Source: Cellvibrio mixtus subsp. mixtus J3-8
GTDB lineage: Bacteria > Pseudomonadota > Gammaproteobacteria > Pseudomonadales > Cellvibrionaceae
Length of the DNA: 64,000 nucleotides
Reading direction: 5' to 3'
Assembly (NCBI RefSeq): GCF_000766945.1
Contig: NZ_KN266209.1
Location: forward strand, 1-64,000
Part shown: piece after piece, positions 1 through 64,000 of the stretch
Layout: each line of letters begins with the position of its first letter
How positions within the stretch are numbered: position 1 is the first letter of the stretch
Notes under the pieces: generated by a model
Seen by the model: only the letters and a program-made list of their open reading frames with translations
What the model was told of the DNA's origin: nothing
The model's database searches: none
Position numbers and translations under genes: made by a program

Positions 1-126
1 ATATTGATACCCTTATCACTTATATCCATACATTACCTTGTAATTACTTCCAATATCACCTTAAAAATTGCAGCAACCCAAATATAAATGCTACATAAAA
101 TCGAATAAAACCTGTTTAAAAACTCA

Positions 127-1866
127 TTAAGCAATAGGCTCTGCTGTATAAGCCGAATGCTCCAATTTCAATAAATTGGCAGCTATAGCACCAGGAAATT
201 CAACTGAAGTAATAACACCATAATCCATATGAATTACCCTATCAGCCAGATGAAAATAGCTATCATCGTGAGTAATCAATAAAATAATTTTGTTTTTTTG
301 TTGTAATTCAGGAATTATCTTTTCATAGAAAATCTTTTTAAACTGGGGATCTTGATCAGCAGCCCATTCATCAAAAACATAAATATCTTTATCTTCCAGG
401 ATAGCTGCCAACAGTGCCAATCTTTTCCTCTGCCCATCAGATAGTGCCAACGTCGAAAATTCACCACTATCATTAACAGTAACTTTGTGATCCAGGCAAA
501 AAAATTTTAAATATCTTTCAACAACACTTTTATATTGCTCTTTATATCCATATATTTTCTTAAATAGAAAAAAATCCGTGAAAACAATTCCTACATGCTG
601 CCTGGCAGCTTCAACGTTATCCTTATTGATTTTTGTTTCTCCCAACATCAAATAACCACTGGAGGCAAAATGATGCATAGTTATCAATTTAGCCAAAGTT
701 GATTTTCCCGATCCATTACCTCCAACCAAATAAACAACCTCACCTTTCTTTAAAGTTAAATCGATACGATCAACCTTAAAACTTTCGCCGTTATCCCCTT
801 CATAAGCATAAGATACGTTATGCAGGCTCAACGTATTCCACTCACGCAACGGGGTTGCGTTTGCATTAATACCTTCACCTGGCAACTTGGCAACCAGCGC
901 TAATATTTTGTTAAACGATACTTTTCCTGAGAAAAAAACATACGCAGAATTCACCAAATTCACTATGGGGCCGGTCAAGTACAACAACACCATAACAATG
1001 CCAATTTGCGAATTAAGATCGATAAAATAAACATAAGAAAGATGAAACGCAGCAATACCTATAATGGCAAACAACATAATATCGGTTACGCCGGATGCGC
1101 AAAAATAAATAATTCGGCCCTTTAAATACTGCGTCGACGACAAAGTTTGATTCGCATCCAAACCTTCGGAAAAGAGTAATTTGCGCTTGCCTGAGTTAAC
1201 CTTCAGCTCCTTTGCGCCCGAAATGAGCGCAGCAACACTTTCCTGCAATGAATCATAAGTCTCCCTGCTTCGCCTAAAATAATTTTGCGCAAACTTTACC
1301 AACACCCGATAAATAGCAATACCCAAAACTACAAAAACAATAACCAGGGAAAACACATTGCTGTTTAAGTATGCCAAATACGAGAGCAACCCAACCACAG
1401 TAACAAACGAGGTAATCATTGCCGGAATTGTAAGTGAACCAGCAACAGCATTCGATACGTCAGCATCCAGAGCTAACGTTAATTTTTCAGTACCAATTCG
1501 TTCAATATCAAAACTTGAGGCATTACTGATCGTTTCATATAAATTATTTTTTAATTCCAGTGTTGCCTTTTGTTCTAAATAAGATACGGAGATATTAGAA
1601 ATCAGTTTAGAACAATAAATAACCGCACAATTAATCATGAATAATATTGCGATGTTAGAATTAGGTGAATTGAAAAAATTATAATTTGTCTGCCCATCTA
1701 ACTGTGGGACCAAAAAATCCTGGGGCACAAAAGAATAAAAAATAACAGGAAAAAGAAATGCGTAGGCAGCTCCCGTAAAAACCCCTAAAAATATAATAAA
1801 AAGATATAAATTTGGGCTCTTGTTTGCGATAAAACCGTAATATGAAGATAGCTTTTTATTGATCAT
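127..1866 (-). CDS. Cyclic-peptide/siderophore ABC exporter (SyrD/PvdE type)
   Basis: A fused inner-membrane exporter of about 579 residues: a six-helix transmembrane domain (about residues 20-320) followed by an ATPase domain. The Walker A motif GGNGSGKST is visible, the signature reads LSDGQRKR instead of LSGGQ, and the Walker B region reads YVFDEWAADQDP. This FDEWAADQDP form is typical of the cyclic peptide transporter family (PvdE, SyrD), which move nonribosomal peptides or their precursors into the periplasm. I prefer the ATG at 1866 because AGGA lies 8 bases upstream; an ATG at 1875 sits directly against that AGGA. It follows the acylase gene by 32 bases and a type II thioesterase precedes both, which fits export and maturation of a nonribosomal peptide. 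The substrate cannot be read from sequence. Bases 1-126 hold no gene that I can see. Confidence 0.88.
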   Translation of the reverse strand: MINKKLSSYYGFIANKSPNLYLFIIFLGVFTGAAYAFLFPVIFYSFVPQDFLVPQLDGQTNYNFFNSPNSNIAILFMINCAVIYCSKLISNISVSYLEQKATLELKNNLYETISNASSFDIERIGTEKLTLALDADVSNAVAGSLTIPAMITSFVTVVGLLSYLAYLNSNVFSLVIVFVVLGIAIYRVLVKFAQNYFRRSRETYDSLQESVAALISGAKELKVNSGKRKLLFSEGLDANQTLSSTQYLKGRIIYFCASGVTDIMLFAIIGIAAFHLSYVYFIDLNSQIGIVMVLLYLTGPIVNLVNSAYVFFSGKVSFNKILALVAKLPGEGINANATPLREWNTLSLHNVSYAYEGDNGESFKVDRIDLTLKKGEVVYLVGGNGSGKSTLAKLITMHHFASSGYLMLGETKINKDNVEAARQHVGIVFTDFFLFKKIYGYKEQYKSVVERYLKFFCLDHKVTVNDSGEFSTLALSDGQRKRLALLAAILEDKDIYVFDEWAADQDPQFKKIFYEKIIPELQQKNKIILLITHDDSYFHLADRVIHMDYGVITSVEFPGAIAANLLKLEHSAYTAEPIA

Positions 1867-1898
1867 TATAATCATCCTTTACAGGTATTCTTACTTTT

Positions 1899-4379
1899 TT
1901 ACCGGGGCATTAAAGTAAGTACTTTTATACTTTTACCAGCATCTTCGCCAATATCAATCAAGGCGATATTTTGATGCGACTCCATTAAATCATCGTAGTG
2001 AGAACTTAAGACATTCCCCGATTGCCCTGGCGCGATTGAAAACAATGACGCTTTTAAATTTTTTAAATCTATCACTTGCCTATAGGTACCCCCCAGGAAT
2101 TGCAAGAATTTTTTATTGCTATTCTCACCCATCACCGGAGCAACATTTACAGTATTTTCATCACCGCCAGCACCCATTTCTCTGTGCATCAAAAAATGTA
2201 AAAATTTATTGTCAGTACCGGGCAGACCAATCGACAAATCGGACTTGGTAAAAGGGAAATGAACATATTGTGTTTTATGTATATCCTTCCAATTCCATGA
2301 AGAAACACCACCACCTGCAAACCGATCCAACTGCTGTGCAGCACGCTCAAGCGAAATAGAAAAAATTTTGTCGCAGGATTCTATTGCAATGGTTGTTTTG
2401 TAGTCACACCACAAGTTTTTATCGTCATTTAAAACAGCGAATAAAAAATCATAATCGACATTATCAATTAAAGATTCCAGATACATTTTTTGCTTAGGGC
2501 TTAATGATCGACTGTCAACTTCGTCTTCCAGGATAAGTCTGTTCAGGTTTTTTACCCATGCAGTAAAAATAGATGCAGCAACACTTTCGGAAGCAAGGTT
2601 GCCATCCCATGTTTTTAGTTTATCGAGCATGAGTTGCTGGGTAGTAGTAGTTGGATGAACGCGTAAAAAATATGGATTTAACTGTTGCGCTGCCAGGCTG
2701 GTGGTATCACCTTGAATGAGGCGAAAATCATCCACTGACAACTTATTTCCTGATGCAATTCTTTCTTTTAATAACGCATTAATCCTATTAGCCCGATAAG
2801 GAGGCAACCAATCGCTGGTAATGTAGTATGCATAATCATCTGCAACTACTTTATTGTTTGCTGTAACAATAATACCTGACGGAGGGTTAAAACTTTGCGG
2901 TAAAGAGTCAAAGGGAATCCAGCCTTTCCAATCAAATTCCGAGCTCCAACCTGGGACAGGAAGAGCGCCATGCCCTCCATTACGGACCGGCATTAAACCA
3001 GCAGCGATATGGCCAATATTTCCCTCCATATCTGCATAAACAAAATTTTGTGCAGGGACGGTGTAGCTGCGCAAGGCACTACGAAAGACCTCCCAATTAT
3101 GGGCGTAATTTATTTTTTTAAACGCGTCGACCGTGCCGGATAACCCGAGTTTTGCAACCCATGATAAAGAGTAAACCATTCCATCCGGGCCACCAATTAC
3201 ATCGCTAATTACGGGACCATTTTCTGTTTCTCTAATATCAATAGCGAGAGGCTCAATATCTTTCTTAAACAAATCAGCCTTGATATTAATTAATTCGCGA
3301 CGAGTAACAAATTTTTTATTTATACCGTCCTTTATATAGGTATCTTTTGCGTTAGCGTCAGTTTGCTCCAAACGCAAATCCTGAACATCGGCTTCAAGAT
3401 TGGTAATTCCCCAGGCAATTTTATTGTTATGGCCCGAAATAACAAAAGGGAAGCCTGGTATAGTCGCACCAGCTACATCAACTGCCTCTCCCTTAACACT
3501 GGCCATATACCAAATTGCAGGCGCAGTGGTTCCCAGATGAGGATCGTTTGCGAGCAAAGGGGCGCCAGTATTTGTTAATTGGCCAGATACAACCCAGTTA
3601 TTACTACCAGTCAAAAAATTTTGCCGGCCAAATGCATTAAAGATCGCAGGAGAACTTTTATTTGCATGCCCTTGAGCTTTAATAAGATCCATATATGAAA
3701 TTAAGTTTTCCACGTCTTCAATGGCAGCATTGGGGAATAAATCTTTACTTTTAGCCATCCCGAAAACATCAATAAGAGTCGAGCGCATTAACTCTTCCTG
3801 ATAATTATGGCTCATCAATAATGACATGGATCCCACAACGGCGAGCGTGTCATACACAGTCCAAGGCTCGGGATTTAACTGAAAATACAAAAATTCAATG
3901 GGCAATACTTTGTAATCTTTAATCGCAGCATTTACACCATCAACATAAGATTGAATCAGGACTTTAGTTTCAGGTTCCAGCTTTTCCCACATTGATTTGG
4001 TGTCATTATAAAGACCTAACGTTCTCAAATATTTATCTGAGCCCAGTCCTTTAATCCCTATAACCTCACTAATGCGGCCGGAAATAATACGGCGGTTCAT
4101 TTCCATCTGCCACAGGCGATCTTGCGCATGGACATAGCCAAGCGCAAAAAAAGCGTCGTTGTCAGTACTTGCGAGAATGGACGGAATTGAATAATTGTTT
4201 CTTGTGATCTTTACCTGATTCTGTAAGCCAACAGCACTTATCTCACCAGCTAAAACAGGCAAGCTTCTCGATAGGTAGAAAAAAATACAAAGGGAAACAA
4301 TACTTACAGGCAATACAAAAAAAAGAACAAACCTACCAAGCAAAGGGTAGTTCATCAGCATTTTTTTTACGGAAATCAT
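1899..4379 (-). CDS. Penicillin-acylase family Ntn hydrolase (PvdQ-like)
   Basis: An 826-residue Ntn-hydrolase precursor. Residues about 14-37 form a single hydrophobic segment (signal or anchor), so the enzyme should act in the periplasm. The autoprocessing site is at GSNNWVVSG, with Ser259 as the likely new N-terminal nucleophile after cleavage behind Gly258; the NDPHL motif follows. Enzymes of this family hydrolyse amides: penicillins, acyl-homoserine lactones, or the fatty-acyl tail of siderophore precursors (PvdQ in pyoverdine). Lying between a type II thioesterase and a cyclic-peptide exporter, deacylation of an exported acyl-peptide is the most likely role (inference). AAGGAT stands 6-7 bases before the ATG. 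Quorum quenching is the main alternative. Confidence 0.85.
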   Translation of the reverse strand: MISVKKMLMNYPLLGRFVLFFVLPVSIVSLCIFFYLSRSLPVLAGEISAVGLQNQVKITRNNYSIPSILASTDNDAFFALGYVHAQDRLWQMEMNRRIISGRISEVIGIKGLGSDKYLRTLGLYNDTKSMWEKLEPETKVLIQSYVDGVNAAIKDYKVLPIEFLYFQLNPEPWTVYDTLAVVGSMSLLMSHNYQEELMRSTLIDVFGMAKSKDLFPNAAIEDVENLISYMDLIKAQGHANKSSPAIFNAFGRQNFLTGSNNWVVSGQLTNTGAPLLANDPHLGTTAPAIWYMASVKGEAVDVAGATIPGFPFVISGHNNKIAWGITNLEADVQDLRLEQTDANAKDTYIKDGINKKFVTRRELINIKADLFKKDIEPLAIDIRETENGPVISDVIGGPDGMVYSLSWVAKLGLSGTVDAFKKINYAHNWEVFRSALRSYTVPAQNFVYADMEGNIGHIAAGLMPVRNGGHGALPVPGWSSEFDWKGWIPFDSLPQSFNPPSGIIVTANNKVVADDYAYYITSDWLPPYRANRINALLKERIASGNKLSVDDFRLIQGDTTSLAAQQLNPYFLRVHPTTTTQQLMLDKLKTWDGNLASESVAASIFTAWVKNLNRLILEDEVDSRSLSPKQKMYLESLIDNVDYDFLFAVLNDDKNLWCDYKTTIAIESCDKIFSISLERAAQQLDRFAGGGVSSWNWKDIHKTQYVHFPFTKSDLSIGLPGTDNKFLHFLMHREMGAGGDENTVNVAPVMGENSNKKFLQFLGGTYRQVIDLKNLKASLFSIAPGQSGNVLSSHYDDLMESHQNIALIDIGEDAGKSIKVLTLMPR

Positions 4380-4400
4380 TATTAATCCTTAATAATATGA

Positions 4401-4417
4401 CCCTTTGATGCAAAGGG
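4401..4417 (-). repeat. Intercistronic hairpin between thioesterase and acylase genes
   Basis: A perfect 7-bp inverted repeat CCCTTTG/CAAAGGG with a 3-base loop lies in the 129-bp gap between the two minus-strand genes. There is no U-run on the minus strand, so it is more likely an RNA processing or stability element than a terminator. Confidence 0.4.
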
Positions 4418-4508
4418 CTTCAGCATCAAACAGCAAAGATTTAACTGATTTTATTTAATTATCGTGGCGCTTGGACAGCACGCAAGAATATTGCATATCA
4501 GCGGAAAT

Positions 4509-5273
4509 TTAAAACGCAAAACCAGGGCGCAAATAGGATTCAACTTTTTTGCTTAAAACAGTCAGCACGTCATGACTATTTTCATTAATAAAAAAATGAC
4601 CGCCAGCAAACCAGCTTATGCCATCATTTTCCTGAAATACATCAAACCATGGTTCTAATTCTGCCAACTCAACTGTCAAATCTTGTTTTCCCGCAAATAC
4701 GCTTAACTTAGTCGGGATGACAACAGTGCTATTATTGATATATGTTTCAACAATCTTAAAATCAGCTCGCAATGTTGGCAGCAGTAGCTCCATTAAATCT
4801 CTATTTGTTAACACTTCCTCTGGAGTGCCTTTTAATTCCATGAGGTGTTCGATAAATTCATTGTCTGTCAGATTATAACTATTTTTAGCTTTTCTGGGAA
4901 CTCTAGGCGCCATACTGCCAGCTGCAACAATATGAATAGGAAGCGGGCATTTTTCCCTATGCAGCATCAAAGTTACTTCATAAGCAACTCGTGCACCCAT
5001 GCTATGCCCATAAAAAAACAAATCTTTTGGTGGTAATTTCCCTAATTCCTCGACCACATCTTCAACCATTGTGTTGATTGTTTGATAGGGCTGCTGGCCA
5101 AATCTTGCTCCTCTACCTGGCAACTGAATTAATGCTAGCTCTACTTCTTGAGGAAGCTTATCTATCCAAGGGGTATAGATTGCGGAACTCCCCCCAGCAT
5201 AGGGGAAACAAACTAACCGAATCTTTGCATTGGCACTAGGCCGGGGGATATAAATAAGGGGGGATCTAATCAT
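4509..5273 (-). CDS. Type II thioesterase of a nonribosomal peptide pathway
   Basis: A 254-residue alpha/beta hydrolase of the GrsT/type II thioesterase family. The N-terminal block FPYAGGSS and the block LPGRGAR are family hallmarks; the nucleophile elbow is GHSMG (Ser91), with an Asp in AGKQDLTVE and the His in AGGHFFI completing the triad. Such enzymes are cytoplasmic and free stalled or mis-primed carrier domains of peptide or polyketide synthetases. No synthetase lies in the window; the acylase and exporter follow on the same strand, so the synthetases should lie to the left of base 1 or elsewhere. The start at 5273 has only a weak ribosome site (GAAG). Confidence 0.88.
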   Translation of the reverse strand: MIRSPLIYIPRPSANAKIRLVCFPYAGGSSAIYTPWIDKLPQEVELALIQLPGRGARFGQQPYQTINTMVEDVVEELGKLPPKDLFFYGHSMGARVAYEVTLMLHREKCPLPIHIVAAGSMAPRVPRKAKNSYNLTDNEFIEHLMELKGTPEEVLTNRDLMELLLPTLRADFKIVETYINNSTVVIPTKLSVFAGKQDLTVELAELEPWFDVFQENDGISWFAGGHFFINENSHDVLTVLSKKVESYLRPGFAF

Positions 5274-6117
5274 GCTTCGTAACTATTTATTTTATTGAAT
5301 TCTCGCCCGCGCCAAAAAATATATTTCTCGATAAATTATATTCTGCGCAATTTTTTAGTCTTTCACATCGAAACTCAAATATCTTTTTTGAATTCGATTT
5401 AAGGTGAATGATTAAAACCAAACTCACAGATATTTAAAATGATCTAATTTGAATATCAATTGTTATATCTGGATTTTAGAAAACCAATCAACACGCTAAC
5501 CCTAAGTTAGCTCCTTAAAAATCATATTAGCATATCAACGCCCTGCTATTTTTACAAAGAAATTGCAAGGGCGTTTTATTTTTGCGTGATAACGATACGA
5601 CGGGGGCTTTATTTTTCTGCAGGTCGGACTCAACCGATCAAAAACGTTAACCCGCTTAAAATGCTTAACCAATCCACCACGGATTTTCCTTACGTTATCT
5701 CAGTTGGATTCCTCCATGGCATTTGCAACATAACGTCCCAGCGTTTCCACTGGCATCAACAAACGTGTGTAAACCTACCTTATTTGTTGCCTTACATAAA
5801 GCCAAACATAAATTATATGCTGGTTACCGATATTGCCAGCGCCTCATCTTTCACTGAAATGATGATAAAACGCACCTTGGCTTATCTCATCAAGACTGGA
5901 TATTGGATTTTGGGGCCTTCAGACTAAATGATCTTTGTGTGTGGCGTGCACAAGGAACGATCATTTGGTGAATCAAAAAAAATTGGTGGCAGAAATGGTG
6001 ACCGGAATATTATTTGTAAGCGGTAAATTAAAATTAAATTATTGATTCATATAAATTTATTAAACTTACACCACAAGCAGGTACAGAACATCGATCAGGG
6101 ACTCCAAAATCCAGGTA
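5274..6117. other. 844-bp AT-rich intergenic region with no convincing gene
   Basis: This stretch must hold the promoter of the thioesterase operon. An open frame of 113 codons at 5586-5927 (plus strand) has no recognisable domain, no clear ribosome site and unusual composition; I do not call it a gene, though a decayed gene cannot be excluded. A 6-bp inverted repeat GCTAAC/GTTAGC (5495-5511) and a plus-strand terminator-like hairpin (5537-5582) are the only structured elements found. I looked for a Fur box before the siderophore-like genes and found no good match. Confidence 0.6.
5537..5582 (+). terminator. Orphan plus-strand rho-independent terminator
   Basis: AACGCCCTGC pairs with GCAAGGGCGTT (one bulged A) across an 18-base loop and is followed by TTATTTTT on the plus strand. 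No plus-strand gene lies upstream before the window start, so it may end an unannotated short transcript or act as a leader attenuator. Confidence 0.5.
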
Positions 6118-7014
6118 TCACTCCCGGGCAAGGCCTGCGACACCGCTTGCAAATTGCTCCACCAGGAAATCGATAAACAACCGCACCTTGGGCGCGAGAT
6201 GGCGCTGCTGTGGGTAGACCACCCAGACGCCCATTTCCGGCGATTGGAATTCATCCAGCACCGATAATAATTTCCCTTGCGCCAGGTATTCATCCACGTA
6301 GTAATCCGGCAATTGGGCAAGGCCAAGCCCTTTGAGGGCTGCGTCTAATAACGCCGGACCAGAGTTGGCTTGCCAGTTACCACGCACTATCAAATCCTTG
6401 CGCTGGCCATTGTGATGGAGCAACCAGTAACCGCGCGTACCAATTAAACAATTGTGTCGCTCAAGGTCAGTCAGGGTTTGCGGCGGCGCAATACGCGCGA
6501 GGTAATCGGGTGAACCGACAATGTATTCGCGCCGGTCACACAGGCGGCGGGCAATCAAGGTGGACTCGCGCAAAACACCCATACGAATCCCCAGATCAAA
6601 GCCTTCTTCAATCATCTCTACCTGGCGGTTGCTGAAATACATATTGATCTTCAACTGCGGGTAACGCAGTTGGAAATCGTTCACCAGTGGCGCGATGTAT
6701 TTATCGCCAAAGGTTGCCGGTGCCGTGATTTTCAATACACCAGTGGGTAAACCTTGATGCTGTTGAAGCAATACTTCCGCATCGCGTACCCCATCAAACA
6801 ACTGGCGGCAAGCTTCAAAATAAATACTACCCGCTTCTGTTAATCGGATCTGGCGGGTACTGCGATACAACAATTGCGTTCCCAGCTGCTGTTCAAGTTG
6901 GCTGACCAACCGGCTCACGTGTGAGCTGGATACCTGCAAATAGCGCGCGGCAGCAATAAAACTGCCATGGCGCACTACCTGCACAAAACCTTCGACCCGT
7001 TCCCAATGCTGCAT
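6118..7014 (-). CDS. LysR-family transcriptional regulator
   Basis: 298 residues, the usual LysR length. The N-terminal winged helix-turn-helix is at about residues 1-60 (SFIAAARYLQVSSSHVSRLV), followed by the effector-binding domain with the typical GVLKITAPATFG junction near residue 92. The gene diverges from frmA across a 133-bp region that carries a clear inverted repeat at 7052-7072, so it probably controls the formaldehyde-detoxification genes as well as itself. This regulatory link is inferred from position; the ligand is unknown. The formaldehyde sensor of Escherichia coli, FrmR, belongs to a different family. Confidence 0.9.
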   Translation of the reverse strand: MQHWERVEGFVQVVRHGSFIAAARYLQVSSSHVSRLVSQLEQQLGTQLLYRSTRQIRLTEAGSIYFEACRQLFDGVRDAEVLLQQHQGLPTGVLKITAPATFGDKYIAPLVNDFQLRYPQLKINMYFSNRQVEMIEEGFDLGIRMGVLRESTLIARRLCDRREYIVGSPDYLARIAPPQTLTDLERHNCLIGTRGYWLLHHNGQRKDLIVRGNWQANSGPALLDAALKGLGLAQLPDYYVDEYLAQGKLLSVLDEFQSPEMGVWVVYPQQRHLAPKVRLFIDFLVEQFASGVAGLARE

Positions 7015-7051
7015 TATTGCTCCATAGCAACAATTAAGTGATTTTTAAATG

Positions 7052-7072
7052 GCTTATTGCAATTTAATAAGC
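7052..7072. promoter_or_regulatory. LysR-type operator candidate in the frmA divergent promoter region
   Basis: A perfect 7-bp inverted repeat GCTTATT-N7-AATAAGC lies between the LysR gene and frmA. It fits the T-N11-A dyad bound by LysR proteins and stands 38 bases before the regulator start and 76 bases before frmA. Confidence 0.6.
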
Positions 7073-7084
7073 AGTCTACACTGA

Positions 7085-8257
<1,173 letters not shown>

Positions 8258-8316
8258 TATCAAATATCTACGAAAACGCTGTTCGCAGTATGGACAGCGT
8301 TGTAATGGAAAATAAT

Positions 8317-9162
8317 ATGTCCCAAAAATTAACCGAAATCGCCGCCAATAAAAGTTTTGGTGGCTGGCATAAACGCTTCAAGCATGTTTCCCCCACCTTA
8401 AATTGCGAAATGATTTTTGCAATTTATTTACCACCGCAAGCAGAAACTGAAAAAGTACCGCTACTCTGGTGGCTCTCCGGCCTTACTTGTACTGATGAAA
8501 ATTTTATGCAGAAAGCCGGTGCGCAAAAAATTGCAGCGGAATTAGGCATTGCGATTATTTGCCCGGACACCAGCCCACGCGGGTTAAATTTGCCGGGCGA
8601 TTCAGACAGTTATGATTTTGGTGTCGGCGCCGGGTTTTATCTCAACGCGACGCAGGAACCCTGGAAAAACAACTACCGGATGTATGATTACATCACCAAA
8701 GAATTGCCAGAGTTGGCAAATAAAAACTTCCCGTTAAACGGCAAGGAATCGATCAGCGGCCATTCCATGGGTGGTCACGGCGCGCTGGTTATTGCTTTAC
8801 GTTCACCGGAGCGCTACCAATCTGTGTCCGCATTTGCGCCAATTACCAATCCGGTCAATTGCCCGTGGGGGCAAAAAGCATTTGCAGGATATTTGGGAGA
8901 TAACCAGGAAAGCTGGAATGATTATGATACTTGCTACCTGATTGAGAACGGAAAATCAAAACAGCCGTTATTTATTGACCAAGGCAGTGCTGATAATTTT
9001 TTATCGACACAATTAAAACCGGATGCATTACAAAAAGCCTGTGCGGAACATCATCACCCGCTCAAATTTCGCTTGCATGCTGGCTATGATCACAGTTACT
9101 TCTTTATCGCCAGTTTTATTGAAGACCATTTGCGTTATCACGCCAATTACCTTAATGCTTAA
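8317..9162 (+). CDS. fghA: S-formylglutathione hydrolase
   Basis: 281 residues, esterase D/FGH family. The nucleophile elbow is GHSMGGHGA; GLTCTDENFM and the C-terminal GYDHSYFFI (catalytic His) are family signatures. It hydrolyses S-formylglutathione to formate and glutathione, completing formaldehyde oxidation after FrmA. In-frame ATGs exist at 8290, 8305 and 8317; I take 8317 because GGAA lies 6 bases upstream and family members start at about this point. The last three codons and the stop lie inside a 7-bp tandem repeat that continues 44 bases past the gene. Confidence 0.95.
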   Translation: MSQKLTEIAANKSFGGWHKRFKHVSPTLNCEMIFAIYLPPQAETEKVPLLWWLSGLTCTDENFMQKAGAQKIAAELGIAIICPDTSPRGLNLPGDSDSYDFGVGAGFYLNATQEPWKNNYRMYDYITKELPELANKNFPLNGKESISGHSMGGHGALVIALRSPERYQSVSAFAPITNPVNCPWGQKAFAGYLGDNQESWNDYDTCYLIENGKSKQPLFIDQGSADNFLSTQLKPDALQKACAEHHHPLKFRLHAGYDHSYFFIASFIEDHLRYHANYLNA

Positions 9163-9206
9163 TGCTTAATGCTTAATGCTTAATGCTTAATGCTTAATGC
9201 TTAATA
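9151..9206 (+). repeat. Seven-base tandem repeat starting in the fghA stop region
   Basis: Seven perfect copies of CTTAATG followed by one variant copy CTTAATA. The first copy supplies the codons for Leu-Asn and part of Ala, and the stop TAA is formed at the first/second copy boundary, so copy-number change would leave the protein unchanged. Confidence 0.97.
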
Positions 9207-9216
9207 AGAGTAACGT

Positions 9217-9248
9217 GCAGGCGGCCGTTTGCAGCCTGCTCCGTTTTT
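9217..9248 (+). terminator. Probable terminator of the frmA-fghA operon
   Basis: GCAGGC/GCCTGC with an 11-base loop, then TCCGTTTTT on the plus strand. The stem is short, so the call is moderate. Confidence 0.55.
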
Positions 9249-9308
9249 ATTGGGTAACAAAAATATCTATTCCTGAATACCGGATTTTCCCCAGGCTATA
9301 CGTGCTGA

Positions 9309-10157
9309 TTATCCAAGTGGATAGGTGAGGAAAGAAAAGTGGATCTGGTTAACAAAGAAATGAATCATAATCGGGTAGCAAATATTTTTACTCAGGGTAT
9401 AACTTAAACCGTACAAAAATCCCGCCAGGGTATACACCCAGATCGTAGCCCCGCTTAATCCTGAATGGACAGCGACGAATATCGCAGTCACTACCAGCAA
9501 GGAAACCAATTCCTGCACCCAGCGATTAATCGTAAAAACAGCTATTGCATTGCGTATTGATTGCTGCAATAGCAACCGCATAAAGACCTCTTCAGCCACA
9601 CTGATAATTAATAAATTCCCTATTGCAAACAGTAATATTTGCTCAATATCTTTAGGCTGGAGATATAAATCAAGAGCAGGAACCGCCACCACAATAACAG
9701 CAGCTGGCGCGACCAATGCAATGAAAAATTGATATTTCGGCGCGGCAACAAACTCATTAGCGCGCCGCCTTGGCCAAAAAAAATACAATAACAGGAGCCC
9801 GCAAAGACCTTTGCCAAAATTTGCAAAGAATTCATAACGCGGAGCTAAATCAGATTCACCAGGCAAATCAAAGACAAATGGATAGAGAAACCCTTCCGGC
9901 TTATAAGTCGCAATCCAAAACGCTAACGATACAAGCAAAAACCACAACATTGACCTCTGCCAACGATTCAACGGCAAAGTCTGATAACCCCACAGTGCTC
10001 CAGCCAGCACAACCAAAGCCATTGCATTAGCCAATGGTAGCCATTGCAACAACGCTAACACTGCTACAGCCGACAATAAAAATCCGAAAAATATTTTTCC
10101 TGAAAAATTTTTATCAGTAATAAATTCATAACCTGAAAAAAGGCGCCGAGTCCACAT
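9309..10157 (-). CDS. CPBP-family intramembrane metalloprotease (CAAX-like)
   Basis: About 282 residues with some eight predicted hydrophobic helices. The three conserved CPBP/Abi motifs are present in order: EEVFMR (EExxxR), the His in FVAVHSGLSG, and HFFVN (HxxxN). These membrane-embedded proteases are related to eukaryotic CAAX-prenyl proteases; bacterial members are tied to protein maturation or self-immunity to bacteriocins, but no substrate can be named here. The preferred start is the ATG at 10157 (AGG 8 bases before); a GTG at 10172 would add five residues. It lies downstream of the dnaJ terminator and stands alone. Confidence 0.88.
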   Translation of the reverse strand: MWTRRLFSGYEFITDKNFSGKIFFGFLLSAVAVLALLQWLPLANAMALVVLAGALWGYQTLPLNRWQRSMLWFLLVSLAFWIATYKPEGFLYPFVFDLPGESDLAPRYEFFANFGKGLCGLLLLYFFWPRRRANEFVAAPKYQFFIALVAPAAVIVVAVPALDLYLQPKDIEQILLFAIGNLLIISVAEEVFMRLLLQQSIRNAIAVFTINRWVQELVSLLVVTAIFVAVHSGLSGATIWVYTLAGFLYGLSYTLSKNICYPIMIHFFVNQIHFSFLTYPLG

Positions 10158-10242
10158 AGCGATGCCTAACACTGTTAAATTAAATTGAGAGTTAATGTTT
10201 ATGGCCGGAAAGTACCGCCAAACTACATTTAGATTACCTTTA

Positions 10243-10282
10243 AAATAAAAGGGCCGACTCTCGCGAATCGGCCCTTTATTTT
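10243..10282 (-). terminator. Terminator downstream of dnaJ
   Basis: AAGGGCCGA/TCGGCCCTT with a 10-base loop, flanked by A-rich and T-rich runs so that both strands could terminate. On the minus strand it ends the dnaJ transcript 12 bases after the stop. Confidence 0.85.
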
Positions 10283-10293
10283 CCGAGCGTCAA

Positions 10294-11415
10294 TTACTCA
10301 TTAAAAAACTTCTTAACCCCATCAAACCAACTCGACTGTTTGGGGGAATACTTTCCGCCTTTCATGGTTGCCTGAAATTCTTTAAGCAATTCTTTTTGTT
10401 TGCTGGTGAGGTTTACTGGAGTTTCAACGACAACCCGACAAAGCAAATCACCCACACCACCACCGCGCACTGGTGTAACACCTTTGCCACGCAGTTTGAA
10501 TAATTTTCCGGTTTGGGTTTCTGCAGGAACTTTTAATTTTACACGCCCATCGAGTGTGGGAACTTCGAGTTCACCGCCGAGTGCCGCGTCAACGAAATCA
10601 ATCGGGACTTCGCAATATAAATCGGCACCGTCGCGTTTGAAAATGTTGTGTTCGCGCACATGGACCTGCACATACAAGTCACCGCTTGGGCCACCGTCAG
10701 CGCCCGCTTCACCTTCACCGGATAAACGAATGCGATCACCAGTATCAACACCGGCAGGTACTTTAACTTGCAGGGTCTTGGTTTCTTCGGTACGCCCCTG
10801 GCCATTACAGGATTTACAGGGATCAGAAATAATCGTTCCGCGGCCGCGACATGACGGACAGGTTTGCTGCACGGAGAAAAAACCTTGCTGCATACGCACT
10901 TGTCCATGGCCACCGCAGGTAGTACAGGTCACCGGTTTGCTGCCCGGTTTTGCACCGGAACCATCGCAGGTTTTACAGGACACCAACGTTGGGACTTTAA
11001 TTTGTACGCTGGTACCTTTAACAGCATCTTCCAAACTTAATTCGAGGTTGTAGCGCAAATCCGAACCGCGGCTCGGGCCGCCACGACCACCGCGCCCGCC
11101 ACCGAAAATATCGCCGAACACATCGCCAAAAATATCGCTGAAATTACCGAAGCCTGCACCACCAGCGCCGCCGCCCATACCCGCTTGCCCATCTACACCG
11201 GCATGACCAAAACGATCATAAGCCGCGCGCTTGTTTTCGTCGGACAACACTTCGTAAGCCTCGTTGGCTTCCTTGAATTTTTCTTCCGCCTTGGGGTCAT
11301 CCGGATTGCGGTCAGGATGGAATTTCATCGCCACACGGCGATAAGCTTTTTTCAATTCGGCTGCGTCTACATCTTTCTGGACGCCGAGGATTTCGTAGTA
11401 ATCGCGTTTTGCCAT
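10294..11415 (-). CDS. dnaJ: Chaperone DnaJ (Hsp40)
   Basis: 373 residues. The J domain (1-70) has the HPD motif in [10 protein letters not shown], a glycine/phenylalanine-rich stretch follows (about 75-115), then four CxxCxGxG zinc-finger repeats (about 145-215) and the C-terminal substrate-binding domains. DnaJ delivers unfolded protein to DnaK and stimulates its ATPase. It follows dnaK by 207 bp, and that gap holds a strong hairpin, so dnaJ is probably read from the grpE/dnaK promoters at reduced level. No separate sigma-32 promoter was seen in the gap. Confidence 0.99.
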
Positions 11416-11564
11416 GGTTACACCGATAAAAGAAATGCAAGTTACATTTCACTAAAAATTTCACATAGCCCGTATGGAGCCTAACGAAATACGGGATCAG
11501 TCATTAAAAACATTTTCCGTATTCGCCACGTTTTATACGGATTACATTTGCCTGTTCTTACATG

Positions 11565-11592
11565 ACAAATGCGGGCATAGGCCCGCATTTGT
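11565..11592 (-). repeat. Perfect hairpin in the dnaK-dnaJ gap
   Basis: A 12-bp perfect stem ACAAATGCGGGC/GCCCGCATTTGT with a 4-base loop. No U-run follows on the minus strand, so it looks like a processing, stability or leaky-termination element setting the DnaK:DnaJ ratio rather than a full terminator. Confidence 0.75.
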
Positions 11593-11622
11593 TCTTTATA
11601 CTTCCGTCAAGCAATCGAAAAC

Positions 11623-13560
11623 TTATTTCTTGTCTTCTTTCACTTCTTCGAACTCGGCGTCTACAACACCGTCGTCCGCTGGTTTGCTACCGCCAGCTTG
11701 CTGTGCGCCCGCACCTGCAGCGCCCGCTTGTGCACCGGCTTGTTGCTCGGCGTAAAGTTTTTGCGCAAGTGAACCTGATGCTTCAGTCAGCTTGGTAGTT
11801 GCTTCTTCGATCTTCGCCAGATCATCACCTTTGGCTACATCGCGCGCTTGAGTAAGGGCAGCTTCAATTGCCGATTTTTCATCAGCAGTCGCTTTGTCGC
11901 CCGCATCTTTCAAGGTTTTTTCTGTTGCATGGATCAAACCTTCAAGCGTGTTGCGTGCAGTTACGATTTCCGCAAACTTGCGATCCGCTTCAGCATTCGC
12001 TTCGGCATCTTTTACCATTTTCTGGATTTCTTCATCGCTCAAACCGGAAGAAGCCTTAATCACGATGGATTGCTCTTTACCCGTCGCTTTGTCTTTCGCA
12101 CTTACATTCAAAATACCGTTTGCGTCGATATCAAAAGTCACTTCGATTTGCGGGATACCGCGTTGTGCAGGCGGAATATCGGCCAAATCAAAACGACCCA
12201 GCGATTTGTTTTGCGATGCTTGTTTACGCTCACCTTGTACGACGTGAATTGTCACTGCAGTCTGGTTGTCATCTGCTGTTGAAAACACTTGCGATTTCTT
12301 GGTTGGAATCGTGGTGTTTTTGTCGATCAACGGAGTCGCTACACCACCCATGGTTTCAATACCCAGGGTCAATGGAGTTACGTCCAGCAACAATACATCT
12401 TTAACATCGCCCGCCAACACCGCGCCCTGAATCGCTGCGCCGATTGCAACGGCTTCGTCCGGGTTCACGTCTTTACGTGGCTCTTTGCCGAAGAAATCCG
12501 CTACCGCTTTTTGCACGAGCGGCATACGCGTTTGGCCACCTACCAAAATAACATCATCGATATCACTGATAGATTTACCCGAATCTTTAATCGCTTGTTT
12601 CACTGGCTCCATTGAGCGAGTTACCAATTCTTCTACCAACGACTCAAGTTTCGCCCGCGTCAGTTTTACCACCAGATGCTTTGGACCTGTTGCATCAGCA
12701 GTGATGTACGGAAGGTTCACTTCCGTTTGCTGGCTGGATGACAATTCGATCTTGGCTTTTTCTGCGGCTTCTTTCAAACGTTGCAATGCCAGTGGATCAT
12801 TGTGCAGATCGATACCGGTATCTTTCTTGAACGTTTCCGCCAGGAATTCAATCAAGCGCATATCAAAGTCTTCACCACCGAGGAAAGTATCGCCGTTGGT
12901 TGAAAGCACTTCGAATTGATGTTCGCCATCTACGTCAGCAATTTCGATAATAGAAATATCGAACGTACCACCACCCAGGTCGTATACCGCGATAGTGCGA
13001 TCACCTACGCCTTTATCCAAACCATAAGCCAAGGCAGCAGCGGTTGGTTCGTTGATGATACGTTTGACATCCAGGCCTGCGATACGGCCGGCATCTTTAG
13101 TAGCTTGACGTTGTGAATCGTTGAAATAAGCAGGAACAGTAATTACCGCTTCGGTAACTTTTTCGCCGAGATAATCTTCAGCGGTTTTTTTCATTTTCTT
13201 CAGCACTTCAGCAGAAATTTGTGGCGGTGCTTTTTTATCGCCCTTCACTTCTACCCAGGCGTCGCCGTTGTCAGCCGCAACGATTTTGTAGGGCACCATT
13301 TTGATATCTTTTTGCACTACATCATCTTTGAATTTACGGCCAATCAAACGCTTGACTGCAAATAACGTGTTATGTGGGTTGGTTACAGCCTGGCGCTTGG
13401 CCGATTGGCCAACCAGAATTTCGTCATCATTAGTGAATGCAATAATTGACGGCGTAGTGCGATCGCCTTCGGCGTTTTCGATTACTTTTGGTTTGCCGCC
13501 TTCCAATACTGATACGCATGAGTTGGTGGTACCCAAATCGATGCCGATAATTTTGCCCAT
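11623..13560 (-). CDS. dnaK: Chaperone DnaK (Hsp70)
   Basis: 645 residues, normal Hsp70 length. The start [15 protein letters not shown], the phosphate loop region [12 protein letters not shown], and VGGQTRMP mark the ATPase domain (1-385); the substrate domain and lid follow, with a Gly/Ala/Gln-rich tail ending in [11 protein letters not shown]-driven binding and release of unfolded proteins with DnaJ and GrpE. It lies 193 bp after grpE, and that gap carries a second sigma-32-like promoter at 13682-13709, so dnaK can be transcribed alone or with grpE. Confidence 0.99.
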
Positions 13561-13681
13561 GGTGTTGCTCCTAAAATGCTATTTGTTGCTGGGTGCAATT
13601 TAATTTGCACTGAATTGTTGGTTTCTTGCCTCAGTTGTCGCAGATCGTCAGGGATTTGCGTTTTGTTGGCAGTTGGTTTCT

Positions 13682-13709
13682 ATATTGGCGCCGGGTAATT
13701 AAATTCAAG
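13682..13709 (-). promoter_or_regulatory. Second sigma-32-type promoter, directly before dnaK
   Basis: Minus strand: CTTGAA (13704-13709), 14-bp spacer, GCCAATAT (13682-13689), against the heat-shock consensus CTTGAA...CCCCATNT (6 of 8 at -10). The spacing is identical to that of the grpE promoter. Transcription would start about 115 bases before dnaK. Confidence 0.6.
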
Positions 13710-13753
13710 CCCGGTGCTAAAAAATCCCTGTTTCACATTTGGCCATTACCGCT

Positions 13754-14332
13754 TTACGGCGCCTTGGAAACAACTACCATCGCCGGGCGAACCAAACGGC
13801 CATGGAGGGTGTAACCTTTTTGGAAACAGTTAATAACGGTATTGGGTTCTACATCCGGATTTGGCACTGCGGATACCGCTTGATGCAGGTTCGGATCAAA
13901 AGGCTCGCCATTAGGATTAACCACAACTACCTGGTGGCGAGCCAGTGCATCCACAAATGATTTGTGCGTTAGCTGGATACCTTCTGCAATCGCGGTCAAG
14001 GCTTCGTCGCTGGAATCAATCGACGAAAGCGCACGCTCCAGGTTATCCACTACCGGCAGCAGATCATTCACAATTTTTTCCAGCCCGAACTTATGGGCCT
14101 TTTCAATATCCTGCTCGGCGCGGCGACGTGCGTTTTGTGCCTCCGCCTGGGCGCGCAGACCTTGCTCTTTAGCCGACTCGTAAGCCGCCGCCAGCGTTGC
14201 CAACTGCGCTTGCAGGGTTTCGATATTTACCTCCGCCGCTTCCGGTTGGGCCTGTTCGGCTGCATCAGCGGGCTGGGCGTCGGTTGCATTTTTAATGTCG
14301 GTGTAATCTTGAGTTGACACTTTATTCTCCAA
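13754..14332 (-). CDS. grpE: Nucleotide exchange factor GrpE
   Basis: 192 residues. A long coiled-coil helix (about residues 35-90, EQAQPEAAEVNIETLQ onward) precedes the four-helix region and the C-terminal beta domain (FDPNLHQAVSAVPN, GYTLHGRLVRPAMVVVS), which contacts DnaK. GrpE drives ADP release from DnaK and acts as thermosensor of the system. First gene of the heat-shock cluster; a near-perfect sigma-32 promoter lies 80 bases upstream. Confidence 0.98.
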   Translation of the reverse strand: MENKVSTQDYTDIKNATDAQPADAAEQAQPEAAEVNIETLQAQLATLAAAYESAKEQGLRAQAEAQNARRRAEQDIEKAHKFGLEKIVNDLLPVVDNLERALSSIDSSDEALTAIAEGIQLTHKSFVDALARHQVVVVNPNGEPFDPNLHQAVSAVPNPDVEPNTVINCFQKGYTLHGRLVRPAMVVVSKAP

Positions 14333-14411
14333 TCACGTGTTGGGGCGGCGGCATTGCCACCGGGTTAACTCGAACAGCCATATAAGGCGTCCCATTAAGA
14401 CAGTGGGGCCT

Positions 14412-14439
14412 ATATGGGGCTGGGAGAAGGAGATTCAAG
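14412..14439 (-). promoter_or_regulatory. Sigma-32 heat-shock promoter of grpE
   Basis: Minus strand: CTTGAA (14434-14439), 14-bp spacer, CCCCATAT (14412-14419). Both boxes match the RpoH consensus fully. The start of transcription should fall near 14405, about 70 bases before grpE. Confidence 0.85.
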
Positions 14440-14685
14440 CGCTGGCGCTAAAGTTTTTGTGGATAAATCCGATGGTTACGCTGGGCAGATATTGAACAAA
14501 ACGGGCCGTAATTTGTGCCTATACTCAAAAGCACTGAACTGGTTTTTGATCGAATTTCAATGAAAAAACAGCACCAATGTTGTGCAACAAATAATGAATT
14601 ATATGCCAAAAAGGTAATTTTTCCCGCACTTCAAACCGTTGGGAATAACGCCATTAAATACTTGGTATTGTCAGCAAAATACTAT

Positions 14686-14725
14686 TTGACAACGTTGTCC
14701 ATGAGACCTATTGTCCATGAGACCT
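14686..14725 (+). promoter_or_regulatory. Candidate chemoreceptor promoter overlapped by a 15-bp direct repeat
   Basis: TTGACA (14686-14691), 17-bp spacer, TATTGT (14709-14714). The 15-mer TTGTCCATGAGACCT occurs at 14695-14709 and again at 14711-14725, one base apart, covering the spacer, the -10 box and the expected start of transcription. The position suggests a binding site for a regulator or a recent slip duplication. Confidence 0.45.
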
Positions 14726-14759
14726 GTTTATAAGTTCGCCACCCAGAGGGCCTTTCACT

Positions 14760-16379
14760 ATGTCATTGCGCGTTAAAATCTGGATTGTATCTGCCCAAAT
14801 CCTGCTCGGCCTTCTGGGAATGATGCTGATTGGTTTGTTCACTGTTCGCTACTCATCCAACCAGGATAACGCTGCACGGGTGGAGCAATTGCTTAACAGC
14901 ACCTATGACACCGTAATCCAGATGGAACAAATGGCCGCCCGCGGTGAAATGACTGATGAAGCGGCACAGAAGATTGCCACCCAAATATTGCGCAATAACA
15001 TTTATCACAAGTCGGAGTATGTGTATGTCGCCGATGAAAAGATGAACTTCGTTGCTGCACCGCTCGACCCGGAATTGCATGGCACCAGCTTCCATGAATT
15101 TAAAGATGGCAATGGCCGCAGCGTGGGAGAAATCTTGCTCAAGGCAGTAGGCAATGCCCAAGGCCAAACCGCACGCTATCACTGGACCCAGAAACAAGCT
15201 GATGGCTCAATTGAGGACAAACTCTCCATCGCCAAATTATCCCCGCGCTGGAAATGGGTGGTAGGAACCGGTATCGGCTTTAACGAGGTTAATGCGCGCT
15301 TTTGGGAAACGGCCAAATGGCAGTTGGGAATTTGTATCCTGGTCATGCTGGTGATTGTGGTGCCCGTCATACTGTTTGCGCGCAAGCTGGATAACGGCCT
15401 TGGTGCAGAACTGAAAGAAGTACTCACATTGGTACGTGCTGTAGCAGATGGCGACCTGACCGAGCACAGCTCACATCGCGCGCCAGAAGATAGCATCTAT
15501 GGTTCGGTAGTCCGCATGCGCCAGAATTTGCGCGATATGCTGAGCAGCATCTCCTCCATGGTGTCGCGCCTGCACGAAATCAGCGATGACATCGTCCACA
15601 AAGCGGAAACCAGTACCGCCATGGCAGAAGACCAAAGCTCCAATACCATTAAAATCGCGTCTTCGGCAGAAGAGTTCAATATGCAAACCAAGGACGCCAT
15701 GCAACAAGCCAAGGTTGCGACCAACCAGACTGACCACGCCTCCAAAACGGCTAATCAAGGTCAAAAACTGATTTCCAATGCAGTGAAGAGTTTTGTTGAA
15801 ATCGACAATAGTGTGATTCAGACCCAAGGCAGTATTGACGATCTGGCTGGCCGTATTAACAGTATTTCCGCGGTTATTTCGGTGATTAGTGAAGTAGCAA
15901 ACCAAACCAATTTATTAGCCCTCAATGCCGCCATTGAGGCCGCCCGCGCCGGTGAACAGGGGCGCGGTTTTGCGGTGGTTGCTGACGAAGTACGCCAATT
16001 GGCACAACGCACAACCCAGGCCACGACTGAAATCAGCGATACCATTACGGCCGTCCAACATTCCAGTCGCGTGGCAAAACAAAATATGGACGATATGGTG
16101 ACCCAATTGAAAGACGGCATCGCCCAAACCCGCCAGGGGGGAGAGATCGTGGAAAGTGTTCGCAAGGAGACGGATGAGGTCGCCAAAATGGTGGCCCATA
16201 TCGGTAATTCATTGATTGAGCATGTCCAGGCAAGCAGCTTGATTCTGGAGTACGTCAGCCATGTTGAACAATCATCCCTGGGAACCAAGGATGCGGCGCG
16301 CGGGACATTGGTAGCCTCGCAGCAAATCCGCGATGCGTCAGATGAACTTAGTCGCAAACTGGAGGGCTTCCGCCTTTAA
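14760..16379 (+). CDS. Methyl-accepting chemotaxis protein with single Cache sensor
   Basis: 539 residues. TM1 at about 8-28, a periplasmic single-Cache (sCache_2) sensor at about 35-185 ([26 protein letters not shown]), TM2 at about 190-210, a HAMP region, then the cytoplasmic signalling domain. The highly conserved hairpin tip reads [35 protein letters not shown], given here in two known blocks around [16 protein letters not shown]. It would couple ligand sensing to CheA/CheW. sCache_2 receptors often bind small carboxylates, but the ligand here is unknown. Stands alone with its own candidate promoter and terminator. Confidence 0.95.
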
Positions 16380-16385
16380 ACAGGC

Positions 16386-16422
16386 TTGCTGTTTTACCAT
16401 CAAACACTGTATAAATAGCCAG
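16386..16422 (+). promoter_or_regulatory. Candidate recN promoter with LexA-like operator
   Basis: TTGCTG (16386-16391), 18-bp spacer, TATAAA (16410-16415). A LexA-like dyad CTGT-N8-CCAG (16407-16422) overlaps the -10 box; it matches 14 of the 20 positions of the Escherichia coli SOS box, with one mismatch in the CTGT/ACAG half-sites. Transcription would start within the left arm of the preceding terminator, so recN mRNA would not contain the full hairpin. Confidence 0.45.
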
Positions 16423-16453
16423 ATACGAAATAACCACGTATCTGGCTTTTTTA
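16417..16453 (+). terminator. Terminator of the chemoreceptor gene
   Basis: AGCCAGATACG/CGTATCTGGCT, 11-bp perfect stem, 9-base loop, followed by TTTTTTATTT. Confidence 0.92.
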
Positions 16454-16498
16454 TTTCACATTACCTGTGCTGCGCGCCGCCAATCATCCGGATTGCTT

Positions 16499-18169
16499 AT
16501 GCTCACTCATTTGAATATCCAAAACTTTACGCTGGTGGATCACCTGGATCTGGATTTAAAACCAGGTATGACGGTTATTACCGGGGAGACCGGCGCAGGT
16601 AAATCCATCGTACTTGATGCACTGGGTCAAACCCTCGGTGATCGCGCCGATGGGGAGCGGGTGCGAGCTGGCGCAAGCCGTGCAGATATTTGTGCAACGT
16701 TTGATACACGCAAGATTCCCGCTGCGGCGGACTGGCTGGTCAATAATGATCTGCAACAAGCCGATCACCCCCATGAATGCTTGCTGCGCCGGGTAGTTGC
16801 GAGCGATGGCAAATCCAAAGCCTATATCAATGGTCAATCAGTAACCCTGCAACAGCTGCGCACCCTGGGTGAAATGCTTATTGATATTCACAGCCAGCAT
16901 GAGCATCAATCGCTGTTGGTCAAAGATACCCATCGCCGCCTGGTTGATGAATTTGCAGGGCAAACTGATCTGGCCAGGCAAGTTCGCCTGGCATGGCGTG
17001 AATGGCAGAGCCGACTGGAGCATTTTATCCATCTGCGTGACAACGCTGCAGAAGTAAATGCACGTTTCCAGTTGTTAAGTTATCAAGTAGATGAGTTAGA
17101 ACAGCTGGACCTGCAAACCGGCGAATTGGCAAAACTGGAAGCCGAGCAACGCAGTTTGGCCAATGCAGAGGAAATCCTGCGCGGCAGCCAACAACTGGCA
17201 GCATTTTGTGGCGATGATGAGCAAGGCTTAAGTATTAACCTGCATCGCGCCCTGCATATTTTGCGCAACCTGCCGGAAAAATCCGGGGCCCTGAAAAGCG
17301 CAGAAGAATTGCTTACCAGTGCGCAAATCCAGGTGGAAGAAGCACAACATGAAATCGAGCATCATATTGATAGTTTTGCATTGGACCCTGCGCGCCTGCA
17401 GCAGGTCGATGAGCGCCTGTCGATCATTTATGATCTGGCACGTAAACATCGGATCCAGCCTGAAGAACTGCCCGACCTGATCGACAAGCTAAGCGCCGAG
17501 CTTGAGCAATTGCAAGGTGGTGATGCCAAACTTGATCAATTGGCCCAACAAGTCGCCCAGGCCGAAAAAATCTATCGCCAACTGGCCGAACAACTTTCGG
17601 GTAAGCGTGCCAGGGCGGGAACATCACTCGCCAAACAAGTTAATGAACAACTCAAGTTGCTGGCAATGGAAAATGCCAAATTTAGCGTCAGTTTGATCCC
17701 GCTGGGTGATAAACCCGGCGCCAACGGTTTGGAAGAAGTGGAATTTTTGATCAGCACCAATCCCGGCCAAGCCCCGCGCCCACTGGGAAAGATCGCCTCT
17801 GGCGGTGAGCTATCGCGTATCAGTCTCGCTATACAGGTAGTAACCGCGCAAACCTCTGCGATCCCCACGCTGGTATTTGATGAAGTAGATGTAGGTATTG
17901 GCGGTGCCACAGGCGATGTGGTGGGCCAATTACTACGGCAACTGGGCGAACGCGGACAGGTTATTTGTGTGACCCATCTGGCACAGGTTGCCAGCAAAGG
18001 GCATCAGCATTTACAGGTAGTGAAAACAGCGAGTAGAAAATCTGCAGAATCGACACTGGTAGAGCTTGGTGGCGATGTACGAGTCGAAGAAATCGCGCGA
18101 ATGCTGGGTGGGCTGAAAATCACCGATCAATCATTGGCACATGCACGTGAAATACTGGCGCTTCAATAG
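16499..18169 (+). CDS. recN: DNA repair ATPase RecN
   Basis: 556 residues, an SMC-like ABC ATPase. Walker A GETGAGKS is near residue 33; a coiled-coil middle (about 150-370) carries the Glu/Gln-rich heptads; the C-terminal part has the signature ASGGELSRISLA and Walker B TLVFDEVDVGIGG. RecN holds and recruits broken DNA ends during recombinational repair and is SOS-induced in Escherichia coli. I start at the ATG 16499; a TTG at 16493 would add two residues. No strong ribosome site is seen. A LexA-like site lies 77 bases upstream. Confidence 0.97.
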   Translation: MLTHLNIQNFTLVDHLDLDLKPGMTVITGETGAGKSIVLDALGQTLGDRADGERVRAGASRADICATFDTRKIPAAADWLVNNDLQQADHPHECLLRRVVASDGKSKAYINGQSVTLQQLRTLGEMLIDIHSQHEHQSLLVKDTHRRLVDEFAGQTDLARQVRLAWREWQSRLEHFIHLRDNAAEVNARFQLLSYQVDELEQLDLQTGELAKLEAEQRSLANAEEILRGSQQLAAFCGDDEQGLSINLHRALHILRNLPEKSGALKSAEELLTSAQIQVEEAQHEIEHHIDSFALDPARLQQVDERLSIIYDLARKHRIQPEELPDLIDKLSAELEQLQGGDAKLDQLAQQVAQAEKIYRQLAEQLSGKRARAGTSLAKQVNEQLKLLAMENAKFSVSLIPLGDKPGANGLEEVEFLISTNPGQAPRPLGKIASGGELSRISLAIQVVTAQTSAIPTLVFDEVDVGIGGATGDVVGQLLRQLGERGQVICVTHLAQVASKGHQHLQVVKTASRKSAESTLVELGGDVRVEEIARMLGGLKITDQSLAHAREILALQ

Positions 18170-18192
18170 CAAAGAGACAAATGGCAGGCAAC

Positions 18193-18216
18193 AAAAAGGG
18201 CGCGATAAACGCGCCC
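18193..18216 (-). terminator. Terminator downstream of fur
   Basis: GGGCGCG/CGCGCCC with 5-base loop; the minus strand continues with TTTTTGTT. It lies 172 bases beyond the fur stop and convergently faces recN. The AT-rich stretch 18217-18388 between it and fur holds no gene; it carries three or four loose copies of an AACGTTT-like word. Confidence 0.8.
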
Positions 18217-18388
18217 TCAAGCAGTAATACAAATCAACGTTTCCTAAATCAAAAGCACTAACGTTTCTTTCAAAAACAATATATTTTTCAAAAAACAGCG
18301 AAAAGGTCAAACCAGTTAACGATTCTCTTTACCCAAGTTCTAACGTTTTTCACTCCAAAGCACTGCTTTCTCTAAATTTTCATATAAC

Positions 18389-18796
18389 CTAGCGTTTTTT
18401 GCGCACATAAAGCACCAGGCTATGATCGGTAAGCTCGAAGCCATACTCAGCGGCAATACGCTTTTGGAGTGCTTCAATCTCATCGTTATGGAACTCAATG
18501 ATGGTACCGGCATCTATATCGACCATGTGATCGTGATGCTCGCCGCGCGCCACTTCGAATACCGAATGTCCGCCATCGAAATTATGACGAACCACCAAAC
18601 CGGCAGTCTCAAATTGGGTTAATACCCGATAAACCGTTGCCAACCCAACATCATCACCTTGCTCCATTAGCGCCTTGTAAACATCTTCCGCGCTCATGTG
18701 ATGCTGCTCAGAGGACTCCAGCATTTGCAAAATTTTAACTCGCGGCAAAGTGACTTTAAGGCCAGCCTTGCGCAGCTCGTGGTTACCATCTGCCAT
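18389..18796 (-). CDS. fur: Ferric uptake regulator Fur
   Basis: 135 residues with the winged helix at the N-terminus (LKVTLPRVKIL, DVGLATVYRVLTQFE) and the metal-binding region GEHHDHMVDID. It represses iron-uptake genes when bound to ferrous iron. The CxxC pair found at this place in Escherichia coli Fur is absent (DIDAG instead), as in Pseudomonas Fur, so no structural zinc site of that type. An upstream in-frame ATG at 18808 would add four residues; the ATG at 18796 has GGGGGA close upstream. Divergent from bamE by 78 bp, the usual gammaproteobacterial arrangement. Confidence 0.97.
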   Translation of the reverse strand: MADGNHELRKAGLKVTLPRVKILQMLESSEQHHMSAEDVYKALMEQGDDVGLATVYRVLTQFETAGLVVRHNFDGGHSVFEVARGEHHDHMVDIDAGTIIEFHNDEIEALQKRIAAEYGFELTDHSLVLYVRKKR

Positions 18797-18874
18797 TATT
18801 TCCCCCAAACCCTTCTCAGTGTTCCTGTGGTTCGGGTATTATCCGCGTTCATTTTCGTTAGTGGAAGCCCTCGT

Positions 18875-19330
18875 ATGAAATTAGCCAGCCGTGTTTTTCT
18901 GGCCGTTATTGTTGCAACCAGTCTCACCGCCTGCTCCAGCTTCCGCTTTCCCGGTGTTTATAAAGTCGGCATCCAGCAAGGTCATATCATTACCGAAGAA
19001 ATGGTTTCCCAATTAAAATTGGGTATGTCCAAACGTCAGGTGCGCTTCGTCCTTGGCAATAGCCTGGTACCGGATACGTTTAATGATGATCGCTGGGATT
19101 ACCCGTACAGCGTGCGCCGTGGTTCGCAAGGCGAAATCACCCAATACCTGTACACGGTCTATTTTGAAAACGACAAACTGGTAAAAACCGAAGGTGATTA
19201 CCTGCCGGGCAAAGCACCGTTGAGTGGTGAGAAATCACGCCGCTACCTGGAAGATATGAATCGCGATGTACCTGTACCAACAGAAGATGCTACCCCAAGG
19301 GAAGTGCCCTTGCCGGACGGTAATAACTAA
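18875..19330 (+). CDS. bamE: Outer-membrane assembly lipoprotein BamE (OmlA)
   Basis: 151 residues. A lipoprotein signal peptide ends at LTAC, so Cys20 is the lipidated residue. The SmpA/OmlA fold follows, with GMSKRQVRFVLGNSLVPDTFNDDRWDY split around the conserved TKxxV..LG..P..D.F. .W.Y pattern. BamE is a subunit of the BAM complex that inserts beta-barrel proteins into the outer membrane. The C-terminal 35 residues are an acidic, proline-rich tail beyond the usual core. The start is fixed by the signal peptide. Divergent from fur. Confidence 0.95.
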   Translation: MKLASRVFLAVIVATSLTACSSFRFPGVYKVGIQQGHIITEEMVSQLKLGMSKRQVRFVLGNSLVPDTFNDDRWDYPYSVRRGSQGEITQYLYTVYFENDKLVKTEGDYLPGKAPLSGEKSRRYLEDMNRDVPVPTEDATPREVPLPDGNN

Positions 19331-19345
19331 ATCATTGCTTGAAGC

Positions 19346-19374
19346 AAAAAACGCCCGGCTTACCGGGCGTTTTT
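19346..19374. terminator. Bidirectional terminator between bamE and the cyclase gene
   Basis: AAAACGCCCGG/CCGGGCGTTTT with loop CTTA, A-run and T-run on the two sides; serves the convergent genes on both strands. Confidence 0.93.
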
Positions 19375-19402
19375 ATAAGGGGATGATTTGTATTAAAAAG
19401 TG

Positions 19403-21037
19403 CTAGCGACTGCAACAAACCCTGTTACGCCCCTCGCTCTTGGCACGATAGAGTGCAGCATCAGCCTCTTGTAGTAGTTGCTCCGCGCGATCCATACCGG
19501 GACGGTAAGCGGCAATACCCGCGCAGAGACTCACATTAAAATTAATATCACCTGCGCTGAAACTGATATCGCGGAACCGCTGGCGAACATCCTCCATTAG
19601 CAATAGCGCCTCATCTCGCCCGCAACGCGGCAGCACCGCCACAAACTCTTCGCCGCCGTAACGCCCCACAGCATCGGTTTTGCGCAGACGCTGGCGCAAT
19701 AGATGGGCAATAGCTTTGATGACTTTGTCACCCGCAGGATGCCCGTAGGTATCATTGATCTGCTTGAAATGATCCAGGTCCAACATCACCACACTCAATT
19801 CATCGCCATTGCGCATGGTACGGCTCAGCTCGATATCCACCTGCTCTTTGATACGCGAATGTTTGAGCAAGCCGGTCAAGCTATCGCGATCCAATGCATC
19901 GCTCAATTGCCGGCTGCGTGCTGCACGAGTGGATACAGCGGTTATCAATTCGCGGTCACTCAACGGTTTGCTCAGGAAATCATCTCCCGCTCGCCCAAGC
20001 GCTACCGCACGTTTCTCAACATCTTGTTCAGACGATAGATACGTAATCGGAACCCGCAACCAATCCTGGTTCAAGCGAATAACTTGTGCCAGCTCTATGC
20101 CATTACACACTGGCATATTGATATCCAGCAAAACCAGATCGGGATGGAAGTCCTGTAATAACTCAAAAATATTGCGCGGATTATTGCTAATCTCAGCATG
20201 AATTCCCGCTGCTTTCAGCACTAGCTTGTAATGCTCAGCCAATGACAAATCATCATCAATAATTAATACCCTGTGGGGAGCACTGCGGTGACGATCCAGA
20301 TAAAACTCAAAACAATCCACCAACCGGATCGTATCCAATGGCTTTACAAAATAACCCACCGCACCCGCGCGTACAGCCGCATGGTAGGCATCAAAATCCG
20401 TGCGGGTGGAAACAAAAATCACCGGTATCGGTGCCGGTAGATGTTGTTGCAAGATCATTACCGCTTCCGGTGCTTCACGCCCCTCTTCAACAAACATGAT
20501 GTCGCAAATCATAAAATCGGGAGGGCGACGCAGTACTTCCGCCTCGGCAGCAGCAATGGTGGCAAAGTGTTCAACCTGGTGGCCGAAATGGCGCAGCGTC
20601 ATACAGACTTCATCGGCGATATCCGGATCATCCTCAAGAACATAAATAAGCGTGTTAGTTTTTTGTGGTGTTGTTTGCGAAACCAAAGGCATAGGTTTGT
20701 TATTGCGTTCTGCCTGCAAATCGCCGCCCAAAGCGGCAACGGCAACGGAAAACACCCGTAGCAACCCCATATCCAGCGCTTTACCCGCCAACCATTCCTG
20801 CGCTTGTAACTCCAGTTTTTTTGCTTGCTTGCCTAAATCAGTAAAGCCGAAACTACCAGCGGAACCCGCTAATTTGTGCAGCCGATGATTAAGCTGCCCC
20901 AGTGCCTCTGCACGCAATTCAGGGTTAGCCAAATCATTTACGAGTTTGCGTAGCTGTTGCAGTTCGGCGGGCAAGCGCGCGGCATAATCATCACGCAATG
21001 CTTGAAGTCTGGCTGCGATGTCAGCGTTTTTGTCCAT
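19403..21037 (-). CDS. Hpt-REC-REC-GGDEF diguanylate cyclase
   Basis: 544 residues. An N-terminal histidine phosphotransfer domain has HKLAGSAGSFG with His54; receiver 1 (about 132-250) shows VLEDDPD, the phospho-acceptor in MICDIMF and the KPLD lysine; receiver 2 (about 256-375) shows LIIDDDLS, LLDINMP and SKPLS; the GGDEF domain (about 385-544) has DLDHFKQINDTYGH and the active site GGEEF. An RxxD inhibitory site (RKTD) stands five residues before GGEEF, so product inhibition is expected. It makes cyclic-di-GMP under phosphorelay control. The Hpt and two receivers make it a plausible relay partner of the hybrid kinase at 25.3-29.3 kb (inference). Confidence 0.93.
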   Translation of the reverse strand: MDKNADIAARLQALRDDYAARLPAELQQLRKLVNDLANPELRAEALGQLNHRLHKLAGSAGSFGFTDLGKQAKKLELQAQEWLAGKALDMGLLRVFSVAVAALGGDLQAERNNKPMPLVSQTTPQKTNTLIYVLEDDPDIADEVCMTLRHFGHQVEHFATIAAAEAEVLRRPPDFMICDIMFVEEGREAPEAVMILQQHLPAPIPVIFVSTRTDFDAYHAAVRAGAVGYFVKPLDTIRLVDCFEFYLDRHRSAPHRVLIIDDDLSLAEHYKLVLKAAGIHAEISNNPRNIFELLQDFHPDLVLLDINMPVCNGIELAQVIRLNQDWLRVPITYLSSEQDVEKRAVALGRAGDDFLSKPLSDRELITAVSTRAARSRQLSDALDRDSLTGLLKHSRIKEQVDIELSRTMRNGDELSVVMLDLDHFKQINDTYGHPAGDKVIKAIAHLLRQRLRKTDAVGRYGGEEFVAVLPRCGRDEALLLMEDVRQRFRDISFSAGDINFNVSLCAGIAAYRPGMDRAEQLLQEADAALYRAKSEGRNRVCCSR

Positions 21038-21351
21038 GAATACCTGGCCTATGGAAAGGGGTGGTATTAATCAGGACACCCACCCGCAACTTATTACTTA
21101 TCAGAAATTATTAATAATCGAGCTAAATAATAGGTGTGAAACGCCAGTTTGGCGAATTTCCATAGCTCTCATCAATAACCGTAAATCGACAGTATAAAAA
21201 AACCTTATTTCTTTGAAAAAATATTATGTATCAAGTTAGCAGCCCACGCATAAAGCCTGACTATACTCAGCCAAGGAAGCTGCTAACCCTTTCACGTTAT
21301 CTCATTAGTTTGTATCCACTCATTTATTTAACCAAGTAACCCAAAAAGCTG
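21038..21351. other. 314-bp divergent intergenic region
   Basis: Lies between the divergent cyclase and HD-GYP genes and must hold both promoters. It is AT-rich. The only structure seen is an inverted repeat CGCCA-GTT-TGGCG (21142-21154) with matching GAAA/TTTC flanks, which could be an operator shared by both genes. No sigma-70 promoter stands out. Confidence 0.45.
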
Positions 21352-22575
21352 ATGTTAAAACGAATTGCTGTTAAAGATATGAAACTCGGCATGTTCATTT
21401 GTGAATTTTGTGGTTCATGGATGGAGCATCCTTTTTGGAAAACCCGCTTTTTGCTGGAAGACGAGAAAGATCTGCGCGCAATTCTGGCAAGTGGCATTAA
21501 AGAACTATGGATTGACGTGAGCCAGGGGCTGGATGTGAGTGGCGACATCACAGGCAAAACCGAAGCCGAAGTTGAACAAGAAACTGAAGCGTTATTATTA
21601 GAGGCAGAAAAACCAACATCGACTGAACGTGTTTCACTTGATGAAGAAATCCGTACTGCTGCACGATTGTGTAATAACGCAAAAAAAGCCGTTATCGAAA
21701 TGTTTAGCGATGCCCGCATGGGCAAAGCCATTGAAATTGAAAAAGCACAAGAATTGGTGGAGGAGATTTCCAACTCGGTATTGCGTCAACCACATGCACT
21801 TATCAGCCTGGCCCGTTTAAAAACAGCCGATGAATACACCTATCTGCATTCCGTGGCCGTATGCGCATTAATGATTGCTCTCGCGCGACAATTAAGCCTG
21901 GATGAAAGCACGGTACGCGATGCGGGTTTGGCGGGTTTGTTACACGATATCGGCAAAATTGCCATTCCATTGAAGGTACTCAACAAACCGGGGAAATTGA
22001 CTGACGAAGAATTTTCGATTGTGAAATCACATCCGGAAGTCGGTGCAAAAATTTTAATCGAAAGTTATCAAGTCCCACCGATGGTATTGGACGTTTGCCT
22101 TCACCATCACGAAAAAGTCGACGGTACCGGATACCCTTACGGACTAAAGGGAAGCAATATCAGTTTGTTCGCGAAAATGGGCTCAGTATGTGATGTCTAT
22201 GATGCAATTACCTCCAATCGCCCTTACAAAAAAGGTTGGTCACCAGCCGATTCCATTCGCAAAATGGCCGAATGGAGTAAGGGGCATTTTGATGAGGCCG
22301 TATTTCAGGCATTTGTTAAAACGGTAGGTATTTACCCCACAGGTTCACTGGTGAGATTGGAAAGCGGGCGACTCGCCGTGGTCATCGAACAAAACGATAC
22401 ATCTTTGCTTTTGCCCAAAGTAAAAATATTTTTTTCTGCAAAAACCAAAATGCCAATCATCCAGGAAATATTGGATTTATCCAAATTACAAGGCAAAGAG
22501 AAAATCATCGGCCGTGAATCGCCTGATGATTGGGGCTTCAAAAACCTGGATGTACTTTGGTCGGGTATAACTTGA
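21352..22575 (+). CDS. HD-GYP cyclic-di-GMP phosphodiesterase (DUF3391 N-terminus)
   Basis: 407 residues. The N-terminal domain (KRIAVKDMKLGMFICE, ELWIDVSQGLD) is the DUF3391 module common on HD-GYP proteins. The catalytic domain spans about 150-340: His166 (YLHSVAV), the HD pair H198-D199 in LLHDIGKI, and HHHEKVDGTGYP with GYP at 260-262. All metal ligands look intact, so it should hydrolyse cyclic-di-GMP. It diverges from the Hpt-REC-REC-GGDEF cyclase, pairing synthesis with breakdown at one locus. It ends only 6 bases from the convergent receiver gene with no terminator between. Confidence 0.94.
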   Translation: MLKRIAVKDMKLGMFICEFCGSWMEHPFWKTRFLLEDEKDLRAILASGIKELWIDVSQGLDVSGDITGKTEAEVEQETEALLLEAEKPTSTERVSLDEEIRTAARLCNNAKKAVIEMFSDARMGKAIEIEKAQELVEEISNSVLRQPHALISLARLKTADEYTYLHSVAVCALMIALARQLSLDESTVRDAGLAGLLHDIGKIAIPLKVLNKPGKLTDEEFSIVKSHPEVGAKILIESYQVPPMVLDVCLHHHEKVDGTGYPYGLKGSNISLFAKMGSVCDVYDAITSNRPYKKGWSPADSIRKMAEWSKGHFDEAVFQAFVKTVGIYPTGSLVRLESGRLAVVIEQNDTSLLLPKVKIFFSAKTKMPIIQEILDLSKLQGKEKIIGRESPDDWGFKNLDVLWSGIT

Positions 22576-22581
22576 TTACAA

Positions 22582-22968
22582 TCATTGTTGGCGCCCCCAA
22601 ATATCGCGCAACTGTTGCGCGAGGGTCATGGGATCAAACGGTTTAGCAATAACACCCACTGCGCCCATTTCAATATACGCCTGCACTTCCTGCGGCTGAA
22701 CTTTAGCGGTCATAAAAACCACCGGTGTTTTTTCCAGCTCTGAAAAACCACGCAAGCCTTTCAATGTTTCAGGGCCGTCCATACCGGGCATCATTACATC
22801 GAGTAAAATCAAATCCGGATTAAAAGCTACTGCTTTTTGCAATGCATCGCCGCCACAGGAACAAGCCTCCACCACAAAACCGCTAATTGTTTCCAGCACC
22901 ATCATGGCAATGGCCTGGATATCAGGATCGTCCTCAACATATAAAATCCGGGTTAATTCACGATTCAT
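22582..22968 (-). CDS. Single-domain response regulator (CheY-like receiver)
   Basis: 128 residues, receiver domain only. Acidic pocket YVEDDPD at the N-terminus, phospho-acceptor Asp in LILLDVMMPGMDG, Thr in VVFMTAKV, and Lys in IAKPFDP. It follows the sensor kinase gene by 27 bases and is probably its partner, passing signal by protein contact or back into a relay. No output domain is present. Confidence 0.93.
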   Translation of the reverse strand: MNRELTRILYVEDDPDIQAIAMMVLETISGFVVEACSCGGDALQKAVAFNPDLILLDVMMPGMDGPETLKGLRGFSELEKTPVVFMTAKVQPQEVQAYIEMGAVGVIAKPFDPMTLAQQLRDIWGRQQ

Positions 22969-22995
22969 TGTGTCATCACCTTATCAATAGGAAAT

Positions 22996-25317
22996 TTATT
23001 CTGCACGCTCGTGCAAAGGAAATATCGCATAAAAAGTGGCGCCCTTACCTGGTTCGGAATCAAATCCAATTGTGCCCTGCATACGTTCAACAAATGCTTT
23101 ACTAATTGCCAATCCCAAACCTGTGCCACCGCGTCTGCGCGAATCGGAAGAATCAGCCTGGGAAAATTTTTGGAAAATGCGCGTACGAAACTCTTCACTT
23201 ACACCGGGCCCATGATCGACCACCGCAATCTTTACATGATTATGTTGCCGGTTAACCACAATTTCCACTTGCCCTTGTGATGATGAGAACTTCACAGCAT
23301 TGGAAATTAGATTGGCCAGCACTTGTTGCAAACGCTGGGCATCAATCAATACCTGTTCATTAGTCAAATCAGTTTGCAAGACCAGACCTACGCCAAAAGT
23401 ATCTGCATAGGAACTATTTCCCTCCAGCGACTGTTGCACGATTGGTAATAAAGGCTGGACGCGCAACTCAAACTCCATTTTACCGGCAAGGAGTTTTTCC
23501 ATATCGAGTAAATCATTAATCAATAAGGTGAGACGCAGGGAATTTTTATGGGCGATGGTGAGCATATTTTTTACTGTTTCCGGCAACTCACCCAACATCC
23601 CGCTGACCACCACCCCCAGCGCGCCGGAAATAGCGGTAAGTGGTGTGCGCAATTCATGGCTAATCGTTGAAACAAAATCGTTTTTCATTTGCTCAATACG
23701 TTTACGCTCAGTAATGTCTTGTACTATTGACCATATTTGCCGCTCTCCATTTTCGCCCTCAATAACCACTCCATTTAACAGAACAGCAACAAGCTGACCA
23801 TTTTTATGGATATAGTGTTTTTCGTAAGGGCCATAGCGCCCACTGATGTGCAGTGCCTCCAACTGCTCTGATTCATCCAACCGGTATTCTTTGGGAGTAA
23901 GCTGCCAATAACTCATGCCTGCCAACTCTTCCCGGGTATAACCGGTGAGTTTGCAAAACTCGGGATTGCATTCGATAAATTCTCCAGTCGCCATACGATT
24001 GAGCGTTATTGCCACCGGAGAAAGATTGTAGAGTGACGCTAATTTTTTTTGGCTCTGCACCATAGCGTGAAGGCTTTCTTCCGCCAAGGTGATATCAAGA
24101 TGAGTTCCGGACATCCATTCCGGCTGACCGTCAGCCGTGTAGTCAGTAATACGGCCACGGGACTGTATCCAGACCCAATGGCCATCTTTATGACGCATGC
24201 GAAACTTGGATTCGTAATTCGAAAGCTCTCCGGCAAAATAGCGATCAAGTACCTGCTTCACCTTTTCACGATCATCCGGATGCAACAGCTCCCTCCAGGT
24301 CACCACGCTTCTTGCATCCAACTCATCCAAACGGTAGCCCAACATACTCGTCCACCGGTCATTAAATTGTGTCTCGCCTGTTTGTACATTCCACCGCCAA
24401 GTACCTGCATCTGTCCCTGAGATGACCGACGCCAGGCTCGCTCGCTCATGCTCCAATTCGCGTTCATGCCGTTTAAGGTGGGAGACATCTGTACCTAAAA
24501 CAAATACACCTTTTACTTGTTCCTGATGTTTCACGGGAATAAACGTGATCTTCAGGTAAAGGTCATCGTTCACCCAACATTCAAAACTCACTCGCTCGCC
24601 CGAGCCATAACAATGCGACAAATGTGATTGGAATTGTATATAGGCATTCTCCCCGCCTATTTCCACGGGCGTTCGCCCCAATAACTGTTCCGGTTCCAGG
24701 CCAAACCACTTTTTGTATTTGTGGTTAACAAATATATAGCGCTGCTGAGCATCCAATTCCCCCACTAATAAAGGAGCAGCGTTTGACAGTACTTCGAACT
24801 GCTCTGCCTGGTGGCGGATTTGGGTATTGCGTTGATGGAGCAAAAAAAGACGCTCCACCTGACGCGCTAACAGTTCCAATGTCAGTTTGTCTTGCGGTGA
24901 TAACTTTCGCGGTACCCAATCAATAATACAAAGCGTACCTAATGCTATACCTTCACTCACTCTCAGGGGGGCACCGGCGTAAAAACGAATACCAGGCGCT
25001 TGTGTCACCAGGCAATTATCAATAAAACGGGGGTCCAGGGTTGCATCTTCAACCACCATCACCTGGTTTGGATCAAGTATGGCATGGGCGCAAAAAGCCA
25101 GGTCACGCGAAGTTTCGTAGCTATCCAGGCCTACAGCGGCCTTGAACCACTGGCGCTTCTCGTCCACCAAAGACACCACTGCTACAGGGACATTGCAAAT
25201 CATCGCCGCGAGTTGGACCAGCTCATCAAAAGCCTGCTCCGGCGGTGTATCCAGTACATCCAGTCGATACAAGCAAGCCAAACGCTCGGCTTCATTGTCA
25301 GGAAAAGGCGCTTTCAT
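22996..25317 (-). CDS. Soluble GAF-PAS sensor histidine kinase
   Basis: 773 residues from the ATG at 25317, which overlaps the TGA of the upstream kinase by one base (a GTG at 25320 is less likely). A GAF domain (about 15-165, starting with the common EAERLACLYRLDVLDT block), then three PAS domains with PAC motifs (about 175-540), HisKA with the phospho-acceptor in STISHELRTPLT, and an HATPase domain with N, G1 and G2 boxes (NLISNAVKF, DHGPGV, GGTGLGLAI). No membrane segment, so it senses a cytoplasmic cue. The kinase core is strikingly like that of the upstream gene, suggesting duplication. Cotranscribed with the receiver at 22582. Confidence 0.93.
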   Translation of the reverse strand: MKAPFPDNEAERLACLYRLDVLDTPPEQAFDELVQLAAMICNVPVAVVSLVDEKRQWFKAAVGLDSYETSRDLAFCAHAILDPNQVMVVEDATLDPRFIDNCLVTQAPGIRFYAGAPLRVSEGIALGTLCIIDWVPRKLSPQDKLTLELLARQVERLFLLHQRNTQIRHQAEQFEVLSNAAPLLVGELDAQQRYIFVNHKYKKWFGLEPEQLLGRTPVEIGGENAYIQFQSHLSHCYGSGERVSFECWVNDDLYLKITFIPVKHQEQVKGVFVLGTDVSHLKRHERELEHERASLASVISGTDAGTWRWNVQTGETQFNDRWTSMLGYRLDELDARSVVTWRELLHPDDREKVKQVLDRYFAGELSNYESKFRMRHKDGHWVWIQSRGRITDYTADGQPEWMSGTHLDITLAEESLHAMVQSQKKLASLYNLSPVAITLNRMATGEFIECNPEFCKLTGYTREELAGMSYWQLTPKEYRLDESEQLEALHISGRYGPYEKHYIHKNGQLVAVLLNGVVIEGENGERQIWSIVQDITERKRIEQMKNDFVSTISHELRTPLTAISGALGVVVSGMLGELPETVKNMLTIAHKNSLRLTLLINDLLDMEKLLAGKMEFELRVQPLLPIVQQSLEGNSSYADTFGVGLVLQTDLTNEQVLIDAQRLQQVLANLISNAVKFSSSQGQVEIVVNRQHNHVKIAVVDHGPGVSEEFRTRIFQKFSQADSSDSRRRGGTGLGLAISKAFVERMQGTIGFDSEPGKGATFYAIFPLHERAE

Positions 25318-28300
25318 CACGGTGATTCCGAACCCTGCCCCGTGGTTTTAGGGGGATAGGAAGCTGAAGGGGTGGCGGGTACAGCCGCTTGTGTCAAAAG
25401 CTCTTGTATCGCCGTTACGAACTCGACAAGTTTGACAGGCTTTTGCTTCCAATAAATCGCACGCCCGGCAATCTGTGGTGGACACGCTGCTCGCCCTTTA
25501 TCAACGTCTCCTGAAATCACCAAAATAGGAACAGGATGATCATTAAAAAGGGACTCACTCTTCCGTATTTGACTAAGGATATCTACTCCAAAAATATCAG
25601 GCAGATTTAAATCCAGAATTAATAAGTCGTAATGGCGCAATGCCAGATATTCAAGCGCGGCCGTTCCCGAGGTTACCGCATCCCACTCATATTCTGCGCG
25701 CGTGAGCACCGACTGCCAGAGGTTACTCACAGACTCATCATCTTCCACAATTAATAAATGCGGTTTGGTTTTACCGGGTTCAATACGTGTGGAAGGCGTT
25801 TTTGATGTTGCGTCTTCACAGGGTAAATCAAAATAAAAACTGGCGCCCTCACCGGGTATAGATTCAACACCTACTTTGCCACCCATGCGCTCAATAATTT
25901 CCTTACAAATCGCCAACCCCAAACCTGTCCCCCCTTTTTGCCGGGTGTCTGAAGAATCCGCCTGGGAAAACTTCTGGAACAGGCGCGCACGAAAAGATTC
26001 CGGAATTCCCGGGCCTTTATCGGTCACCACAACACGGACACTACCAAAATGCAACTCAACGTTGACAGCAACCTGGTCATTCAGTGGGGAGAACTTGGCA
26101 GCATTGGATAAATAATTGGCCAGCACTTGCAGTAAACGCTGGGCATCCACAATAACTTTTACATCAACAGCCGTTGGGGATAACTGGTACGTCACACCAT
26201 ATTGGGCAGCGAAGGCAGCATTGGATTCCATGCTCTGTTGAATCAATGGCAATAACATTTGTGATTGCAAATCAAAATGCATTTTACCGGCAACCAGTTT
26301 TTCCATATCCAGCAAATCATTGACCAGATGAATTAATCGCTGCGAATTATTGTGGGCGATCCGGATCATGCGCGTTGATTGTTCAGAGAGTGTGCCAGCG
26401 AGGCCATTAACCAGGATTCCCAGCGCACCGCTAATTGCGGTTAATGGTGTACGCAATTCATGACTGACCGTAGAAATAAATTCGGTTTTCATCTGATCGA
26501 TGCGTTTGATTTCACTGATGTCACGTGCGATGCCCAAAAATCCGGTAATTTTTCCTTCAACATCGCGCAGCGCAGAGATTGTGAGGATAACAGGGAATTG
26601 GCTGCCGTCTTTGCGCACATAACGCCATTCATTTTCATCGCTATTGCCTTCACGCGCTTTGGCAACAAAGGTTTCAAAGCCAGGTTTAACTTCGTAGCCC
26701 AACTCACACGTCAAGTGATGCGCATGCGCAACAATTTCTTCCGGTAAATGCATAATTGCTGGCGATTGTTTATCAATTATTTCGGCAGCGGTGTAACCCA
26801 ACATTAATTCCGCTCCCAAATTAAATGTTTTGATGGTGCCGTTAATATCGGTGGAAATAATAGCAACACTCGCTGCGTCCAGGATCGCCTTGCGCAATGA
26901 GTTGGTTTCTTGCAATTGTATTTCTGCTTGCTTGAGCGGTGTGATATCTGAAACATATCCATGCCAAAGAACACTGCCATCTTCCAGTTTTTCCGGAATG
27001 GATTCGACATGTGTCCAGATCATGCCACGCACCGGGTGGTTTACTCGCACGGTTGCAACCCAGGGTGTTAAATGCGATGCGGAATAGGAAACACTTTCAC
27101 TCACCCACCCCACATCATCCGGATGAATAACTTCAAATACTTTTTGTGCCGAAGTGGCAACATCTTCCGGTGCAACGTTATAAATATTTTTCATGCCGGG
27201 GCTGGCATAAGGGAAAAATGAACTGCCATCGGGGCGCAGCTGGAATTGATAGAGGAAACCTGGCAAACGCTCGCTGAGTTTTTGGAAACGGTTGAGGATA
27301 ATTTTTTTTTCGCGCTCCTGCTGCCAGCGCTCGACGACAGAACTTATCCAGCGCGCCAGCAAGCGCACAAAATCTTTATCCAGGGCATCGTATTGGTGAT
27401 GGCGGGTTTTGCGCGAGAAGAAACATAAAGTGCCGTATATACGATCATGAATCCATAACGGCACACCTATATACGTTTCAATTTGCGTAAGCAAATACGA
27501 TGGATGCTGCTTGTGTTCACTCGCCGGAATATCATCTTCTGCAAATACATCGCGCAACGCGACGGTAATACCGCAATAATTTTTACCCAGGTGGTTGGAG
27601 ATGGAAACATCTTTATTGCCCTGCGCAGAAAACTGCACATGCACGCGATAATCCTCACCATTGATTTCGCTGATAACACCGCAGCTCAACCCCAAATAGC
27701 GCGCCCCCAAACTCAGTGCCAAACGCAATTGTTCCGCCGGGTCCACCGCAGAAAGCGAAGCGATTTCATTAAGCGAATGCAACGCCGCTTGCTGGCGAAT
27801 GCTGACCAGCTCGGTATTTTTGCGCTCGGTAATATCGGTGTACACGCCCAACATCAGCGCAGCCCTGCCATCGGGCTGCCACTCCACGACTTTGCCGCGC
27901 GTGAGAATCCATTTGTAACTGCCGTCATGTACTTTAAGCCGATACTCATTTTCGTACATGGCGGTCTCGCCTTTGATGTGGCGAATAATATCGCTGTAAC
28001 TCACGCGTTTGTCGGCGGGGTGGACCCGACTCATCCACTCATCCAGATCCAGCGAGCTCGGTGACTCGGGAGGAATACCACACAACTGGCGCCACTCCGG
28101 CGAAAAGATCGCTTTATCGTGGGCGATATCCCACTCCCAAAAGCCGGAATCACTGCTGCGCAATGCCAGTGCCAGGCGCTGGCGCGCCTGTTCGCTCTGG
28201 GCGTGTTCTGCTCCCATTTGCTGGCTGTAATGGTTGATAAGTTGTTTGATGTAAGAGCGATTCAAACGAATAAATCCAACCAACAACAATTGCGCACACA

Positions 28301-29309
28301 CCAATGCCGCCAACCATTTGGCAATCACCCGCTGGCGAATAGACTGGTAACTGTCATAGGCCCGGGTGATGTCATTCCACACCAGCATCGCCAAACCGGA
28401 ATCCTCATCGGGCACTTCCACCTGTTTAACCGGCCACCAGGAAACCAGAAACGTTTTACCGGCGTCCTGCAGTAAATGCCCCTGCTGGTTAATAGGAATC
28501 AAGCCGCGACTCCACCAGCTATTCAATTGTGGGTCGCTACTTTCCTCAAGGCGCCAGTCATCAACGACGGTAGGATTTTTTTGATTAAGGGTCTGGCGGA
28601 TTTGCTCCCACAATACTTGCTCAACAGCTGCCTTGCGCAAGAACATCGCCATTTGCATCGGCAGCGGCTCACCATCCCGGCTTTGCGGGATAGAGGACAT
28701 CCCCACCTCCAACACGGCAATAACCCCGCCAGATTGATCTTCCCGCGCCATAATAGGTAGCACCGCGCGATGGCCGCTGCCATGGCGGGAAATATCTTCC
28801 CCCCAGCCGGGCAAACCGGAACTGAAAGCATTGGTGACCAAGGGGCGCAAACCACTCAGGCTATCGCCAAAGCGATCCGGGCGATGCATACGCAAAAAGG
28901 CGATAGCACCGGGCGAATAATAAATACTGAGCTGGCGCACCCCCAGCGCCTCCATACTGCTCCAGCTATCGTGCAACATGGCTTGCAGCGCGGTGCGGGC
29001 GGCGCCAAGCTGTTCGGGGGTAACCTGGCCATCAGCGTTCGCAAACACCGCATGGGTGCGGCGAATTTCGTTAACAATCGCCACGTCCCGCACCAATAGC
29101 TGCGCCAATAACATGGCTTGCTGGGTAAGGTCGCGCCGACTGGCCTCCATATAATCTTTTTGGGTTTGGACGTTCCAGGCCAGGCGCTCTTCCCACACTT
29201 GTTGATGCACCTGCAAATCGGCGCGCATGAATAGTAAAAATACCAACGCCAGTGCCGTAGCAGATAGCCAGGGCAACCACTGGTAAAGGCGTTTAGTATT
29301 CGACTGCAT
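25317..29309 (-). CDS. Membrane-bound multi-PAS hybrid histidine kinase
   Basis: About 1330 residues. TM1 (about 12-30), a large periplasmic sensing region of some 290 residues, TM2 (about 325-345), then PAS, GAF, PAS, PAS, HisKA (STVSHELRTPLT), HATPase (NYLSNAAKF, DKGPGI, GGTGLGLAI) and a C-terminal receiver (IVEDDES, LLILDLNLPD, KQKPVK). The start at 29309 places the signal-anchor at the N-terminus; an upstream frame start at 29348 would add 13 residues. A hybrid kinase needs an Hpt protein to pass its phosphate on; the only Hpt in view is on the cyclase at 19.4-21.0 kb. First gene of a three-gene operon. Confidence 0.92.
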   Translation of the reverse strand: MQSNTKRLYQWLPWLSATALALVFLLFMRADLQVHQQVWEERLAWNVQTQKDYMEASRRDLTQQAMLLAQLLVRDVAIVNEIRRTHAVFANADGQVTPEQLGAARTALQAMLHDSWSSMEALGVRQLSIYYSPGAIAFLRMHRPDRFGDSLSGLRPLVTNAFSSGLPGWGEDISRHGSGHRAVLPIMAREDQSGGVIAVLEVGMSSIPQSRDGEPLPMQMAMFLRKAAVEQVLWEQIRQTLNQKNPTVVDDWRLEESSDPQLNSWWSRGLIPINQQGHLLQDAGKTFLVSWWPVKQVEVPDEDSGLAMLVWNDITRAYDSYQSIRQRVIAKWLAALVCAQLLLVGFIRLNRSYIKQLINHYSQQMGAEHAQSEQARQRLALALRSSDSGFWEWDIAHDKAIFSPEWRQLCGIPPESPSSLDLDEWMSRVHPADKRVSYSDIIRHIKGETAMYENEYRLKVHDGSYKWILTRGKVVEWQPDGRAALMLGVYTDITERKNTELVSIRQQAALHSLNEIASLSAVDPAEQLRLALSLGARYLGLSCGVISEINGEDYRVHVQFSAQGNKDVSISNHLGKNYCGITVALRDVFAEDDIPASEHKQHPSYLLTQIETYIGVPLWIHDRIYGTLCFFSRKTRHHQYDALDKDFVRLLARWISSVVERWQQEREKKIILNRFQKLSERLPGFLYQFQLRPDGSSFFPYASPGMKNIYNVAPEDVATSAQKVFEVIHPDDVGWVSESVSYSASHLTPWVATVRVNHPVRGMIWTHVESIPEKLEDGSVLWHGYVSDITPLKQAEIQLQETNSLRKAILDAASVAIISTDINGTIKTFNLGAELMLGYTAAEIIDKQSPAIMHLPEEIVAHAHHLTCELGYEVKPGFETFVAKAREGNSDENEWRYVRKDGSQFPVILTISALRDVEGKITGFLGIARDISEIKRIDQMKTEFISTVSHELRTPLTAISGALGILVNGLAGTLSEQSTRMIRIAHNNSQRLIHLVNDLLDMEKLVAGKMHFDLQSQMLLPLIQQSMESNAAFAAQYGVTYQLSPTAVDVKVIVDAQRLLQVLANYLSNAAKFSPLNDQVAVNVELHFGSVRVVVTDKGPGIPESFRARLFQKFSQADSSDTRQKGGTGLGLAICKEIIERMGGKVGVESIPGEGASFYFDLPCEDATSKTPSTRIEPGKTKPHLLIVEDDESVSNLWQSVLTRAEYEWDAVTSGTAALEYLALRHYDLLILDLNLPDIFGVDILSQIRKSESLFNDHPVPILVISGDVDKGRAACPPQIAGRAIYWKQKPVKLVEFVTAIQELLTQAAVPATPSASYPPKTTGQGSESP

Positions 29310-29428
29310 GGATGTCCCGGGGCAATTGTTATTGGTAAATCCACCCAAGAAAGCGGCGAAGTATTACCCCAGTGTAGTGCAAAATTATTGTGAAGCAGGC
29401 CCGTTCAGGCCCGTGTTGATCATCGGCC

Positions 29429-29734
29429 TTACTTGCCTGCGCGCTTGCGGCGCGCCTCTTTCGGGTCAGCGGCGAGCGGGCGATAAATCTCTACCCTGTC
29501 CCCCGCATGAAGGACGTGTTTATCCGCAGAATCCAGGCCTTTTGTACCCAGGGATTGTCCGAAAATACCCATTTTGGCACTGCTGATATCCAACCCGGGA
29601 AAGTGATCGGTAATACGCGAACGCCGGACCGCATCCAGCGCTGTCGTCCCCGGCTCAACCAGCAACGCGATAATTTTTTGCTTATGCGGCAGCGCATAAG
29701 CCACTTCTACGGAAATCAAATCAAAATCCGCCAT
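29429..29734 (-). CDS. rnfH: RnfH family ubiquitin-like protein
   Basis: 101 residues. The whole protein is an RnfH/YfjF beta-grasp domain (VEVAYALPHKQ, MGIFGQSLG, GDRVEIYRPL) with a basic tail. Its biochemical role is not established; it is almost always linked to ratA, as here, 39 bases downstream of it on the same strand. Confidence 0.92.
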   Translation of the reverse strand: MADFDLISVEVAYALPHKQKIIALLVEPGTTALDAVRRSRITDHFPGLDISSAKMGIFGQSLGTKGLDSADKHVLHAGDRVEIYRPLAADPKEARRKRAGK

Positions 29735-29773
29735 ACGACTTATCCCCGGTAAACCTGTTGCCTGCGAAACCGA

Positions 29774-30208
29774 TTAGCGATAAACCTGTTTTGCGCGAGC
29801 ACAAAGTGCATCCACCTGTTTGGTTCCGACCGACTCGAACAGTTTGCCCACCGCCATTCCCAGCAAACGATTTTTCATTTCGAATTCCAGCAAAAAACCT
29901 ACCTTGCACGCCTGTTCATTCAGCGGCGTAAATTGCCATACACCGCGCAGATAATTAAACGGGCCATCCACCAGGCTCATACTCATCCTGTGCGGGGCTT
30001 GCAATTGGTTGCGGGTGATAAAACTCTGCGCAACCCCCGCCTTGCTCAAATCCAGCCGCGCCTCCAGCCAATCATCACCGCGCGCCAGGACCTTCGCCCC
30101 CACGCACCCCTCCATATATTGCGGGTAGGCCTCAATATCATTGACCAGATCAAACATCTGTTGCGCGGAATAATGTACCAGCGCCGATCTTTCTACCTTT
30201 GTCGCCAA
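29774..30208 (-). CDS. ratA: RatA-family START-domain protein (COQ10 type)
   Basis: 144 residues from a probable TTG start at 30208 (LATKVERSALV); GGGGA lies 7 bases upstream, and the family begins at this point. An ATG 10 codons earlier has no support. A single polyketide-cyclase/START fold with the AYPQYMEGCVGAKV block. In Escherichia coli it has been described as an inhibitor of ribosome association; its relatives bind ubiquinone in respiration. I take it as a lipid/quinone-binding protein with uncertain role. Divergent from smpB and followed by rnfH, the standard arrangement. Confidence 0.9.
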   Translation of the reverse strand: MATKVERSALVHYSAQQMFDLVNDIEAYPQYMEGCVGAKVLARGDDWLEARLDLSKAGVAQSFITRNQLQAPHRMSMSLVDGPFNYLRGVWQFTPLNEQACKVGFLLEFEMKNRLLGMAVGKLFESVGTKQVDALCARAKQVYR

Positions 30209-30246
30209 GTTTCTGTCCCCACACAAATTCAGCCGCATTCGGGCTC

Positions 30247-30261
30247 ATACAATAATTGTAT
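30247..30261. promoter_or_regulatory. 15-bp palindrome in the ratA/smpB divergent region
   Basis: ATACAAT-A-ATTGTAT, perfect around one central base, 39 bases before the ratA start. It contains -10-like words on both strands and could be an operator or a divergent promoter core. Confidence 0.4.
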
Positions 30262-30316
30262 CGGGAATGAGGTGCCCGTATAAGCCTGACCCAAGACATA
30301 ATCGGCGGATTGCCGA

Positions 30317-30322
30317 TATAAT
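30317..30322 (+). promoter_or_regulatory. Candidate -10 box of smpB
   Basis: A perfect TATAAT 36 bases before the smpB start; no convincing -35 box at the right distance. Confidence 0.4.
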
Positions 30323-30358
30323 GCCCGCCCGATGTTCGATCCGGAAATCCAGGACTCC

Positions 30359-30841
30359 ATGGCCAAGAAAGCGCAAAAAAATAGCGACAGTACTATCGCC
30401 CTCAATAAAAAAGCCAAATTCGATTACGAATTGCACGAGCGTTTTGAAGCAGGCATTGCCCTCACCGGCTGGGAAGTGAAAAGCCTGCGCGCGGGCAAAG
30501 GCAATATCACCGACTGCTACGTGATTTTCAAAAATAACGAAGCCTGGTTATTGGCCTGCCAGATCCAGCCTTTGCTGAGCGCCTCTACCCACTTCGTTAC
30601 CGACCCGTTCCGCACACGTAAATTATTGCTGAATCGTCGCGAAATTAATCGTTTGCAAGAAGCTGTTGAACAAAAGGGTTACACCGTTGTGCCCATCGCG
30701 CTGTACTGGAAGGCACATATCGTGAAATGCGAAATCGCGATCGCTAAAGGCAAGCAATTGCACGATAAACGTGAAACCGAAAAAGAGCGCGATTGGGCGC
30801 GCGAGAAACAACGTTTGTTCCAGAAAGATCAACGCGGTTAA
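30359..30841 (+). CDS. smpB: SsrA-binding protein SmpB
   Basis: 160 residues. The oligonucleotide-binding barrel begins [19 protein letters not shown] (conserved block around GWEVKSLR) and the basic C-terminal tail ends [16 protein letters not shown], the part that enters the decoding site. SmpB brings tmRNA to stalled ribosomes for trans-translation. Start at 30359 with AGGA 4 bases upstream; nine extra codons upstream in frame are not used. The tmRNA gene itself was not seen in the window. Confidence 0.98.
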
Positions 30842-30873
30842 TGATTAATTAAAATCATTAACCTGCTGCAATA

Positions 30874-30902
30874 AAAAAATCCCGCCTGGTGCGGGATTTT
30901 TT
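30874..30902. terminator. Bidirectional terminator between smpB and the GH5 gene
   Basis: AAAAAATCCCGC/GCGGGATTTTTT with 5-base loop; serves both convergent genes. Confidence 0.94.
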
Positions 30903-30940
30903 ATTGCCTGCTCGCGATCGCGTTACCGATCGCGCATTGA

Positions 30941-32044
30941 TTACTTCTTGTTTTCTTTCAACATCACTTCACGGAAATGCTTGCCTTGCATGGTAGGTTC
31001 ATAGGTTTTGTAATCCTTGAACATTTGCGGTGACCAATCCGGGTCAAACACCCAACCCACCCAGCTAATACCTTTGTGACCAAAATAATCAGTGATGCGT
31101 TTGCCATAACTGCCATCATCAATCACCGGTATGTGCGCCCCCTTATCGGTTGCCAGTTGATAACCAATTTCGGTCGCAAAGACCGGATATTTATCCGCCG
31201 CAAACCCAAAATCGCGGTCCCAGTTTTTTTCATAAGGCGCGTCGACTTTCATTGGGTAAGGATGGCTGACGTAAGCAATGTTATCGCGCTCAATAGGTGT
31301 TTTAGCGATGGGCGTTAAATCGTAAGCCCAATTAAACCCTGCAACCAATGAAATGGCTTTAGGATTATGCGCTTGAATAATGGTAATAATTTCTTCGTTA
31401 ATGGCTTTCCACTCTTCCCAGCTGACTATACCGAGGCGGCCATTAAATACCGTGGGCTCATTAAATATTTCGTAAAACGCCACGGCATTAACACCGGCAT
31501 AACGCTCGGCGACCGTGCGCCAGAAATCATAAGTTTCGGGCTTATCAGTGTAATAGGAATTATTCTGGAACATTTGCGATTTCAAATTGCCAATCGAATG
31601 CCAATCCAGGATCACATACATTCCCAACTCGTTGGCCCAGATCACGGTTTGGTCGAGCATCGCCAGGTAGGCTTTTTTCCCGTGTTTGCGCCAGGCAGAT
31701 GGATGCACCGGCACACGCACTACATTAGCGCCCCAGGATTGAATAACTTCAAAATGTTTTTTAGTGAAGTGTTTATCGCGTGAAATTTTATCCGGGTCAG
31801 AAATATTCAAGCCGCGAAATACCATCACCTTGCCGGCGTCATCGACAAACTTATTGCCCTGCACTTTGATCAGTGGCAACTGTTTGGCGATTTTGGTTTT
31901 ATCAAACGCGGGAACATCGGTTTGGTTCCACCAGCCACTGGTATTTTCCCAGGCATTGTCAGCAAAACAAAGGGAACTGGCAAACAGCGAGCTAATAAAA
32001 AATAATGAACAAAAAATTGTCAGGTAGTAACGCAGGGTTCTCAT
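30941..32044 (-). CDS. Secreted GH5 glycoside hydrolase (endoglucanase-like)
   Basis: 367 residues with a signal peptide (about 1-28, cleaved near CFADN). A GH5 TIM barrel follows: VFRGLN at strand 1, NVVRVPVHP, ILDWHS, acid/base Glu196 in EIFNEP, HPYPM, and nucleophile Glu292 in FATEIGY. It should cleave beta-1,4-linked glucan or a related polysaccharide outside the cytoplasm. No carbohydrate-binding module or linker is attached, unlike many cellulases of such bacteria, and the catalytic domain carries a 40-residue N-terminal extension. The exact GH5 subfamily and substrate cannot be fixed by eye. Single gene; 221 bp separate its start from the tamB end, with no promoter I can name. Confidence 0.9.
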   Translation of the reverse strand: MRTLRYYLTIFCSLFFISSLFASSLCFADNAWENTSGWWNQTDVPAFDKTKIAKQLPLIKVQGNKFVDDAGKVMVFRGLNISDPDKISRDKHFTKKHFEVIQSWGANVVRVPVHPSAWRKHGKKAYLAMLDQTVIWANELGMYVILDWHSIGNLKSQMFQNNSYYTDKPETYDFWRTVAERYAGVNAVAFYEIFNEPTVFNGRLGIVSWEEWKAINEEIITIIQAHNPKAISLVAGFNWAYDLTPIAKTPIERDNIAYVSHPYPMKVDAPYEKNWDRDFGFAADKYPVFATEIGYQLATDKGAHIPVIDDGSYGKRITDYFGHKGISWVGWVFDPDWSPQMFKDYKTYEPTMQGKHFREVMLKENKK

Positions 32045-32265
32045 GGCAAAGCCTCGTGATATTTTTAATTGTATGTAGCTATTTATTAAACGTTTTTATG
32101 AAATGTACCGGATTAATGCAGCGATTCAATTAACTTATTTACTATCAGGAATCGGGCAACCGGACAGGTTTGCCAGGGCAAACGCTCGCTAGCATAGATA
32201 ATTCGCAGCCATTTGGATCGTGTTTTAACCCTATTTAACGTCTGACACTATCATTCTTATAAAAA

Positions 32266-35200
32266 TTAGCGTTCAACTTTATAAACCACATCCACGCTTT
32301 GGGTTTCACCGGATTCGGCTTCGATACGCAACCGTTCTGTTAATTGATATTCCATACCCAGGCTGAAAGCCTGGTCAAAAATTCCCACGACATACCGCAC
32401 CAATAATCGGGGCGTCAGGTATTTACCTACCCATAATTCACTTTGTTCAAGCCCCTGGTCCGCTTTAATTTCCAGTTCATCGACATGGAAAAAACGGGTA
32501 ATTCCACCGGTAATGGAACCTCCGGAATCCATTCCCAACCCACTCATAGCACTCACCAATAATGAAGCATCGGCTTTGGAAGCTTCGCTCATTGGTTTGC
32601 CCGTTAACAGCATCATCATCGCTGCACTTTCACTCATGCTTTCGGATGAAAACACCGTCGCTTTTGGCTTTTGCAGGGTGCCGGAAATATCCAGCCCGAC
32701 TTTGGTATTGTCGTCATCGCGAATAATGCGCGAGGCGCGAATTTCCAAACCGGGATTTTCATACGGCCCCTGGAATAGCAAACGCCCGCGATCAATCGTC
32801 AATGACTGGCCGTAAGCTTTATAACTACCCTCCACGACGCTGACATAACCACTGGTAAAAAATTGTCGCTGGTTTTCTTTCAGTAAATTAATTTTTCCCG
32901 TTAATTTACTGTTCAAACCAAAGCCGTTAAAAATAACATCGTCACCCAGCGACAAGTTTAAATTGGTCAGTATTTTAAGCGGTGTTTCCGTATTACCATG
33001 TGCAAATTGATCATCGACAACAACCGCATCCGGCGAAACCTGGGTTGCACTTTCAGGCAAAGTTTTAATATTCGCACGCGCCCAGGGAATAACAGCACTG
33101 CCGGAAAGTTCTACCAGATTTTGATTGGCGCTCACTTTAATATCGGGGCTCAAGGTAGCTTTCAATTCAGGCAAGGAAACAACTTCGACATTGTTACCAT
33201 TGACAAAGCCTTGCAAGCTCCAATCAGGAGAGCCAAATTTGGTTAAATCCCCTACCACGGACAATCGCCCTTTATCCGATTGCAATTGGCTCACCAGGCT
33301 AATGGTACCCGCCTGGCTGGAATTTATTTGCAATTCAATATTGGTTAAATCCAAACCGAGGCGCGGCAAATTGGCAACACCATTATGCAAGCTGACATTG
33401 CCAATTAAATAAGGCTGCGCAAAGGTTCCGCCCACTGATAGATCGGCAAGGAAATCACCCTTCACATCATTGGCAAATGGCACCACCGTTTCCAATGGGG
33501 CAAGGTTGGAAAAGCGCGCAATTAAATTTCCACTATTAATCTTTTGTTGTATTAAATCAACATCGGCACTGGTAGTAATTTGCCCATAGCCAGTCCACTC
33601 CATTTCCCCATTCGCCGTTAACTTTCCCTTTTGCAAAATGGATTGCACCGAAAAATTTCGCCAGGGATAAACTTCCGTTGTACCGCCCGCATACTGGTAA
33701 CGCAATTCTGCATTGCGTGTGCTGACATTGGCGCTGGCACTCATATTGGCTAACGAAAAATCCGGCGCCCTTGCATGCAGCGAGCCATCCATAACGCCCG
33801 CGAAATAAACTTCCACTTTAAAGAGGGATAAAAATTGCCGTAGCGGAACAGAATCGAGATTGGCATTTATACGTGCGCCAGTGGTGCTGGCCCATTCGCC
33901 ATCAATACATAATTGTGGCAAGGAATAGGTTTCTATCGGACTTGCCGGTAATTTTTTATTTGCATCCAACCAATCATAATTATTTTTTACAAAAGTCGCA
34001 TTGGGCATCCAATCGCCAATAACCTGCTCCTGTTCCACTTCGGAAATACGCTCAACCTGGCCAGTAAGGTTACTGCGTGTGGTTAAGCATTGGCGATCCA
34101 GAATAATTGCGTCGCTATTAACGCGAATAGGCTGGCTTGAGGTTAACCACCAACGCGGCACTTTCTTCAGCTTTATCGCCAGCTGCTCAAACTGGCCCTG
34201 CCACTGCGCCTCGTTATATTCACCACGCATTTTCATATCGACACGACCATAGGTGGTATGCCTGACCAGCGCTTCCAGTTTATGTTGTTTGAGCGAACCA
34301 AAGCCATTCACAATCAAGCTGGAAAAATGATTATCGGCCAGGCGTAAGCGGGTGGCCGCAAACGTTAATGCATAATCTTCCGCGCGAATAGCAGCAATGA
34401 CATTTGCGGCAACAGGTGCAGCAATTGGCACCGAAGGTTCCGCGGCAGCTTGTGAACTGACCGGCCCTTGCAATTCCTGTTTTGGAATTAACGATAACTG
34501 CAATTTTTCAACGGAATAATTGCCCCAGGAAAATTGGGTGATGGAAGTATCTATTTCCAATGTGGGTTTTTGTGCAGTGCCTTGCAAGTGACCTTTACTA
34601 ACAACACTGCCTTGCACACTATTATCAATTTGATACAACATAGGTGCGTTGATATCCCATTCCAGATTAAACGCACTACCTATATCACCTTTCAACTGCA
34701 AGCGGTTTGCGCCAAAAATAAATTGCAAACCATCGCTGTGCAAATTTTTTCCATCGTAAGCCAGGCTACCATTGGCCAACAAATTATTACCGCGAATATC
34801 ACCACTCACATCCAGATCCTGCACCTGTGCATTCCAGCCTGGATTCGCATTAACACTTGCATTGGCGCTGTTATACGCGCCTTGCGTGGAAAATGAGGCA
34901 TTGATATTACTTGGCCAATCCTCCAATAAACTCGCAAGATTTAAATGCGCGGCGCTAACAGCTAATTTCCATTTCACCTGCGGCAACCATTCCACATCCC
35001 CTTGCAGGCTTAAACCAGCGTCGCTATCAATATATTCTTGCGCTACAGGTACGTGGACTAAAGAACTGCTGGTATTAGCGTTACTGCTATTGGCATTAGC
35101 CAAATAACGTTCGCGAAAATTTAAAAATTCAATATGGATTTTTTTTAAATCGCCGTGTGCTGCGGCGCTAATACCGAGCATGGGAGCCCCGGGTAAATGA

Positions 35201-36240
35201 ATATCCCCTTGCACTTTAGCGTTGTAACCTTGCCAATTTCCATTTGCATTAAGCTCACCACTCGTGACCGGTACAGGTTTGCCAGGGACCCACCATTGGG
35301 CAGGTAAAATTTGTTGTTGCCAGCTCGCGGTTAATTGCAGGAGCGGGGCTTGCAGTAACGCATTATTGTTATCAACAATGCTGGTTGTGATAACACCGGA
35401 TAACACCACCGGTGAATTCATCCGGGTAGAAATTTGCAACGCTTTTAAATCGCCGCTGATTTCGCTAACACCTGCATAGGCGAGCGCAGCGGAGGTTGGT
35501 CGCAACATTAACAGGCGCGGCGCTGACGACGACAAAGGAAGAACCGGTGCAATTGCTGAAGAAATTATCGATGAAAATAATGTCGCACCCGCGTTAAGTG
35601 CATCGTGATCCTGAGCTTGCCATAACCATTGCGCAGTGGCTTTGGTTACGTACGGAAATGCAAGTTCAGTCACACCGGTCAAGCGCACCGAATAATTGTC
35701 GTGCACCAAGGCAAGATCATTATAGCGAAAATTAAAGGTCCCCCAGCTCAGTGAACCACTGAGCTGACGCCAGTGTTGTTGCGAATTCCCTTGCACCAAC
35801 GTGATGTTGTTAATGTGCGCCTGTTGTAAATAAATGCGCAATGGCAAGCGCAATTGCGGCCATTGGTTAAAGGGCGAAACAGGTTCTTTTTTCGGGGCGG
35901 ATTGCGGAGGTTGAATGACCACAGCATCAGCACGCAATGACTGGATTACCAGTGCACCATAGAGTAAATCCACAGGGCGCCAGCGAAACGATAATTTTTG
36001 TGCGCGATAAAATTGCTGATCAGTGCGATATTCCAGCGTGTCGATATCCAGGCCTTTACGCAAATCGCCTTTGACACCGCGCAATTCTACTCCTGCAACC
36101 GAAGCAATATGTGTAACAACCCAGCGACTGCCAGTTTCAGTTTCAACAATAGCAACAACAGTAGCCAATAAAATTAAAAAGAATGCCAGCAGGCCTAAAA
36201 AAACCTGGCGAATTTTTTTTAATACCATGCGCACTTGCAT
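32266..36240 (-). CDS. tamB: Translocation and assembly module protein TamB
   Basis: 1324 residues. A single N-terminal transmembrane anchor (about 8-32) is followed by a very long beta-rich periplasmic region, and the C-terminal DUF490 domain (about 950-1324) ends LRIEAESGETQSVDVVYKVER in its last turn, the conserved family end. TamB spans the periplasm, working with TamA in outer-membrane protein insertion and, as an AsmA-like bridge, in phospholipid transport. Its ATG overlaps the tamA stop by one base (TAATG), so translation is coupled. Confidence 0.95.
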   Translation of the reverse strand: MQVRMVLKKIRQVFLGLLAFFLILLATVVAIVETETGSRWVVTHIASVAGVELRGVKGDLRKGLDIDTLEYRTDQQFYRAQKLSFRWRPVDLLYGALVIQSLRADAVVIQPPQSAPKKEPVSPFNQWPQLRLPLRIYLQQAHINNITLVQGNSQQHWRQLSGSLSWGTFNFRYNDLALVHDNYSVRLTGVTELAFPYVTKATAQWLWQAQDHDALNAGATLFSSIISSAIAPVLPLSSSAPRLLMLRPTSAALAYAGVSEISGDLKALQISTRMNSPVVLSGVITTSIVDNNNALLQAPLLQLTASWQQQILPAQWWVPGKPVPVTSGELNANGNWQGYNAKVQGDIHLPGAPMLGISAAAHGDLKKIHIEFLNFRERYLANANSSNANTSSSLVHVPVAQEYIDSDAGLSLQGDVEWLPQVKWKLAVSAAHLNLASLLEDWPSNINASFSTQGAYNSANASVNANPGWNAQVQDLDVSGDIRGNNLLANGSLAYDGKNLHSDGLQFIFGANRLQLKGDIGSAFNLEWDINAPMLYQIDNSVQGSVVSKGHLQGTAQKPTLEIDTSITQFSWGNYSVEKLQLSLIPKQELQGPVSSQAAAEPSVPIAAPVAANVIAAIRAEDYALTFAATRLRLADNHFSSLIVNGFGSLKQHKLEALVRHTTYGRVDMKMRGEYNEAQWQGQFEQLAIKLKKVPRWWLTSSQPIRVNSDAIILDRQCLTTRSNLTGQVERISEVEQEQVIGDWMPNATFVKNNYDWLDANKKLPASPIETYSLPQLCIDGEWASTTGARINANLDSVPLRQFLSLFKVEVYFAGVMDGSLHARAPDFSLANMSASANVSTRNAELRYQYAGGTTEVYPWRNFSVQSILQKGKLTANGEMEWTGYGQITTSADVDLIQQKINSGNLIARFSNLAPLETVVPFANDVKGDFLADLSVGGTFAQPYLIGNVSLHNGVANLPRLGLDLTNIELQINSSQAGTISLVSQLQSDKGRLSVVGDLTKFGSPDWSLQGFVNGNNVEVVSLPELKATLSPDIKVSANQNLVELSGSAVIPWARANIKTLPESATQVSPDAVVVDDQFAHGNTETPLKILTNLNLSLGDDVIFNGFGLNSKLTGKINLLKENQRQFFTSGYVSVVEGSYKAYGQSLTIDRGRLLFQGPYENPGLEIRASRIIRDDDNTKVGLDISGTLQKPKATVFSSESMSESAAMMMLLTGKPMSEASKADASLLVSAMSGLGMDSGGSITGGITRFFHVDELEIKADQGLEQSELWVGKYLTPRLLVRYVVGIFDQAFSLGMEYQLTERLRIEAESGETQSVDVVYKVER

Positions 36241-38033
36241 TATAAATCTGGCCCCATACTAATGTGCAGGCGCCATCCTTTGGTTCTATCATCTTGCGTG
36301 ACAGGGTCCAAGGCTTTGGCCACATCAATTCGAATAGGGCCAATGGGTGATACCCAACGCACACCGACGCCTGCACCACGCTTCAGGTCAAAATCGCCAT
36401 CATCAATTGCATTCCCCATATCAAAAAATGCGGCAGCAACCCAGTTGGATTCTTCAAAACGGTAATCGTATTCCACACTCGCCACAAATAAATTATTACC
36501 ACCAATTACTTCCATCTCACCGGTACGCCTGCTTTTTTTCGATGGTCCAAGCGATTTGTAATCATATCCACGTACACTGGCGTCACCCCCGGCAAAGTAG
36601 CGTACCGATGCAGGTAGCAAATCAACATTGGAAATATCAGTCAAACCTGTTTCAGTGCGCAACAACAACCTTCCTGACGCCAGCGGCCTGATATATTTAA
36701 CACGACTGTACAACTGTAAAAAACTGCGATCCGAACCCAGGCTTTCCGGTGAGCCGGATAATTTACTGATAAGGCTCCAACCGTGCATTGGATAAGCGTT
36801 ACCATCCGTTTTAGTGCGCGATAACGTTACAGAGGGAATAATTAACCCGATAGTTTCCGGGTTTTCCGTACCCACAGTAGATTCTTCATAGGTATAGTCC
36901 AATGCGTAGGTCTGTAACCATTTATTGTCTTGGTAATAGGTATAACTGGCGCCATATAAATCTTTTTCGCTGTAATAGGCATCAACCGTTTCTTCCAAAT
37001 AACCGGTGTAAATATTTACAAATTCATAGGCGGGATTGCGCAACGGGATTTTATAATTAATCTTCGCTTCTTCTTTGATTTCTGACATCGAATAATCTGC
37101 GGCCAGTGAATGGCCACGGCGATTGACATATCGGTCTTCAAAACCTAATTTCACACGCGGTTTGTCTGCTTCAACCCCGAGGCCAATGGAATAAGCGCGA
37201 CGCTTTTTTTCTTCAAGGTCGATATTGATTTGTACTTCGTTATTTTCCAGCGCTTGCAAATCCGGGGTTACCCCCGCAATAGCAAAATAATTGCTGGTGT
37301 TATATAAATTTTTTAATTCCAGTAATTTTTCAGTATCGTAATAATCACCTTCCTGAATATTGTAATAACGGCGTAGAAATTCCTCGCTGAGGATATTGTG
37401 CTTTAAGTTAATAGCACCAATTTTGTAGCGCGGCCCGGTGTTGTAAATCAATTCAATTGCGGCGGACTTTTCACCTACATTCACCAGAATACGCGATAGC
37501 GCAAATTCAGCATCAAAATACCCGTGCGCTGCCGCTAATGTATCAAAGCGCGATTTCAGGGCTTCATAGCGGCCGTGGTTTAATCGATTGCCAACTTTAA
37601 TTCCGGGCTGATCGTAAAGGCTTTGGAATATTTTATCGTCCGTACCTTCGCCATGGATTTCAATACGTAATTCTTTCACCAATACTGGATCGCCAGGAGT
37701 GAGCGTAATGCGCAAACCCCAGCAATTTTTGTTGTTAAGGAGCTTGGCCTCGTATTCCAGTTGGTAATAGCCAAGTGCCTGCGCGGCTTTATTGATTTCA
37801 GCTTCGGCATCAACCAGGCGCGAGTTAAGCCTCCACAACGGTGCTTTACAGCTTTCATCGGCAAGGGAGAGGTGTTGGCGAATATTTTCACGCAGACTTT
37901 TGGTGCCACCTTCGATCTCAATCTCCGGTTCGGCAGCATAAAGCGGAGTGGCTGCCAACAAGATTATTGGCGCAAACACGCGATAGGAAAATAACGGCAG
38001 GAATAGTGAAGTACGTAATTCCATAATCTTCAT
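36240..38033 (-). CDS. tamA: Translocation and assembly module protein TamA (Omp85 family)
   Basis: About 597 residues: signal peptide (to about LYAAEPE), three POTRA domains (about 35-265) and a 16-strand Omp85 barrel with the lid-lock motif VRGY (FAGGDASVRGY) and a C-terminal Leu. It inserts a set of outer-membrane proteins with TamB. The open frame continues upstream to 38495 but that part runs antisense to rlmJ and lacks the expected signal peptide, so I start at ATG 38033; ATG 38024 is also possible. Neither has a strong ribosome site. Confidence 0.93.
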   Translation of the reverse strand: MKIMELRTSLFLPLFSYRVFAPIILLAATPLYAAEPEIEIEGGTKSLRENIRQHLSLADESCKAPLWRLNSRLVDAEAEINKAAQALGYYQLEYEAKLLNNKNCWGLRITLTPGDPVLVKELRIEIHGEGTDDKIFQSLYDQPGIKVGNRLNHGRYEALKSRFDTLAAAHGYFDAEFALSRILVNVGEKSAAIELIYNTGPRYKIGAINLKHNILSEEFLRRYYNIQEGDYYDTEKLLELKNLYNTSNYFAIAGVTPDLQALENNEVQINIDLEEKKRRAYSIGLGVEADKPRVKLGFEDRYVNRRGHSLAADYSMSEIKEEAKINYKIPLRNPAYEFVNIYTGYLEETVDAYYSEKDLYGASYTYYQDNKWLQTYALDYTYEESTVGTENPETIGLIIPSVTLSRTKTDGNAYPMHGWSLISKLSGSPESLGSDRSFLQLYSRVKYIRPLASGRLLLRTETGLTDISNVDLLPASVRYFAGGDASVRGYDYKSLGPSKKSRRTGEMEVIGGNNLFVASVEYDYRFEESNWVAAAFFDMGNAIDDGDFDLKRGAGVGVRWVSPIGPIRIDVAKALDPVTQDDRTKGWRLHISMGPDL

Positions 38034-38109
38034 CGTTATAGGCGGCAACTCTATTAACCGCAAATCATGCATGGCCATGCAAGGCATCAATTGTGACATT
38101 CTTGTGCAC

Positions 38110-38146
38110 GTAAATGTTCCTTGACGTCCGGGTAAATGTTCTTTGA
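38110..38146. repeat. Phased direct repeat between tamA and rlmJ
   Basis: GTAAATGTTCCTTGA (38110-38124) and GTAAATGTTCTTTGA (38132-38146) match at 14 of 15 positions and lie 22 bp apart, two helical turns, so a protein bound to both would sit on one DNA face. Position in a divergent promoter region suggests an operator. Confidence 0.55.
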
Positions 38147-38216
38147 TATTGGGGTAATTGTGCTGTGCACCCGCTATAATCGCGCCGATCTTACCTGTAT
38201 TCCCACGGAATTTACC

Positions 38217-39062
38217 ATGCTCAGTTACCGCCACGGCTTTCATGCCGGCAATTTTGCCGACGTACTCAAACACACAGTGCTGGTGCACATCATTGAGTAT
38301 ATGAAACAAAAAGATAAAGCTCTGCGTATTATTGATACCCACGCCGGTGCCGGTGTTTATAAATTGAACGGGCCCCAGGCGCAAAAAAATCGCGAATTCG
38401 ATACCGGCATTGGCCGCCTTTGGGATAACACTCTGGCACCCGCTGCGGTGACTCAATATCTCACCGCTGTCCGCAGCGTCAATGAACATGGGCAATTACA
38501 AATTTATCCGGGTTCACCATTGTTGATGCAAACACTGATGCGTCCGCAAGACCGTGTATTCCTGCATGAATTGCATCCCGCCGATTTCCAGTTCCTGCGC
38601 GATTGCATGCGCGACAATAAACACATCAAAGTCTTGAATGAAGATGGCTTCGCCGGTTTACAAGCCTTGTTGCCGCCGCCAGATCGACGCGCACTGGTGT
38701 TAATCGATCCCTCTTACGAGGTTAAAAATGATTACCAGCATTTAGTGAAACAAGTAATACAAGCCCATAAACGTTTTCCTACCGGCACGTTTGCAATTTG
38801 GTATCCGGTAGTATTGCGCCAGCGTATTGATGAAATGGAATTGGCGTTACAAAAATCCGGTATCGCGAACATCCAATTACTGGAATTGGGATTATTGCCC
38901 GACAATCCGGAACACGGTATGACTTCCAGCGGTATGATTGTGATCAACCCACCCTGGACGCTCTGGAGTGCGATGGAAGAAGCTTTACCCTGGCTAGTAG
39001 AGCAATTGAGTGAAGAACATGCAGGCTTTTATCGCCTGGAACAATTAGTTGCGGAAAAATAA
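38217..39062 (+). CDS. rlmJ: 23S rRNA (adenine2030-N6)-methyltransferase RlmJ
   Basis: 281 residues from ATG 38217, matching the family start MLSYRHGFHAGNFADVLKH in its first blocks; an upstream ATG at 38136 is not credible. The SAM-binding region is IIDTHAGAGVY, and motif IV reads LIDPSYE where N6-adenine methyltransferases usually show DPPY. RlmJ methylates A2030 of 23S rRNA. A perfect TATAAT lies at 38175-38180, with no good -35. Two small membrane protein genes follow closely on the same strand. Confidence 0.96.
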   Translation: MLSYRHGFHAGNFADVLKHTVLVHIIEYMKQKDKALRIIDTHAGAGVYKLNGPQAQKNREFDTGIGRLWDNTLAPAAVTQYLTAVRSVNEHGQLQIYPGSPLLMQTLMRPQDRVFLHELHPADFQFLRDCMRDNKHIKVLNEDGFAGLQALLPPPDRRALVLIDPSYEVKNDYQHLVKQVIQAHKRFPTGTFAIWYPVVLRQRIDEMELALQKSGIANIQLLELGLLPDNPEHGMTSSGMIVINPPWTLWSAMEEALPWLVEQLSEEHAGFYRLEQLVAEK

Positions 39063-39072
39063 TGGTGAAATT

Positions 39073-39480
39073 ATGTCAACCATCCACACTGCACCTGCGA
39101 ATAAATCCATGAGCCATGCTGCGCGTGCGGCAATAGCGTCTGCGTTTATATTTCCTGGCGCCGGTTTATTTTTATTGAAACACTATGTGCGCGGTTGTAT
39201 TTTTGCACTACCGGCCACGTTTATTATTGTGATGATGTTTAAAAATTTATTCAGCACTGCTATTGCGATTAATGAAAAATTGCAGGAGCAAGCAGAGCGC
39301 GGCATTTTTTCTTTTGATGTGGTGGCAATATTCACTCAATTACACAGTTCAATTTTTGCAACGCCGTATTGGCAAGATGGCAAATGGATTTTACTGGCCA
39401 GCTGGGTATTAAGTATTAGCAGCTCTTATTTTGTGGGGAAAAAATTCGACTTGCAGCAAAAACATGCGGAGGATAAATAA
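39073..39480 (+). CDS. Small membrane protein of unknown function
   Basis: 135 residues from ATG 39073 (GGTGAAATT before it). Three hydrophobic segments: about 21-34, 40-60 and 106-124, with a polar middle loop, and a Lys-rich C-terminus (KKFDLQQKHAEDK). I do not recognise a family. It starts 10 bases after rlmJ and its stop overlaps the start of the DUF486 gene by one base (TAATG), so the three genes should be one transcript. Confidence 0.75.
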   Translation: MSTIHTAPANKSMSHAARAAIASAFIFPGAGLFLLKHYVRGCIFALPATFIIVMMFKNLFSTAIAINEKLQEQAERGIFSFDVVAIFTQLHSSIFATPYWQDGKWILLASWVLSISSSYFVGKKFDLQQKHAEDK

Positions 39481-39833
39481 TGCAAGCATCGCTAATTGCC
39501 ATAGGCTTATTGTTTTGTAGCAATATTTTTATGACTTTTGCGTGGTATGCGCATCTAAAAGAGCTCAATCAAAAACCCTGGATTATTGCCGCACTGATCA
39601 GTTGGGGAATCGCCCTCTTTGAATACTTATTGCAGGTTCCAGCCAATCGCATCGGTTATACCGTTATGAGTGTTGGCCAGCTAAAAATATTGCAGGAAGT
39701 TATTACCCTCAGCGTATTTGTTCCCTTCGCCGTTTTCTATATGAAAGAGCCGCTTAAACTGGATTATTTATGGGCAGGCTTATGCCTTTTGGGTGCAGTC
39801 TTCTTTATGTTTAGGGATAAATTAACTGGATAA
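39480..39833 (+). CDS. DMT-like small membrane protein (DUF486)
   Basis: 117 residues with four predicted helices, the DUF486 family: FMTFAWYAHLK, PWIIAALISWGIALFEY and QLKILQEVITL are its conserved blocks. It resembles half of a drug/metabolite transporter and may dimerise. Substrate unknown. The start codon overlaps the stop of the preceding gene, a sign of coupled translation. Confidence 0.9.
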   Translation: MQASLIAIGLLFCSNIFMTFAWYAHLKELNQKPWIIAALISWGIALFEYLLQVPANRIGYTVMSVGQLKILQEVITLSVFVPFAVFYMKEPLKLDYLWAGLCLLGAVFFMFRDKLTG

Positions 39834-39904
39834 AACCAATAACAGGCACACATAAATCGGCTATAAATAAAGGTGATTCGGCTCTTCCATTTCCTTTAGT
39901 CGGT

Positions 39905-40417
39905 TAACCCAAGGTGCCGGCGTGTCTGAACCAGCCACCACCCATTCCAGCCCGGATATTTTGCAATTAGTGTCAGAAAATTATTTGTACGCAACATCGA
40001 AATTTTTTGTACGTGCTCTATTGGTATCGCACTGGCCCCGCAAGATGGCGAGGACCTGAATACCTTAATAAAAAAAGCCGACATTGCCATGTATCATTCC
40101 AAAGATTCAGGGCGCAACAGTTTTCGTTTTTTTAATCCTGCGATTAATCGCAATATGCTCGACCATTGAAAATCGACCAATCCTTCGTGCGGAAGATGGA
40201 TGATCGAACCGGCGACGCGGCGATAGTGCGTGCGATTATTCAGATAGCCTCCAGCCTCGGCTTGAAAACAATCGCTGAAGGTGTAGAGAATTCCAGCACC
40301 GCTGCGTTACTGCGCGGCCTCGGCTGCAACGAAGCACAAGGATATTATTGGGCAAGGCCAATGCCCGCTAATGAAGTTGAAAACTTTTGTAAGAACTGGC
40401 CGCAGTCGCCAATCTAG
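39905..40417 (+). pseudogene. Decayed GGDEF-EAL gene
   Basis: Pieces of one protein appear in different frames. ILQLVSE (about 39956-39985) continues, after a frameshift, as LFVRNIEIFCTCSIGIALAP and then ADIAMYHSKDSGRNSFRFF, the end of a GGDEF domain, stopping at TGA 40167-40169. Immediately after, in another frame, comes KIDQSFVRKM...AIVRAIIQIASSLG...IAEGVEN...GYYWARPMP, the last third of an EAL domain, ending at TAG 40415-40417. The GGDEF active site and the first two-thirds of the EAL domain are missing, so an internal deletion near 40165 and at least one frameshift inactivated it. The boundaries on the left are approximate. Confidence 0.85.
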
Positions 40418-40440
40418 CCAATCTAGCCAATCTAGCCAAT
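40408..40440 (+). repeat. Nine-base tandem repeat at the stop of the decayed EAL gene
   Basis: GCCAATCTA repeated 3.7 times. The stop codon TAG is part of the first unit boundary. It resembles the 7-base array at the fghA stop in placement. Confidence 0.95.
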
Positions 40441-40738
40441 CCATTTTTTAGCATGGTTGCACACCGCCGAACAGCGTTAACTCTTTTTATAGATCGCAAC
40501 ATTTTCATTAGAAAAATGGCATTTTATTTTTAAGAGGAAATGCAACCTGGTTCCACCTATCACACCGCTCGCTCACCAACATTTCGTACCGGCACCCGCA
40601 TCCTGTAATCACTTAAGAAGCACAACTAGTATACTAGTCGCCTTTCTGTATTTACCGCTGTCCATTGTGCAAGGGGTTCGGGCCACTCATGTGCAACGGG
40701 GGTTCAGCCAATTGGCCCACTCACGAAGGATTATTTCC
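40441..40738 (+). promoter_or_regulatory. Upstream region of the CBM2 esterase with a 14-bp palindrome
   Basis: About 300 bp without a gene. A perfect 14-bp palindrome ACTAGTATACTAGT lies at 40625-40638, 101 bases before the esterase start; it contains TATACT as a possible -10. It is a good candidate operator for a dimeric regulator of polysaccharide degradation. No -35 box stands out. Confidence 0.45.
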
Positions 40739-42085
40739 ATGATTAAAATAATTCATAAAATCACTACCTCAGTTCTACCCGTTTTAACCTGCGGATTTTT
40801 ACTCGCCAGTCTGGATGCCAATGCCGCAAGCTTGCGAGAAATCACCAGCTTCGGCACCAATCCTACTAATTTGCGCATGCATTTGTATGTGCCTGACGCT
40901 TTGCCGAACAACGCTCCGATCCTGGTTGCCAATCACTATTGCACGGGAACTGGTCCGGCGCTTTATTCCGGCACCCAGTTTGCGGCGCTTGCTGATCGTT
41001 ACGGTTTTATTGTGATTTATCCCAGCGCCACCCGAAGCGGCCAATGCTTTGATGTGTCCTCGGCACAAGCATTGCGGCGGGGTGGCGGGAGTGATCCGGT
41101 GGGAATTATGTCGATGGTGAACTATGTGCAGCAAAACTATAACGTGGATTCAACACGCATTTTTGTTACCGGCGTTTCATCCGGTGCGATGATGACGCAA
41201 GTGCTGCTCGGCCTTTATCCTGATGTATTTAAAGCCGGAGCTTCCTTTGCTGGCGTTCCCTTCGCTTGTTTTGCCACTAACAATGGCAGCACCTGGAATA
41301 GTGACTGCGCCAACGGCACCATCAGCCGCACCGCACAGCAGTGGGGCGATTTGGTACGCAACGCTTACCCCGGTTATAGCGGTCCGCGTCCGCGTGTACA
41401 GCTCTGGCACGGTACGGCGGATACTACGCTACGTTACCCGAATTTTAATGAGGCCATCAAACAATGGACTAATGTGCACGGGATTAGCCAGACACCGCTT
41501 TCCACGGACACACCGTCATCCGGCGCTACTCGCACACGTTACGGCACTACCGGTGGCCAGGCACTGGTAGAGGCCATTAGCTTGCAGGGTACCGGCCACA
41601 ACATCCCGGTTAACGCCGCAGAAGCGATTCGCTTTTTCGGCCTGACCAGCGCGGTGACCTCCAGCGTCGTCTCTTCGCGTGCTCCAGTTAGCTCAAGCCA
41701 GGCCAGTAGCTCGCGCAGCAGTGTGGGCAGTTCCATCATTATTACCAGCAGTGCGCGCAGTAGCGCTGCCTCCAGTAACGCGACTACTGGAGGCAACTGC
41801 AGTTATGTAATTACCAATAACTGGGGCTCCGGGTTCACCGGTGCTATTCGTATCACCAACAAACGCACCACGGCGATTAACGGCTGGAGTGTGAGCTGGA
41901 GATACACTAATGGCACTAGCCTGAGTGGAACCTGGAATGCCACAGTCACTGGCAGCAATCCATATACCGCTACCAACCTCAGTTGGAATGGCAGCATCCA
42001 GCCCGGTCAGACGGTTGAGTTCGGTTTCCAGGGTAACCACACTAGCGCAGAAATTCCTGTGATAACGGGCGCTGCGTGCAATTGA
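40739..42085 (+). CDS. Secreted CE1-like esterase with serine-rich linker and CBM2
   Basis: 448 residues from ATG 40739 (AAGGA 8 bases before). Signal peptide to about Ala30 (DANAAS). The catalytic domain (about 31-300) is of the PHB-depolymerase/feruloyl-acetylxylan esterase type: oxyanion region NHYCTGTG, nucleophile Ser147 in GVSSG, Asp in WHGTADTT, His in GTGHNIP. A serine-rich linker (about 305-350, runs such as SSSRSSVGSS) joins a family 2 carbohydrate-binding module (about 352-448) with terminal Cys residues (GGNCSY... GAACN) and surface Trp. It probably removes acetyl or feruloyl groups from xylan while bound to cellulose. The linker and CBM2 are typical of Cellvibrio enzymes. Confidence 0.9.
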   Translation: MIKIIHKITTSVLPVLTCGFLLASLDANAASLREITSFGTNPTNLRMHLYVPDALPNNAPILVANHYCTGTGPALYSGTQFAALADRYGFIVIYPSATRSGQCFDVSSAQALRRGGGSDPVGIMSMVNYVQQNYNVDSTRIFVTGVSSGAMMTQVLLGLYPDVFKAGASFAGVPFACFATNNGSTWNSDCANGTISRTAQQWGDLVRNAYPGYSGPRPRVQLWHGTADTTLRYPNFNEAIKQWTNVHGISQTPLSTDTPSSGATRTRYGTTGGQALVEAISLQGTGHNIPVNAAEAIRFFGLTSAVTSSVVSSRAPVSSSQASSSRSSVGSSIIITSSARSSAASSNATTGGNCSYVITNNWGSGFTGAIRITNKRTTAINGWSVSWRYTNGTSLSGTWNATVTGSNPYTATNLSWNGSIQPGQTVEFGFQGNHTSAEIPVITGAACN

Positions 42086-42100
42086 TTATTCCTGTTAAAA

Positions 42101-42133
42101 AATAAAAAAGCCGATGGTATTTGCCATCGGCTT
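42101..42133 (-). terminator. Terminator of the GNAT gene
   Basis: AAGCCGATGG/CCATCGGCTT with 6-base loop; the minus strand continues TTTTATTTTTT, so it serves the GNAT gene, and it could also stop the esterase transcript less well. Confidence 0.85.
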
Positions 42134-42157
42134 GAGCGGAACAATTCAATACAATAA

Positions 42158-42616
42158 TTAATCCATCACTCTCGTCATAAACACGCTGTAGGGATCTTCT
42201 TTATAATCAGCAAACGGCCCGCAGTTTTCAAATCCATAACGCTCATAGAGTTTGCGCGCAGGAATAAAAAAATCCTGCGATCCGGTTTCCAGGCTCAACC
42301 GTTGGTAATTACGCTGGCTTGCCACCAGCAATATATGCTCGAGCATTTTCTTGCCCACACCTTTACCGCGAAAACGATTGGATGAACGCATGGATTTTAT
42401 TTCTGCATGCGTCGGATCCAATTCTTTTATCGCCCCGCAACCCACTAGCTCATTGTTATCCCACACACTCCAGAAGGTAATTTCCGGTTTACGCAATTTG
42501 TCCAAATCCAAAGCATGCACACTTTCAGGTGGCGATGTCGCATACATATCCTGCAAATGCTCATTCAGTAATTCCGCAATGTCAGGGCTGGTTAAATCAT
42601 CTATACGGATGTGCAT
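42158..42616 (-). CDS. GNAT-family N-acetyltransferase
   Basis: 152 residues, one GNAT fold. ELVGCGAIKEL (strand 4), then the acetyl-CoA loop in RFRGKGVGKKMLEHI, and the late block LYERYGFENCGPFADY, a frequent form in YafP/PhnO-like members. Cytoplasmic acetyl transfer to an unknown amine. It lies 120 bp after the MATE gene on the same strand and may be cotranscribed; the pair could serve resistance, but nothing proves it. Confidence 0.9.
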   Translation of the reverse strand: MHIRIDDLTSPDIAELLNEHLQDMYATSPPESVHALDLDKLRKPEITFWSVWDNNELVGCGAIKELDPTHAEIKSMRSSNRFRGKGVGKKMLEHILLVASQRNYQRLSLETGSQDFFIPARKLYERYGFENCGPFADYKEDPYSVFMTRVMD

Positions 42617-42736
42617 AACTATTTTCCTTTATATCCTGCAAACAATAAACAAAATGTCTTACTTTGATGGGTTGTTAGTCACTATGCTTGTTACATCTGC
42701 CATCGGCTGGGCAGCAGGAATTACATTCCCGATAAA

Positions 42737-44086
42737 TTACCTTGTCAAATTTCTCATCCACTTCTTACTACCAATACGACGAATTACCGGGATAAATTTC
42801 AAGCCATCTTCCAAAAACATCAACGCATAGATATACACAAAAGAAATTTTTGCAAGAAATACCGTTGCGATATAAATAGGCAAACCAAATACCCACATCA
42901 CAATGGTATCGGTAATCAGTGTAAAGCGATTATCGCCACCCGCGCGCAACACCCCGATAATGCGCATCATATTGATTACCTTGACCCATACCAGCAGGCA
43001 AAATACACCGAGGGTATTTAATAATAAATCAGTAGAGTTTTCATCCAGCTGATCAAATATCGTTAATACCAAGGGCCGCGCAAACCACAGCGACGAACAA
43101 AAAATAATGAGCAAGATAACGGTGAGCCGATCAAAAAATTTATGCAGGTGCCATGCGGTATCATTATTACCTGCGCCCAATTCGCGGCCAATTAATACTG
43201 CCGATGCGTTGGCAAAGCCGACAAATAACGCAAAAAACGCACTTTCAATAGGTACTATCACACCCATTACTGCTAACGCATTCGTACCGGCGTAACCAGT
43301 CGTTAAATGATAGGTAGAATTGCCCACAGCCCAAATTGCGTAATTTGCTACCAGCGGCATTGAAAAAGCGAGGTAACGATTAATCTGGGTTTTATCCAAC
43401 CCCATACGCAATTGCGCAAGGCTCAACGCAAAACCATGTTTGCGTGCATAGACCCAACCCACTACGATGAGCAATTGCAAAATACGCGCAGACAATGTTG
43501 CCCAGGCCGCTCCCGCAACACCCAACGCGGGAAATCCCCAATTGCCCTCAATCAACGCATAATTCCCTACAATATTTAATGCCGCTGCAAATACGCCAGC
43601 CACTAATGGCATAGTGGTACTACCCAGTGCACGCAGGGATGCTTCGTAGATAACAATCCATTGGGTCAACAATAATACCGGTGCAGTGATAATTAAAAAT
43701 TGCGCAGCAAGTTTTACCACGTCCGGGTCCGGGTTGACCCAGCTCACCCATATATTGGAAGCAAAACCAAAAGCCAGCGTAAATGGCAACATCACCACTG
43801 TTCCCACCAGGAGCGTCACTGCAAGTGTGCGCTGGCAGCTGGCAAAATCTTTTGCACCGGTATACTGCGCGATCAAAATACTACAGCCCGTTGCAAGGCC
43901 GCTCATTAATACCAGTAATAAAAAATGGATTTTTGCAGCGAGGCCAACTGCCGCAATGGCAGTTGCCCCCAATCCTCCAACCATAATCACATCGGCCATG
44001 CCCAATAACGATTGCAACAACATTTGTGCTGCAACCGGCAACGACAATAAAAGTACGCTACGCGAGAACGCCCGTTTATCATTCAT
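42737..44086 (-). CDS. MATE-family multidrug efflux transporter
   Basis: 449 residues from ATG 44086 (MNDKRAFSRS), where family members start; the open frame runs back to a TTG at 44170. Twelve predicted helices in two homologous halves, with the first-half block PVAAQMLLQSLLGMADVIMVG and GLATGCSILIAQYTGA. Such inner-membrane carriers exchange sodium ions or protons for cationic drugs. Sequence alone does not give the substrate. Divergent from the DUF418 gene across 272 bp. Confidence 0.9.
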   Translation of the reverse strand: MNDKRAFSRSVLLLSLPVAAQMLLQSLLGMADVIMVGGLGATAIAAVGLAAKIHFLLLVLMSGLATGCSILIAQYTGAKDFASCQRTLAVTLLVGTVVMLPFTLAFGFASNIWVSWVNPDPDVVKLAAQFLIITAPVLLLTQWIVIYEASLRALGSTTMPLVAGVFAAALNIVGNYALIEGNWGFPALGVAGAAWATLSARILQLLIVVGWVYARKHGFALSLAQLRMGLDKTQINRYLAFSMPLVANYAIWAVGNSTYHLTTGYAGTNALAVMGVIVPIESAFFALFVGFANASAVLIGRELGAGNNDTAWHLHKFFDRLTVILLIIFCSSLWFARPLVLTIFDQLDENSTDLLLNTLGVFCLLVWVKVINMMRIIGVLRAGGDNRFTLITDTIVMWVFGLPIYIATVFLAKISFVYIYALMFLEDGLKFIPVIRRIGSKKWMRNLTR

Positions 44087-44358
44087 GGAAATAGGTTCGG
44101 GGGTAGCAACCACGGAGAGCTCCGGCAAGAAAGAGAATGGATCATTATAGGGTTTATTTAGCAAGAACAATTGTTAAAAAGTGGTAAGGGACGGGGTTCA
44201 CTTTACGCAATTGCGCAAACCGGATACTGAATATCCAATAACGCACAAAAGTGATAAGCGTTCGCACCGGCATTCGAACGATTTAACAATTCTTAAGCAA
44301 GCAAAATAATAAATCTCGCTAAACTCCACCAATAATATTAATTATCCGGAACGCTTCC

Positions 44359-45567
44359 ATGCCAAACACTGCTACGCCTGAACCGGCACTCACTACATCC
44401 ATCCCCCGCAGAATTGAATTGGTCGACGCAATACGCGGCTTTGCACTGATGGGAATTTGCCTCGTCCATTTTATGGAATATTTTGAACTGTATTGGATTA
44501 ACCAGGACCCAACGCTGCTACACAATATTGTTTTCTTTTTATTTGCCGGCAAAGCCTATGCAATCTTTGCACTGATGTTTGGCTTAAGTTTTTTTATTAT
44601 TATGGATAACCAGGCGCGCAAAGGCGTGAATTTTAGTTACCGTTTTGCGTGGCGCCTGGTGATTTTATTAATGATCGGTTATATCCACACACTATTGTAT
44701 CTCGGCGATATCCTATCAGTGCTCGGCATTATTGGATTAAGTTTGCTGTTCGTGCAAAAACTCAATAATCGCTGGTTGCTCATCGCTGCGGCACTCTGCC
44801 TGGTGCAATTACCCTTTTACTACCAGTTCTATGCCGCATTGAATAATTGGCCCGGAGCCAATGACGCACCGGTGCATTGGACAGCATTTCCGGAAGTTTA
44901 TGGTGCAATTGCCAAAGCAACAACGTTCTCCGAATTGATTGCAATAAACAGCTGGGATGGCCTGGCCGCCAAATGGTTGTTCTTTGTAGAGTCAGGGCGC
45001 GGCATTCAATTAGTGGGATTATTTATTACTGGCTTGATCCTGGGGCGCATCGGTTTTTTCACACAAGTCGAACGCTTTGCCAAAACGCGTGTTATTGCAC
45101 TGGTCATCGCATTGGCTGCAGCAACGCTGTTCTATTTCCTTGATGATTACATCAAACAATTGCCTGCCACTATTTTGCAGGAAAAAGGCATGGCAAAAAT
45201 GTACCTGGAACAAATCATCGGTTCTTATTTAAGTACAGCGATTATGGCATCCATCCTGTTGTTATTTATCCAACTGTATTTATGGCGACCGGCCACAAAG
45301 ACGCTGAACCTGCTTGCACCCTGTGGTCGAATCAGCTTGAGTATTTATTTAGTACAGGCAGTTGTGGGGATTCCAATATTCTATTCCATCGGTCTGGGCG
45401 GATATTTGACCCTGGGCCAAACCAACAGCCTTTTACTCGGCATCGCTTTCTATGGACTATTAATAGCCATCGCGCATTGGTGGGTAAAACGTTTTTATTA
45501 TGGGCCCGTTGAATGGGTATGGCGTAGTGCTACTTATATGACGACAAAGGTTCCCTTCAAGCGCTAA
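44359..45567 (+). CDS. DUF418 family membrane protein (YeiB-like)
   Basis: 402 residues, about ten predicted helices. The N-terminal block RIELVDAIRGFALMGICLVH is the DUF1624/YeiB start, and the C-terminal DUF418 domain ends with PFKR after AHWWVKRFYYGPVEWVWRS in family blocks. The fold is related to acyltransferase-3 membrane enzymes, but no function is known. GGAA lies 7 bases before the ATG. Confidence 0.92.
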   Translation: MPNTATPEPALTTSIPRRIELVDAIRGFALMGICLVHFMEYFELYWINQDPTLLHNIVFFLFAGKAYAIFALMFGLSFFIIMDNQARKGVNFSYRFAWRLVILLMIGYIHTLLYLGDILSVLGIIGLSLLFVQKLNNRWLLIAAALCLVQLPFYYQFYAALNNWPGANDAPVHWTAFPEVYGAIAKATTFSELIAINSWDGLAAKWLFFVESGRGIQLVGLFITGLILGRIGFFTQVERFAKTRVIALVIALAAATLFYFLDDYIKQLPATILQEKGMAKMYLEQIIGSYLSTAIMASILLLFIQLYLWRPATKTLNLLAPCGRISLSIYLVQAVVGIPIFYSIGLGGYLTLGQTNSLLLGIAFYGLLIAIAHWWVKRFYYGPVEWVWRSATYMTTKVPFKR

Positions 45568-45586
45568 CAGACTCTGTGTGACGTGC

Positions 45587-45611
45587 GCAACCTTGTTCAT
45601 AACAAGGTTGC
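45587..45611. terminator. Hairpin between convergent DUF418 and propeller genes
   Basis: GCAACCTTGTT/AACAAGGTTGC, 11-bp perfect stem with 3-base loop. The U-run on the plus strand (ATATTTTTT) starts only after 11 bases, so termination strength is uncertain. Confidence 0.55.
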
Positions 45612-45620
45612 TAGCAGTGC

Positions 45621-47318
45621 TTATATTTTTTGAAATATAAACGCAACAACAAAACAGACCACAACCAGCACCGTTACCTTCATCATTTTCTCCGGGCTGT
45701 GCCATTGATACTTTAGCATAGCAATTTTGCTCACTTTATTTTTCTCCTCAAAAAAAGGAACAGCAAACGCCATAATTTCCTGATGAGGAAAGAAACCGCC
45801 CCTGGCGTTTTGTCGGAATGGGACAACCACTTTATCTACTTTAAATGCGTAATCGTTCCACACCAAATGGTCGTAGTATTGGCTGTAAGATATTTTTTTA
45901 TGGTCAATAAGTTCAATCCTGTCCTGAAAAATACCCAAGCGCCAACGCGTTGCCTGCATGTAAGGAATTGAAAAAATAATAAGCGTGCCCAGTACACTAA
46001 TATGGGGAATGTGATGCGCTACCGCTCGCGGGTTTAACCAGAAAAGTACAGCCATGCATAAAACCACCATCACTACCAGCACAGGTGTGAACATAGCTGA
46101 TCTGCGCAAGGTCGGTTTTACGTCCAACCATATTCCCCTTTCGCCAATCTCTTTGAAGGCCTGTAGTTTTTGTTGCTGCATAGATATTTTTTGTAACCCA
46201 TGCCGAGAGCGAAAATGATCAATAATCGCCGCAATAAAACCAAGCACTAAAAAAAGTGCAAATACGATAATGGAATTATCTTGCAGGTTTTTCCACATCC
46301 TGGCTTCCTTTGCATTTTTTATAAAAGTGTTATTGGCACCAGCAATGGTAACTGAACCTAAAAAATCACCTGTGGTAGAAAATTGATGCAATTGATAAAG
46401 CGCCATATCCACCACTAACACTTTATTGTCAAATGCCAGTATCGAAATCGGATCAGCATCCTCGGGCAATTTCAATTCTCGATCAAATTTTCCGGCAATG
46501 TTGTAAAGTGCCAATCGGCTATTGGCAAGATTGTCATCTCCAACCAATACCCAATAAGTATTTTTCTCCCAGACCACATCCACTGGCCAGGAATATGTTT
46601 GTTGTTTTCCTTTGTTAAACCAATCAGATAAGGAATCCAAGCCAACGGGTATTTTCCTGGTTTCAGCACCGAATTCATTCACAGAACTTTTTATTATTTT
46701 CAGGACGTGATGATTGGTATCTGCCAGCACCAGATTTTTTCCTTGCGGCACTAATTGGTTGGGAAAACGAAAACCGGTTTTGTTGGCAAGAATATTTCCG
46801 TCTTTATCCAATAACCAGAGTTGGTGCCGGGATGTATCCGCGAGATAAACCTGGTCCTGTTCATCAATATAAAGACGGAAAGTTCGATTGATTGCAGGCA
46901 AATTTTTCCCGAACGGTACACAAGTGAGCGATTCCGTATTACAGCGATAAAGCTTGCCTTCACCATCAGTTTTGCGGTTCGTAGACCGGCTTAAAACTGC
47001 AAGCTTTTGCGCAATGCGTTGTGGCTGCTGGTCCAGCGCCAACAGTAAATCGCCATTGGCAAAAAAATCGATATCGCCAGTAAACGACTGCTGGCCAAAA
47101 GTGCCTAATGATAGCTCGCGCTCAACAGAAAAATGTTTATTGATCCATAACAATTTATTTCCGTACTGCACAACAAAACTATCATCATCAACTTTTTTTG
47201 CCAAACCGAACTTGTCCAGCTGTAACCATTGCTGCCCAGCCCAAATATAGAGAGCAATTAGCCCACCAAAGAATGCAATAACAAGCGTGGCAACGATTGG
47301 ATTAACGGATTTCTGCAT
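45621..47318 (-). CDS. Membrane protein with NHL/beta-propeller-like domain, unknown function
   Basis: 565 residues. N-terminal helix (about 9-28), then about 290 residues of short beta-repeats of the NHL type (KVDDDSFVVQYG, VYLADTSRHQLWLLDKDG, LVLADTNHHVLKI), which should form a periplasmic propeller; further helices at about 325-345, 395-415 and 425-445, and a last one at the C-terminus (545-563). I do not recognise a named family. It starts 20 bases after pbpC on the same strand, so it is probably made with penicillin-binding protein 1C; a role in sensing or scaffolding cell-wall synthesis is a guess. Confidence 0.75.
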   Translation of the reverse strand: MQKSVNPIVATLVIAFFGGLIALYIWAGQQWLQLDKFGLAKKVDDDSFVVQYGNKLLWINKHFSVERELSLGTFGQQSFTGDIDFFANGDLLLALDQQPQRIAQKLAVLSRSTNRKTDGEGKLYRCNTESLTCVPFGKNLPAINRTFRLYIDEQDQVYLADTSRHQLWLLDKDGNILANKTGFRFPNQLVPQGKNLVLADTNHHVLKIIKSSVNEFGAETRKIPVGLDSLSDWFNKGKQQTYSWPVDVVWEKNTYWVLVGDDNLANSRLALYNIAGKFDRELKLPEDADPISILAFDNKVLVVDMALYQLHQFSTTGDFLGSVTIAGANNTFIKNAKEARMWKNLQDNSIIVFALFLVLGFIAAIIDHFRSRHGLQKISMQQQKLQAFKEIGERGIWLDVKPTLRRSAMFTPVLVVMVVLCMAVLFWLNPRAVAHHIPHISVLGTLIIFSIPYMQATRWRLGIFQDRIELIDHKKISYSQYYDHLVWNDYAFKVDKVVVPFRQNARGGFFPHQEIMAFAVPFFEEKNKVSKIAMLKYQWHSPEKMMKVTVLVVVCFVVAFIFQKI

Positions 47319-47337
47319 AGTTTACTCCCTGATTAAA

Positions 47338-49731
47338 TTATTCTGTTCCTATCACACTGAAACGCCGCTCCAGTTTATAGCCATTTTTATCGATTACCAA
47401 CAGCCTGTGTATGCCAGGTTCCAGCGACGCCTCACGCTCATGAAATACTTTGGTCTCACCCAGAAATGCATCGTCCAAATGCCAATAGAGTGTTGCAGCT
47501 GCATCGCGATGTACAGCTTTGAATATTACCCGACTGCGTTTGCCATCCAGGTCAACGGGGATATAAATCCGGCTTTGTGCTTGTGGATAAATTAATTCCA
47601 TTGGATTGTCATCATCCATTTGTGCGGAATCAGCCAAACAATCTCGTCGCCAGGGTGGCAATGGGCGATATTCACTGTGATGTTGCCGCCAATAAAATTC
47701 TTGCGTGGGCGGTAACAAAAACCAATTTTCAGTTTGCATATTACTCACGGTTTCACAGCGATTATGAACGCGGAATTGCTCATTACGATCTACATTGATT
47801 ACACGATGGTAAGGGGTAATTTTTTCAAAATGACTGGAGCGAGGAATTTCCATATCCACTGCTTCACATTGGCCGCCGGCCAGATAACCATCATCCTTGC
47901 ATACGGAAATGGTTTTTAATGCATGTGCCGGTTTTGCAAACCAGTTTACATTCGGTAATGCATCGAACACATCAAACAAAATGGGTGCAGCACTGCTTTG
48001 CCCGCTAATAAAAGTTGCCGGTTCTCCACCGGCATTTCCCACCCAAACACCGAGAGTGTAACGACCATTACTGCCAATCGCCCATGCATCGCGCAAGCCA
48101 TAACTGGTTCCGGTTTTCCAAGCAATCGTTTGACTGCCGGCGAAATCGCGCCAGTAATTATCATTACCCGGACGAGCAACTTCGATTAGCGCTTGCAAGG
48201 TTAACCATGCAGCACCCTGATTAAAAACGGGTTTAACGTGGCTCAATTCTGAATTATTTTCTGTGAGTAATAATTGCGTGGCCGGTTGATTAATATCACC
48301 GTCGCGCGCGGTGGCCGTGAGACGCGCATAAATATTGGTTAACTCCCACAGCGAACCTTCAGCACCGCCCAGAATTAATGTCAACCCATAATCATCGGCG
48401 GGGCGAAACAAACTGGTCATACCCATTGCCTGTAATTTTTCCTGGAAACGACCGATGCCATAATCGCGCAACATACGCACGGCGGGGATATTTAAGGAAT
48501 GCGCCAACGCAAATTGCGCCGGCACTGCGCCACGAAAAGTTCGGTCATAATTTCGTGGGCTGTAACCATTAATTTGCGTGGGAATATCTGCAATTAAACT
48601 GGTGGGTGCCAGTTCACCTTCCTGTAACATCAAACCATACAATAGGGGTTTTAAAATACTGCCCGTAGAACGCGGACGTTGAACAATATCGACATTCGGT
48701 GCTGCATTCGTTTTATTCTGGAAAGCTTCGTTGCCAATGTACGCCATGGTTTGCATACTCTGATGATCAACCAACACCAATGCGATATTATTGACACCTT
48801 CATTTGCCAACCGGTTGCTATGGCGTTGCGCAATCTGGCCAATCAATTGTTGTAACGATAAATCGATAGTGGAAGTAAAAACTTTTTGCTCGGGAAATGT
48901 TTTCTTTAATGTGGAAAGCAGATGCGGTGCAAGTTGTGGCAGCACTTGCGGCCTTTCCGGAAGCGGTTCCAGTAATGCCAACTGCAAATCCAGGTCGGAA
49001 AAATAATGTTGTCCATGCAATCGATGCAATAAACGATTGCGCTTTTGCAACAATAAATCGCGCTGCCGGCCGGGGTGAATTAACGCCGGGCTGTTAGGCA
49101 ATACCGCTAATAATGCAGATTCCGACCAGGATAAATATTCCGGGGAACGCCCGAAGTAACGCCATGCTGCCGCGCGGATTCCAATAATATTGCCACCGTA
49201 AGGTGCGTGGCTGGTGTAATGGATTAACAATTCATCTTTAGTGAAATGCCATTCCAATTGCAACGCAAGTACAGCCTCCCTGATTTTATTGTCGAGTGTG
49301 CGCCCGCTGTTTTTTTCATCCAGGCGGTAGGTTTCTTGTCGCAACAAGCGCGCGAGCTGCATACTCAAGGTGCTACCGCCACTAGTAATTTTTCCAGCAG
49401 AAATATTGCCATACACAGCGCGCGCAATAGCAAAAGGATTTATACCGGGATGCTGGTAAAAATGGCGATCCTCAAATAGCAGCAACGATTTTTTATATTT
49501 ATCAGGCAATTGTGCCACGGGGGCAAAGCGCCACTGCTGATCAACAGCAATACTGGCACCAAGCAAACTACCATCGCGGGCCAGCAATAAAGAGGCGTAG
49601 GGAGTTGAGTGAAGGCTCGCAGGAAGCGGTGACCATTGTAACCAGCCAAAACCAAAACCGATCAACAACAAAAAGCCGGAGAGGAATTTGTGGCGACTTA
49701 TCCAGACGCGGCTCCATCGCCACAGTTTCAT
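47338..49731 (-). CDS. pbpC: Penicillin-binding protein 1C
   Basis: 797 residues. Signal anchor (about 14-30), GT51 glycosyltransferase with FEDRHFYQHPGI (catalytic Glu) and GGSTLSMQL, then a transpeptidase with SILK (catalytic Ser, in RSTGSILKP), SLN and KTGTS, and a C-terminal BiPBP_C domain (about 700-797). It polymerises and cross-links peptidoglycan on the outer face of the inner membrane. The usual partner gene for an alpha-2-macroglobulin is not beside it; instead it lies 28 bases after hemY and is followed by a propeller protein. Confidence 0.95.
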   Translation of the reverse strand: MKLWRWSRVWISRHKFLSGFLLLIGFGFGWLQWSPLPASLHSTPYASLLLARDGSLLGASIAVDQQWRFAPVAQLPDKYKKSLLLFEDRHFYQHPGINPFAIARAVYGNISAGKITSGGSTLSMQLARLLRQETYRLDEKNSGRTLDNKIREAVLALQLEWHFTKDELLIHYTSHAPYGGNIIGIRAAAWRYFGRSPEYLSWSESALLAVLPNSPALIHPGRQRDLLLQKRNRLLHRLHGQHYFSDLDLQLALLEPLPERPQVLPQLAPHLLSTLKKTFPEQKVFTSTIDLSLQQLIGQIAQRHSNRLANEGVNNIALVLVDHQSMQTMAYIGNEAFQNKTNAAPNVDIVQRPRSTGSILKPLLYGLMLQEGELAPTSLIADIPTQINGYSPRNYDRTFRGAVPAQFALAHSLNIPAVRMLRDYGIGRFQEKLQAMGMTSLFRPADDYGLTLILGGAEGSLWELTNIYARLTATARDGDINQPATQLLLTENNSELSHVKPVFNQGAAWLTLQALIEVARPGNDNYWRDFAGSQTIAWKTGTSYGLRDAWAIGSNGRYTLGVWVGNAGGEPATFISGQSSAAPILFDVFDALPNVNWFAKPAHALKTISVCKDDGYLAGGQCEAVDMEIPRSSHFEKITPYHRVINVDRNEQFRVHNRCETVSNMQTENWFLLPPTQEFYWRQHHSEYRPLPPWRRDCLADSAQMDDDNPMELIYPQAQSRIYIPVDLDGKRSRVIFKAVHRDAAATLYWHLDDAFLGETKVFHEREASLEPGIHRLLVIDKNGYKLERRFSVIGTE

Positions 49732-49759
49732 AATTCAAACCAAAACGGTTAGCTGAAAA

Positions 49760-50965
49760 TTATTTATGTTCAACCAACAATAAACTTTGCTGGTAATATT
49801 CGGCGCTTTTTTTATGATCGCCCAACTTCGTCATCAGGCGCGCCAATTCTGCGGTAGTTTCCAACTGTTGTTTTTGATTAAGGCTGCGCTGGAAATATTC
49901 GCGCGCCAGTTCCCATTGCTGGTTGCGTTCCATCAACCGCCCCATCGTTAACAACAAGGTGGCATCCTGCGGCCGGCTTTTCAGCCAGGATTCTACGGTG
50001 CGCAATTGTGTGTGGATTTCTTTGACCTGCAAGCGGCCATAAAGCGCTACTAATGGATCGTACCATTGATTACCCAGGGCTTTGCGAATAATAACTTCCG
50101 CTTCCTGATCCTGGTAATTTTCAGCCAGTGCGCGCGCATAAGCAAAAATAACTTCCGGCGATTTTTGCAAGCTGCGGGAGAAAGATTTCCACAATTTTTG
50201 CAATGTAGGCAAACGTTCGGCAATTAATAGCGCTTTGGTTTGCGCTGAATGGACGTGCATTTTTTCCGTCGCCAATAAAATTTCCAACGCATCAAACTCT
50301 ACGTTAGATAACACCTTGGCTTTACGCATCAATGGAAATAACTCTTCCAGTGCGCGCCAGTTTTTTTGCGCAATATAAATGTGGTGCATTAAATCCAACA
50401 CTGCCGGTTGACGTGGCATTTTGATATCAATTGGCTTGAGGATATTAATTGCTTCATCATAACGACCTGCCTGCACATGCAAGCGCGCCCGGATTAATGC
50501 AACCGGCAGCTCGCTGTTGGAAACGGCCAGTGCTTTTTCCAGGATATTTTCTGCTTCAGCTTCATCACCCATTTCAAAACTGCTGCGCGCAGCGGCGAGA
50601 TAGTTGGCCAACGGGTATTCCACTTTATCGAGTGTGCGGGTTAATTTTTTACGCGCCTCAAACCAGTCGCCAGTCAGGTAATCCACCATGCCGGTTGCAG
50701 CACGTTTTTGTGCGCGTTCAACTGAGCCAAACAAAAATATTTCACGGAAACGGCGCGCCATTTCGACACCACCCGCAAGGACTTTTCGCAATAACCAGAT
50801 GCAAGTCCAGATAATCACAATGACGATTGCGGCAACCCACAGTGTCATCTCAATGGTTTTTGTACCATAGGAAATCAACAAGTACCCATCGCCGCGCACC
50901 AATAAGAAAACGACGGCGGCAACAATCAACAAAAATAAAATGGCTTTTATCAAGCGACGCTTCAT
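49760..50965 (-). CDS. hemY: HemY TPR protein of the heme operon
   Basis: 401 residues. Two N-terminal helices (about 5-25 and 40-60), the HemY_N region, then TPR repeats (about 120-395: WFEARKKLTRTLDKV, AENILEKALAVSN, AREYFQRSLNQ). Membrane-bound; its exact part in heme synthesis in gammaproteobacteria is unsettled and it is not the protoporphyrinogen oxidase also called HemY. The ATG overlaps the hemX stop (ATGA). Confidence 0.93.
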   Translation of the reverse strand: MKRRLIKAILFLLIVAAVVFLLVRGDGYLLISYGTKTIEMTLWVAAIVIVIIWTCIWLLRKVLAGGVEMARRFREIFLFGSVERAQKRAATGMVDYLTGDWFEARKKLTRTLDKVEYPLANYLAAARSSFEMGDEAEAENILEKALAVSNSELPVALIRARLHVQAGRYDEAINILKPIDIKMPRQPAVLDLMHHIYIAQKNWRALEELFPLMRKAKVLSNVEFDALEILLATEKMHVHSAQTKALLIAERLPTLQKLWKSFSRSLQKSPEVIFAYARALAENYQDQEAEVIIRKALGNQWYDPLVALYGRLQVKEIHTQLRTVESWLKSRPQDATLLLTMGRLMERNQQWELAREYFQRSLNQKQQLETTAELARLMTKLGDHKKSAEYYQQSLLLVEHK

Positions 50966-52089
50966 TGGCGTACCCCGCGACGGGCCGCAGCCATTTTTTC
51001 ACGCTTGGCGATGTAATCCGCCAGCGCCGATGCGCTGTTACTGAAATTCGTTAATTCGGGGGAAATTTCTTCTTGCTGCAAGGATTGCAATTCTTCCAGC
51101 ACCGCTTTGGCTTTCTCATTTAACGCGTAATATTGGTTGATCCAGTTTTGTGCTTTTACCAGGCTCTCCTGATAAATACCTTTTTCATTACGCAACAACG
51201 CAACTTGCGCTTGCTCCAGCATCAAACGCAAATTTTGCTGCAGGAATTTTTGTTCATCCGGTGGTAGCACCGCATTAATGGTTTTGCCGTGGTCGCGCAC
51301 CCGCACATATGAACCGAGCTTATGCAGTAGTGCATAAAAGTGGCGAGTGATTTTCTGTTTGAACGTTTCATCTTCAGGGATAGGTTCTTCAGCCAATAAG
51401 TCTTGCTCCTGACCTAAAGGTTCGATAAAAGGTATTCCATCCACTTGGGTAGATAATGCCGAAAGGCGTAAAAATATGCCTTCGCGATCAATCACCCCGG
51501 CAAGTTTTAACACGGCGATTTCTTCCGTGAGTAATTTGCGCACGCCCATCAAATCAGCTTCATCAATTTCGCGCAGTACATCATCGGCAGAAAGCGCTAA
51601 CGCCAATGCGTTCTGGCTATCTTTTTCCAGGAGAATGCGTTGGTCCGCCAGGCGCAATAAATATTGCGCTTCCTGCAATTTCCATTCATCACGGTTAACG
51701 CTGGACAGTGATAGCAAACGCGCATTGTTGCTATCCAGTTGCTCAGCCAGATCATTCAAATTGGCTTGTACATTATTTTGTTGCTCAACCAATTCTTTTT
51801 CAAAATCATCTTCCAACGCCTGTTGCTTGGTTTCCAATGTCAACGCATTTTGCTCGACTTGCTCACGCAACGAGCTGATCAATTGTTGCTGCGTTTCCAT
51901 ATAGCGCCATGCGAACACAGCGCTGGCTCCCACTGCCACTACCAATAAAATAATGAACAACCAGATTAGCGAAAAAACACCGGCATAGGATTTTGCCGGA
52001 GCAACCGGTGCAATATAAGGCACGTGCTGTGGCTGCACTGGCGTTTGGTTTACAGGTGGGGTCGTCGATGCAGATATTGGGTCAGTCAC
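50962..52089 (-). CDS. hemX: HemX-like uroporphyrinogen operon membrane protein
   Basis: 375 residues. A proline/glutamine-rich cytoplasmic head (about 1-35), one helix (about 36-60, FSLIWLFIILLVVAVGASAV), then a long coiled coil (about 65-125) and a helical domain of the HemX family (QYLLRLADQRILLEKD). Once annotated as uroporphyrin-III methyltransferase without catalytic motifs; true role unknown. Part of hemC-hemD-hemX-hemY. Confidence 0.93.
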   Translation of the reverse strand: MTDPISASTTPPVNQTPVQPQHVPYIAPVAPAKSYAGVFSLIWLFIILLVVAVGASAVFAWRYMETQQQLISSLREQVEQNALTLETKQQALEDDFEKELVEQQNNVQANLNDLAEQLDSNNARLLSLSSVNRDEWKLQEAQYLLRLADQRILLEKDSQNALALALSADDVLREIDEADLMGVRKLLTEEIAVLKLAGVIDREGIFLRLSALSTQVDGIPFIEPLGQEQDLLAEEPIPEDETFKQKITRHFYALLHKLGSYVRVRDHGKTINAVLPPDEQKFLQQNLRLMLEQAQVALLRNEKGIYQESLVKAQNWINQYYALNEKAKAVLEELQSLQQEEISPELTNFSNSASALADYIAKREKMAAARRGVRQ

Positions 52090-52119
52090 GCTGAAATCCT
52101 ATAAGGCTTGAACCGTTGA

Positions 52120-52929
52120 TTAATGATTGCGGGCAAAACGTATAAGTGCAGCAGTCATAGCCGGATCAGTGGCATTTTCTGCACAAATTGTGTTGTTAAA
52201 TCCCGCTGTTTGCGCGGCCATTGCAATCCGTTGGCTAGGGACCAACAATGGCAATGCGCGCAATTTTTCCTGATGCTGGGTCGGATAATTGTTGATTAAT
52301 CCGAGCAGGTTTTCCAAACTCTCACCACTGTGCACACTCAGTAAAAATTGTTGCGTCTGTTCAATATCGTTGCAAAGTGTGCGCAGCTGTTCGTCCGCAT
52401 GCGAGGGTAAGCGTCGCTCATACAGCTCGCAGTAATCTACCCAGGCGCCGCGTTTGCGCAACTCTTCAGCCATATGGCCACGCCCGCCACAGCCGCGAAA
52501 AATAATTATTTTTTCGCCGTCCACCTGCTGTAATCCCGGTGAACGTAATAAATCTTCACTGGTCATACCACCGTTGTCGCTCACTGCAAGATCAGTTACT
52601 GCAATATCATAGTCAGACAGTTTTTTTGCAGTGGTAGCGCCCACGGCAAAATAATCAATGCCGATGGGTAATTGCGGCCAGTATTCATCCAGCCATTGCA
52701 TGCCAAATTCAACCGCATTCTGGCTGACAAAAATCGCTTTCTGGTACAGGTCAAAATCCAGAATTTTGTTTTTTATCGCGCGAATTTTTTCATCGCTACT
52801 GACTGGAACGATTTCCAGCAAGTTCAATTTGGTCGTGGTAAAACCTTGCGCTTCCAGTTGCTGTGCCCAGCTATTTGCTTGCGCTTCCGGGCGCGTGATG
52901 ACGACACGGAATGGTAATGAGTCGCTCAT
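52120..52929 (-). CDS. hemD: Uroporphyrinogen-III synthase
   Basis: 269 residues, two-domain HemD fold: RPEAQANSWAQQLEAQG start, IFVSQNAVEFG and the hinge region GATTAKKLSD; later IFRGCGGRGHMAEELRKRG and CELYERRLP. It cyclises hydroxymethylbilane with inversion of ring D to uroporphyrinogen III. It starts 3 bases after the hemC stop. Sequence is divergent as usual for this family. Confidence 0.93.
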   Translation of the reverse strand: MSDSLPFRVVITRPEAQANSWAQQLEAQGFTTTKLNLLEIVPVSSDEKIRAIKNKILDFDLYQKAIFVSQNAVEFGMQWLDEYWPQLPIGIDYFAVGATTAKKLSDYDIAVTDLAVSDNGGMTSEDLLRSPGLQQVDGEKIIIFRGCGGRGHMAEELRKRGAWVDYCELYERRLPSHADEQLRTLCNDIEQTQQFLLSVHSGESLENLLGLINNYPTQHQEKLRALPLLVPSQRIAMAAQTAGFNNTICAENATDPAMTAALIRFARNH

Positions 52930-52932
52930 AAA

Positions 52933-53874
52933 TTATTCCGCGCTCGCATAAACCTCGGCGAGGATTTTATCGGCGCCGGCGGCGAGTAAACGTTCCGCTA
53001 ATTCGATACCAATTTTTTCTGCATCCGTAACCGGCCCGCTGATTTCGTCAAATAACATCTCGCTACCATCGGGTGCCCCCACCAAACCGCGTAGCCACAA
53101 TTGATTATCGCGATGAATAGCATAGCAGGCTATAGGCACCTGGCAGCCACCTTGCAAACGGCGATTCATGGCACGCTCAGCCAATACTTGTTCCGCAGTT
53201 GTTTGGTGGTGCAAGGGTTTTAACAAGGCGATTGTTGCTGCATCATCAATACGACACTCAATACCCACTGCTCCCTGACCACCGGCAGGCAAACTTTGTT
53301 CCGGGGTAATGTAAGCCCGGATGCGCTCTTTTAATTCCAGGCGAATCAATCCGGCGGCAGCGAGAATAATTGCATCATATTCACCATCATCCAGTTTTTG
53401 CAGGCGTGTCTGCACATTGCCGCGCAGGAATTTTACGTGCAGGTCCGGACGGCTGGCCAACAACTGGCATTGGCGACGCAAGCTGGACGTACCAATCACC
53501 CCGCCAGCGGGAATTTCATCGAGCGAGTTGTAGCGATTGGAGACAAACGCATCGCGCGCATCTTCGCGCGGGCAAATTACTGACAAGCCCAAGCCCTCGG
53601 GAAACTCCATGGGAACATCTTTCATGGAATGCACAGCAATATCGGCTTCACCGGCTAATAACGCTTGCTCCAGCTCTTTCACAAACAAACCTTTACCACC
53701 GACTTTAGCCAGGGGAACATCGAGAATTTTGTCACCGCGGCTGGTGAGTGGAACCAACTCAATAACCAAGCCGGGATGGTGTTTCTCCAATTCGGCTTTG
53801 ACATATTCGGCCTGCCAGAGGGCGAGCAAACTTTTACGGGTGGCGATACGGAGCAGCGAGCGATTAGCAGACAT
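52933..53874 (-). CDS. hemC: Porphobilinogen deaminase (hydroxymethylbilane synthase)
   Basis: 313 residues from ATG 53874 (GGA 5 bases upstream); an in-frame ATG four codons earlier is less likely. [22 protein letters not shown] with the catalytic Asp, RGNVQTRL, and Cys244 in QGGCQVP that carries the dipyrromethane cofactor are all present. It joins four porphobilinogens into hydroxymethylbilane in the cytoplasm. First gene of a run of six closely spaced genes. Confidence 0.98.
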
Positions 53875-54013
53875 GGATTCCAACATTCGGCAATGAATTC
53901 AGGGTGGAATCATACCATTGGAGTTGCATGCATAGGGATAGCAAACGGGAGGATGAGACGGCGTGGTAGTTTTTCACCAATCCGGCACCCGCCGGATTGG
54001 TAAACCTGGGTCA

Positions 54014-55459
54014 TTAATTCGAAATATTGAGCTTGTAATGCTCGCCACCGACATTGGAAATCATTTGTTTGCCCAATGAGCCAACAATCATTCCTGTCGC
54101 TGCCGCCAATAACCCGGCCAGTTGCGCGGGGAATATTTCGCCAGCGGGAGTAAAGGTGAAGAATAACCAGACACTTAAACCGGCGCCGATAGAGAACAAT
54201 GCACCTTGTGTAGTGGCGCGCTTCCAATATAAGCCGGACACCAGCGGCACAAATGCACCTACCAGTGGAACCTGGTAAGCACCGGATACCAAGTCATAAA
54301 TGGAGGTACCTTCGAGGGCTACCGAATAAGTACAGACGCAAATACCAAAGATCAATACTGAAATACGCATATTGCGCAATTCAGTTTTGTCATCGGCGCG
54401 CGGCACAAATTGATGCCAGATGTTTTCAATAAAAGTGACTGAGGGTGCCAGCAACGTCGCCGATGCGGTCGACATCAATGCCGATAACAAAGCACCGAAG
54501 AACAGCACCTGCATGACAAACGGCATATGTTCCATCACTAATGTAGGCAGCACTTTTTGCGGATCATCAGCGATTAATTGCTGGGCTTGCTCCGGCATGA
54601 TGATCAGTGCACTTAGTACCAGGAACATCGGGACAAACGCGAAAATGATGTAGCAGGTACCACCGATAATCGGGCCGCGCACCGCTGCTTTTTCGTTTTT
54701 AGCAGACATCACCCGTTGGAATACATCCTGTTGGGGAATAGAACCGAACATCAAGGTAATTGCAGCACCGATAAAAAACAGGATTTCATGGAAGTCTGGT
54801 GGGGGCAGGAAATTGAATAAATCTTTTTCACTCGCAAGGCTGATCACTTTGTCAGCGCCGCCGGCAAGATCAGCAGCGTACATTGCAATCACCGAAAGGC
54901 CAAGCACCAGCACTATAATCTGTACGAGGTCAGTGACGGCAATCGACCACATACCCCCCAGCAAAGTGTAAGTAGTGATGATTAATGTGCCCAACATCAT
55001 GCCGGTGGTTACATCCAATGCACCGCCAGTGAGCAGGTTAAATACCAGCCCCAGGGCTGTTACCTGGGCAGCAACCCAACCGAGATAACTCAGGATAATC
55101 ATCAATGAACACAGAAGTTCTACTTTGCGACCATAGCGCTCGCGATAATAATCGCTGATAGTCAATAACATCATCTTGTAAAGTTTGGCGGCGAAAAACA
55201 GCCCCACCAAAATCAGGCACATACCGGCACCGAAAGGATCTTCTACAACACCATTCAAACCGGATTCTACGAATCGCGCTGGAATACCCATAATGGTTTC
55301 CGCACCAAACCAGGTGGCAAATGTAGTAGTCACTACCATGATGAGCGGCAGATGGCGACCGGCAACCACGAAGTCGGCAGTTCCTTTTACCCGTCTGGAG
55401 GCCCAGAGACCTATAGAGACAGTAACTGCCAAATACATGAAGACAAGCGTCAAGAGCAT
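54014..55459 (-). CDS. Sodium:solute symporter family transporter
   Basis: 481 residues, about 13 predicted helices, SSS family (PutP/SglT fold). Recognisable blocks: RRVKGTADFVVAGRHLP, TTFATWFGAETIMG and GGMWSIAVTDLVQ. It would import a solute with sodium at the inner membrane; the family covers sugars, amino acids, and carboxylates, and no substrate can be chosen. It lies 139 bp upstream of hemC on the same strand, apparently as a separate unit. Confidence 0.92.
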   Translation of the reverse strand: MLLTLVFMYLAVTVSIGLWASRRVKGTADFVVAGRHLPLIMVVTTTFATWFGAETIMGIPARFVESGLNGVVEDPFGAGMCLILVGLFFAAKLYKMMLLTISDYYRERYGRKVELLCSLMIILSYLGWVAAQVTALGLVFNLLTGGALDVTTGMMLGTLIITTYTLLGGMWSIAVTDLVQIIVLVLGLSVIAMYAADLAGGADKVISLASEKDLFNFLPPPDFHEILFFIGAAITLMFGSIPQQDVFQRVMSAKNEKAAVRGPIIGGTCYIIFAFVPMFLVLSALIIMPEQAQQLIADDPQKVLPTLVMEHMPFVMQVLFFGALLSALMSTASATLLAPSVTFIENIWHQFVPRADDKTELRNMRISVLIFGICVCTYSVALEGTSIYDLVSGAYQVPLVGAFVPLVSGLYWKRATTQGALFSIGAGLSVWLFFTFTPAGEIFPAQLAGLLAAATGMIVGSLGKQMISNVGGEHYKLNISN

Positions 55460-55653
55460 GGTTTCACCTTTATCATTTGTTGTTTTTACCTTTGGAAATT
55501 TTGAAAACGTAAATCCAGACTGGCTGACGTCCTTTTGCCCTGACCACCCCAGCTGTCACACACCAGTAATGTTTGATCCGGACGGCATTCTATTGCATTT
55601 TGATAGCAATTAGCTTGCCTAATTAAAGGCCAATTACTAATGATTCCAAACAT

Positions 55654-55685
55654 AAAAAAACCCCGCCTAACGGCAGGGTTTTTTT
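55654..55685. terminator. Terminator downstream of sutA
   Basis: AAAAAAACCCCGCC/GGCAGGGTTTTTTT with a 4-base loop. One C-A mismatch on the plus strand becomes a G-U pair on the minus strand, so it works best for the minus-strand sutA gene. Confidence 0.85.
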
Positions 55686-55780
55686 GAATCGCAACATAGG
55701 AATAGCAAACTAATTCCCGTACATTTCTACATTAACGCAGGATGCCGGGTGGGCCCGAACAAGGATAACCCCATCAGGTT

Positions 55781-56098
55781 TTATATAGGGCGACCACCAT
55801 AATCCGGTGTTGGCTTTTTCGGTGGGTCCGCCGTTACATTAGGTGCAACTTCATTAATTTTGCCACCGCGGGCCAAAAAAGCAGCAATCTGATCTTCAAT
55901 TTCGTCCCGCACTTTTTGGCGCGATGCAATACTAAAGTCCTCTAACGCTTCTGATTCCGCTGCTGCAGCTTTACTTGAGGAACCGGAAAAACTGGCATCA
56001 TCACTATCACCAGGCTCATCAGCCTCGTCGGCGTCCTCTTCCCCTTCTACGCCAGCATCGTCTAATTCTTCGTCGTTAATGGGGTCTTCATCAGTCAT
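55781..56098 (-). CDS. sutA: SutA-like RNA-polymerase-binding regulator
   Basis: 105 residues from ATG 56098 (AGGTGACATT before it). The first 60 residues are strongly acidic and probably disordered (DEELDDAGVEGEEDADEADE), then a short helix (RQKVRDEIEDQIAAFLARGG) and the ending NVTADPPKKP...YGGRPI. This architecture and tail match SutA, a Pseudomonas factor that binds RNA polymerase and supports ribosomal-RNA and housekeeping transcription in slow growth. Its place near glnK-amtB, ubiK and comM resembles the Pseudomonas order. I rely on memory of the family; an alignment would settle it. Confidence 0.8.
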   Translation of the reverse strand: MTDEDPINDEELDDAGVEGEEDADEADEPGDSDDASFSGSSSKAAAAESEALEDFSIASRQKVRDEIEDQIAAFLARGGKINEVAPNVTADPPKKPTPDYGGRPI

Positions 56099-56396
56099 AA
56101 TGTCACCTGAAAACTTGTACAATGAAATTCTCTTATTCTTGGCCCCAACAAAAATTACCTGTTTGATGGGAGACTCCGGCTAATTTATAGCGCAGACTCT
56201 TTTAATCGTCATGATGATTAATGATGCTTTTTTAGGCTTTTTTTGCCTTACTATGGGCCAGTGCGGCGGATTTTAGTTATTAACAATCAGCAAGTCTAGC
56301 ATTGGAATCAGGTGATAATAAAAGTAACCAAAACATTACCTGATCCCACTTAACACAATAATTAAAGACATCAAGACCAGGCATTTTGCAACAATC

Positions 56397-56720
56397 ATGA
56401 ACACAAAAAAACTGGCTAAATATTTTCCGGAAGTTGCACACCTTCCACCACACCAACAGCAATCATTGCTGAGCAAAGCCTATGCCGATGCAATCGCACG
56501 AGAAAATAAAACACGTCATTGGAACAATACTTTGGTTACCGTTTTATTGCTGACAACACTTTGTTTTTTAATTGTGCTACTCGTTCGACAAATGTTGAAT
56601 ATGTCACCCGTAACCAGCGCAATATTGTTGTTACTGCTTGCATTCCCCAGCTATTTATTGGTGCAACAACAACGTATGATCCGGCAAATACGCATCAGCT
56701 TGCAAAAATTTTTACCATAA
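56397..56720 (+). CDS. Small two-helix membrane protein, unknown function
   Basis: 107 residues: a soluble head with KYFPEVAHLPPHQQQSLLSKAY in short blocks, two hydrophobic helices (about 45-64 and 70-88) and a basic tail. No family recognised. No clear ribosome site before the ATG, but codon use is ordinary and the gene sits alone on the plus strand between sutA and glnK. The 298-bp gap before it must hold two divergent promoters. Confidence 0.6.
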   Translation: MNTKKLAKYFPEVAHLPPHQQQSLLSKAYADAIARENKTRHWNNTLVTVLLLTTLCFLIVLLVRQMLNMSPVTSAILLLLLAFPSYLLVQQQRMIRQIRISLQKFLP

Positions 56721-56748
56721 AAAAACGCCACTGGAAAGTGACGTTTTT
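56720..56748. terminator. Terminator between the small membrane protein and glnK
   Basis: AAAAACGCCACT/AGTGACGTTTTT with a 4-base loop; a single C-A mismatch on plus is G-U on minus, where it ends the glnK transcript. Both strands carry T-runs. Confidence 0.85.
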
Positions 56749-56790
56749 ATTGCTCCGCGCTACCCGAAAGCCCCGCAGGATTAAATCAAC

Positions 56791-57297
<507 letters not shown>

Positions 57298-57322
57298 TCA
57301 CTGGCCGGTTTTTGTCTAACAA

Positions 57323-58588
57323 TTACTTGTTGGTAAATTCAGGATAGGCTTCCATACCACACTCAGCCAAATCCACTCCTTCAAATTCTTCCTCTTCGGA
57401 TACACGTATACCCATCACACGTTTAATGACAAACCAGGCAAGGTAGCTGGTAATAAATACCCATCCGAAAATTGTCACGGCGCCAATTAGCTGCCCGAGA
57501 AAACTGGTCCCGGTTGCGGTGAATGGCACCACCAATAAACCGTACAGGCCAGCTCCACCATGGACAGAAATTGCACCGACAGGATCATCAATACGCAACC
57601 TGTCCAACCCGAGAATACAGAACACCACAATAGCGCCGGCGATCAGGCCGATAAACACAGAACCCATTGCGCTCGGTGTATCAGGGCTTGCGGTAATTGC
57701 CACCAGGCCTCCGAGTGCACCATTAAGGATCATGGTGAGATCGGCTTTGCCAAATAGTACACGCGCAATAATTAACGCCCCGATCAAACCACCCGCTGCC
57801 GATGCATTGGTATTCACAAATACCATCGCGATAGTGTTGGCGCTGGTGATATCGCCTAGCTTGAGTACCGAGCCGCCGTTGAAACCAAACCACCCGAACC
57901 AGAGGATAATTGCTCCAAGGGTTGCGATTGGCAGATTTGCACCGGGGATCGCATGAACCTCACCGTCAGGACCGTATTTACCTTTGCGTGCACCGAGGAG
58001 TAAAACTCCCGATAGCGCCGCTGCCGCACCCGTCAAATGCACAACACCGGAACCGGCAAAATCCTTAAAGCCAAATTGATCATCCAGATTCAAACCGAAG
58101 ACACCCGCTGAACCCCACACCCATGATCCCTCTACCGGATAAATACAACCAACCATGATGAGAGAGAACAACAAAAACGCCCAAAGTTTCATTCGCTCGG
58201 CAACAGCACCTGACACGATCGACATACAGGTTGCAGCAAACACGACTTGAAAGAAAAAATTCGCTGCCGGTGAAAAAATCGCACCGCCACTAAAACCACC
58301 TTCACGCTCGGTAAAACTTTTCAGGGTTTGGTCGACATCAATTGCACCAATTCCCGTTACAAAAAATTTGTCGCCGTACATGATCGCAAAACCGCACACC
58401 AGATACATCACACTGGCAGTGGCATAAAGCACGATGTTTTTGGTTAGTATTTCCGCTGTATTTTTAGCGCGTACCAAGCCGGATTCCAGCATGGCAAAAC
58501 CCGCTGCCATCCACATCACCAACGCGCCACACATCAAAAAGTAAAATGTATCGAGCGCATATTGGAGGTGATAAATGTTTTCTTCCAT
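57323..58588 (-). CDS. amtB: Ammonium transporter, Amt family (without long N-terminus)
   Basis: 421 residues, eleven predicted helices. The channel residues are present: the twin histidines in GVVHLTGAAAAL and ISVHGGAGLYG, the Asp in FKDFAGSG, and GGAIFSPAANFF; the C-terminal tail (ISEEEEFEGVDLAECGMEAYPE, split here) is the PII-contact region. No cleavable signal peptide; it starts MEENIYHLQYALD. It moves ammonium at the inner membrane, gated by GlnK. It follows the second amtB by 66 bp containing a terminator-like hairpin. Confidence 0.95.
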   Translation of the reverse strand: MEENIYHLQYALDTFYFLMCGALVMWMAAGFAMLESGLVRAKNTAEILTKNIVLYATASVMYLVCGFAIMYGDKFFVTGIGAIDVDQTLKSFTEREGGFSGGAIFSPAANFFFQVVFAATCMSIVSGAVAERMKLWAFLLFSLIMVGCIYPVEGSWVWGSAGVFGLNLDDQFGFKDFAGSGVVHLTGAAAALSGVLLLGARKGKYGPDGEVHAIPGANLPIATLGAIILWFGWFGFNGGSVLKLGDITSANTIAMVFVNTNASAAGGLIGALIIARVLFGKADLTMILNGALGGLVAITASPDTPSAMGSVFIGLIAGAIVVFCILGLDRLRIDDPVGAISVHGGAGLYGLLVVPFTATGTSFLGQLIGAVTIFGWVFITSYLAWFVIKRVMGIRVSEEEEFEGVDLAECGMEAYPEFTNK

Positions 58589-58607
58589 CAGCAGTTCCCC
58601 GTTACCC

Positions 58608-58647
58608 GAAAAGAAAAAGGCGCCTTGCAGTTAAGCCACAAAGCGCC
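58608..58647 (-). terminator. Terminator-like hairpin between the two amtB genes
   Basis: On the minus strand GGCGCTTTG pairs with CAAGGCGCC (one G-U pair, 11-base loop), followed by TTTTTCTTTTC. It starts 8 bases after the upstream amtB stop and could reduce expression of the downstream amtB. Confidence 0.65.
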
Positions 58648-58654
58648 AGGGGAA

Positions 58655-60193
58655 TTACATGTGGTAGCCACGCTCGCCGTGTTCGGCAGTATCCAGGCCT
58701 TCGGTCTCAACTTCTTCAGTTACACGCAGACCGATCACGACATCGACCAGTTTGAACGCGATGAAAGACACTACACCCGACCATACGATGGTGATCAATA
58801 CACCTTTGGTTTGGATCCAGGTTTGTGCGCCGATGCCCGCGAAGCCCCAGGTTCCGGCGACGTAGTCATATACACCGGTACCACCCAGGTCAGGACTGTT
58901 GAATACGCCAGTCAGGATCGCACCAACGATACCACCCACACAGTGAACACCGAATACGTCGAGGGAGTCGTCATAACCCAACCAGGCTTTCAACTTCAGA
59001 ACCGCCAGCATACAGATCAGACCACCCGCTACACCGATCACCAGTGCACCCATTGGACCTACCCAACCACATGCCGGAGTAATCGCAACCAGACCGGCAA
59101 TAGCACCTGAAGCAGCCCCCAACATTGTTGGCTTGCCACGAACCAGCCACTCACCGAAGGTCCAGGCCAATACGGCAGCAGCAGTTGCCAGGAAGGTGTT
59201 GATGAATACTTGTGCAGCGAAGGCGTTAGCTTCAAGGTTTGAACCCACGTTGAAGCCGAACCAACCTACCCACAGAATCGCCGCACCGACCATAGTGAAC
59301 GGAACATTGTGTGGCGCCAGAGACGCATTACCGAAACCTTTACGTTTGCCAATCAACAAGCAACCCACCAGACCAGCGATACCGGCGTTGATGTGAACTA
59401 CAGTACCACCGGCGAAATCCAGCGCCCCCAATTGGAAGATATAACCAGCACCAGCAGTTGCTTCAGCCGCTGCTTCAGCAGTGGTGTAAGCATCAGGACC
59501 TGCCCAGAACCACACCATGTGTGCGATTGGCAAGTAAGCAAAAGTGAACCACAACACCGCAAATACCAGCACTGCAGAGAACTTCATACGCTCGGCAAAG
59601 GCACCCACGATCAAGCAGGGAGTCAGCGCAGCAAACGTCATTTGGAAAGCAGCGTACATATATTCAGGGATATAAATACCCTTGCTGAACGTTGCCGCTG
59701 GCAGCAGGTTACCGGCGGCATCAAGCATATCTTTCAGGAACAGGCGATCAAACCCGCCGAAGAAGGCACTGCCCGAGGTGAATGCCAATGAGTATCCGTA
59801 AATCGCCCAGAGCACGGCGATCAAACAGAAGGTCACGAACACCTGCATGGACAATGACAGAATGTTTTTGGCGCGAACCATACCACCGTAGAACAGCGCA
59901 AGGCCCGGCAGTACCATGAAAATAACCAGCAGGGTAGCGGTCAACATCCAGGCGATGTCGCCTTTTTCAAACGTGGCCGCAACGGGAGCGGCAGCTTCTT
60001 CTGCAGGAGTGGCAGCGGCTTCAACCGGTGCAGCGGCTTCAGCGGCAGGTTCGGCTACAGCAGCAACCGATGAAACAGCTTCAGCAGCAGGTGCAGCTTC
60101 ATCCTGTGCCCACACGCCACTGGCGGGAAGTATCAACGCTGCCAACAAGGCCAGCGGAGCGAGCTTGACGCCCATACGAAATAGTTTATTCAC
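58655..60193 (-). CDS. amtB: Ammonium transporter AmtB with Ala/Glu/Pro-rich N-terminal extension
   Basis: 512 residues. A signal peptide (to about VWAQDE, residue 30) is followed by about 50 residues rich in Ala, Glu, Pro and Val (AAPVEAAATPAEEAAAP), then the Amt core (about 80-490) with FYGGMVRAKN, twin histidines in VVHINAGIAGLVG and FGVHCVGGIVG, and a PII-contact tail. The extension is expected to lie in the periplasm. It lies 67 bp after the second glnK, the usual glnK-amtB order, and is likely transcribed from the sigma-54 promoter upstream of glnK. Confidence 0.95.
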   Translation of the reverse strand: MNKLFRMGVKLAPLALLAALILPASGVWAQDEAAPAAEAVSSVAAVAEPAAEAAAPVEAAATPAEEAAAPVAATFEKGDIAWMLTATLLVIFMVLPGLALFYGGMVRAKNILSLSMQVFVTFCLIAVLWAIYGYSLAFTSGSAFFGGFDRLFLKDMLDAAGNLLPAATFSKGIYIPEYMYAAFQMTFAALTPCLIVGAFAERMKFSAVLVFAVLWFTFAYLPIAHMVWFWAGPDAYTTAEAAAEATAGAGYIFQLGALDFAGGTVVHINAGIAGLVGCLLIGKRKGFGNASLAPHNVPFTMVGAAILWVGWFGFNVGSNLEANAFAAQVFINTFLATAAAVLAWTFGEWLVRGKPTMLGAASGAIAGLVAITPACGWVGPMGALVIGVAGGLICMLAVLKLKAWLGYDDSLDVFGVHCVGGIVGAILTGVFNSPDLGGTGVYDYVAGTWGFAGIGAQTWIQTKGVLITIVWSGVVSFIAFKLVDVVIGLRVTEEVETEGLDTAEHGERGYHM

Positions 60194-60260
60194 GAAAGTA
60201 TTCTCCTGAGGTGATTTGTCTGATGCCAGCAGCCATGCATAGCTGGTCGCTTGTTATCGT

Positions 60261-60755
<495 letters not shown>

Positions 60756-61022
60756 TCATAAAATCCATTAAAATCAAATAGATAACCCTATTTATTGGCG
60801 CGAAAAACAAAAATATCCAAGTTCGAATACAAGTGATGCACCATTTCTGATCAACTGTATAAACCTTAGGCACCAATTATGAACATCGACACTTAAAGCA
60901 ACCGGAAAGCAATCAGAGAAGCGAGACGAACCTGCGAAGAAGGGTTTCGGATGCGATTAACAGGGGGACGCAGTACACTGCGCGCCGATATAAGATAAAG
61001 CGGGCGACCGCAGGAGTGAGGA

Positions 61023-61247
61023 ATGATCAGGAACCTGGCTGAAAAACTGCTGGACGAAATCCAGCAGCACCTTCCCAATGGCGAGCAGCTTATTCCCAAA
61101 CGCGAGATCCATATTGCCCTGCAAGCAGCACTGGCACGCCTGGATCTGGTGACGCGGGAAGAGTTTGATGCGCAGGCAGCTGTACTGCAACGTACCCGGC
61201 AGAAACTCGAACAATTGGAACAACAACTGGAAACGCTGGAGCGCTAA
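61023..61247 (+). CDS. ubiK: Ubiquinone biosynthesis accessory factor UbiK
   Basis: 74 residues: a short helical head (LAEKLLDEIQQHLP), then a C-terminal coiled coil (LQRTRQKLEQLEQQLETLE), the BMFP/YqiC family. UbiK helps UbiJ in aerobic ubiquinone synthesis and binds lipids. Divergent from glnK and upstream of comM, the Pseudomonas-type order. Confidence 0.9.
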   Translation: MIRNLAEKLLDEIQQHLPNGEQLIPKREIHIALQAALARLDLVTREEFDAQAAVLQRTRQKLEQLEQQLETLER

Positions 61248-61343
61248 ATCACACCCGTCGCATCAAACACTGGTTTGAAGGCGATGGCTGATTTATAGTC
61301 CGCCCAACAAAAATTGCTGTTAAAACAACTACAAGGATCGTTT

Positions 61344-62852
61344 ATGTCTCTCGCTATCGTATTTTCGCGCGCCAAACTTGGCATCAATGCCCCGCAAGTC
61401 ACCGTCGAAGTCCACATCTCCAACGGCCTGCCCGGCCTGTCTATCGTCGGGCTTCCCGAAACAGCGGTGAAGGAGAGTAAAGACCGGGTGCGTAGTGCCA
61501 TTATCAACAGTCACCTGGAATTTCCCGCCCAACGGATAACCGTAAATCTAGCGCCAGCCGACCTTCCAAAAGAAGGTGGTCGTTATGACTTGCCTATCGC
61601 CCTGGGTATTCTTGCAGCCTCCGGTCAAATTCCCCTGGAGCAACTTGAACGCCATGAGTTTTTGGGCGAACTGGCACTTTCGGGCGAACTGCGCCCAATT
61701 AGTGCAGCCCTTCCTGCAGCCCTCGCTTGCGGCGACGCCCGGCGTGACTTGATTATTAGCACGGCCAGCGCGGGCGAAGCGGCTTTGAGTAGCATTACGC
61801 GCGTCTTTGGTGCACTTAACCTTCTGCAAGTCTGCGCCCATTTGCATCAACGGGAGCTACTAAAACCGGCAGCTCCCGCGCAAGATAGCTTCCTTTCCGC
61901 CGAAAATACGTTGGATATCCTCGACGTTAAGGGCCAATCACATGCCAAACGTGCACTAGAGATCGCCGCCAGTGGCAGCCATAATTTATTGTTTTATGGC
62001 CCTCCAGGTACAGGTAAAACCATGCTGGCCAGCCGCTTGCCGGGCCTGTTACCCAGCTTAAGCGAGCGGGAAATGCTGGATGTCGCCGCGATATATTCCG
62101 TCGCTGCACAAGCCAAGGAATACCAGTGGCGGCAGCGCCCCTTTAGATCCCCCCATCACACTGCGTCCGCAATAGCCTTAGTGGGAGGAGGAACCAATCC
62201 AAAGCCGGGAGAAATTTCGCTGGCACATGCCGGTGTGCTTTTTTTAGATGAGTTACCGGAGTTTTCACGGCAAGTATTGGAAGTGCTGCGTGAGCCATTG
62301 GAGAGCGGCGAAGTGCGAATTTCCCGCGCTCGCAACCAGGCGTGCTTTCCGGCACGGTTTCAACTGATCGCGGCGATGAATCCGTGTCCCTGCGGCTACC
62401 ACGGCAGTGATGCCAATCGCTGTCGCTGTACTCCAGACCAGGTAAGACGCTATCGCAATAAAATTTCCGGCCCCCTTTTGGATCGCATTGATATGCACGT
62501 TCCTGTCAGGGCATTACGACAAGGCGAGTTACAAAGCAAAACCCTGGGCGATGGAACAGCAACGATTCGCGCGCGGGTGGAGCAAGCCCGTGCACGCCAG
62601 TTGCAGCGGCAAGGCAAAGCCAATAACCAACTCAGCGCCCCCGAATTGGAACAGTATTGCGAATTAACAAACAGCGATAAAAATTTACTCGAACAAGCAA
62701 TTAATAAATTGGGGTTATCAACGCGTGCGTATCATCGAGTATTAAAATTGGCACGTACGCTGGCAGATATGGGGGGGCGCGAAACAGTAAATACCGTAGA
62801 TATTACCGAAGCCTTAAGTTACCGGACGCTGGATCGCCAACCCGGCAATTAG
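61344..62852 (+). CDS. comM: YifB/ComM family AAA ATPase (Mg-chelatase-like)
   Basis: 502 residues from ATG 61344 (AGGA before it). N-terminal Lon-like/ChlI domain (VEVHISNGLPGLSIVGLPE in blocks), then the ATPase with Walker A GPPGTGKT and Walker B VLFLDELPEF, and a C-terminal Mg_chelatase_C domain with CPCGYHG and the CRC zinc-like cluster. ComM is a hexameric helicase that helps branch migration in natural transformation. Starts 96 bases after ubiK, possibly one transcript. Confidence 0.95.
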   Translation: MSLAIVFSRAKLGINAPQVTVEVHISNGLPGLSIVGLPETAVKESKDRVRSAIINSHLEFPAQRITVNLAPADLPKEGGRYDLPIALGILAASGQIPLEQLERHEFLGELALSGELRPISAALPAALACGDARRDLIISTASAGEAALSSITRVFGALNLLQVCAHLHQRELLKPAAPAQDSFLSAENTLDILDVKGQSHAKRALEIAASGSHNLLFYGPPGTGKTMLASRLPGLLPSLSEREMLDVAAIYSVAAQAKEYQWRQRPFRSPHHTASAIALVGGGTNPKPGEISLAHAGVLFLDELPEFSRQVLEVLREPLESGEVRISRARNQACFPARFQLIAAMNPCPCGYHGSDANRCRCTPDQVRRYRNKISGPLLDRIDMHVPVRALRQGELQSKTLGDGTATIRARVEQARARQLQRQGKANNQLSAPELEQYCELTNSDKNLLEQAINKLGLSTRAYHRVLKLARTLADMGGRETVNTVDITEALSYRTLDRQPGN

Positions 62853-62864
62853 CAAGCAGTACAA

Positions 62865-64000
62865 TTAATTGAGTTGCTGGCGCGCTGCCGACTCTTGCAG
62901 CCAATTCATAATTTCAATATAGGATTTGGGCGCGGAAAAATAATGTCCCTGCATTAAATCGCAGCCCCTTTCCTTCAACCAATCTTTTTGTTCTTTGGTT
63001 TCCACGCCTTCCGCAACAACCAATTTCCCAAGGTTGTGCGCAAGGGTGATCATCGCTGACACCAAGCGTTTATCGGTGTGGCTACGGTTTAATTCCTGCA
63101 AAAAATTCAAATCGATTTTTACCGTGCTAATCGGCAATCGTTGTAAATGTAAAAGCGATGAATTACCCGCACCAAAACTATCGAGCAAAAAATTGATTCC
63201 AAAAAATGACAGCGGACGCATACACAAGGAAACCAGTTCGATATTTTCAGCAAACACCGTTTCGGTAATTTCAAATTCAATATCGCCTGGCTGGATATCG
63301 CTGTCTGCAAAAATGCGCGCGACTTCGTGCACCAGATTGTCATCTTTAAATTGGCGCACGGACAAATTAATGGCCATCATCAACGGTCCGTCCCAAAATG
63401 CCTGCAAATTTTTTACATCATTACAAGCCTGGCGAATGGCCCAATATCCAATCGCTGTGAGTATGCCGGTTTCTTCCGCCGTCGCGATAAAATCATCTGC
63501 ATCCAATAAGCCTACACCAGGTTTATCCCAGCGCAGTAGCGCTTCAAGAGCAATGACTTTACCCGTAGAAACTTCAACGCGCGGAATATAGTGCAATACA
63601 AATTGCTGTTTTTTTAGCGCTGCGCGCAAATCGGATTCCAAACGCAATTGCCGCCGTACATCCTGGTTCATCATTTCGGTAAAGAAACGGTAATTACTAT
63701 TGTGATCTTGTTTGGCTTTATACATCGCCATATCAGCATGTTTAAGCAAGGTATCGGCATCGCGCCCCGCTTGTGGATAAATAGCGATGCCGATACTGCA
63801 ACCTACAACCACTTCATGCCCGTTAATATCCGCCGGCATTTCAATGGCGCGAATGACTTTTTCAGCGATATGCGCAACATCAGTATTGTTGGCAATTTTT
63901 TGCAGCAATAACGTAAATTCATCGCCGCCCATGCGCGCCACTGAGTCGCTGCGACGCAAACATGCGTTTAGACGTTCAGCGCAAATACGAATAATGGCAT
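62865..64000 (-). CDS. GGDEF-EAL protein, 5-prime end outside the window
   Basis: The frame is open to the window end; reading continues upstream as RICAERLNACLRRSD, the normal lead-in to a GGDEF site, so the true start lies beyond 64000. Visible: the end of a GGDEF domain with intact GGDEF (ARMGGDEF) and RxxD inhibitory site (RRSD), then a full EAL domain with EALLRW, INLSVRQF, EFEITET, KID, VAEGVE and QGHYFSAP. The metal-binding DD pair is DS here (LDSFGAG instead of DDFGTG), so phosphodiesterase activity may be weak. Convergent with comM by 13 bases. Confidence 0.93.
   Translation of the reverse strand, partial: AIIRICAERLNACLRRSDSVARMGGDEFTLLLQKIANNTDVAHIAEKVIRAIEMPADINGHEVVVGCSIGIAIYPQAGRDADTLLKHADMAMYKAKQDHNSNYRFFTEMMNQDVRRQLRLESDLRAALKKQQFVLHYIPRVEVSTGKVIALEALLRWDKPGVGLLDADDFIATAEETGILTAIGYWAIRQACNDVKNLQAFWDGPLMMAINLSVRQFKDDNLVHEVARIFADSDIQPGDIEFEITETVFAENIELVSLCMRPLSFFGINFLLDSFGAGNSSLLHLQRLPISTVKIDLNFLQELNRSHTDKRLVSAMITLAHNLGKLVVAEGVETKEQKDWLKERGCDLMQGHYFSAPKSYIEIMNWLQESAARQQLN

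Follow-up and report, generated by a model that had tools for sequence, protein, structure and literature searches.

A probable phosphorelay ending in an Hpt-bearing diguanylate cyclase in Cellvibrio mixtus

We describe a five-gene locus of Cellvibrio mixtus subsp. mixtus J3-8 that probably encodes a phosphorelay ending in a diguanylate cyclase, in which sensor kinases would pass phosphate to a free receiver (REC), then to the Hpt domain of the cyclase and finally to one of the receivers of the cyclase itself. This likelier relay would be Spo0-like in its layout. The gene content of the locus, its intact residues and its conserved arrangement are consistent with this reading, and the free receiver and the Hpt-bearing cyclase are found together almost constantly. 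Receiver-controlled c-di-GMP enzymes usually obtain phosphate directly from a kinase. Widespread Hpt-bearing cyclases with a dedicated free receiver would show several sensors funnelled onto one cyclase, and the relay model yields simple one-residue predictions. The same pair of free receiver and cyclase is found again in numerous gammaproteobacteria of sea and soil, as a conserved, little-tested c-di-GMP switch.

The analysed window is a stretch of 64,000 nucleotides. All five genes named in a preliminary description of this DNA proved to be real, and the open reading frame listing and Pfam confirmed their positions and domains, with catalytic and phospho-site residues intact wherever they were checked (Table 1). 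On the minus strand, the hybrid kinase gene is followed by the soluble kinase gene with a 4-bp overlap and, after a further 27 bp, by the free receiver gene. The HD-GYP gene ends 6 bp from the end of the free receiver gene on the opposite strand, and the cyclase gene is divergent from it. The locus is flanked by bamE, fur and recN on one side and by rnfH, ratA and smpB on the other, these names being given by family resemblance. The membrane segments of the hybrid kinase were read by eye from the sequence. The cyclase was also said to carry the sole Hpt, which holds at the locus; genome-wide there are 16 Hpt matches, and this rules it out as the only one of the genome.

Table 1. Features of the locus, with positions in the window
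Feature	Position	Strand	Basis
Diguanylate cyclase, Hpt-REC1-REC2-GGDEF, 544 aa	19403..21037	-	Pfam, catalytic residues, AlphaFold model
GGDEF domain of the cyclase, GGEEF 461-465, RxxD inhibitory site R452/D455	19412..19888	-	Pfam and residue alignment
REC2 of the cyclase, residues ~256-371, D305; likely terminal acceptor	19925..20272	-	Pfam and residue alignment
REC1 of the cyclase, residues ~130-248, D179	20294..20650	-	Residue alignment
Hpt domain of the cyclase, residues ~10-110, phospho-acceptor H54 in HKLAGSAGSFG	20708..21010	-	Pfam and model
Promoter-like box of the cyclase gene, TCGCCA-17-TATTAT	21127..21155	-	Promoter scan and conservation
DUF3391-HD-GYP c-di-GMP phosphodiesterase, 407 aa, no receiver	21352..22575	+	Pfam, residue check
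Free receiver, REC only, 128 aa; proposed Spo0F-like intermediate	22582..22968	-	Pfam, comparison
Soluble histidine kinase, GAF-PAS-PAS-PAS-HisKA-HATPase, no receiver	22996..25320	-	Pfam
Membrane hybrid kinase, dCache(weak)-PAS-GAF-PAS-PAS-HisKA-HATPase-REC, ATG start	25317..29309	-	Pfam

In the cyclase, the Hpt match lies above the Pfam cut-off (35-39 bits), and the AlphaFold model folds the domain as a four-helix bundle (residues 3-35, 42-62, 66-83 and 90-110) with H54 in the middle of the second helix. The mean pLDDT of the model is 81, and its pTM of 0.51 is too low for arguments on domain packing. The phospho-histidine is present in all 57 aligned relatives, a count that is partly circular because the loci were selected by Hpt/REC1 patterns. 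In REC2, the acid pair, the D, the S/T and the K are each kept in at least 50 of the 57, whereas in REC1 only 43 retain an acid (D or E) at the second acid position and 46 retain S or T at the S/T position, the acid pocket of REC1 being degraded in part of the relatives. Because its active site is kept more strictly than that of REC1, REC2 is the likelier terminal acceptor, and the phosphate would probably end there. GGEEF and RxxD occur in 56 of the 57 sequences, the remaining one being gapped there. By these residues the protein is predicted to be an active diguanylate cyclase (GG(D/E)EF) with an RxxD site for feedback.

Both kinases and the free receiver are intact at all residues examined. 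Around the phospho-histidine the two kinases have 45 of 68 residues in common, which is consistent with both serving one receiver. The E, D, D, T and K of the free receiver are invariant in 21 sequences from the loci of relatives, whose adjacent free receivers align as a single family, and the genome of the strain has no other receiver matching it at E<=1e-25. On sequence grounds, this family is distinct. The FATGUY motif (PMC9981736) was set aside as a mark of intermediate receivers because the free receiver has FMTAKV, which resembles it only loosely. As a separate observation, the soluble kinase has only about 50% identity to the kinase encoded at the same place in the closest relatives, against 85-94% for its neighbours, and its length and sensor domains vary between relatives, which can be read as fast exchange of sensor modules.

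From these residues and the comparisons below we infer how phosphate moves at each step and in which direction, which receiver accepts it, and that the outcome is activation as opposed to inhibition, as follows. Both sensor kinases would autophosphorylate and then phosphorylate the free receiver, which would hand the phosphate to the N-terminal Hpt of the cyclase. The Hpt would then pass it on to one of the cyclase receivers, with REC2, which adjoins the GGDEF domain, as the likeliest, and the phosphorylated receiver would raise c-di-GMP synthesis. The HD-GYP enzyme, which has no receiver, would lower c-di-GMP independently of the relay. The Spo0 phosphorelay of Bacillus subtilis (KinA-E, Spo0F, Spo0B, Spo0A) has a similar inferred layout, with several kinases, one free receiver, a phosphotransferase and a terminal receiver; in contrast, the Hpt and the terminal receiver of Cellvibrio are fused to the cyclase. 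Spo0B differs from the canonical monomeric Hpt, and the terminal component Spo0A acts as a transcription factor. Regarding the kinases without a receiver that mark a Spo0-type relay, the soluble kinase fits, the hybrid kinase has its own receiver, and half of the related loci have only non-hybrid kinases.

Scanning genomes with the Hpt-REC1 part gave 80 loci, of which 56 have the order Hpt-REC-REC-GGDEF and 50 of these lie outside Cellvibrio. The hosts of the latter include Gilvimarinus, Pseudomonas, Halopseudomonas, Stutzerimonas, Vreelandella, Nitrincola, Marinobacter, Saccharospirillum, Idiomarina, Rhabdochromatium, a Desulfonatronum bin and others, with most loci in Pseudomonas and its relatives, Gilvimarinus and Halomonas relatives. 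These 50 loci are related by descent and not independent, and their domains were called with profiles built from the same sequences, not with Pfam. In 47 of them a free receiver gene precedes the cyclase gene on the same strand at a distance of no more than 100 bp, and the two genes often overlap by a few bases. A hybrid kinase is found within the flank in 24, and the other 26 have only kinases without a receiver there, 24 of these with an adjacent free receiver; the flanks extend no further than 10 kb, and some are cut short by contig ends, so that kinases further away would be missed. Among 146 genomes of the order, nine have both an Hpt-REC relative and the free receiver, three the Hpt-REC only, nine the receiver only and 125 neither (Fisher p=1.4e-7, uncorrected for ancestry), which supports a link between the two. 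In G028, moreover, two paralogous cyclases each have a free receiver of their own. The nine genomes with the receiver only count against the relay reading.

Since about half of the loci show no hybrid kinase in their flanks and nearly all keep the free receiver, the latter is the stronger candidate for the His-Asp-His intermediate. The preliminary description proposed that the hybrid kinase could phosphorylate the cyclase receivers through the Hpt of the cyclase; a relay through this Hpt is still the best reading, with the free receiver probably taking the place of the hybrid kinase as donor. Absent from the flanks of 26 of the 50 non-Cellvibrio loci, the hybrid kinase is unsupported as an obligatory donor, and its receiver is at most an alternative one. 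A relay running from this receiver to the Hpt and on to the cyclase receivers, with the soluble kinase and the free receiver as side branches, is in our view unlikely, given that the free receiver is adjacent in 47 loci. It would be in keeping with the retention of D1233 and K1290 of the hybrid receiver in 17 of 17 orthologues, and with the presence of the hybrid kinase in the mapped Cellvibrio loci that have the cyclase as well as in four of five Gilvimarinus loci. Within Cellvibrio, where it is intact in nearly all genomes, the hybrid receiver could act as donor.

Direct two-component control has a somewhat lower probability still. Here phosphate would go from the kinases directly to the cyclase receivers, in the manner of PleD and WspR, and the free receiver, as a sink or a side output, would take phosphate off through the Hpt. 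REC-REC-GGDEF does match PleD along its full length, and Hpt phosphotransfer is generally reversible; however, PleD and WspR need no Hpt, and a forward relay explains equally well or better why the Hpt and the free receiver are kept together, direction being something that sequence cannot show. A relay internal to the cyclase, in which phosphate from a kinase would reach REC1 first and then, by way of the Hpt, REC2 of the same protein or dimer, is very improbable. Such a relay could account for two Cellvibrio paralogues (L053 and L055) whose mapped surroundings show kinases beside the cyclase and neither a hybrid kinase nor an adjacent free receiver, but the degraded REC1 acid pocket in part of the family extends to these same two.

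Within Cellvibrio (21 genomes, own included), the hybrid kinase gene is kept in 20 genomes and the locus stays at one chromosomal address. The genes are thus not scattered among relatives; scattering is what the preliminary description had named as a refutation of its reading. An Hpt-REC-REC-GGDEF gene is present in 14 genomes, the copies of G008 and G011 being cut by contig ends. In six of the 20 genomes having the locus, the cyclase slot is swapped: G003, G005, G006, G009 and G017 have a GGDEF-EAL protein there and retain the hybrid kinase and the free receiver, which counts against the relay reading, and G020 has an Hpt-REC-REC-GGDEF-EAL protein. Kinases, free receiver and HD-GYP gene therefore form a stable core with an exchangeable output enzyme. 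Genomes without a local Hpt-cyclase mostly have an Hpt-REC-REC relative elsewhere, and G015, which has no close hybrid kinase or free receiver, also has no such relative; both observations favour the relay reading. G006, which keeps the free receiver with no such relative found in its genome, counts against it. G018 combines the cyclase with a PAS-GGDEF-EAL protein, and in G023 the free receiver lies directly upstream of the cyclase, overlain by an antisense frame. The strain itself has an Hpt-REC-REC paralogue (L065:9438-11900, contig C12) with a degenerate GGDEF-like stretch lacking the GGDEF motif, followed by EAL; it has relatives in other Cellvibrio genomes, and no free receiver gene was seen beside this copy.

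Two further loci encode Hpt-REC-REC-GGDEF-EAL proteins with SGDEF and the EAL motif (L118:3017-5485 and L125:4073-6541), each in a cluster with an Hpt-REC-REC-GGDEF gene, two kinases and one free receiver. The opposing enzymes of these clusters each have their own Hpt. Because both enzyme types share one cluster there and the EAL version occupies the cyclase slot in G020, we tentatively raise, as a possibility well short of an even chance, that Hpt-REC-REC is an exchangeable input cassette through which a single free receiver drives two opposing enzymes side by side, a cyclase and an EAL phosphodiesterase. If so, one relay would set both the making and the breaking of c-di-GMP. Separately, in several Pseudomonas, Halopseudomonas and Marinobacter loci (L085:11746-12870, L112:11623-12786 and similar) the cyclase is followed by a REC protein of 370-390 aa, HDOD-like by eye at its C-terminus, a possible second relay output.

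The HD-GYP protein had been counted among the parts of the relay, from which we remove it because it has no receiver; moreover, an HD-GYP gene is nearby in only one of the 50 non-Cellvibrio loci. H198, D199, K202, GYP 260-262, H166, H252 and R290 are invariant in 20 sequences, and from these HD, GYP and metal-ligand residues the protein is predicted to be a phosphodiesterase. It looks like a near-exclusive Cellvibrio addition, inserted into an older REC-cyclase operon, and the simplest history would be an ancestral kinase-receiver-cyclase operon that received the HD-GYP gene in Cellvibrio.

In the 314-bp region between the cyclase and HD-GYP genes, two elements are kept in relatives. The first, GAATAATAGG with GTTTRGCCAAT, contains on the minus strand a TATTAT resembling a -10 and, 17 bp before it, a box resembling a -35, both oriented towards the cyclase gene, and the second, GACTATACTCA, lies before the HD-GYP gene. 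By score alone such promoter-like boxes are at chance level in the promoter scan, and the argument is their conservation. The inverted repeat proposed to be shared by the two genes, CGCCAGTTTGGCG at 21142-21154, exists and overlaps the -35 of the conserved box of the cyclase gene. As an operator it is not supported, since it is a 5-bp palindrome at chance level (two in the window vs 0.94 expected) and is intact in none of 12 aligned relatives.

The order Hpt-REC-REC-GGDEF had been thought uncommon. A match spanning Hpt and REC1 occurs in 39 of 276 Gammaproteobacteria (about 14%, own included, counted by eye, part of them longer, EAL-type frames), which agrees with this; the order itself was already described in 2018 in chemosensory cluster 2 of Halomonas titanicae KHS3, whose authors were aware of no cyclase of that layout that had been characterised (PMC5907407). 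The listing of that cyclase beside CheA2 and CheY2 counts for the relay reading (PMC5907407). With an N-terminal Hpt bearing its phospho-histidine, two receivers and a GGDEF domain, the Cellvibrio protein matches that cyclase, which also has GGEEF and RxxD, potentially phosphorylatable residues in the Hpt and both receivers, and a free receiver (CheY2) listed adjacent. The input there is a chemoreceptor and CheA2, whereas Cellvibrio has PAS/GAF histidine kinases and an inserted HD-GYP gene. Because these kinases are its neighbours and no CheA or CheW is found among the annotated ones, we regard the Cellvibrio protein as the same type of cyclase and not as a member of the H. titanicae pathway.

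PleD of Caulobacter likewise has tandem receivers before GGDEF and is the best-scoring solved fold for the Cellvibrio cyclase, but it has no Hpt. In PleD the phosphorylated receiver is REC1, whereas REC2 is better conserved in the Hpt-REC-REC-GGDEF family. The cyclase scores 194 bits against the NCBIfam PleD equivalog and does not reach its cut-off of 474. A multi-step relay onto a cyclase, with an experimentally supported Hpt step, is known from CdgK-CdgS of Anabaena (PMC9927289); unlike in Cellvibrio, the Hpt is on the hybrid kinase and not on the cyclase. The word Hpt is nowhere in the text of a 2022 review of c-di-GMP sensory input (PMC8846402), and searches of the open-access literature gave no further case of Hpt-REC with GGDEF, N-terminal Hpt with GGDEF or Spo0F-like relays to cyclases. 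What is new here is the histidine-kinase-fed version with a near-obligate free receiver and a swappable output, the domain order being already known.

Near the locus, a GH5 cellulase gene lies between smpB and tamB (30941-32044), with a close match at the same place only in G013, G010 and G014 among the mapped relatives.
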